From Thauera sp. (GTDB taxonomy: Bacteria > Pseudomonadota > Gammaproteobacteria > Burkholderiales > Rhodocyclaceae), in the NCBI GenBank assembly GCA_017302295.1, contig JAFLDS010000032.1, positions 1 to 32,072 on the forward strand: 32,072 nucleotides of DNA, written 5' to 3'. Each line of letters begins with the position of its first letter. The first letter of the stretch is position 1. The notes beneath the pieces are model-generated. The model made no database searches, was not told the DNA's origin, and saw only the letters and a program-made list of their open reading frames with translations. A program made the translations under genes and the position numbers. Shown piece after piece: positions 1-32,072 of this stretch.

Positions 1-114
1 GCCGCTTTTTTCCAATCCGACTCAAACACCGCCAGACCCGCAACACAGACTTCCCGCCTCGCTCTCCCAACCGCCGCAGCCGATAAAACCACCGCAGCGC
101 TGAAAGAGGGGCGC

Positions 115-142
115 ATTATAAACACCAGAGGGAAATGGTCAA
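115..142 (-). promoter_or_regulatory. Strong sigma-70-type promoter reading out of the window to the left
   Basis: On the minus strand there is TTGACC, a 16-base spacer and a perfect TATAAT (bases 115-120), followed by GCGC. Transcription would begin near base 107 and leave the window after a leader of more than 100 bases. No start codon with a convincing ribosome binding site is visible in 1-107, so the gene or RNA it serves lies outside. It starts downstream of the dnaB stop, so what follows dnaB is probably a separate transcription unit. Confidence 0.7.
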
Positions 143-194
143 CAACTCCGGAGAATTATTTTCGCGACGCCTTCCGCAGTCCCAATCGAATTAA

Positions 195-1610
195 TCAGTA
201 ATCCGATCCGCCACCAAAATTCCCGCCGCCCGCGTAATTCTCGAAGCGGGTATTTTCACCAATGAAAGTCATCCGCACCATTCCCGTAGGACCGTTACGG
301 TGCTTGCCGATGATCAGTTCAGCCGTTCCCTTGTCGGGTGAATCCGGGTTGTACACCTCATCACGATAGATGAACATGATGATATCTGCATCTTGCTCGA
401 TCGCCCCCGACTCCCGCAGGTCCGACATCACCGGCCGCTTGTTCGGCCTCTGCTCCAGGCTGCGGTTGAGCTGGGACAAGGCGATGATCGGTACGTGCAA
501 TTCCTTCGCCAGCGACTTCACCGAACGCGAAATCTCGGAAAGCTCCGAAGCGCGGTTGTCGCTTTCGCGCGTCCCGCTCATCAGCTGCAGGTAGTCGATG
601 ACGATCAGGCCCAGTTTGCCGCACTGGCGCGCCAGGCGCCGCGCCCGCGCGCGCAGATCGATCGGATTGAGGCCGGGGGTCTCGTCGATGAAGAGCGGCG
701 CATCGTAGAGCTTGCCCATCGCGACCGTCAGTCGCTGCCAGTCGTCGTCGGTGAGACGACCACTGCGGATCTTCTGCATGTCGATGCGGCCGACGGAGGA
801 GATGAAGCGGGTGGCAAGCTGGGTCCCCGGCATTTCCATCGAGAAGATCGCGACGGGCAGACGCTGCTCCACCGCGATGTGCTCAGCCAGATTCAGCGCA
901 AAAGTCGTCTTGCCCATCGCCGGGCGCCCGGCGACGATGATCATGTCGGACGGTTGCAGGCCGGAGGTCTTCTCGTCGAGATCCACCAGCCCCGTCGGCA
1001 CACCGGTGACCTCGGAGGGATTGTCGCGATCGTAGAGTTCCTGAACACGATCGACGACCTGCTTGAGGATGGGCTGAATGGAGACGAAGCCGCTCGAATG
1101 ACGCGCCCCGGCCTCGGCGATCTCGAAGACCTTGGCCTCGGCTTCGTCGAGCAGCATCTTGGCGTCCTTGCCGGACGGGCTCAATGCACTCGCAGCGATG
1201 TCGTCACCCACCGCCACCAGCTTGCGCAGAATGGCGCGCTCGCGGACGATCTCGGCGTAACGCCGGATGTTGGCAGCCGAAGGCGTGTTGTTGGCGATCT
1301 CGGCGAGGTAGGCCAGTCCGCCCGCCTGCTCGGCCTCGCCGCTCTTCTCGAGCGATTCGAAGACGGTTACGACGTCGGCCGGCTTGCCGAGATCGATCAG
1401 CTTCGAGATGTGCCGGTAGATGCGGCGATGATCGTCGCGATAGAAGTCGGCCTCGTTGGCGAGATCCGCCACACGCTCCCACGCCTGATTGTCGAGCAGG
1501 ATGCCACCGATCAGGGACTGCTCGGCCTCGAGAGAGTGAGGCGGAAGCTTGATCGACGCAAGCTGGGGGTCGCCCCCCATATCGGAGAAGCGACGGGGCT
1601 GGGAACTCAT
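195..1610 (-). CDS. dnaB: Replicative DNA helicase DnaB
   Basis: Hexameric 5'-3' helicase that unwinds DNA at the replication fork and recruits primase. The predicted protein is 471 residues, the usual length. An N-terminal helical domain (SLEAEQSLIGGILLD, about 26-40) is followed by the RecA-like motor, with Walker A GRPAMGKTT at about 228-236 and Walker B LIVIDYLQLM at about 335-344. The end is glycine-rich. The frame stays open upstream to a TTG at 1670, but that would place the start inside the rplI terminator, so the ATG at 1610 (MSSQPRRF) is preferred. No strong Shine-Dalgarno sequence precedes it. The gene lies downstream of rplI, as is common in betaproteobacteria, but is separated from it by a terminator and so probably has its own promoter. 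Confidence 0.96.
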   Translation of the reverse strand: MSSQPRRFSDMGGDPQLASIKLPPHSLEAEQSLIGGILLDNQAWERVADLANEADFYRDDHRRIYRHISKLIDLGKPADVVTVFESLEKSGEAEQAGGLAYLAEIANNTPSAANIRRYAEIVRERAILRKLVAVGDDIAASALSPSGKDAKMLLDEAEAKVFEIAEAGARHSSGFVSIQPILKQVVDRVQELYDRDNPSEVTGVPTGLVDLDEKTSGLQPSDMIIVAGRPAMGKTTFALNLAEHIAVEQRLPVAIFSMEMPGTQLATRFISSVGRIDMQKIRSGRLTDDDWQRLTVAMGKLYDAPLFIDETPGLNPIDLRARARRLARQCGKLGLIVIDYLQLMSGTRESDNRASELSEISRSVKSLAKELHVPIIALSQLNRSLEQRPNKRPVMSDLRESGAIEQDADIIMFIYRDEVYNPDSPDKGTAELIIGKHRNGPTGMVRMTFIGENTRFENYAGGGNFGGGSDY

Positions 1611-1639
1611 GGACACTACCGATGGTGCGTGAAAAGGCA

Positions 1640-1670
1640 ATTCTACGGCGGGGAGCAACGACAACGACAA
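1640..1670 (-). promoter_or_regulatory. Candidate dnaB promoter
   Basis: The minus strand has TAGAAT (bases 1640-1645) and, 19 bases upstream, TTGTCG (1665-1670). The spacer is longer than ideal. It sits between the rplI terminator and the dnaB ATG at 1610, where a promoter is expected; the upstream box overlaps the T-tract of the terminator. Confidence 0.35.
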
Positions 1671-1700
1671 AAGAAAAAGGGCTGCACGAAGCAGCCCTTT
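1669..1700 (-). terminator. Intrinsic terminator after rplI
   Basis: A perfect 10-bp stem (1676-1685 with 1691-1700) with a 5-base loop is followed on the minus strand by TTCTTTT. It lies 24 bases after the rplI stop and ends the rpsF-priB-rpsR-rplI transcript. It also argues against the upstream TTG start for dnaB. Confidence 0.9.
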
Positions 1701-1723
1701 CCGTTTGCGCGAATGAACGCAGC

Positions 1724-2176
1724 TTACTGCTGGTCGCCGAGCACCGCGACGGTGATCGTGGCCACCACGTCGGAGTGCAGACCAACTTCGAGTTGCACTT
1801 CACCGACGGTCTTGAGCGGGCCGTCCGGCATGCGGATGGCGGAGCGCTCGATCGCGAAGCCTTGGGCGACCAGCGCCTCGGCAACGTCGGCATTCGTGAC
1901 AGAACCGAACAGGCGGCCGTCCATGCCCGCCTTGCGGGAGATCTGCACCGTTGCGCCTTCGAGCTTGGCTGCCTGCTCTTGGGCGGCAGCGAGCTTCTCG
2001 CCCTGCTGGCGCTCGAGCTCGGCGCGGCGAGCTTCGAACTCGGCGAGGTTGGCTTGCGTGGCACGCTTGGCCTTGCCCTGCGGGATCAGGTAGTTACGGG
2101 CGTAGCCATCCTTGACCTTGACCACGTCGCCGAGGCCACCGAGGTTGACGACCTTGTCGAGAAGAATGATTTGCAT
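1724..2176 (-). CDS. rplI: 50S ribosomal protein L9
   Basis: Structural protein of the large ribosomal subunit that binds 23S rRNA near the L1 stalk. The predicted protein is 150 residues, as in E. coli. It begins with the hallmark [19 protein letters not shown], followed by [15 protein letters not shown] (about 22-36). A long charged connecting helix (about 45-75, [16 protein letters not shown]) leads to the C-terminal domain. A GAGAGGA ribosome binding site precedes the ATG. It is the last gene of the four-gene ribosomal cluster, 15 bases after rpsR, and is followed by the terminator at 1669-1700. Confidence 0.98.
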
Positions 2177-2191
2177 GACGTCTATCCTCTC

Positions 2192-2467
2192 TTACTGGTG
2201 CAGGTCGGTGTAAGGCATCAGCGCCAGGAAACGCGCGCGCTTGACGGCGACGGACAGCTGACGCTGGTAGCCCGCCTTGGTGCCGGTGATGCGCGCCGGC
2301 ATGATCTTGGCGTTCTCGGTGATGAAGTCCTTCAGGATCTCGACGTCCTTGTAGTCGACTTCCTCGATCTTCTCCGCGGTGAAGCGGCAGAACTTGCGAC
2401 GCTTGAAGAGACCACGACCGCCGCGGTCATCTTTCTTCTTGAACTTGGACTTGGGCTTGAAAGCCAT
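2192..2467 (-). CDS. rpsR: 30S ribosomal protein S18
   Basis: Small-subunit protein that forms a heterodimer with S6 on the 16S rRNA platform. The predicted protein is 91 residues, slightly longer than the roughly 75 of E. coli because of a lysine-rich N-terminal extension ([16 protein letters not shown]). The core is typical: [13 protein letters not shown] (about 21-33), then [20 protein letters not shown] and a basic region ending in [14 protein letters not shown]. An AAGGA ribosome binding site precedes the ATG and overlaps the end of priB. A single base separates priB and rpsR, so translation is probably coupled. Confidence 0.98.
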
Positions 2468-2468
2468 T

Positions 2469-2783
2469 TCAGTTTCCTTGCAGAAATTCGATTGTGTTCA
2501 GGTGCACGACCGGGCTGCGACTGCGCAAGCTTTTCGCGGCGAGGAATCCGGTGACCTTCACCCAGACTCCGGGAGATGCGGCGGCGAGCACGCCAGCCAG
2601 ATCACCCACCGCCACCGCCTGCAGTTCCACCGAAACATCGCGGGTCAGCCCCGCTTCGATCTGTTTCGATTCGTGTGCCAGCACGCAGCTCGCGATCGGC
2701 ACTCCGGCAGGCGTTCGACGCAGTGGCAGCACTTCGGCCACACGCGCATCGAGGCGCAGTTCGTTCAGCCCCGGTTCAGGCAA
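2469..2783 (-). CDS. priB: Primosomal replication protein N (PriB)
   Basis: Single-stranded-DNA-binding OB-fold protein that helps PriA reload the helicase at stalled forks. The predicted protein is 104 residues, the normal size. Visible family features are the N-terminal strand [23 protein letters not shown], the [10 protein letters not shown] stretch, and the SSB-like [26 protein letters not shown] ending. The start appears to be TTG at 2781-2783: it directly follows the rpsF stop with one base between, no ATG occurs in the frame, and any later start would cut into the OB fold. No good Shine-Dalgarno sequence is seen, so initiation probably depends on coupling to rpsF. The position between rpsF and rpsR is the standard one. 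Confidence 0.93.
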
Positions 2784-2784
2784 C

Positions 2785-3171
2785 TCAGGCGGCAGCGGCT
2801 TCGCTGTCGGCCGGCTTGGCTTCGTCCGACGAGGTGCTCAGCGAGCGCGACTTCTCTTCCTTCATCATCGGCGAAGGCGTGGTAACAGCCTTCTTCATCT
2901 TGATGGTGAGGTGGCGCAGCACGGCGTCGTTGAACTTGAAGGCGTGCTCGAGCTCGGCCAGCGTCTCGCCGTCGCACTCGATGTTCATCAGCACGTAGTG
3001 AGCCTTGTGCACCTTCTGGATCGGGTAGGCCATCTGGCGGCGGCCCCAGTCTTCCAGGCGATGGATCTGGCCGTTGCGGCCGGTCACGAGCGTCTTGTAA
3101 CGCTCGATCATCGCCGGGACCTGTTCCGACTGGTCCGGATGGACGATGAATACGATTTCATAATGTCGCAT
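2785..3171 (-). CDS. rpsF: 30S ribosomal protein S6
   Basis: Small-subunit protein that binds 16S rRNA together with S18. The predicted protein is 128 residues. It starts [21 protein letters not shown], has the [26 protein letters not shown] core (about 46-71) and ends in a flexible tail rich in Ser, Glu and Ala. The frame is open farther upstream, but the ATG at 3171 has a strong AAGGAG six bases before it and matches the family start. It is the first gene of the cluster, with a promoter and a leader hairpin upstream. In enterics, S6-S18 represses this operon through a leader hairpin; a candidate is described separately. Confidence 0.98.
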
Positions 3172-3199
3172 GCAAACTCCTTGCGGTTGATTGAAACAG

Positions 3200-3225
3200 C
3201 CCCCCGGCATGCGATTCCGGTGGGG
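3200..3225 (-). promoter_or_regulatory. Leader hairpin upstream of rpsF, candidate S6:S18 autoregulatory motif
   Basis: On the minus strand, CCCC-A-CCGG pairs with CCGG-GGGG across a 9-base loop, giving an 8-bp G/C stem with one bulged A. It lies in the rpsF 5' leader between the promoter and the Shine-Dalgarno sequence. Leaders of bacterial rpsF operons often carry a hairpin with a CCG motif recognised by S6:S18. The position and the CCG fit, but I cannot test the full consensus by eye. Confidence 0.4.
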
Positions 3226-3241
3226 CAAGGGAAGGGGCGGG

Positions 3242-3269
3242 AGTGTAGCAAGAATCGCTGCGAAATCAA
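3242..3269 (-). promoter_or_regulatory. Promoter of the rpsF-priB-rpsR-rplI operon
   Basis: The minus strand shows TTGATT (3264-3269), a 16-base spacer and TACACT (3242-3247). The -10 box is preceded by TGC, giving an extended -10 (TGCTACACT). Transcription would start near 3235, about 65 bases before the rpsF ATG. Confidence 0.6.
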
Positions 3270-3419
3270 AGCGAAGCATCGACCCGGCGGGCAGCGACGC
3301 AGCGCCCGGCCTGCACAAGCCTGCTTACACTCTGGCGGCGCCTTGCTGGCGCGCTTCTCCTATGATCGCCTCACCAGGGATCGGTCCCGAGCCAACGACA
3401 ACCGACAACGAGGCAGACC

Positions 3420-3767
3420 ATGAACACGAACCACATACGCAAGCTTTTCGCCACGCTGCTGTGCGGCAGCCTGCTCGCCGCCGGCGGAGCGGCCCAGGCG
3501 GGTGACCGCTGGGACGACCACGGTCGCGGATGGGACAACCACAAACACCATTACAAGCATCACCACCATCGCCACTTCCGCGATTACGACGACCGCCGCA
3601 CCGTGATCCGCGAGCGTGTGATCGTCCGCGAGTATCCGCGCTACTACGCCCCGCCGGTGGTTGAGCACCGCTACTACGACGCTCCGGTGCGCTCCTACGG
3701 CTACAGCCGCTCGCCCGCGGTCGTCGTCGGCGTCGACATCCCGCCGCTGGTGATCCCGCTGCGCTGA
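3420..3767 (+). CDS. Small secreted His-rich protein of unknown function
   Basis: This is a 115-residue protein whose function I do not recognise. A clear signal peptide (MNTNHIRKLFATLLCGSLLAAGGAAQA, cleaved at about residue 27) implies export to the periplasm or beyond. The mature N-terminus holds a dense histidine cluster (DDHGRGWDNHKHHYKHHHHRH), followed by Arg/Tyr-rich low-complexity sequence and a hydrophobic C-terminus (PAVVVGVDIPPLVIPLR). The His cluster suggests metal binding, but that is inference. The ATG at 3420 has GAGG about seven bases upstream. A TATGAT box lies at 3361-3366, with no recognisable -35. The gene stands alone and converges with hrpA, the two sharing a hairpin at 3776-3811. 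Confidence 0.8.
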   Translation: MNTNHIRKLFATLLCGSLLAAGGAAQAGDRWDDHGRGWDNHKHHYKHHHHRHFRDYDDRRTVIRERVIVREYPRYYAPPVVEHRYYDAPVRSYGYSRSPAVVVGVDIPPLVIPLR

Positions 3768-3775
3768 TCAACGCC

Positions 3776-3811
3776 GCCGGCAGCGCCTGCGCCAAGCTCA
3801 GCGCTGCCGGC
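3776..3811. terminator. Hairpin between convergent His-rich gene and hrpA
   Basis: A perfect 11-bp inverted repeat (GCCGGCAGCGC at 3776-3786 with its complement at 3801-3811) has a 14-base loop. On the plus strand it is followed by only TTT, so it would be a weak intrinsic terminator for the His-rich gene. It also spans the hrpA stop codon at 3798-3800. It may serve both convergent genes. Confidence 0.5.
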
Positions 3812-6800
3812 TTTCCCAGATCTTCTGCAGGCGCTTCACCGACACCGGCATCGGCGTCTTCAATTCCTGCGCGTACAAGCCGACGCGCAGTTCCTCGAGC
3901 AGCCAGCGAAAATCGTCGAGGAAAGGGTCGCTCACGCCGGCGCGACGCTTCGCCGTCAACTCGCGCTCCCATTGCTGGGCGAGCGCCTTCCACTCCGCCA
4001 TCGACTGCGCATCGCGCGCGGCGTTGTTTCGAAATTTGTCGACGCGAACGGCGGCGGCCTTGAGGTAACGCGGGAAATGGGCCAGCCGCTCCCACGGGAA
4101 CGCGGTGACGAAGTCCTTCGGCAGCAGCGCGCCAAGCTGCGCCTGCAGGTCAGCGACGAGATCGGGAACGGCCTTGAGCCCCGTCAAACGCTTCTGCAGG
4201 CTCGCGTGCTCGGTCACGAGTTGCCCCACCAGTCGCATGAACTCCTGCGCCACCAGGGTGATCCGCGGCTTGGCTTCGGCGCAGCGTCGGGCGAAGGCGT
4301 CGGCATCGGTCGGCAAGGGCTCGAGCAGGCAGCAGCGCGCGAGCGTCGCTTCGACCAGCCGGGCCTTCAGCTCCGCCTCGGTGCCGAAGCTCATGTATTG
4401 CAGTGCCAGCTCGCGCAGCCCGGGCAGGCGCTCGATCGCGCGCACCTGATCCTTCAGGTTCAACGCGAACAGCCGGGCCAGGCCCTTGCGGTGAATCCGC
4501 GCCGCCTCTTCCGGCGTATCACAGGGGCGCAGCGACACGCTGTCGCCCTCATCCTGCAGGGCGGGAAAACCGATCACCTCGCGCCCCGCGACCTTGACCT
4601 CGAGCAACTCGGGCAGCGGGCCGAAGGACCAGGCGGTGAATCCCGCCGCCGAGGCGGGCGCGGCCTCCGGCGCCGAAGGCTGACGCACGTCGCTGCGCGC
4701 CGCGTCGCGCTTCGTTGCAGCGGCGGCCGGCTTCGGGCCTGATGTCGCCCTGCCCAAGTCGGCCGCGCCTTCCGCGCCATCCGAGGCGGCCGCCAGCGCA
4801 CCACGGATCTTCGCGCCGCTGAAGCGCGCCGCCACCTGATCGCGAAAGCGCGCGCACAACTCGGCCAGGTTGCGCGACTGACCGAGCATGCGGCCGTGCT
4901 CGTCGATGACGCGGAAGTTCATGAAGCAGTGCGGTTTCAGGTTCTCGGCACGGAAGCTCTCGAGCGGCAGCTTGAGCTGCACGCGCTCCTCGACGAAGCG
5001 CTGCAAGGCTTTCAGCAGCGGCTCGTCGGTGTCGAATTCGCCGGTTTCGAACGCGGCCATGAACGCGGTGGCGCTGTCGGCCATCGGCTGCAGGCGGTGG
5101 CGGTGTTTCTGCGGCACCGTCTTCAGCAGCGCGTTGACTTTCTCTTCCAGCAACCCCGGCACCAGCCATTCGCAGCGGCTGGCCGGAACCTGGTTGAGCA
5201 TCGCGAGCGGTATGGTGAGCGTGACGCCGTCGTCGGCATCGCCCGGTTGGTGCAGGTAAGCAAGCGCCAGCTTCTGACCGAGGACCTCGAAGCGCGTCGG
5301 GAAGCGCTCGGTGGTGACGCCCTCCGCGTCGTGGCGCATCAACTGCTCACGCGTGAGGTGCAGCAGCTTGGGTTCGTGTTGCTCGGCCTCCTTGCGCCAG
5401 GCCTCGAAGGACGCCAGATCGAGCACATCGGCGGGGATCTTGCTGTCGTAGAAAGCCTCGATCAGCGTCTCGTCTACCAGCACGTCGGGCCGGCGCGATT
5501 TGTGCTCGAGGCGCTCGATCTCGGCCACCAGGCGCTGGTTGTGGGCAAAGAAAGGCATCGCGCGCGCCGTCCCCTCGGCGATTTCGCCAGCGACCAGGCC
5601 TTCGCGGATGAACAGCTCACGGCACAGCTTCGGATCGGTGTCGCGGTAGGCGATACCGCGCCGCGGGTACAGCACCAGGCCATGCACCGTTCCCCGCTCC
5701 CAGGCGCGCACGCTGCCGGCGCTCTTCGACCAGTGCGGCTCGAACACCGCGCGCTTGAGCAGGTGAGCGCCGACCTCCTCCACCCATTCGGGCTCGATGC
5801 GCGCGATGCAGCGACCGAACAGCCGGCTCGTCTCGACCAGCTCGGCGGCCATGATCCACTTGCCGGCCTTTTTCGCCAGGGCCGAGCCCGGATGCGGCCA
5901 GAACTTGATGCCGCGCGCGCCCAGATACGAACCCGCCTGCGCACCCGACGCATCCTCCACCTTCGTGCCGACGTGCCCCAGCAGCCCGGCGAGCAGCGCC
6001 TTGTGGATGGCTTCGTAGTTCGACGCCTGCTGGTTTTCCTTCCAGCCATGCTCGGCGCAAAGCACATGCAGTTGCGCGTGCACATCGCGCCACTCGCGCA
6101 TGCGCATGTAAGACAGGAAATGTTTCTTGCACCAAGCCTTCTGCTTGCTGCCTGATTCATGGCGCTGAACTTCATCCCACGCCTTCCACAGGTGCAGGTA
6201 CCAGAGGAACTCCGAGCGCTGGTCCTGCTCGCCACCGCGGAACCTCGCGTGCGCCTGGTCGGCTGCGCCAGGGCTGTCCTGCGGGCGCTCGCGCGGATCC
6301 TGCACCGACAGCGCGGCGGCGATCACCAGCAGTTCGGCGAGGCAGCTGCGGTCGCGCGCAGCGAGGATCATGCGGCCGATCTTGGGGTCGAGCGGCAGCT
6401 TGCCCAGTTCGCGGCCGATGGGCGTCAGCTCGCGCGCCTCGTCGTCGGTGACCGCGCCCAGCTCGGTCAGCAGCGCGTAGCCGTCGCCGATCAGGCGCGA
6501 GCCGGGCGCATCGATGAAGGGAAAATCCTCCACCGCGCCCAGCTTCAGCGACTTCATGCGCAGGATCACGCCGGCGAGCGAGGAGCGCAGGATCTCGGGA
6601 TCGGTATGCGCCGGCCGCCTCGTGAAGTCGTCCTCGTCGTACAGCCGGAAGCAGATGCCGTCCATCACCCGACCGCAGCGCCCGGCGCGCTGCTGCGCGG
6701 CCGACTGTGCGACTTTCTCGATCTGCAGCTGCTCGACCTTGTTGCGCGCCGAGTAACGCTTGACCCGGGCCAGGCCGGTGTCGACCACGTAACGGATGCC

Positions 6801-7964
6801 CGGCACGGTCAGCGAGGTTTCGGCGACGTTGGTCGACAGCACCACGCGCCGCCCGCCGGACGGCGCGAACACCCGCGCCTGCTCCTGCGCCGACTGGCGC
6901 GCGAACAGCGTCAGGATCTCGGTACCCGGCAGGTGGTGCGCCTTGCGCAGCGCCTCGGCGGCCTCGCGGATCTCGCGCTCGCCGGGCAGGAACACCAGCA
7001 CGTCGCCCGGGCCGCAGCGCTGCGCCTCGTCCACCGCGTCGACCAGCGCGTCGAGCAGGTCGCGCCCGCGCTCACGCTCCTTCCGCTGCTGCGTTCGCTC
7101 GTCGGCGCGCGGCGGCGCCACCTCCTCATCGCTCTCGACCGGGCGCCACCGCATCTCGATCGGATACAGGCGGCCGGACACCTCGATCACCGGCGCCGGA
7201 CGCCCAGCCGCATCGGCGAAGTGCTTCGCGAAGCGCTCGGCGTCGAGCGTGGCCGAGGTGACGATGATCTTGAGGTCGGGTCGCTTGGGCAGCAGCGTGC
7301 GCAGGTAGCCGAGCAGGAAGTCGATGTTGAGGCTGCGCTCGTGCGCCTCGTCGATGATGATCGTGTCGTAGGCGGCGAGCAGCGGATCGGTCTGCGTCTC
7401 GGCGAGCAGGATGCCGTCGGTCATCAGCTTGATGTGGCTGGACGCGCTCAGCTTGTCGGTGAAGCGGATCTTGTAGCCCACCGCCTGGCCGAGCGGGCTG
7501 TTCAGCTCCTGCGCGATGCGGGTGGCGGTGGCGCGTGCCGCCAGCCGGCGCGGCTGGGTGTGACCGATCAAGCCGGCCGCGCCGCGACCGAGCGCAATGC
7601 AGATCTTGGGCAGTTGCGTGGTCTTGCCCGAGCCCGTCTCGCCGCAGACGATGATGACCTGGTGCGCCGAAAGCGCTGTGGCGATCTCGTCGCGGCGCCC
7701 CGAAACTGGCAATTCGGCAGGGAAATCCGGCTTCGGCAGCGCGGCGACGCGTTGCGCCAGCGCCGCGCGCGAACGCTCGCGCAGGGCATCGAACTCCGCC
7801 TGCAACCGGACGCGCCGCTCCTCTGCGCGCGTATCCGATGCGCTACCGCCCGGCCGGCGCAGATCCCGCGCCATGCGCCGCAGGCGCGGACGATCCGCGC
7901 TCATACAGTCATCGAATTGCTCTGCGCGCGGCCCCTGTCGCGCTCCTTCCCGTTCCACCCTCAT
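3798..7964 (-). CDS. hrpA: ATP-dependent RNA helicase HrpA
   Basis: Large DEAH-box RNA helicase, linked in E. coli to mRNA processing and to rescue of stalled ribosomes. With the ATG at 7964 the protein is 1388 residues (E. coli about 1300). Motifs in order are GETGSGKTT (about 108-116), [10 protein letters not shown] with DEAH at about 205-208, TSAT (about 236-239) and QRAGRCGR (about 425-432). Helicase-associated and OB-fold regions follow, then a low-complexity Ala/Pro linker and the C-terminal DUF3418-type domain typical of HrpA. The start is uncertain: ATGs at 8063, 7994, 7964 and 7904 share the frame. I prefer 7964 because GGA lies five bases upstream and a GATAAT box lies just before it; 7994 overlaps that box and 8063 would run far into the divergent gene. 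Confidence 0.95.
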
Positions 7965-7992
7965 CGTCGTCCGCAGCCTGTTCAAGCCGCGC

Positions 7993-8024
7993 ATTATCCC
8001 TTTGTTGCAGCGCAGGTGCGACAA
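7993..8024 (-). promoter_or_regulatory. Candidate hrpA promoter
   Basis: The minus strand has GATAAT (7993-7998), followed by GCGC much like the promoter at 115-142. A TTGTCG box lies at 8019-8024, but the spacer is 20 bases, longer than usual. It sits in the gap between hrpA and the divergent gene at 8024. Confidence 0.35.
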
Positions 8025-8584
8025 TGAAAACCCGTTCAGACCGCTGCCGCATGCCCACCGCATCGATGCCCACGCTGCCCATCGCCGCTGTCATCTACCG
8101 TCCCGACGACCCGCTCGAAGCCCTGCTCGCCAACGTGGCACGCAGCCTCGCTGCGCGCGGCGTGAGGCTGGGCGGCGTGATCCAGCATGCCCTCCCAGCC
8201 CTCGGCGGCCAGGCCTGCGGCATGCAGCTCGAAAACCTCGAGACCGGCGAGTGTTTCGGCCTGTCGCAGAACCTCGGCGCCGGCTCGGTCGCCTGCCGGC
8301 TCGACGCCGACGCACTGGCGCGCGGCGCCATGGCCGTGCGAGCAGCCGTCGAGCACCGGGTGGAACTGGTGATCATCAACAAGTTCGGCGCACAGGAGGC
8401 CGCCGGCGCCGGGCTGCGCGACGACATGGCGCAGGCGGTCGCGGCCGGCGTTCCGGTGCTGACCGCCGTCGCCGAGCGCTTCGCCGCCGACTGGATGGCC
8501 TTCGCCGGCGACGACTGCGCGCTGCTGCCCCCGCGGCTCGACGCGGTGCTGGCCTGGTGGGACCGGCTGCAGACAGAAGGATGA
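8024..8584 (+). CDS. DUF2478-type protein with a P-loop-like fold but no Walker A
   Basis: This 186-residue protein resembles the DUF2478 family; its function is unknown. The layout recalls THEP1/MobB-type nucleotide-binding proteins: an opening strand (LPIAAVIY, about 18-25), a helix, VRLGGVIQ (about 47-54), and later [19 protein letters not shown] and AGVPVLTAV. Where a Walker A loop should follow the first strand, the sequence is [17 protein letters not shown], with no GKT/GKS, so classical ATP binding is doubtful. The ATG at 8024 has AGGTG five bases upstream; ATGs at 8051 and 8066 are alternatives without such a site. The gene overlaps the next one by four bases (ATGA), suggesting translational coupling and a shared task. 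Confidence 0.8.
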
Positions 8585-8853
8585 CGTTGAAGCGCATGGA
8601 CTGCCGCCCGGGCTGCGCCGCCTGCTGCATCGCGCCTTCGATCTCGTCACCCATTCCGGGCATGCCGCAGGGCAAGGCGGCGGGGGTGCGCTGCATCCAG
8701 CTCGATGAACACGACCGCTGCGCGCTGTTCGGGGATCCGCGCCGGCCAGCCGTTTGCGGTAGCCTGCAGCCTTCGGCCGAGATGTGCGGCGACAGCCGCG
8801 ACGCGGCGATGATGTGGCTGACGCGGCTCGAGCGGCTGACGAAGGGCGATTGA
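8581..8853 (+). CDS. YkgJ-family cysteine-cluster protein
   Basis: This 90-residue protein opens with [20 protein letters not shown], the Cys cluster of the YkgJ family (also called zinc/iron-chelating). Two further cysteines, in VRCIQ and DRCALFG, are followed by RRPAVCGSL and EMCGDS. The family is thought to bind a metal; no reaction is established. The ATG at 8581 overlaps the previous stop as ATGA. The best Shine-Dalgarno sequence (AGAAGG, 8575-8580) abuts that ATG and is better spaced for a TTG at 8587. Many relatives begin at the residue matching the ATG at 8596 (MDCRPGC). The true start could be any of the three. A hairpin repeat begins 13 bases after the stop. Confidence 0.85.
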
Positions 8854-8866
8854 CCGTGATAAGGCA

Positions 8867-8971
8867 GGTCTGGCGGCGGGGGATGCGTGGAGCGGACGAG
8901 CACTGCTCGAGTCCCGAGCGAAGCGAGGTCGAGTTGCGCAGGACGCGGAGCGCATCCCCCGCCGCCAGACC
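8867..8971 (+). repeat. Intergenic hairpin repeat, copy A
   Basis: Perfect 21-bp inverted arms (8867-8887 and 8951-8971) enclose a 63-base interior. The inner arm core is GGGGGATGCG. The interior includes CCGAGCGAAGCGAGG. A second copy in opposite genomic orientation lies at 22696-22795. Both follow a stop codon closely and point the same way relative to transcription. No T-run follows, so it is not a standard terminator. Confidence 0.9.
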
Positions 8972-9042
8972 GGATTCGAAGCAGGAACCCATTTGACATG
9001 GCGACTTGAATCGCTTTCGCCGCAGCGCAACACCGCGACCGC

Positions 9043-9048
9043 TATAAT
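9043..9048 (+). promoter_or_regulatory. TATAAT box upstream of uppP
   Basis: A perfect TATAAT lies 30 bases before the uppP ATG. No convincing -35 is seen at 16-18 bases upstream, so the promoter may be weak or need an activator. It lies downstream of hairpin repeat A. Confidence 0.5.
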
Positions 9049-9078
9049 CGTCATCTTTTCCAACCAAGCCTTCGCCGC

Positions 9079-9903
9079 ATGGACCTCTCCCTCCTCCTGA
9101 TCGCGCTCGTCCTCGGCATCGTCGAAGGCCTGACCGAATTCCTGCCGATCTCCTCGACCGGCCACCTCATCATCCTCGGCGACCTGCTCGGCTACAACGA
9201 CGACGCCAGCAAGGTATTCAAGATCGTCATCCAGCTCGCCGCCATCCTCGCCGTGTGCTGGGACTACCGCGAGCGCCTGATCAAGGTCGCGACCGACCTG
9301 CCGCGCGAGCGCAGCGCGCAGCGCTTCGTCGGCCTGCTGCTGGTCGGCTTCCTGCCGGCGGCCGTGCTCGGGCTGATGTTCCACTCCACCATCAAGGGCG
9401 TGCTGTTCAACCCGATCACCGTCGCCACCGCGCTGATCATCGGCGGCTTCATCATCCTGTACGTCGAAAAGCGCAGCTATCACCCGCGCATCACCTCGGT
9501 CGACGCACTGGGCTGGGGCGACGCGGTCAAGGTGGGTTTCGCCCAGGCGCTGGCGATGATCCCGGGCACCTCGCGTTCGGGCGCCACCATCATCGGCGGC
9601 ATGATCTTCGGCCTGTCGCGCAAGACGGCGGCCGAGTTCTCGTTCTTCCTCGCCATCCCGACGATGTTCGCGGCCACCGCTTACGACCTGTACAAAAACT
9701 GGTCGCTGCTGCACGCGGCGGACCTGCCGGTGTTCGCGGTCGGCTTCGTCGCCTCCTTCTTCGCCGCGATGTGGGCGGTCAAGGGTTTCATCCGCTTCAT
9801 CTCCAACCACACCTTCGTCGCCTTCGCCTGGTACCGCATCGTGTTCGGCATCGTTGTGCTGGCGACGTGGAAGCTGGGTCTGGTGGACTGGAGCACGCCA
9901 TGA
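9079..9903 (+). CDS. uppP: Undecaprenyl-diphosphatase UppP (BacA)
   Basis: Integral inner-membrane enzyme that dephosphorylates undecaprenyl pyrophosphate, recycling the lipid carrier for peptidoglycan and other envelope glycans; it also confers bacitracin tolerance. The protein is 274 residues, normal for the family. Both signatures are present: [15 protein letters not shown] (about 16-30) and PGTSRSG (about 162-168). Several hydrophobic segments fit the multi-spanning topology. The Shine-Dalgarno sequence is weak. Its stop overlaps the next start as ATGA (9900-9903), so the downstream hydrolase is probably co-translated. With mtgA at 14359 it adds to the envelope theme of the region. Confidence 0.98.
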
Positions 9904-10484
9904 TCGTCTATCTGCACGGCTTCCGCTCCGCGCCGGCGTCGATCAAGGCCCGCGCCCTGAAGCGGCACATGGAGGAACGCGGGCTCGGCCACGCCTTCTG
10001 GTGCGAGCAACTGCCGGCGTCGCCGCGCGCCGCCATCGCCGTCATCGAAGAGCAGCTGGCGCGCTGCAAGGCGCAGGACGTCGAGCCGACGCTGGTCGGC
10101 AGCTCGCTCGGCGGCTTCTACGCGACACATCTTGCCGAACGCCATGGCCTGCGCGCCGCGCTGGTGAACCCGGCGATCGTCGCCCCGCTCGAGCTCGGGG
10201 CCTATGTCGGCGAGCAGACCAATATGTATACCGGTGAAACCTTCCGCTTCACCGAGGAACACATCGCGGAACTGCGCGCCCTCGAGGTCCCCGCCCTCAC
10301 CCGGCCGGAACGCTACTGGCTGCTGGTCGAAACCGGCGACGAGGTGCTCGATTACCGTCACGCCGTCGCCCGCTATGCCGGTGCGCGCCAGACGGTGCTC
10401 GAAGGCGGCGACCACAGCTTCACCCGCTGGGACGACTACCTCGACGAACTGATCGCCTTCGCCGGCCTGGCTCCGCAGGCATGA
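9900..10484 (+). CDS. YqiA/YcfP-type alpha/beta-fold hydrolase (esterase-like)
   Basis: This 194-residue alpha/beta hydrolase is of the YqiA type. It begins [17 protein letters not shown], with the oxyanion-side HGF motif. The nucleophile elbow is [10 protein letters not shown] with Ser at about 69. Candidate Asp147 (ETGDEVLDY) and His172 (GGDHSF) complete a triad. Its natural substrate is unknown; related proteins show esterase activity on short acyl esters. The start overlaps the uppP stop by four bases and a GGAG lies seven bases upstream inside uppP. The link to uppP is positional only. Confidence 0.92.
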
Positions 10485-10518
10485 ACGGCACGAAGGACTG
10501 CCGGGACACCTCGCATCA

Positions 10519-11421
10519 ATGAGCACCGACAACCCGCGCGCGTTGCGTCACGGCACGCTCGCCGCGCTGGCCGCCTTCATCACCTGGGGACTGGCGCCGC
10601 TGTATTTCCGCGCCGTCGGCAGCGTGCCTCCGTTCGAGATCGTTGCCCACCGCATCCTGTGGTCGTTGCTGTTCCTGTGCGCGCTGCTTGCCTTCGTGCC
10701 GGCCACAGGGGGGTTCGCCGCGATCTGGTCGATCCGCCGGCGCCCGCGCCTGCTCGGCCTGCTCGCGATCACCGCGCTGCTCACCGGCAGCAACTGGCTG
10801 GTGTTCGTGTGGTCGATCGACGCCGGCCGCCTGCTGGAGGCCAGCCTGGGCTACTTCATCAACCCGCTGGTCAGCGTGCTGCTTGGCTGGATCTTCCTCG
10901 GCGAACGCCTGCGCCCCTTGCAGCGGGTGGCGCTCGCGGTCGCGGTGGCGGGCGTGGCGTGGCGCGTGTGGCAGGTAGGGAGCCTGCCATGGATCCCGCT
11001 GTTCCTCGCCTCCACCTTCGGCGTGTATGGCCTGCTGCGCAAGCGCGCACCGATCGACGCGATCGGCGGGCTGTTCGTCGAAACAGCGATCACCGCGCCG
11101 CTGGCCATCGCCTGGCTGGCGTGGCTCTCGCATCAGGGCGCACTGGCTTTCGGCACCTCGACCTACATCGACATCATGCTGCCGCTGGCCGGCGTCATCA
11201 CCGCGATTCCGCTCGCACTCTTCGCCTTCGGCGCCAGGCGCCTGCCGCTGGCCACCGTAGGTTTCCTGCAGTTCGTCGCGCCCAGCCTCAACTTCCTGCT
11301 CGCGGTCCTGGTTTTCCGCGAGCCCTTCGACAGCGGCCAGCTGATCGGCTTCGCACTGATCTGGACCGCGCTGGCCATCTACTCGGTGGACATGCTGCGG
11401 ACGGCCCGCGCAGCGCCCTGA
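10519..11421 (+). CDS. rarD: EamA-family permease RarD
   Basis: This 300-residue inner-membrane protein has about ten hydrophobic segments arranged as two EamA repeats. The RarD subtype is shown by GTLAALAAFITWGLAPLYFRAV near the N-terminus, the HRILWSLLF stretch (about 43-51), and LGYFINPLVSVLLGWIFLGERL (about 114-135). The C-terminal half repeats the pattern with FLQFVAPSLNFLLAVLVFREPF. RarD was named for a chloramphenicol-sensitivity phenotype in Pseudomonas; the transported substrate is not established. It lies 34 bases after the hydrolase gene and may be the last gene of the uppP unit. The Shine-Dalgarno sequence is poor. Confidence 0.93.
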   Translation: MSTDNPRALRHGTLAALAAFITWGLAPLYFRAVGSVPPFEIVAHRILWSLLFLCALLAFVPATGGFAAIWSIRRRPRLLGLLAITALLTGSNWLVFVWSIDAGRLLEASLGYFINPLVSVLLGWIFLGERLRPLQRVALAVAVAGVAWRVWQVGSLPWIPLFLASTFGVYGLLRKRAPIDAIGGLFVETAITAPLAIAWLAWLSHQGALAFGTSTYIDIMLPLAGVITAIPLALFAFGARRLPLATVGFLQFVAPSLNFLLAVLVFREPFDSGQLIGFALIWTALAIYSVDMLRTARAAP

Positions 11422-11455
11422 AGGCGCAATCCGAAACATCGGCAGGGCGACTAAT

Positions 11456-11485
11456 CCAGTAAACTGTCGGCCTTGTTCTTACTGG
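11456..11485 (+). repeat. Inverted repeat just before the RNase gene start
   Basis: CCAGTAA (11456-11462) and TTACTGG (11479-11485) form a perfect 7-bp inverted repeat with a 16-base loop. The right arm ends three bases before the ATG at 11489 and nine before the ATG at 11495, so a folded mRNA would cover the ribosome binding region. The left arm overlaps a possible -10 (TAAACT), so it could instead be an operator. Confidence 0.5.
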
Positions 11486-11488
11486 CGG

Positions 11489-13399
11489 ATGCCGATGTTC
11501 GTGCTGTTCGAAGAGGACGGGGCCTTCAAGGCCGGAACGATCCTCGCTGATAACGATGCCACGCTGCAGGTGGAGACCACTCACGGCAAGCGGGTCAAGC
11601 TCAAGCGCGCGAACGTGCTGCTGAACTTCCGCGAGCCCTCGCCCGCCGACCTGCTGACGCGCGCCGAGGCGGCGGCCGAGGAACTGGACCTCGAGTTTCT
11701 GTGGGAGGTATGCGGCGACGATGAATTCGGCTTTGTCGAGTTCGCCGCCGACTACAACGGCCACGCGCCCTCGGCGGTCGAGGCGGCCACCGTGCTGCTG
11801 CGCCTGCACTCGGCGCCGATCTGGTTCCACCGCAAGGGAAAGGGGCGCTTTCGCAAGGCGCCAGCCGACATCCTGCAGGCTGCGCTCGCCGGCCTGGAAA
11901 AGAAGAAGCAGCAGGCGGCGCAGATCGAGCACATGCGCGCCGAGCTCGTCGACGGGCGGATGCCGCCGGCCCTGGCCGCGCTGCTGCCTCAGGCGCTGTA
12001 TCGCCCGGACCGCAACCGGCTGGAGATCAAGGCGCTGGAGGCGGCCTGCGTGGACAGCGGCCTGTCCGCCCCACGCCTGCTGCTCAAATGCGGCGCGCTG
12101 GCCTCGAGCTACGACTTCCACTACAACCGCTTCCTGTTCGACCAGTTCCCGGACGGGCCCGGCTTCCCCGCCTTCGAGCCGCCGCGCGCGCCCAGCGGCC
12201 TGCCGCGTGCCGACGTGGCCGCCTTCTCGATCGACGATGCCTCGACCACCGAGATCGACGACGCCTTCTCGGTGACGCCGCGGCCCGAAGGCGGCTGGCG
12301 TATCGGCATCCACATCGCCGCACCGGCACTGGGTTTCGAGCGCGGCTCGTCGCTCGACGCCATCGCGCGCCACCGGCTGTCGACGGTTTACATGCCGGGC
12401 AACAAGATCACGATGCTGCCCGACGAGGTGGTCTACGGCTTCACGCTGTCCGAAGGCCGCGACTGCCCGGCGGTGTCGCTCTACCTCGACGTGACCCCGG
12501 GGCTGGCCATCGTCGGCGAGCACTCACGCGTGGAGATGGTGCCCATCGTCGCCAACCTGCGCCATCACGACATCGAGCCGGTGTTCAACGACCGCACGGT
12601 GCACGAGGGTGGACCGGATTTCCGCTGGAAGCAGGAGCTCACCGTCCTGTGGGACCTCGCCACCGTGATGGAGGCGGGGCGCGGCAAGGCCGCGGGCAAC
12701 GAGGACCGCATCGACTACAGTTTCAGCGTCGACTGGACGCAGCAGACCGGCGACGGACCCGGCCACGTCAGCATCGGGCGGCGCCTGCGCGGCTCGCCGA
12801 TGGACAAGCTGGTCGCCGAACTGATGATCTACGCCAACATGACCTGGGGCAAGCTGCTCGACGAGGCCGGCGTGCCGGGCCTGTATCGCGCCCAGGGCGG
12901 CGGCAAGGTGCGCATGACCACGGTCGCCGCGCCGCATGAAGGGCTGGGCGTGGACTGCTATGCGTGGTCGAGTTCGCCGCTGCGCCGCTATGTCGATCTG
13001 GTCAACCAGTGGCAGATCGTTTCCGTGCTGCAGGGCACCGAGCCCGCCTTCGCGCCGCGCTCGGCCGAGCTGATGGCGGCACTGCGCGACTTCGAGCTCA
13101 CCTATGCGGAGTACGCCGAGTTCCAGCGCCAGATGGAGCGTTACTGGTGCGTGCGCTGGCTGCGCCAGCACGGCCTGGGCACGGTGGACGCCACGGTGCT
13201 GCGCGAGAACCTGGTGCGTCTGGAGCCGATTCCATTGGTGTTCAAGGTGCCGTCGATGCCGCTGCAGATGCCCGGCAGCAAGGTGCGGCTGAATGTGGAG
13301 CGCAGCGACCTGTTCGACGTCGAGGTCGAGGCGCGCTTCGTGCAGATCCTGGCTGAACCCGATCCCGGCGCGATGGCGAACGCCGAGTTCGCGGGCTGA
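11489..13399 (+). CDS. RNB-domain ribonuclease (RNase II family)
   Basis: This 636-residue protein belongs to the RNase II/R family of 3'-5' exoribonucleases. A short N-terminal beta-rich region (FVLFEEDGAFKAGTIL) precedes a helical segment and the RNB domain from about residue 235. The acidic active-site motif is SIDDASTTEIDDAF (about 247-260). The later signature SSPLRRYVDLVNQ (about 494-507) carries the conserved Arg pair. Compared with E. coli RNase II (IDSASTEDMDDA), the second catalytic Asp aligns with Glu here. Neighbouring Asp residues are kept, so activity is plausible. It lacks the long extensions of RNase R. ATGs at 11489 and 11495 are both possible starts; MFVLFEEDG (11495) looks more like relatives. 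An inverted repeat frames the start. Confidence 0.93.
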   Translation: MPMFVLFEEDGAFKAGTILADNDATLQVETTHGKRVKLKRANVLLNFREPSPADLLTRAEAAAEELDLEFLWEVCGDDEFGFVEFAADYNGHAPSAVEAATVLLRLHSAPIWFHRKGKGRFRKAPADILQAALAGLEKKKQQAAQIEHMRAELVDGRMPPALAALLPQALYRPDRNRLEIKALEAACVDSGLSAPRLLLKCGALASSYDFHYNRFLFDQFPDGPGFPAFEPPRAPSGLPRADVAAFSIDDASTTEIDDAFSVTPRPEGGWRIGIHIAAPALGFERGSSLDAIARHRLSTVYMPGNKITMLPDEVVYGFTLSEGRDCPAVSLYLDVTPGLAIVGEHSRVEMVPIVANLRHHDIEPVFNDRTVHEGGPDFRWKQELTVLWDLATVMEAGRGKAAGNEDRIDYSFSVDWTQQTGDGPGHVSIGRRLRGSPMDKLVAELMIYANMTWGKLLDEAGVPGLYRAQGGGKVRMTTVAAPHEGLGVDCYAWSSSPLRRYVDLVNQWQIVSVLQGTEPAFAPRSAELMAALRDFELTYAEYAEFQRQMERYWCVRWLRQHGLGTVDATVLRENLVRLEPIPLVFKVPSMPLQMPGSKVRLNVERSDLFDVEVEARFVQILAEPDPGAMANAEFAG

Positions 13400-13406
13400 G
13401 GCATCG

Positions 13407-14321
13407 ATGAGCCTGGCGACAACGTCCCTGCGAATCGCGTCGGCCGGCTCAAGCCGCCGTGATCGGGGGCGCTGGTGGCCCGGCGACCGGCGGCTGGGCG
13501 TCGCCGTCGCGCTGTCGATGCTGCTCCATGGGCTGATCCTGAGCCTGCACTTCCGCCTGCCGGAGGGCAAGCCGCTGCGTGACAAGGGCCTGGAGGTGGT
13601 GCTGGTGAATGCCCGCCACGCCAAGGCACCGGACAAGCCCGAGGTGCTCGCCCAGGCCAACCTCGCCGGCGGCGGCACCAGTGACAATCCGAAGGCGCGC
13701 GCCAAGTCGCCTCTGCCGCCGCAAAATGCACGTCGTGAAGGTGATACCTTGCTCGAGCAGAAGCGCCGGCAGCGCCAGGAAGAACAGCCGCGCCAGCAGG
13801 TGCTGACACGCGAGAAGGCCAGGGCCAGCGTGGCGAGCCGCCCGCAACAGTCCGAGCAGCCGGCGCCGGCGCCGGTGGCGAGCGGCCTCGACCTGCTCGA
13901 CAGCGCCGCTGCGGTAGCGCGCCTGGAAGCCCAGATCGACCGCAGCCTGGAAGACCTCGCGCAGCGCCCGCGCACGCAGTTCATCGGCGCTCGTGCCAAG
14001 GAATACCGCTTCGCCCAGTACGTCGAGGACTGGCGGCAGAAGGTCGAACGCGTCGGCACGCTGAACTACCCGGAAGCGGCACGCGGCAGGGTCTATGGCA
14101 GTCTGCTGCTGTCGGTCACGATCCGCGCCGACGGGTCGGTCGACCATATCGGCGTGCATCGCAGCTCGGGCCACAAGGTGCTGGACGACGCCGCGGTCCG
14201 CATCGTGAAGATGGCCGCACCCTATGCGTCCTTCCCGCCCGACATCCGCCGCGACACCGACATGATCGAGATCACCCGCACCTGGACCTTCACCAAGGCC
14301 GACGAGGTGCGGGCGAATTGA
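13407..14321 (+). CDS. TonB-like energy transducer
   Basis: This 304-residue protein has the TonB layout. A short basic cytoplasmic N-terminus and one membrane anchor (LGVAVALSMLLHGLILSL, about 30-47) lead to a long Pro/Gln/charged periplasmic linker (about 60-190). The C-terminal TonB domain follows: YPEAARGRVYGSLLLSVTI (about 221-239), DGSVDHIGVHRSSGHKVLD and the final TRTWTF strand. Such proteins couple the proton motive force, through ExbB/ExbD, to outer-membrane receptors; no exbBD is in the window. The ATG at 13407 has GAGG five bases upstream, seven bases after the RNase stop, so it is probably co-transcribed with it. It could serve the receptor at 16633-18981, but that is inference. 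Confidence 0.88.
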   Translation: MSLATTSLRIASAGSSRRDRGRWWPGDRRLGVAVALSMLLHGLILSLHFRLPEGKPLRDKGLEVVLVNARHAKAPDKPEVLAQANLAGGGTSDNPKARAKSPLPPQNARREGDTLLEQKRRQRQEEQPRQQVLTREKARASVASRPQQSEQPAPAPVASGLDLLDSAAAVARLEAQIDRSLEDLAQRPRTQFIGARAKEYRFAQYVEDWRQKVERVGTLNYPEAARGRVYGSLLLSVTIRADGSVDHIGVHRSSGHKVLDDAAVRIVKMAAPYASFPPDIRRDTDMIEITRTWTFTKADEVRAN

Positions 14322-14358
14322 AGCCCGTGGATAGGGCCCGCGACGAGGTCTTCCTTCG

Positions 14359-15051
14359 ATGAGACAGGCGCTGCGCTGGCTGGGCCGTGGCATCGCGCTC
14401 GCACTCGTGCTGCTCGTGGTGTGGCAGATCGTGCTGCTGACCCAGGTGATCTGGTGGAGCCGTTTCGACCCGAACAGCACCAGCTTCATGCGCCTGCGAA
14501 TGGATGAGCTGCGCGACAAGAAGCCCGACGCGCTGCTGCGTCACCAGTGGGTGCCCTACGAGCAGATCTCGGTGCACCTGAAGCGCGCGGTGATTGCCGC
14601 CGAGGACGACAGCTTCGTCGACCACGAAGGCTTCGACTGGGAAGGCATCGAGCGCGCACTGGAAAAGAACGAGAAGAAGGGACGCGCCGTCGCCGGCGGA
14701 TCGACGATCAGCCAGCAGCTGGCCAAGAATTTGTTCCTGTCTCCCTCGCGCAGCTATCTGCGCAAGGCCCAGGAGGCGGTCATCACCGTCATGATCGAGC
14801 AGCTGTGGACCAAACGCCGCATCCTCGAGGTGTATCTGAACGTCGTCGAGTGGGGTGAAGGCGTGTTCGGCGCCGAAGCCGCGGCGCGCCGCTACTACGG
14901 CGTTCCGGCGAGCCGGCTGGGGCCGTCGGAGGCCGCGCGGCTGGCGGTGATGCTGCCCAACCCACGCCGCTACGAACGCAGCTTCGGCCCGCGCCTGGCG
15001 GCGCATGCCGAGCGCATCCGGCGGCGCATGGCGTATTCCCAGGTGCCCTGA
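14359..15051 (+). CDS. mtgA: Monofunctional biosynthetic peptidoglycan transglycosylase
   Basis: Inner-membrane glycosyltransferase (GT51) that polymerises lipid II into glycan strands without transpeptidase activity. The protein is 230 residues, normal size. An N-terminal anchor (about 9-32) is followed by the GT51 domain, with catalytic Glu82 in AAEDDSFVDHEGFD, then GGSTISQQLAKNLFLS (about 113-128), KAQEAVITVMIEQLW and RILEVYLNVVEWGEGVFGAEAA. All expected motifs are intact. GAGG lies about 11 bases before the ATG. It follows the TonB-like gene by 37 bases. Confidence 0.97.
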   Translation: MRQALRWLGRGIALALVLLVVWQIVLLTQVIWWSRFDPNSTSFMRLRMDELRDKKPDALLRHQWVPYEQISVHLKRAVIAAEDDSFVDHEGFDWEGIERALEKNEKKGRAVAGGSTISQQLAKNLFLSPSRSYLRKAQEAVITVMIEQLWTKRRILEVYLNVVEWGEGVFGAEAAARRYYGVPASRLGPSEAARLAVMLPNPRRYERSFGPRLAAHAERIRRRMAYSQVP

Positions 15052-15177
15052 GCGCATTCCTGCGGCAGCGCAGCACGGTGCAGCGGCGAAATGGCACCGG
15101 CGCTGGTTTTCGGGGTCGCATGCGGCGCATCAAGCCCGTAGAATTCAGGCTTCGCCGATCACCCAGCCTGCTGCGCG

Positions 15178-16620
15178 ATGACCCAGGAAGAGGAACGCCA
15201 CGCCGACGACGTCCAGCAGCACCTGCGTGAAGTGCAGGGGCTGCTCGCGCGTCAGAAGGTCGTGGAAGACCTCGTCCACCGCCAGGACATGCCGCGCCAC
15301 GAGCTGGTCGAGACCCTCGTGCACAAGCAACACGAGGCGGGTCTGCGGGCCAAGCTCGACGAACTCCACCCCGCCGACATCGCCTATGTCCTCGAGGCGC
15401 TGCCGCTCGAGGAGCGCCTCTACGTCTGGGACCTGGTCAAGGCCGAGCGCGACGGCGAGATCCTGCTCGAAGTCTCGGATGCAGTCCGCGAGTCACTGAT
15501 CGAGACGATGGCGCCGGAGGAGCTGAAGGCGGCAGCGGAAACGCTGGATGCCGACGAGCTCGCCGACCTCGCGCCCGACCTGCCGCCCGAGGTCATCCAG
15601 GACGTTTTCCAGTCGCTCGACACCGAAGGCCGCGAGCAGCTGCGCACAGCGATGTCCTACGCGGAGGATTCGGTCGGCGCGCTGATGGACTTCGACATGG
15701 TGACGGTGCGCGAGGACGTCAGCCTCGAAGTCGTGCTGCGCTACCTGCGCCTGTTCGACGAACTGCCCGACCATACCGACAAGCTTTTCGTCATCGACCG
15801 CGACGACCATCTGAAAGGCATCCTGTCGCTCGAGTCGCTGCTCATCAACGACCCCGAGACGCTCGTTGCCGACGTGATGCGCCGGGAACCGGTGATCAGC
15901 TTCACGCCGGAGGACGACGCCGGCGAGGCGGCGCAGGCCTTCGAGCGTTACGACCTGGTGTCGGCGCCGGTCATCGACAAGGACAAGCGCCTGATCGGCC
16001 GCGTGACGGTGGCCGAGGTGGTGGATTACATCCGCGAGGAGTCCGAGGCCGAGATCCTGAGCCACGCCGGTCTGCGCGAGGAGGAAGACATCTTCGCCTC
16101 GGTGTGGGACTCGGTGAAGAACCGCTGGGCCTGGCTGGCGGTGAACCTCGTCACCGCCTTCGTCGCCTCGCGCGTGATCGGCATGTTCGAGGGCTCCATC
16201 GAGAAGCTGGTGGCGCTGGCCGCGCTGATGCCCATCGTCGCCGGCATCGGCGGCAACTCCGGCAACCAGACGACGACGATGATCGTGCGCGCGATCGCGA
16301 TGGGCCAGGTCGAACAGACGGCGATGCAGCGCCTGCTGCGCAAGGAACTGGGCGTCGCCCTGTTCAATGGCCTGATCTGGGGCGGGCTGCTCGGCGTGCT
16401 GTCGTGGGTGCTTTACGACAGCGCCTCGCTCGGCGCGGTGATGACCGCGGCGATGACGCTCAACCTGCTGCTGGCGGCCTGCGCCGGCGTGCTGATCCCG
16501 ATGCTGCGCCAGCGCCTCGGCGCCGACCCGGCCCTCGGCGGCTCGGTGATGATCACCGCGCTCACCGATTCCGGCGGCTTCTTCATTTTCCTCGGGCTGG
16601 CGACGCTGTTCCTGCTCTGA
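15178..16620 (+). CDS. mgtE: Magnesium transporter MgtE
   Basis: Mg2+ channel/transporter of the inner membrane. The protein is 480 residues. A cytoplasmic MgtE N-domain (about 40-140, LHPADIAYVLEALPLEERL and DLPPEVIQDVFQSL) and a CBS pair (about 150-265, with DFDMVTVREDVSLEVVLRYL and DLVSAPVIDKDKRLIGRVTV) gate the pore. The membrane domain begins near 290 and carries PIVAGIGGNSGNQT (about 352-365) and ALTDSGGFFIFLGL near the end. The Shine-Dalgarno sequence is weak. A TAGAAT box lies at 15139-15144 without a clear -35. No Mg-responsive leader is recognisable in the 126 bases upstream. The stop codon forms part of a hairpin shared with the convergent receptor gene. Confidence 0.97.
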   Translation: MTQEEERHADDVQQHLREVQGLLARQKVVEDLVHRQDMPRHELVETLVHKQHEAGLRAKLDELHPADIAYVLEALPLEERLYVWDLVKAERDGEILLEVSDAVRESLIETMAPEELKAAAETLDADELADLAPDLPPEVIQDVFQSLDTEGREQLRTAMSYAEDSVGALMDFDMVTVREDVSLEVVLRYLRLFDELPDHTDKLFVIDRDDHLKGILSLESLLINDPETLVADVMRREPVISFTPEDDAGEAAQAFERYDLVSAPVIDKDKRLIGRVTVAEVVDYIREESEAEILSHAGLREEEDIFASVWDSVKNRWAWLAVNLVTAFVASRVIGMFEGSIEKLVALAALMPIVAGIGGNSGNQTTTMIVRAIAMGQVEQTAMQRLLRKELGVALFNGLIWGGLLGVLSWVLYDSASLGAVMTAAMTLNLLLAACAGVLIPMLRQRLGADPALGGSVMITALTDSGGFFIFLGLATLFLL

Positions 16621-16634
16621 GGCCTTGCGGCCTC
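16619..16634. terminator. Short hairpin shared by convergent mgtE and receptor gene
   Basis: GAGGCC-TTGC-GGCCTC forms a 6-bp stem with a four-base loop. It begins in the mgtE stop codon and reaches the receptor stop codon. Neither side has a T-run, so intrinsic termination would be weak. Confidence 0.4.
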
Positions 16635-18981
16635 AACCGCCCCAGCGATAACGCAACCCCACCCAGGCCGCACGCGGCGCACCCGGCGCGACGAACTGCT
16701 CGCTGCGCCATGCGTCGGTATCCGGGTCGAAGGCATTACCCGGGCCGGTGAACGGGTTCTCCGCAAGCGCCCCGCCCGTCGCATAACGCTGGTCGAAAAC
16801 GTTGTCGACTCGGCCGAACAGCGTCCAGCCGCCGCTCAGGCGATAGTCGGCGCTCAGGTTCAGCACCGCATAGCCGGGGAGCTCGCCCTTGCCGCGAAAC
16901 TCGTCGTTCGCCTTGTGGCGGTTGTTCTCGTTGCCGCGCACGTACTGGCTCGAATACGCAACCAGCCCTGCCCCCACGCGCAGCGCCTCGCTCGCCCGCC
17001 AGTTCACCGACAGCTTGAGTCCATGCTGCGGCAGGCCGGGAATGCGGTCGCCGCGGCCGACACGGATCTGGTCCTCGCCACAGGAGGCGTCGCTGTTCGC
17101 GGTGCTGTTGTTCTCGGCGACGACGCAGGCCGAAGACTGGAAGGTGGCGTGCAGCCAGTTGTAGTTGAGCTGCCAGTCGAAGGCGCCGCGCGTGCCGCCG
17201 AGGCCCAGCTCCACGCCTTCGCGCCGCGTCTTGCCGAAATTGGTGAAGTAGCCGGCACTGGTCGAGGTGCCGACGAACAGGATGTCGTCGCGGTTGGTGG
17301 TGCGGAACAGGCCGGCGTTCCACTGCACCTCGCCGCCCATCCGCCCGCGCACGCCCAACTCGAAGGTGCGCGCCACCACCTGTTCGAGGAAGGGGTCGGA
17401 GGCGAGCGCGTTGGGCAGGGTGCAGGGTTTGTCGGGGTTGGCGCAGCCCAGCTCGATTGGCGTCGGCGCGCGGTTGCCCTGGCTGAAGCCGCCATACACG
17501 GTGAGCGCCGGCGAAGCCTGCCAGGTGAGGCCGAGCGCGGGGTTGAGCTTGTGGTAGGTGTAGTCGCCGTCGAGGTTGTCCGGCACGCCGGGATTGAGCC
17601 GGTCGCGGTTGATGACGCGGGTGCGGTTGTAGCGCAGCGCGCCGGTAAGCTGCACCGTGGGACTCAGCGCCACGCTGTCGGTGACGTGGATCGAGCTGGT
17701 CCGCGTGCGGCCCGACAGGCTGTTCTCGAGTTCCTCGTCCTCGGCCGGCGCCACGCCGCGACTCGCGGTGAGCCGCCCTTGCTGCGCCGTCTGCCGGAAA
17801 CCCGCATGCGTGCGGTCGTGCGAGGCGCCGATCGCGAACTGGTGTGCGCCGGCATAGCGCGTCCATTGGATCGCCGCACCGTAGGCGCGCTGGTCGGTCG
17901 CGCTGCGGTTCAGCACGCCGCTCAGATCGAACGCCGGATCCAGTTCGACCTCGTCCTCGAAGTCGTCGTTGCCATCGCCATTCAGCGTGCGCGTGCGCGT
18001 GCGTCGCACATAGGCCGAGGCCGACAGCTGATCGGTGTCGCCGAGCCAGTGCGTGCCCGACAGCGTCAGCATGCTCATGCGGTTACGCGTCTGGTCCGGG
18101 TGGGTGAAGATCGCCTCGTCGCGCTGGCGGCGCAGGCTTTCAGGCACCAGGCCGTTGCCGATGAGGTCGGTGTTGGCGTGGATCACGCTCATCGACAGAT
18201 CTGTCCCGTCCGCCTTCCACCCCAGGCGCGCAAAAAGCTGACCGACTTCGGACGGCGAGCGGTCGCGCCAGCCGTCCTCCTTCATGCCTTCGGCGGAGAC
18301 GAACCAGTTCAGCGCATCCTTGCTCCCACCGTGCTGGACGCCGAGCGTGCGGCGCTGGAAGGAGCCGGCTTCGGCCTCGATCTCGGTGCCGGGGTGGGTG
18401 TCGCCGCGCTTGCTCTGCAAGGCCAGCGCACCGCCCAGCGTGTTGAGACCGTAAAGCGGGTTCGAGCCCGGCACCACCATGACCGACGCGATCGCGCCCT
18501 TGGGGATCAGGTCCCAGTTCACGACATCGCCGAAGCCTTCGTTGACGCGCACACCGTCGAGATACACCGACAGGCCCTGCGGCGTGCCGAGCAGGGGCGA
18601 CACGGTGAAGCCACGGTAATTGACGTCGGCCTGGTAGGGGTTGCCCTGGATCTCGTTGACCGTCACCCCACCCAGGCTGCGCTGCATCGCCTCGCCCAGC
18701 GACACCCCGCCCGCCGCGCGCACCTGGCCGCTGTCCATCGTCTGCAGATTGGCCGGCACCTGGTCCCGCGGCAGGTCGATGCCCGGCAGCGGCGTCGTCC
18801 CGACCACCACCGTGGTGGGTGCAAGCTGCGTGGGCAGATCGGCGCCCTGGGCTGCGGCGGCGGCCGTCAGCGCGGCGACAAAAGCGATCGTCGAATAGGC
18901 GCAGTGCGGGGCGCCCGCCCGCGGACGAGCAAGCGCGCGGCATGGGCGCACGCCCTTGCGGCGCATGTCTGCCATGTTCAT
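16633..18981 (-). CDS. TonB-dependent outer-membrane receptor
   Basis: This 782-residue outer-membrane beta-barrel imports an unidentified ligand using TonB energy. A long basic N-region and hydrophobic core (STIAFVAALTAAAAAQGA) form the signal peptide. A TonB-box-like TTVVVG follows. The plug domain contains GNPYQADVNYRGFTVSPLLG and LDGVRVNEGFGDVVNW, and the rest is barrel strands with aromatic ends. The final residues are RYRWGG rather than a terminal aromatic. The ATG at 18981 has GGGAG seven bases upstream; an ATG at 19014 in frame has no such site. It lies downstream of a sensor kinase and response regulator on the same strand, which probably control it. Nothing here reveals the substrate. 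Confidence 0.94.
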   Translation of the reverse strand: MNMADMRRKGVRPCRALARPRAGAPHCAYSTIAFVAALTAAAAAQGADLPTQLAPTTVVVGTTPLPGIDLPRDQVPANLQTMDSGQVRAAGGVSLGEAMQRSLGGVTVNEIQGNPYQADVNYRGFTVSPLLGTPQGLSVYLDGVRVNEGFGDVVNWDLIPKGAIASVMVVPGSNPLYGLNTLGGALALQSKRGDTHPGTEIEAEAGSFQRRTLGVQHGGSKDALNWFVSAEGMKEDGWRDRSPSEVGQLFARLGWKADGTDLSMSVIHANTDLIGNGLVPESLRRQRDEAIFTHPDQTRNRMSMLTLSGTHWLGDTDQLSASAYVRRTRTRTLNGDGNDDFEDEVELDPAFDLSGVLNRSATDQRAYGAAIQWTRYAGAHQFAIGASHDRTHAGFRQTAQQGRLTASRGVAPAEDEELENSLSGRTRTSSIHVTDSVALSPTVQLTGALRYNRTRVINRDRLNPGVPDNLDGDYTYHKLNPALGLTWQASPALTVYGGFSQGNRAPTPIELGCANPDKPCTLPNALASDPFLEQVVARTFELGVRGRMGGEVQWNAGLFRTTNRDDILFVGTSTSAGYFTNFGKTRREGVELGLGGTRGAFDWQLNYNWLHATFQSSACVVAENNSTANSDASCGEDQIRVGRGDRIPGLPQHGLKLSVNWRASEALRVGAGLVAYSSQYVRGNENNRHKANDEFRGKGELPGYAVLNLSADYRLSGGWTLFGRVDNVFDQRYATGGALAENPFTGPGNAFDPDTDAWRSEQFVAPGAPRAAWVGLRYRWGG

Positions 18982-19077
18982 TCCAGTCTCCCTTTGGTTT
19001 TCTTGTCGTCGCATCGCGCAGGCTGGCGCCCATCATCACGCCGAAGTTACCGCGCCGCTTGGCCGCGTCGCGCTTCG

Positions 19078-19083
19078 ATTCTA
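19078..19083 (-). promoter_or_regulatory. TAGAAT box upstream of the TonB-dependent receptor
   Basis: TAGAAT on the minus strand lies about 97 bases before the receptor ATG. No TTGAC-like box is found 15-19 bases farther upstream, as expected for an activator-dependent promoter. The palindrome at 19128-19142 lies upstream of it. Confidence 0.4.
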
Positions 19084-19127
19084 GGGACAGGCTGCAGCGC
19101 AGGCCCGGGAGCACGACCCGGCGATAT

Positions 19128-19142
19128 CGGGAACTTTTCCCG
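19128..19142. promoter_or_regulatory. Palindrome CGGGAA-N3-TTCCCG, candidate operator
   Basis: A perfect 6-3-6 inverted repeat centred about 55 bases upstream of the TAGAAT box, so near -64 from the expected start. A wider inverted repeat, CCCGGGA (19104-19110) with TCCCGGG (19138-19144), overlaps it. It may bind the neighbouring NarL-type regulator. As RNA it would be a small hairpin after the regulator's stop, but no T-run follows. Confidence 0.45.
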
Positions 19143-19172
19143 GGTTTTACGGGGAACGCGCTACGGCGCAGC

Positions 19173-19820
19173 TCAGGCCGACTGCACGGGAAACGACACC
19201 AGCCCGAGGCGCACCGCTTCGTGGATCAGCTTGAAGTCATTGTCGGCATCGAGCTTGCTGCGGATCGCGGAGAGATGGTTATGCACCGTCTTCGGGCTGA
19301 GGTGCATGCTGTTGGCGATCTCGACCGACGAATCGCCGCTCACCGCCAGGCGCAGGACTTCGAACTCGCGCGGGGTGAGACGCGCGAGGGCGTGATCGGC
19401 GTCGAGCGAGGAGCGCGCAAGCACCTGCAGGACGTCGGCCGAGAAGGCTCGCCGCCCTGCCGCCACGGCACGGATCGCGTCGAACAGCTCCGTCGGCTCG
19501 CTGCTCTTGGTCAGGTAGCCCAGGGCGCCGGCACGCATCGCCTGCGTCACGTAACCGGCGTGGTCGTGCATCGACAGCACCAGCACCTTCAGGGCGGGCT
19601 CGCGCGCGAGCATGCGGCGGATCGCCTCGATGCCGCTGCTGCCACGCAGGCTCAGATCTGCCACCACCACCTCGATGCCGCCGCGGGCCACGCAGGCGCA
19701 GGCTTCATCCGCGGTCGAGGACTCGGCCACGACCTGAAATCCGGGTTCGGCGTCGAGCAGGCGGCGGTAGCCGGTGCGCACCACCGCGTGGTCATCGAGC
19801 AACAGGATGCGAATCATCAT
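19173..19820 (-). CDS. NarL/FixJ-type response regulator
   Basis: This 215-residue DNA-binding response regulator has a receiver domain with acidic pair D9-D10, phospho-acceptor D55 (VVVADLSLRG) and K105 (LGYLTKSS). A LuxR-type helix-turn-helix follows (about 147-205, LTPREFEVLRLAVSG and LSPKTVHNHLSAIRSKL). The ATG at 19820 (followed by a second ATG) has a strong AGGAGG six bases upstream, inside the end of the kinase gene; the genes overlap by 29 bases. The partner is almost certainly that kinase. The receptor 191 bases downstream is the most likely target. Confidence 0.95.
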   Translation of the reverse strand: MMIRILLLDDHAVVRTGYRRLLDAEPGFQVVAESSTADEACACVARGGIEVVVADLSLRGSSGIEAIRRMLAREPALKVLVLSMHDHAGYVTQAMRAGALGYLTKSSEPTELFDAIRAVAAGRRAFSADVLQVLARSSLDADHALARLTPREFEVLRLAVSGDSSVEIANSMHLSPKTVHNHLSAIRSKLDADNDFKLIHEAVRLGLVSFPVQSA

Positions 19821-21108
19821 GCACTTCCTCCTCACGTGAAGCGGGCAGCTGAAGCTCGATCTGCAGCCCCCCCGACTCCGACTGCTGCCACTCCAGCCGC
19901 CCCCCCGCCATTTCGGCGCGCTCCCGCATACCGAGCAGACCGCCGCCGGGACGCAGCGTCTCGACCCGCCCGCGGCCGTCGTCGCGGACCACGAGCTGCA
20001 CGCCGTCCTCCAACGCCTGCAGGCTGACGTCGACACGACGCGCACCGCTGTGCCGCAGCACATTGGTCAGTGCCTCCTGCAGGCTGCGATACAGCGCCAG
20101 CCCCGCCGCAGGCGACAGCCGTGGCAGCCACTCGGGCAGGGTCATTTCAAGGGCAATATCGGACGCACGCGACTGCCAGCTTTGCCCCAGCTCGGCGAGC
20201 GCGTCGAGCATGCCGAGGCCATCGAGACCGTGTGGTCGCAATTGGCGCAACCGGCTGCGAACATGCGCGGACATGCGCGCCGCCTCGGCACGCGCGTCGC
20301 GGGCGCAGTCGATGATCTGCTCGAGTTCAGCACTCGCTGCGTGGCGCTCGATGAACGCAGTGGCAGCGCCGATCGCCACCATGGACTGACCGAACTCGTC
20401 ATGCAGCTCGCGCGCCAGCTCCCGGCGTTCAGCCTCCTGAACGTCGATGAGCCGCCGCGCCAGCGTGCGCTCCGCGGCCCGCGCGCTGGCGAGACCGGCC
20501 GCAAGGCGGTCGATGGCTGCGGCGATGCGGTGGAACTCCTGGAGTTCGAAGCGCGGCAGCCCGGCGCGCTCCTCGCCTCGCGCCAGACGCTCCAGCCCGC
20601 GCTCGAGCTCGCGCACCGGCACGAGCGCACGATGCACCACACGCCAGGTGGCAAAGACGGCAACGCCCGCGAACACGGCCAGCACGCCCAGCATGCGCAG
20701 CCCATCACGCACCACCTCGCGGATCTCGGCGCGCGGATCGGCCCGGATGAGCAGCACGTCGTCGCCAACTGCAACGCGCTGCGCCTCCGCCGAGACACCG
20801 GGCAGAAAGGCGGCAAGCCAGCCGAGCGGGTCGAACGATCCGGAATGGCGCGATTGCTCCAAACCGGAACGCTGCAACGACACGTCGATATGGCGCAATT
20901 CTCCGCTTTCGAGCAGCCGCTGCAGGCCGGCCGAATCGCCGCGCTGCGCCTCACCAAGACCGAGCATCAACTCGGCCAGCCGGCTGGACGCCTCGACTTC
21001 CTCAGCGACGTCGCGCGTCAGGGAGAGTGTGACAAGCAGGCAGGCGCTCGCAAACAGGGCCAACGCCATCAGTACAAGCCGGCTTGCAAGCCGCCAGCGC
21101 AGGTCCAT
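19792..21108 (-). CDS. Membrane sensor histidine kinase (HisKA_3 type)
   Basis: This 438-residue inner-membrane kinase is of the NarX/UhpB-like class. TM1 is at about 8-27, a periplasmic sensor region at about 28-138, and TM2 at about 139-157. A HAMP-like segment (about 158-205) precedes the dimerisation helix, with phospho-acceptor His236 in ARELHDEFGQSM. The ATPase domain shows the N-box EALTNVLRHSGA (about 345-356), DDGRG (about 376-380) and GLLGMRERAEMAGG. The signal is unknown. ATGs at 21132 and 21108 are possible; neither has a good Shine-Dalgarno sequence. I chose 21108 because MDLRWRLASRLVLM leads straight into TM1. It overlaps the regulator gene by 29 bases. Confidence 0.93.
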   Translation of the reverse strand: MDLRWRLASRLVLMALALFASACLLVTLSLTRDVAEEVEASSRLAELMLGLGEAQRGDSAGLQRLLESGELRHIDVSLQRSGLEQSRHSGSFDPLGWLAAFLPGVSAEAQRVAVGDDVLLIRADPRAEIREVVRDGLRMLGVLAVFAGVAVFATWRVVHRALVPVRELERGLERLARGEERAGLPRFELQEFHRIAAAIDRLAAGLASARAAERTLARRLIDVQEAERRELARELHDEFGQSMVAIGAATAFIERHAASAELEQIIDCARDARAEAARMSAHVRSRLRQLRPHGLDGLGMLDALAELGQSWQSRASDIALEMTLPEWLPRLSPAAGLALYRSLQEALTNVLRHSGARRVDVSLQALEDGVQLVVRDDGRGRVETLRPGGGLLGMRERAEMAGGRLEWQQSESGGLQIELQLPASREEEVHDDSHPVAR

Positions 21109-21253
21109 GGGTAAGCTTCGGGTGGGCAGCATACGCACGACGCAGCAAACGGCGTGCCATCCGCGCTCAGGGCACCGGTAGCCCACGGCCGGATCTTATT
21201 GACCTGGCCATCGATTGCGTCTGCACCTCATCGCGTCGCGCGCAGTGGCTCCC

Positions 21254-21268
21254 TCCCCTTCAAGGGGA
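21254..21268. terminator. Small palindrome in the hemL-kinase gap
   Basis: TCCCC-TTCAA-GGGGA can form a 5-bp stem. It lies 44 bases after the hemL stop (hemL is on the minus strand), between hemL and the kinase gene. No T-run follows on either strand, so a terminator role is only possible. The rest of 21109-21311 shows nothing I can name. Confidence 0.25.
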
Positions 21269-21311
21269 AGGATATAGACCACGCTCCAGCGCGATTTATC
21301 TGATCGGCGGG

Positions 21312-22598
21312 TTAATCGCTCAGCGACGCGAAGACCTTGCGCGCCGCCGCCACGGTAGCGTCGATCTCGGCGTCGCCGTGCGCCGCGGACACGAAGCCGG
21401 CTTCGAAGGCCGATGGGGCAAAGTAGTGGCCGGCGTCGAGCATCGCATGGAAGAAGCGATTGAAGGCATCTCGATCGGAAGCCATGACGTCGGCGAAGGA
21501 CGCCGGCACGGTCGCGCTGAAATACAGGCCGAACATGCCACCGATCGAATCCGCGCTGAATGTGACGCCGGCATCGCGCGCCGCGGCGCAGAGCCCGGTG
21601 ACGAGCCGTTCGGTACGCGCGGCGAGCGCTTCGTAAAAACCCGCTTCACGCGTCAGCCGCAGCGAAGCCATGCCCGCCGCCACCGCCACCGGGCTGCCCG
21701 ACAGCGTGCCCGCCTGATACACCGGGCCGAGCGGCGCGATCTTCTCCATGATGTCGCGGCGCCCGCCGAAGGCCCCCACCGGCATACCGCCGCCAATCAC
21801 CTTGCCCAGGGTGGTGAGGTCGGGGGTAATGCCGTACAGGCCCTGCACGCCTTGCGGACCGACGCGAAAACCGGTCATGACCTCGTCGAAGATCAGCACC
21901 GCGCCGTACTGCGTGCACAACCGGCGCAAGCCCTCGAGGAAGCCGGCCGCGGGCTTGATCAGGTTCATGTTGCCGGCCACCGGCTCGACGATGACGGCCG
22001 CGATCTCGTCGCCGCGCGCCTTGAACACCTGCTCGACTTGGTCCAGATCATTGAAATCGAGGACGATGGTGTGCTTGGCGAAGTCGGCCGGCACGCCGCC
22101 CGAGGACGGATTGCCGAAGGTCAGCAGGCCGGACCCCGCCTTCACCAGCAGGCTGTCGGCATGGCCGTGGTAACAGCCTTCGAACTTCAGGATCGCGTCG
22201 CGGCCGGTGAAGCCGCGCGCGAGACGGATCGCGCTCATCGTCGCCTCGGTGCCGGAGCTCACCAGGCGCACCATCTCCACCGACGGCAGCAGCGCGCAGA
22301 TGAGCTCGGCCATCTCGACCTCGCTTTCGGTCGGTGCGCCGAAGGACAGGCCCTTCAGCGCCGCCTCGCGCACTGCTTCGACGATGGCCGGATGCGCATG
22401 ACCGGTGATCGCCGGCCCCCAGGAGCCGACGTAGTCGATGTAGGCCTTGCCGTCGGCGTCCCACACACGCGCGCCCTCGGCACGGTCGATGAAGCGCGGC
22501 GTGCCGCCCACCGAGCGGAAGGCACGGACGGGCGAATTCACGCCACCGGGAATGGTGCGCTGGGCACGCTGGAAAAGGGCTTCGTTGCGGCTGCTCAT
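21312..22598 (-). CDS. hemL: Glutamate-1-semialdehyde 2,1-aminomutase
   Basis: PLP enzyme of the C5 pathway that converts glutamate-1-semialdehyde to 5-aminolevulinate, the precursor of heme and other tetrapyrroles. The protein is 428 residues, as in E. coli. Conserved features are [11 protein letters not shown] (about 17-27), the [16 protein letters not shown] phosphate-binding region (about 114-129), [19 protein letters not shown] (about 237-245) and the PLP lysine K266 in [10 protein letters not shown]. The ATG at 22598 (MSSRNEALF) has AGGA upstream; the frame extends to 22685 without support. It follows thiE on the same strand across hairpin repeat B. Confidence 0.98.
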
Positions 22599-22695
22599 GG
22601 TCGTCCTGGAATCCGGGGATGCGAAGTCCCGCATTGTGACGCTGCGGCGTAGCGAGGGTCCAGCTTCAAGGGCCGCGGGGTGCACCGAACCCGGA

Positions 22696-22795
22696 CTTGC
22701 GGTGGGGGATGCGCTCCGTCGGGCAGAGGAACTCGCCCTCGCTGCGCTCGGTGCTCGGACAATCCTCGCCCGCTCCGCGCATCCCCCACCGCAAG
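22696..22795 (-). repeat. Intergenic hairpin repeat, copy B
   Basis: Perfect 18-bp inverted arms (22696-22713 and 22778-22795) enclose a 64-base interior. Read on the minus strand it aligns without gaps to copy A at 8867-8971 over the inner arm and the first 48 interior bases (38 identical by hand count). The outer arm differs from copy A but remains self-complementary. The element begins two bases after the thiE stop codon. Confidence 0.9.
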
Positions 22796-22797
22796 CC

Positions 22798-23451
22798 CTA
22801 GCCTGATGCAGCCCGCACGCCGAACAGCGGCCGATACGCGGCCGCGCGCGCCGCTGGATCTCCCGCGGCGAAGACGTCGTTGATCACCGCCAGCAGATCG
22901 GCGCCAGCCTCGATGAGCTGGGCGGCATTGTCGAGCGTGATGCCGCCGATCGCCGCCACCGGCACGCCCAGCTCGCGCCGTGTGCGCGTCAGCAGGTCGA
23001 ACGGCGCGCGCGGCGCCTGCGGCTTTGAAGGCGAGGCGAACATGGCGCCGAAGGCGACGTAGTCGGCCCCGGCCGCCGCGCCGCGGGCGGCGCGCTCGAA
23101 CTCGCTGTAGCAGGTCACGCCGAGGATGCGCCCGGAGCCCAGCGCATCGCGCGCCGCCGCCGGATCGCCATCGTCGCGCCCCAGATGCACGCCATCGACG
23201 CCGATGGCAAGCGCCAGTTCGAGATCGTCGTTGATCAGCAGCGGCACGCCGGCTGTCCGGCACAAGGCCAGCAGCGCCGTGGCCTGCTCGCGGCGCAATG
23301 TGGCCGAGGCGAGCTTGTTGCGGTATTGCAGCAGCGCGGGCCGGCCCTGCAGCACCTTATCGGCAAGCGCCACGAGCCGTGCGGTGTCGGCCTCGTCCGG
23401 CGTCACCGCGTAGAGCCCGCGCAGGCTGCTCGCCCGCAGGCCATCAGGCAT
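22798..23451 (-). CDS. thiE: Thiamine-phosphate synthase ThiE
   Basis: TIM-barrel enzyme that joins hydroxymethylpyrimidine diphosphate to thiazole phosphate to make thiamine phosphate. The protein is 217 residues, normal size. Motifs are LQYRNK (diphosphate binding), [47 protein letters not shown] and [11 protein letters not shown]. The start ATG (23451) overlaps the stop of the upstream ThiD-like gene by eight bases (ATGCCTGA), so the two are translationally coupled. The stop is TAG at 22798-22800, followed two bases later by hairpin repeat B. Confidence 0.96.
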
Positions 23452-24316
23452 CGTCTGCCTCCCGGCCGCGCGCCCAGAAGAAGCGGTCGGGGACGGCGCG
23501 CCCCATGCCGGGCCGGTAGGCGTGGCGCAGGGTCTGCTGGGCGAACTCCTGGGCCTCGCGCACCGCCTCGGGCATCGCCATGCCGTGCGCGAGCGCCGAC
23601 GCCGCGGCCGCCGCGAGGGTGGCGCCGGCGCCGAGATAGCGCCCCGGCAGGCGGTCCCAGGCATCGGTGCGAACGAGCCCCTCGGGACCGTAGAGCCGGT
23701 TCACCACCTGGGGGCCCTGCTCGCCGCCGCTGGTGAGCAGCACGTATTCCGTTCCCGACTCGAGCAGCCGCGCCACCGCCTCCTGCACGTCGGCCTCGTC
23801 GGCCCCTGCACCCTCCCCGCCGTCCGCGTCGTCATCCTGGTCGTCGCCATCGTCGATGCCGGCGAGCCGGCAGATCTCGTGGCGGCCGGCCACCAGCAGC
23901 GTGGTCTGCGGCACGATCAGCTCGGCCAGCGCGGCGACGGCTTCCTCGTCCTCCTCGGCATCGACGCCGGCATAGAGTGCCGGCTCGAGCACCAGCGGCA
24001 CCTCCGGATAATCGGAGACGACCTCGGCGACGCGCGCGATGTTCTCGACGCTGCCGCAGAAGCCGACCTTGAACGCCGCGACCGGAATGTCCTCGAGCAC
24101 CGCGCGCGCCTGCTCGACCAGCGTCTCGCCGTCGGCGGGCAGGACGTCGTCGACGTTGCGGGTGTCGCGCACCACCGCCGCAGTCTGCACCGCGAGCGGA
24201 TGACAGCCCATGCTCGAGAGGGTGAGGATGTCGGACACCAGCCCGCCGCCGCCGGTCGGGTCACCGGGGGCGAAGCACAGCACGACAGGAGGCGTATCAG
24301 GGACGGCGATGGCCAT
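23444..24316 (-). CDS. ThiD-like hydroxymethylpyrimidine kinase, divergent
   Basis: This 290-residue protein has the fold pattern of HMP/HMP-phosphate kinase (ribokinase superfamily). The N-terminal APGDPTGGGGLVSDILTLSSMGCHPLAVQTA (about 16-46) matches the ThiD opening. Three key sites differ from canonical ThiD. The catalytic Cys of the GTGCTL loop is replaced (GAGATL, about 229-234). The DPV motif reads EPALYAG (about 111-117). The PNxxE motif reads PQTTLLVAGRHE (about 136-147). A 22-residue Asp/Glu/Gly-rich insertion (about 154-175) interrupts the domain. It overlaps thiE by eight bases, so a thiamine role is likely, but activity is uncertain. No clear Shine-Dalgarno sequence precedes the ATG. 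A TAGAAT box lies at 24373-24378 without a good -35. Confidence 0.85.
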   Translation of the reverse strand: MAIAVPDTPPVVLCFAPGDPTGGGGLVSDILTLSSMGCHPLAVQTAAVVRDTRNVDDVLPADGETLVEQARAVLEDIPVAAFKVGFCGSVENIARVAEVVSDYPEVPLVLEPALYAGVDAEEDEEAVAALAELIVPQTTLLVAGRHEICRLAGIDDGDDQDDDADGGEGAGADEADVQEAVARLLESGTEYVLLTSGGEQGPQVVNRLYGPEGLVRTDAWDRLPGRYLGAGATLAAAAASALAHGMAMPEAVREAQEFAQQTLRHAYRPGMGRAVPDRFFWARGREADDA

Positions 24317-24334
24317 GGAGAGGGGCGCGCGCCG

Positions 24335-24365
24335 TTGCCGGACGCCAGCGCCTATGCGGTAAGAT
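24335..24365 (+). promoter_or_regulatory. Candidate rubredoxin promoter
   Basis: TTGCCG (24335-24340) and TAAGAT (24360-24365) are 19 bases apart, longer than ideal. The site is in the divergent gap between the ThiD-like and rubredoxin genes and partly overlaps the likely ThiD-like leader. Confidence 0.3.
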
Positions 24366-24427
24366 GCGGCAGATTCTAGCGCCCCTCGCGTTCATCGTTC
24401 CTAAAGTTGTTTAGCTCATAGACCGAT

Positions 24428-24598
24428 ATGTCTTACAAGACCTACATGTGTCTGATCTGCGGCTTCATCTACGACGAAGCCGCAGGACTGCCCGACGAGG
24501 GCATACCGCCCGGCACCCGTTGGGAGGACGTCCCGCCGAACTGGACCTGCCCCGAGTGCGGCGCGCGCAAGGAAGACTTCGAACTCGTCGACATCTGA
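24428..24598 (+). CDS. Rubredoxin
   Basis: This 56-residue one-iron electron carrier of the cytoplasm reads MSYKTYMCLICGFIYDEAAG, then PPGTRWEDVPPNWTCPECG and a final acidic tail (KEDFELVDI). The four iron-binding cysteines are in CLICG (8 and 11) and CPECG (41 and 44), with the conserved aromatic and Pro residues around them. This is the classical length. The frame is short and easily missed. The Shine-Dalgarno sequence is weak. It is divergent from the ThiD-like gene and lies 84 bases before pilG. Its redox partner is not visible here. Confidence 0.96.
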   Translation: MSYKTYMCLICGFIYDEAAGLPDEGIPPGTRWEDVPPNWTCPECGARKEDFELVDI

Positions 24599-24682
24599 AC
24601 CTCGATCCGATCACGCTCGTTGCGACCGCACGGCCGGTCGCCCCCGCGGCCTCGGCGCTGCGCCCTTCCAGGAACTGACAGC

Positions 24683-25072
24683 ATGGATCTCGCCGGACTC
24701 AAGGTGATGGTCATCGACGACAGCAACACCATACGCCGCAGCGCGGAGATCTTCCTTGGCCAGGCGGGATGCCAGGTCCTGCTTGCCGAGGACGGCTTCG
24801 ACGCGCTCGCGAAGATCGCCGACCACCACCCGGACCTCATCTTCGTCGACATCATGATGCCGCGCCTGGATGGCTACCAGACCTGTGCGCTGATCAAGAA
24901 GAACCCGCGCCTGTCGGCCACCCCGGTTATCATGCTGTCATCGAAAGACGGGCTCTTCGACCGCGCTCGCGGACGCATGGTCGGTTCGGACGAATACCTC
25001 ACCAAACCCTTCACCAAGGACAGCCTGCTGCGCGCCGTGGCGGCACACACCGGCCGTGCGGCGCAGGGCTGA
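24683..25072 (+). CDS. pilG: Twitching-motility response regulator PilG
   Basis: Single-domain CheY-like receiver of the Pil-Chp chemosensory system. In Pseudomonas, PilG promotes pilus extension and works with the adenylate cyclase arm. The protein is 129 residues, with MDLAGLKVMVIDDSNTIRRS at the start, phospho-acceptor D56 (LIFVDIMMPRLDGYQT) and a conserved Lys in YLTKPFTKD. The DGLFDRARGRMVGSDEYLTKP stretch is typical of PilG. The ATG at 24683 has AGGA about ten bases upstream; frame upstream of it lacks support. It is the first gene of the pilGHIJL cluster. Confidence 0.95.
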   Translation: MDLAGLKVMVIDDSNTIRRSAEIFLGQAGCQVLLAEDGFDALAKIADHHPDLIFVDIMMPRLDGYQTCALIKKNPRLSATPVIMLSSKDGLFDRARGRMVGSDEYLTKPFTKDSLLRAVAAHTGRAAQG

Positions 25073-25088
25073 GCACGCAGCGAACGAC

Positions 25089-25454
25089 ATGACGATCAGC
25101 AAGATTCTCGTGGTGGACGACTCGCCCACCGAGCGCCTGGCCCTCACCGAGGTGCTGACGAAGAACGGCTACCGCGTCGTCACCGCCGAAAGCGGCGAGG
25201 ACGCGATCGCCAAGAGCCAGAGCGAAAAACCGGACCTGATCCTGATGGACGTGGTGATGCCCGGCATGAACGGCTACCAGGCCACGCGCACGATCTCGCG
25301 CAACGACGCCACGCGCAAGATCCCGATCATCATGTGCACGAGCAAGGGCCTGGAGACCGACAAGATCTGGGGAATGCGCCAGGGCGCCTACGACTACCTG
25401 GTGAAGCCGGTGAACCACACCGAATTGCTCGCCCGCATCAAGGCGATCGGCTGA
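25089..25454 (+). CDS. pilH: Twitching-motility response regulator PilH
   Basis: Second CheY-like receiver of the Pil-Chp system; in Pseudomonas it opposes PilG and is linked to retraction or phosphate drainage. The protein is 121 residues: [20 protein letters not shown], phospho-acceptor D54 ([18 protein letters not shown]), then [18 protein letters not shown] and [14 protein letters not shown] with Lys106. The [11 protein letters not shown] stretch is characteristic of PilH. It lies 16 bases after pilG. Confidence 0.95.
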
Positions 25455-25460
25455 GCGGCG

Positions 25461-25970
25461 ATGTCGAAACGTATCAGCCTGCGCGAATTCCAAGCGAACC
25501 TTGCGCATCGCCTGGCCGAGGCCAGGACCGGGGAGCGACGGGGTCTGCTCGGTTTCCAGGCGGGCGACATGAACTGGCTGATCGATCTCGCCGAAACGGG
25601 CGAGATCCTGCCGCCCCCGCCCTTGTCGCCGGTGCCGCTCACCAAACCCTGGTATGCGGGCCTCGCGAACGTGCGCGGCACGCTGTACGGCGTGGTCGAC
25701 TTCGCCCTCTTCCATCAGAACCCGCCCACCGTGGCGGCCGGTGCCGCACGTCTGCTGCTGGTGGGTGCGCGCCATGGCGTCAATTGCGCGCTGCTGGTGA
25801 CGCGCTCGACCGGCCTGCGCAGCCAGGAAGACTTCGAAGCTGAGGCCGCGCACGATCCGCACCCCTGGGTGTCGCGCCGGCTGCGCGACACCCAGGGCCG
25901 CCTGTGGCTGCAGCTCGACGTGCCGCGACTGCTCGCCTACCCCGAATTCCTCGATGCCGGTGCTGCCTGA
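25461..25970 (+). CDS. pilI: CheW-like adaptor PilI
   Basis: CheW-like scaffold that links the PilJ receptor to the PilL kinase at the cell pole. The protein is 169 residues with one CheW domain: GLLGFQAGDMNWLIDLAETGEILP near the N-terminus, then PWYAGLANVRGTLYGVVDFALF (about 63-84), the region with the usual NVRG motif, and a C-terminal strand LWLQLDVPRLL. It starts six bases after the pilH stop. A 108-base gap before pilJ holds only a short GTGGC-GAC-GCCAC palindrome. Confidence 0.93.
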   Translation: MSKRISLREFQANLAHRLAEARTGERRGLLGFQAGDMNWLIDLAETGEILPPPPLSPVPLTKPWYAGLANVRGTLYGVVDFALFHQNPPTVAAGAARLLLVGARHGVNCALLVTRSTGLRSQEDFEAEAAHDPHPWVSRRLRDTQGRLWLQLDVPRLLAYPEFLDAGAA

Positions 25971-26078
25971 GGGGGCATGCAGGCTAGCCTCGATCATGCC
26001 TTTTCCAATACCAGACGCCCAGCCTGAAGTGGCGACGCCACGCACAGGACACGCATACCCTACGGTGGAGCACGCAAC

Positions 26079-28199
26079 ATGGCTTTGAAACTTCCGTTCG
26101 GCAACAGCAAGGCCGTAGCCCAGGACATGTCTGCGGAACACACCCGCATCCTGGACGCGCCCAGCCCGGCCCCGGCGGCGAATGCGCACCCCGCCGCCGC
26201 GGCACGCTCGCTCCCCCTGCAGTTGCGCCGGCTGGGTATCGTCTTCGCTGCGCTGGCGCTGATCGCCGCCGCGCTCGGGATCTACCAGGTCCGGCGCTCC
26301 ACCGATGCGACCGCACACGTGGCCGCCGCCACCGAGATGCAGATGCTGTCGCAGCAGATCGCCAAGGCCGCGCAGCTTGCGCTGAATGGCAATGCGGACG
26401 CCTTCGCCGAATTGCAGGGCGGACGCACCCGCTTCGCCGCCCTGCTCCAGGCGCTGGACCAGGGCGGTCCGATCGACGACAGCGCGGTGCCGGCCATCCC
26501 TGCCGCGGCGCGCGCACAGCTCGACGCGCTGACCGGCGTGTGGCAAAAGACCGAGAAGGACGCTGCACAGCTGCTCGCACAGCAGAAGAACCTGCTCGCC
26601 CTGAAAAGCGCGGTCGACACCATCAACACGGACAACGTCCAGCTGCTCGCGCTGTCCGAGCAGATCGCCGCGCTCGCCCTGCAGAGCGGGGCCACAGCGC
26701 GCGACGTCGCCGCGACGAGCCGTGTCGCGCTGCTCACGCAGCGCATCGCCAAGAACGCGAACGCGCTGCGCGGCGGTGACGCGATCGATCCCGAGATCGC
26801 CTTTCTGCTCGGCAAGGACACCAACGCGCTGCGCGAACAGATCGCCGCCCTGGCGAACCTGCGCGGCGACGCGGAGCTGCAGGCCCGCATCACCGAGCTC
26901 GGCGGTGCTGCCAAGGGCAGTTTCGACGCCGTGGCCGAAATCCTCGGCAACATCCAGCTGCTGGTACAGGCGAAACAGGCCGGCGCGCGCATCTTCCGCG
27001 ACGCGGGGCCGCTGCTCGCCCACAGCAAGGAGCTGGCGGGAAGCCTGGCCGACGCGTACCGCGGCTTCGACCTGCTCACCCTCGCGATCGTGGCCAGCGC
27101 GCTGCTGGCCCTGGCGGTGCTGGTGCGCATGGCTCGCGTCTATAACGACGACGTTGCCGCCCGCCGGGCCGAAACCGAAGCGCAGCGCCAGACAGCCGAG
27201 AGCGAGCGCAACCTGACGCAGCAGGCAATCCTGCGGCTGATGAACGAGATGGGCGATCTCGCTGACGGCGACCTGACGATACGCGCGACAGTGACCGAGG
27301 ACATCACCGGCGCGATCGCCGACTCGGTCAACTACACGGTGGAGGAACTCTCGGTGCTGGTGCGCCGCATCAACGATGCGGCCTCGCGCGTGACGGCGGC
27401 GACCGAATCGGCCAAGCGCACCTCGAACGAACTGCTGGCCGCGACCGAACGCCAGTCGCGCGAGATCGAGGACGCCGGCTCCACGGTGCAGCGCATGGCC
27501 GAATCGATGACCGCATCGTCGGAGCGCGCCCTGGAGTCCGCCCAGGTGGCGCGCCGTTCGCTGGATGCTGCACGCAAGGGCGCCGGTGCGGTGGAAGACA
27601 CCATCGAAGGCATGAACGGCATCCGCGACAAGATCCAGGAGACGTCCAAGCGCATCAAGCGCCTGGGCGAGTCCTCGCAGGAGATCGGCGAGATCGTCGA
27701 ACTCATCTCCGACATCACCGAGCAGACCAACGTCCTCGCCCTCAATGCCGCCATCCAGGCCGCCTCCGCAGGGGAGGCCGGGCGTGGATTCACCGTGGTT
27801 GCCGAGGAAGTGCAGCGCCTGGCCGAACGCTCGGCCGAGGCGACCAAGCAGATCGCCGCGATCGTCAAGACGATTCAGACCGACACCCAGGACGCGGTGG
27901 GCGCGATGGAGAATGCCACCCGCGACGTGGTCGATGGCGCACAGCTGAGCGATGCCGCAGGACAGGCACTGGCCGAGATCGGCCAGGTGTCGATGGAAAC
28001 CGCGCGCCTCATCGAACAGATCTCGGCCGACACGCAGCAGCAGGCCGCAACGGCCGGCCGGGTGGCAGCGACGATGCGCGAGATTCTGACGATTACCGAG
28101 CAGACCACGCTCGGCACCAAGCAGACCGCCGTTTCCGTTGATCAGCTCGCCGATCTCGCGGTCGAGCTGAAGGGCTCGGTTTCCGGCTTCAAGGTCTGA
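26079..28199 (+). CDS. pilJ: Methyl-accepting chemotaxis protein PilJ
   Basis: Inner-membrane chemoreceptor of the type IV pilus chemosensory system. The protein is 706 residues. A cytoplasmic Ala/Pro-rich N-terminus precedes TM1 (about 45-70). A periplasmic region with two similar helical stretches ([16 protein letters not shown] and [16 protein letters not shown]) matches the PilJ sensor pattern. TM2 (about 330-352) is followed by HAMP and a signalling domain whose tip includes [20 protein letters not shown] and [20 protein letters not shown] (about 540-590). GGAG lies nine bases before the ATG. It lies between pilI and pilL, as expected. Confidence 0.96.
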
Positions 28200-28225
28200 C
28201 GCAGCGCCTACTTGCGAGAGCATCC

Positions 28226-31200
28226 ATGACACTTGCGATCGAAACCGACCTCGGGCCGCTCGCCTGGGTGAAGGGCGAAATCGATGCGGCGCTGGGTCGC
28301 GCGCGCGAGGCGCTGGAGCAGGCCGCCAGCGCCAGCGATCCGCTGGCCCGGGTGCAGTTCGCCCAGACGCACCTGAATCAGGTCCGCGGCGCACTTTCCA
28401 TTGTCGGCCTCGACGGGCTGACGCAGTTCGCCGAAGCGGCCAACCTGCTGTTTGGCGACATGGCACGCGGCGCCGTCGCCATCGACGCCACCTCGGTCGG
28501 CGTCGGCAAGCGCGCGCTGGCTGCGATCGGCAACTACCTCGAGGAGCTGTCGCAAGGCGTTCCCGACCAGCCGTTGCGCCTGTGCGCGCTGCTCGACGCG
28601 ATCGCGGCCGCCCGCGGACAGCCGTCGGGCGGACCGGTGGAGCTCTTCCACCCCGACCTCAGCCTGCGACCGCCACGGCGCGCGGACCAGCCGCCGATCT
28701 CCGCCGACGAGGCGCAGGCGCGCCTGCGCGGCGCTCGCAGCCGCTTCGAGCGCGGACTGCTCGACTGGCTGCGCAACGCGGCCAGTGGCAATGGCGCACA
28801 GACCATGCGCGACGCGATCGCCGAGGTGGACGCGTTGCAGACGAGCCCGCCTGCCCGCGCGCTGTGGTGGGCGAGCCTTGGTCTGTTCGATGCCTTGATC
28901 GCCGGCACGATCACGCCGGACCCGGCGACCAAGAAGTTGTGCGCGCAGATCGACGCCCAGTTCCGCCGCCTGCTGAGCGGCACCACCGCCACCCCGGAAC
29001 GCCTGCTGCGGGAGGTCCTGTTCCGCATCGCCACCGCACCGGCCACCACCGCGCAGCAACGCGATATCCGGGCCTGCTGGCGGCTGGATGCGCTGATCCC
29101 GTCCGCCGGATCCGGCATCAGCGACATCCCGCTCGGTCCATTGCTGCAGCAACTGCGTGCGAAACTGGTCGCACTGCGCGAGCAGTGGGACGCGTTCTGC
29201 AGCGGCACGGCGATTGCCCTTGCCCTGTTCGAGGATCTCGTTGGCGAACTCGCCGCCGCCGCCGCCCCGTTCGGCCGCCCGGCGGTGACTCGCCTGATCG
29301 GCGAACTCGCCGACTTCACGCGCTGGCTGCGCCACGACCCACTGAAGTTCTCCGACGCCATCGCGCTGGAGATCGCCGGGCTGCTGCTGCAGATCGAATC
29401 CGCGCTCGATCCGCGCGTCGCCGACGCAAGCCTGGACGCGCGTATCGAGGCGACCCACGCGCGCCTGGCTGCACTGCGCCGCGGCGATGCCATCGCCCCG
29501 CCCTCGGCCGCCGCCGAATTCGACGGGATGCGCCGCGCGCAGGAGCGCGAGGCACTCGGGCAACTGAGCAAGGAGATGCTGTCCAGCCTCGCGCAGGTCG
29601 AGCAGACCCTGGACGACTACTTCCGCAATCCGCAGAAGCGCGCGGCGCTTGGCGACTTGCAGCGGCCGCTGCAGCAGATCCTCGGCGCCCTCAGCATGCT
29701 CGGCGAGACCGAGGCCATCGCGCTGCTGCGCGAAGCCAGTGCCAGCATCGCGCGCTTCGCCTCGCCCGATGCACCGCCGGATCAGGCGGGCTTCGAGGCG
29801 CTCGCGCACAAACTTTCCGCCCTCGGCTTCTACATCGAATCGCTGCAGCACGGTCGCGCCGACCTGCAGGCGCTACTCGAGCCCGGCGCCACGCGGCGCA
29901 CGGAAGAGGCGCCCGAGGCGGCTGCCGAAGAGCCAGCCCTCGCCGCCCCGCCGCCGGCCGAGGCAGCACCCGGCATGGCCGAACCCACAGTGCTTGCGCC
30001 GCCGGCAGCGGCAGAGGCCATTGCCGAGGCGACTCCAAAGGCCCTGGAGGCCGCGCTGCAGGAGCAGATCGAGGCGCAGGCGCCGGAGTTGCCCGCCGCA
30101 GAGCCCGGGATCGAGTTCGAACCCGCCGCACCTGCCGAGCCAGCCACCGCCGAGCCCGCACCCGCCGCTGCGCCGGCGCAGCCCCTGGCCGTGCCGGTCG
30201 AGGCCGGCATCGACGCCGAGTTGCTGGGAATTTTCATCGAGGAGGCCCACGAGGTGCTCGCGACAGTCGGCGAACAACTCGAACTCTCGCGCACCGAACC
30301 GGCCAACGGCGAGCATCTCGTCGTGATCCGGCGCGGCTTCCACACCCTCAAGGGCAGCGGCCGCATGGTCGGCCTGCGCGACGTGGGCGAGGTCGCGTGG
30401 GGCATCGAGCAGACGCTGAATCGCTGGCTGCAGCTCGAATGGCCGCCGACGCCGGCCCTGCATCACCTGGTCGACGCGGCGCGACAGCTCTTCATCGACT
30501 GGATCGCGCGACTCGAAGCCGGCGACGCCCAGGGGTGCGATGCGCGCGCGATCCTCGCCGAGGCGGAGCGCTTGCGCGATACGGAGACGCCGCAGGTCGA
30601 GCCCGCCACCTTCGCGCCGCCACCCGCGGCCGCAACAGGGCCTGCGCCCCTGCCGGACGCAGGGGAAGAGGCAGGTTTCGTCGAGCTGAATCTGGGCGAG
30701 CATGGCGAGATCCTGCCCCTGCCTGCGGTCGCGGACATGGTCGCCGCCGCCGAGGTTTCGCCTGCACTCGCATCCGCTGCACAGCCATTTGTGCCCGAAG
30801 CCGAGCCCGAAGCCGACCTCGAAGCCGCACCCGCCGAACCTTCGGCCGTGGCGCTCGGCGAGGAAATCGAACCCGCCGAAGAGATCCCGCCCCGGCCGGT
30901 GCTCGAGACCATTGCGCCGGCGCTGGCCACGCTGGATGCGCAAGAGCCCCCGTCCGGTGCGGCATTCGAGGTCGCGCCGCTGGCGGCCGCCGAGCCGCCG
31001 CCGGCAGAGCAACCCGAAGCGATCGTCATCGGCGAGGCCGAGATGTCGCCCGCCTTGTACGAGCTTTACCGCTCCGAGGCCGCCACCCACCTCGCCACAC
31101 TGCACGAGGAATGCGCGCGACTTGCCGCCAACCCGTCCTTGCTGCCGCCGGAAAATGCGCTGCGTGCCGCCCACACCCTTGCCGGCATTTCCGGCACGGC

Positions 31201-32072
31201 CCGCCTCGGCCCGCTGCACACCCTGGGCAGGGCGCTGGAGCACGCCATCGATCGCCTGCGCGACGCCGGCCGGCCACCCGTGGCGGCCGAGCTGGCGCAG
31301 CTGCGCGATTGCGTCGACACGCTGCAGTCGATGCTGGCGGAGGTCGCGCAGCTGCGCATGCCCGACCCCGCGCCGGCGCTGGAACAGGCGCTCGACGCGG
31401 TCGGGCGCCTCCTGCCCGAAGCCGCGCCCGAACCCGTGGTCGAAGCTGCGCCCGAGTTCGCAAGCCCGCAAACCGCATCGCTCGAAGCAGAAGCGTTCGA
31501 AGCCGCGGCACTCGAAGGAGAGGGATTCGACGCGGAGGGATTCGAAGCCGAAGCGATCGAGACCGAAGCGCTTGAAGGCGAGGAGGCACCCACCCCGCTC
31601 GAGACCTTCACACGCGAGCCGGCCCAAGCTGCGCAGCCGTCCGCCGCGCCGCCCGCACAGCCATCGGCGGGTCACCCCGCGACCGCCGGCGCGCTGAAGG
31701 ACGACATCGACCCGCAACTGCTGCCGCTCTTCATCGAAGAGGCTGCGGACCTGCTCGGCGAATTGCACGCCACCTTGCGTGCGTGGGAAGAGGTGCCGGC
31801 GGACGCCGACCACGCCAAGAACTGCGCACGTCTGCTGCACTCGCTGAAGGGCAGCGCGCGCATGGCCGGCGCGATGACGCTGGGCGAACACCTGCACCAG
31901 CTCGAGTCGCAGCTCGAAGAAGGCAGAACCCGCGGCGCGCCACCGATCGACGAGCTGGCTGCGGGACTGGACCGCGCCGAATTGATGATGGACGCGCTCG
32001 CCGCCGGCGAGCCCCTGCCCGCCACCAGCGCTGCGATCGAGGCGCCGCAGGTGGAGCCGGCGCTGGTGGTGG
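28226..32072 (+). CDS. pilL: Hybrid chemosensory kinase PilL (ChpA-like), 3' end outside window
   Basis: The frame from the ATG at 28226 stays open to the window end, giving at least 1282 residues of a CheA-like kinase of the Pil-Chp system. An N-terminal region resembling degenerate Hpt domains (LNQVRGALSIVGLDGLTQF, about 52-70) leads to long Ala/Pro/Glu linkers. Three Hpt domains with candidate phospho-His are visible: His706 (FHTLKGSGRMVGL), His983 (AHTLAGISGTARLG) and His1205 (LHSLKGSARMAGA). Linkers are highly acidic, with a seven-unit pentapeptide repeat at 31481-31585. The dimerisation, ATPase, CheW and receiver domains expected of PilL would lie beyond 32072. It starts 26 bases after pilJ. 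Confidence 0.93.
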   Translation, partial: MTLAIETDLGPLAWVKGEIDAALGRAREALEQAASASDPLARVQFAQTHLNQVRGALSIVGLDGLTQFAEAANLLFGDMARGAVAIDATSVGVGKRALAAIGNYLEELSQGVPDQPLRLCALLDAIAAARGQPSGGPVELFHPDLSLRPPRRADQPPISADEAQARLRGARSRFERGLLDWLRNAASGNGAQTMRDAIAEVDALQTSPPARALWWASLGLFDALIAGTITPDPATKKLCAQIDAQFRRLLSGTTATPERLLREVLFRIATAPATTAQQRDIRACWRLDALIPSAGSGISDIPLGPLLQQLRAKLVALREQWDAFCSGTAIALALFEDLVGELAAAAAPFGRPAVTRLIGELADFTRWLRHDPLKFSDAIALEIAGLLLQIESALDPRVADASLDARIEATHARLAALRRGDAIAPPSAAAEFDGMRRAQEREALGQLSKEMLSSLAQVEQTLDDYFRNPQKRAALGDLQRPLQQILGALSMLGETEAIALLREASASIARFASPDAPPDQAGFEALAHKLSALGFYIESLQHGRADLQALLEPGATRRTEEAPEAAAEEPALAAPPPAEAAPGMAEPTVLAPPAAAEAIAEATPKALEAALQEQIEAQAPELPAAEPGIEFEPAAPAEPATAEPAPAAAPAQPLAVPVEAGIDAELLGIFIEEAHEVLATVGEQLELSRTEPANGEHLVVIRRGFHTLKGSGRMVGLRDVGEVAWGIEQTLNRWLQLEWPPTPALHHLVDAARQLFIDWIARLEAGDAQGCDARAILAEAERLRDTETPQVEPATFAPPPAAATGPAPLPDAGEEAGFVELNLGEHGEILPLPAVADMVAAAEVSPALASAAQPFVPEAEPEADLEAAPAEPSAVALGEEIEPAEEIPPRPVLETIAPALATLDAQEPPSGAAFEVAPLAAAEPPPAEQPEAIVIGEAEMSPALYELYRSEAATHLATLHEECARLAANPSLLPPENALRAAHTLAGISGTARLGPLHTLGRALEHAIDRLRDAGRPPVAAELAQLRDCVDTLQSMLAEVAQLRMPDPAPALEQALDAVGRLLPEAAPEPVVEAAPEFASPQTASLEAEAFEAAALEGEGFDAEGFEAEAIETEALEGEEAPTPLETFTREPAQAAQPSAAPPAQPSAGHPATAGALKDDIDPQLLPLFIEEAADLLGELHATLRAWEEVPADADHAKNCARLLHSLKGSARMAGAMTLGEHLHQLESQLEEGRTRGAPPIDELAAGLDRAELMMDALAAGEPLPATSAAIEAPQVEPALVV
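31481..31585 (+). repeat. Seven tandem 15-base repeats encoding acidic pentapeptides in pilL
   Basis: In the pilL frame, residues 1086-1120 read as seven five-residue units of the form [L/F/I]-[E/D]-x-[E/A]-x: LEAEA, FEAAA, LEGEG, FDAEG, FEAEA, IETEA, LEGEE. It lies in the linker between the second and third visible Hpt domains. At DNA level the units share TCGAAG/TTCGA blocks, so copy number could vary by slippage. Confidence 0.8.

Follow-up and report, generated by a model that had tools for sequence, protein, structure and literature searches.

Several families of short, folding repeats have been described in bacterial genomes, and the element considered here resembles each of them in part. 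REP sequences, with their REPIN and BIME arrangements, are characterized, in the portions of the sources drawn upon here, as noncoding, intergenic, mostly located downstream of genes, multicopy, palindromic, often organized as inverted pairs, and patchy in their distribution among species (PMC3733652; PMC2817692; PMC6006769), and our element shares these traits. However, REPs measure 20–40 bp, while our element is approximately 105 nt long, shows no GTAG/CGTC tag in the copies read by eye, carries its conserved core near the tip, on copy-specific stems, forms twins that hold genes, and resides in a host in which no Y1 transposase gene was found. A second likeness is presented by the TIRtrons (TIRYT units), in which, according to the part of the account used here, a gene is enclosed by long inverted repeats of a kind also found dispersed (PMC3733652), but no gene tested inside the long twins of our element matched a Y1 transposase. 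The MITEs (ERIC, RUP, NEMIS, Bcr1) are, in that same partial account, short and nonautonomous, located beside genes, and bounded by inverted ends that fold (PMC3733652), whereas the whole solo unit of our element is one covarying hairpin, with a duplication at one locus at most and with no parent transposase found. Inverted repeats, dispersal, and a lack of coding capacity, the latter judged from length, are the MITE traits displayed by the solo hairpins and the close twins. The attC sites of integron cassettes, as far as the sources at hand cover them, are likewise folded single-strand sites with free stem letters, associated with single accessory genes, but our element is mostly inverted, and its conserved part is near the tip rather than at the foot. 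The R-box foot of attC reads RYYYAAC/GTTRRRY. Finally, the tip of our element, in many cases a GNA triloop set on G-C pairs, recalls the d(GCGNAGC) mini-hairpins of DNA, reported in the section of the source drawn upon to be extraordinarily stable (PMC4686876), but these are a structural motif and not an element.

The window analyzed here is a stretch of 32,072 nucleotides from Thauera sp. (contig JAFLDS010000032.1), and its two copies, A and B (Table 1), are solo members of one hairpin family. The geometry given in the initial annotation was reproduced when the sequence was read again, with perfect 21-bp arms around a 63-base interior for copy A, perfect 18-bp arms at 22696–22795 around a 64-base interior for copy B, and 38 of the first 48 interior bases identical between the two, without gaps (recounted by eye). 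Pairing in copy B continues beyond these arms, to 22693–22798, with a single mismatch, which is G·T when read on the core strand. Both copies fold far better than expected by chance, as RNA (z −8.7 for A and −8.5 for B, none of the 200 dinucleotide shuffles of each being as good) and, for the core strands, as DNA (z −6.5 and −6.7, 200 dinucleotide shuffles each). Copy A is found 13 bp past the stop of an open reading frame ending at 8853 (encoding a CxxCxxCC domain), a true stop missed by the rough gene caller, and 107 bp ahead of a BacA-family gene. Copy B is flanked by a class-III aminotransferase gene and by a thiamine-monophosphate-synthase gene, the end of the hairpin overlapping the stop of the latter.

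Table 1. Features of copies A and B (positions in the window) and contents of the eleven long twins (locus handles; coordinates within the locus where available)
Feature	Location	Strand	Basis or content
Copy A, whole hairpin, subfamily 1 (GGTCTGG...GGGGGATGCG stem)	8867..8971	+	Sequence, fold, model R1
Copy A left arm, 21 nt	8867..8887		Sequence; perfect complement of 8951-8971
Copy A right arm	8951..8971		Sequence
Copy A core, apical GC-GAA-GC tip	8888..8950	+	Weak match to cross-phylum core model R2 (23.7 bits, E 0.00035)
GGCA abutting the left arm of copy A on the outside	8863..8866	+	GCA or near form there in most subfamily-1 copies
Right-flank box of copy A, GGATTCGAAGCA	8972..8983	+	GGATTCNNGGCA or near form in most subfamily-1 copies
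TTGACCG upstream of copy A, candidate target-site duplication	8850..8856		By eye, single locus
Copy B, whole hairpin, core on minus strand	22693..22798	-	Sequence, fold, model R1; of the six species compared, present in the host alone
Copy B arm, 18 nt	22696..22713		Sequence; perfect complement of 22778-22795
Copy B other arm	22778..22795		Sequence
Copy B core	22715..22777	-	Model R2 match, 34 bits
Long twin	L127		PDC-S67 gene inside
Long twin	L141		RelA/SpoT-domain PDC-S33 gene inside
Long twin, viral contig	L343:9032-10282		DUF2971 PDC-S31 gene inside; twin located between S24-type repressor gene and murB
Long twin	L202		DUF2971 match inside, weak, just under cut-off
Long twin	L203		Mrr_N-domain protein inside
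Long twin	L135		8xMP and orphan inside
Long twins	L132, L144, L166, L223		Orphans inside
Long twin	L162		FTCD_C gene inside, looks like ordinary metabolism

These two hairpins had been proposed to represent a dispersed intergenic family, the alternative being a single duplication without further copies, and the search of the host genome and of its relatives, along with a covariance model and a copy count, decides in favor of a family, as further copies are present in both. The model, R1, recognizes 46 distinct places in the host genome (4.11 Mb) at 46 bits or above, 18 of these having been used to build it and so matching by construction. The raw list amounted to 60 matches, of which 10 were the same palindromes matched again on the opposite strand and 4 were weak and were dropped. 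A blast search of the host genome with copy A detects approximately 18 good copies. Matches to R1 are present in 22 of the 25 genomes of the genus, the host included, from none (G003, G011, and G024) to 82 (G001) per genome, and in one of the 16 genomes representing other families of the order (G038), stricter filters having been used in this run, in which a few matches may be opposite-strand shadows. Two subfamilies can be recognized. In subfamily 1, to which A and B belong, the GGTCTGG...GGGGGATGCG stem is largely kept and is bordered by two flank boxes, a left one reading GGCA and a right one reading GGATTCNNGGCA, the feet of the copies being GGCA-GGTCTGG...CCAGACC-GGATTC or near forms. In subfamily 2, an inner GGGGTGTTCG-like stem is kept, and the outer 10–15 bp are specific to each copy yet paired. 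Spread via phages or plasmids was considered and rejected: blastn detected no match for copy A in plasmids, and none for copy B in phages or plasmids. One subfamily-2 copy produced a single 28-base plasmid match (E 0.03) and no phage match, and the exact core is present in two stretches of the viral_contigs collection.

The element is present or absent at orthologous sites, multicopy, and mostly intergenic. At the locus of copy A, four of the six relatives read (G013, G001, G008, and G021) are empty, G006 is occupied by an element with a longer interior, and in G016 the element is reversed together with its flank boxes; at the locus of copy B, five of five relatives are empty. Given these absences, the element moves or turns over. 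Comparison of the occupied site of G006 with the empty site of G013 reveals, by eye, the 7-base sequence TGACCGT at either end of the insert, the empty site having a single TGACCG; no target-site duplication was evident by eye at the other loci aligned, and thus it is seen at one locus at most. Of three further host copies, the first is common to G016 and absent from G013, G006, G021, and G001, the second is common to G016, lies reversed in G013, is missing from G006, and in G001 is represented by an apparent half hairpin, and the third is common to G021, G006, and G016 and reversed in G013. Among the subfamily-2 loci, one is occupied in six of six species, with very different stems and with an inverted core in G001, and another is common to G016, with compensatory changes, seen by eye, in the outer stem between the two species. 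A third, L054, is empty in G013, G021, and G016, and insertion into a pre-existing hairpin can be rejected there, as no stem is found at the empty sites. Positions in G001 reveal no replichore bias (5/7 versus 19/19, p 0.74, for 50 of the 82 matches).

The conserved core, GCGAGGACTGTYTGAG…CGAGTTCCGCAGC, in many copies tipped by C-GNA-G, reaches well beyond the genus, into scattered genomes whose titles name other classes and phyla. An exact core pattern fixing 24 bases, scanned against one genome per species in 84,980 species, is found in at least 118 stretches, 80 of them with titles, which is a lower bound and not a prevalence, and degenerate cores, that of copy A among them, escape this pattern. 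Titles among the matches listed include Gallionella, Dechloromonas, Azonexus, Methylotenera, Thauera, Azoarcus, Marinobacterium, Litorivivens, Nitrospira, Eggerthellaceae, and Atopobiaceae, along with metagenome bins labeled Barnesiella, Prevotellaceae, Gastranaerophilales, and Uhrbacteria, for which four mis-binning is possible; the assignments to unexpected phyla come mostly from metagenome bins and could be mistaken. In a sample of the phylum, searched with nearly the same pattern, two of 397 genomes, the host included, carry the core (none with a reversed-pattern control), and the distribution across the phylum is rare and patchy. As 24 core bases are fixed by the search pattern, their constancy in the cross-phylum set is not evidence, while the GAG that follows the first half of the pattern, the apical hairpin, the stems, and the orientation of twins are all unconstrained. 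This GAG is kept in 42 of 42 aligned cores, and the T that precedes it in nearly all. Flanks of the 117 distinct cross-phylum loci pair with each other at a mean of −34.0 kcal/mol, versus −20.8 when combined with flanks of other loci, and at 41 of the 117 loci the energy of the own-flank duplex is beyond the first percentile. Elements with inexact cores near the cross-phylum loci were found with model R2.

The stems covary. In the 18 aligned host copies, double changes are observed in 22 of 36 pairs, versus 9.7 with shuffled columns and 4–8 with the partner slid, the structure having been drawn from the same 18 sequences as were counted. In the 42 cross-phylum cores, 84.5% of the cells are paired, versus 71.6% in shuffles, and 71 cells are double-changed, versus 31; two of the five measures are not above shuffles in this set, double-changed pairs (6 versus 5.8) and pair types (22 versus 19.4). 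On the core strand, and proceeding inward, an outer stem of free letters is followed by a short variable stem and by GCGAGG facing CCGCAGC, which may form tandem sheared G·A pairs, and then by a GGAC/GUUCC stem, a one-sided GUYUGA bulge, and a variable hairpin at the apex. Triloops make up 70 of the 102 distinct apical sequences, 51 of these are GNA, and 50 of the 51 are closed by C-G, versus 10% GNA among the triloops of the shuffle control. The minimal core alone, with standard DNA energies, is not predicted to fold any better than shuffles.

One strand stands out. Counted in stems defined by Watson–Crick pairs only, G·T on the core strand exceeds A·C by 54:11 in the host (40 of 40 copies), by 85:13 in further copies from the genus (53 of 56, orthologues included), and by 66:23 in the named loci (101 of 138). 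At 14 nt or farther from the core, in the 36 of the 40 host copies that could be sorted by the nearest gene, the 16 sense copies give a ratio of 12:1, the 12 antisense copies 17:2, and the eight convergent copies 12:0. At 22 nt or farther, it is 11:1 in the host, 12:1 in the genus, and 13:8 in the named loci, these counts being lower because one wobble near 18–21 nt is inherited by many copies. The excess suggests that one specific strand folds alone, and its persistence in the antisense copies argues against the upstream mRNA being the folded molecule. The bias itself fits folded RNA as well as DNA and does not, alone, separate the two, but single-stranded DNA appears more likely than mRNA to be the folded strand.

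Neighboring elements mostly follow one arrangement. Model R2 was applied to the 118 loci and, in addition, to L312, L343, and L344, and 167 elements in 121 loci were considered for pairing, three matches being left out of the twin count (one cut-off and two of the window). Within 400 bp between starts, 26 pairs are in the '-+' orientation, core strands pointing apart, with 160–346 bp spacing, and three are '+-'; none are 400–800 bp apart; and at 0.8–1.8 kb there are 11 '-+' pairs (904–1686 bp) and a single '+-' pair, positioned between two adjacent twins. Thus, each of the 41 pairs spaced up to 1.8 kb apart is inverted, 37 being divergent and four '+-'. Against a one in four chance of '-+', p is 4e-13 for the close and 2e-6 for the long pairs, several of the loci being related and therefore not independent. 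The host has five close '-+' pairs and one '+-' pair. Besides the four '+-' pairs of the 41 and the one in the host, exceptions to the divergent arrangement are found in congeners: two same-strand R1 matches approximately 210 bp apart (L347:4490-4808) and same-strand subfamily-1 copies 1.4 kb apart (L346:2125-3700), both in G001, and one '+-' pair in G013 (L348).

The long twins enclose one or two small genes (Table 1), with phage-defense-candidate genes in three of eleven. PDC designates families from the PADLOC library of known and candidate defense systems, which we take to be phage defense candidates. In six Gallionellales-type loci (L166, L132, L135, L141, L144, and L127), 10 of the 12 ends are readable, and each of these possesses an outward array of hairpins (CCGCGTAGCGG, TTACTTTCTTTTGGCGAAGCAAAAGAAAGTGAC, and GCCGGGCTACCCCCGGC or near forms), mostly with a GCGAAGC/GCGACGC tip, followed by a T-rich tail, the array being conserved between loci. 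For none of the long twins was an empty site observed.

Considered together, these observations suggest to us, with a probability of roughly 0.6, a nonautonomous mobile DNA element recognized by its structure and existing in solo, twin, and gene-carrying forms, of which A and B would be solo members. The core strand would act as a folded single strand, more likely as DNA exposed in transposition, replication, or uptake than as mRNA, and a recombinase or transposase supplied in trans may recognize the fold and the core, and not the letters of the stem, which would explain stems that drift yet remain paired. The twin, its structured inverted ends formed by the two hairpins, could be the whole unit; A, B, and other solo hairpins could be remnants or single-end products; and some twins may move genes, phage-defense candidates included. 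Promoter insertions would be purged, leaving copies chiefly downstream of genes. The steps that go beyond mobility, one-strand structure, and the twin arrangement are ones that we infer. A conserved core in combination with drifting paired stems in distant groups implies a recognizer that reads shape, and, if twins do carry genes, they would present a route for single defense genes between genomes, apparently without a transposase of their own. A broader version, of cross-phylum mobile cassettes in solo, gene-less twin, and gene-carrying twin forms, some with anti-phage candidates, whose ends would be long hairpins of folded single-stranded DNA, read by shape and core and not by stem letters, and which would be moved by an enzyme acting in trans, is put forward tentatively, as a possibility that we would not yet favor. 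No mobilizing gene was found near the host copies, and a shared gene family beside them can be rejected: a given Pfam family is matched by at most two of the 116 proteins (of 132 called), 25 of the 193 families being named among the matches listed. It also weighs against this reading that most outer stems share no more than 7–10 nt with any other copy, a few pairs sharing 10–11 nt, these lengths being given without a chance level. The simplest answer to stems that are private but paired is long residence under selection for pairing, in which case the resident copies would do something.

The next reading to be weighed, somewhat doubtful in our judgment, is of a structured RNA module at the 3' ends of mRNAs, acting as a terminator, a stabilizer, or a processing signal, each copy being under selection and the family spreading by duplication and transfer. 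The positions relative to genes agree with such a module. Of the 46 host copies, 43 have two called neighbors (three inside called genes, one at L049 and two in L093, were set aside, the gene calls being rough), and 42 of the 43 lie downstream of at least one gene; many subfamily-2 matches start 3–40 bp past a called stop codon; and divergent gaps hold one of 43 host copies, versus 10 of 45 in the local background (p 0.007). Likewise, of the 102 copies in the named loci with two neighbors (41 at locus edges and two called inside genes were set aside), 65 are in co-directional, 30 in convergent, and seven in divergent gaps, the background being 227, 56, and 82, respectively; both backgrounds include the gaps that hold elements. 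The element is thus rare in promoter-only gaps between divergent genes, as has likewise been stated for REPs, in the part of the source drawn upon (PMC3733652). The locus occupied in six of six species, the compensatory stem changes seen by eye at another, and the terminator-like, T-rich hairpins at the Gallionellales-type ends also agree with an RNA function. However, the host copies are found in both orientations to the upstream gene (22 sense and 12 antisense, along with eight convergent and one divergent), and the antisense copies keep the core-strand excess of G·T. A TTTT within 12 nt after the stem occurs on the core strand in one of 40 host copies and on the other strand in none of the 40, and one host copy is positioned, as judged by eye, approximately 45 nt beyond a sequence resembling an ordinary terminator. 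A known RNA family can be rejected, as Rfam produced no match at gathering in the window; below gathering, only eukaryotic or viral families are matched, on six and five loci, with mir-449 (E 0.0024) merely following the hairpin of L058.

Another possibility, an improbable one, is a palindrome without function, kept paired by mutation alone, through template switching that copies one arm onto the other. Template switching is known in quasipalindromes, and the inversion of the core between congeners at one locus would agree with such a process. It predicts, however, symmetry between the strands, against which stands the core strand's excess of G·T over A·C, 54:11 (with one wobble inherited by many copies), and neither would it account for the GAG kept in 42 of 42 aligned cores, outside of the bases fixed by the pattern. 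The related notion, that the outer arms have been copied from the local flank, is rejected, as the arms match their flanks over a mean of 8.0 nt, no better than the 8.2 nt with flanks of other loci.

A divergent REP/REPIN or TIRtron, moved in trans by a RAYT-like Y1 transposase, is more improbable still. The intergenic, mostly downstream location and the frequent inverted pairs are indeed as reported for REPs, in the parts of the sources drawn upon (PMC3733652; PMC2817692), and the initial annotation, in which the hairpins were described as REP/BIME-like in style but larger, was correct as to the larger size (105–106 nt), while the tie to a REP-type transposase was not supported. The RAYT transposase was looked for, and PF01797 has no match in the host at E 0.001, with five of 14 control genomes matching, although a cognate Y1 gene, absent now, may have been lost. 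No GTAG/CGTC tag was seen by eye at the foot of the copies printed, a subset of the 46. With no tag, no host Y1 transposase, and a unit of 105–106 nt versus 20–40 bp, membership in the REP/RAYT system is rejected. A scan of 1.48 Mb of loci (overlaps counted repeatedly) for HUH/Y1 motifs produced two hits, neither seen between two elements, and one of them is a Y1 gene near an element. This is a Y1-type frame (NHYH ... YVVLNP) of a congener (L084:2590-3115), approximately 1 kb from one element; with the GGGGACAGG-like repeats found nearby, it resembles a TIRYT unit that has nothing to do with our element.

An attC-like folded recombination site of an integron-type integrase, which would share with our element, as far as the sources drawn upon go, the dependence on structure over letters, one special strand, and single small genes between sites, is hardly credible given a conserved part near the tip and not at the foot, and no attC-type same-strand array, with none of the 41 pairs within 1.8 kb on the same strand, though two such pairs exist in G001.

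In the open-access literature on the topic, no title or beginning of an abstract describes such an element, a 9-base RNA string occurring in 15 papers whose titles point to other subjects, and no open-access paper contains the core strings or the string of the neighboring hairpin, which subscription papers or supplements may. Two variants deserve mention. One, with a longer interior, by approximately 34 extra bases that form a GCCGCGTAGCGGC hairpin, is found in the host (L013 and L063) and, in G006, at the locus of copy A (L226). The other, more distant, at L086:1490-1640, possesses a stem richer in A+T and a GAGCACTG/GTTGCGCAG form of the core.
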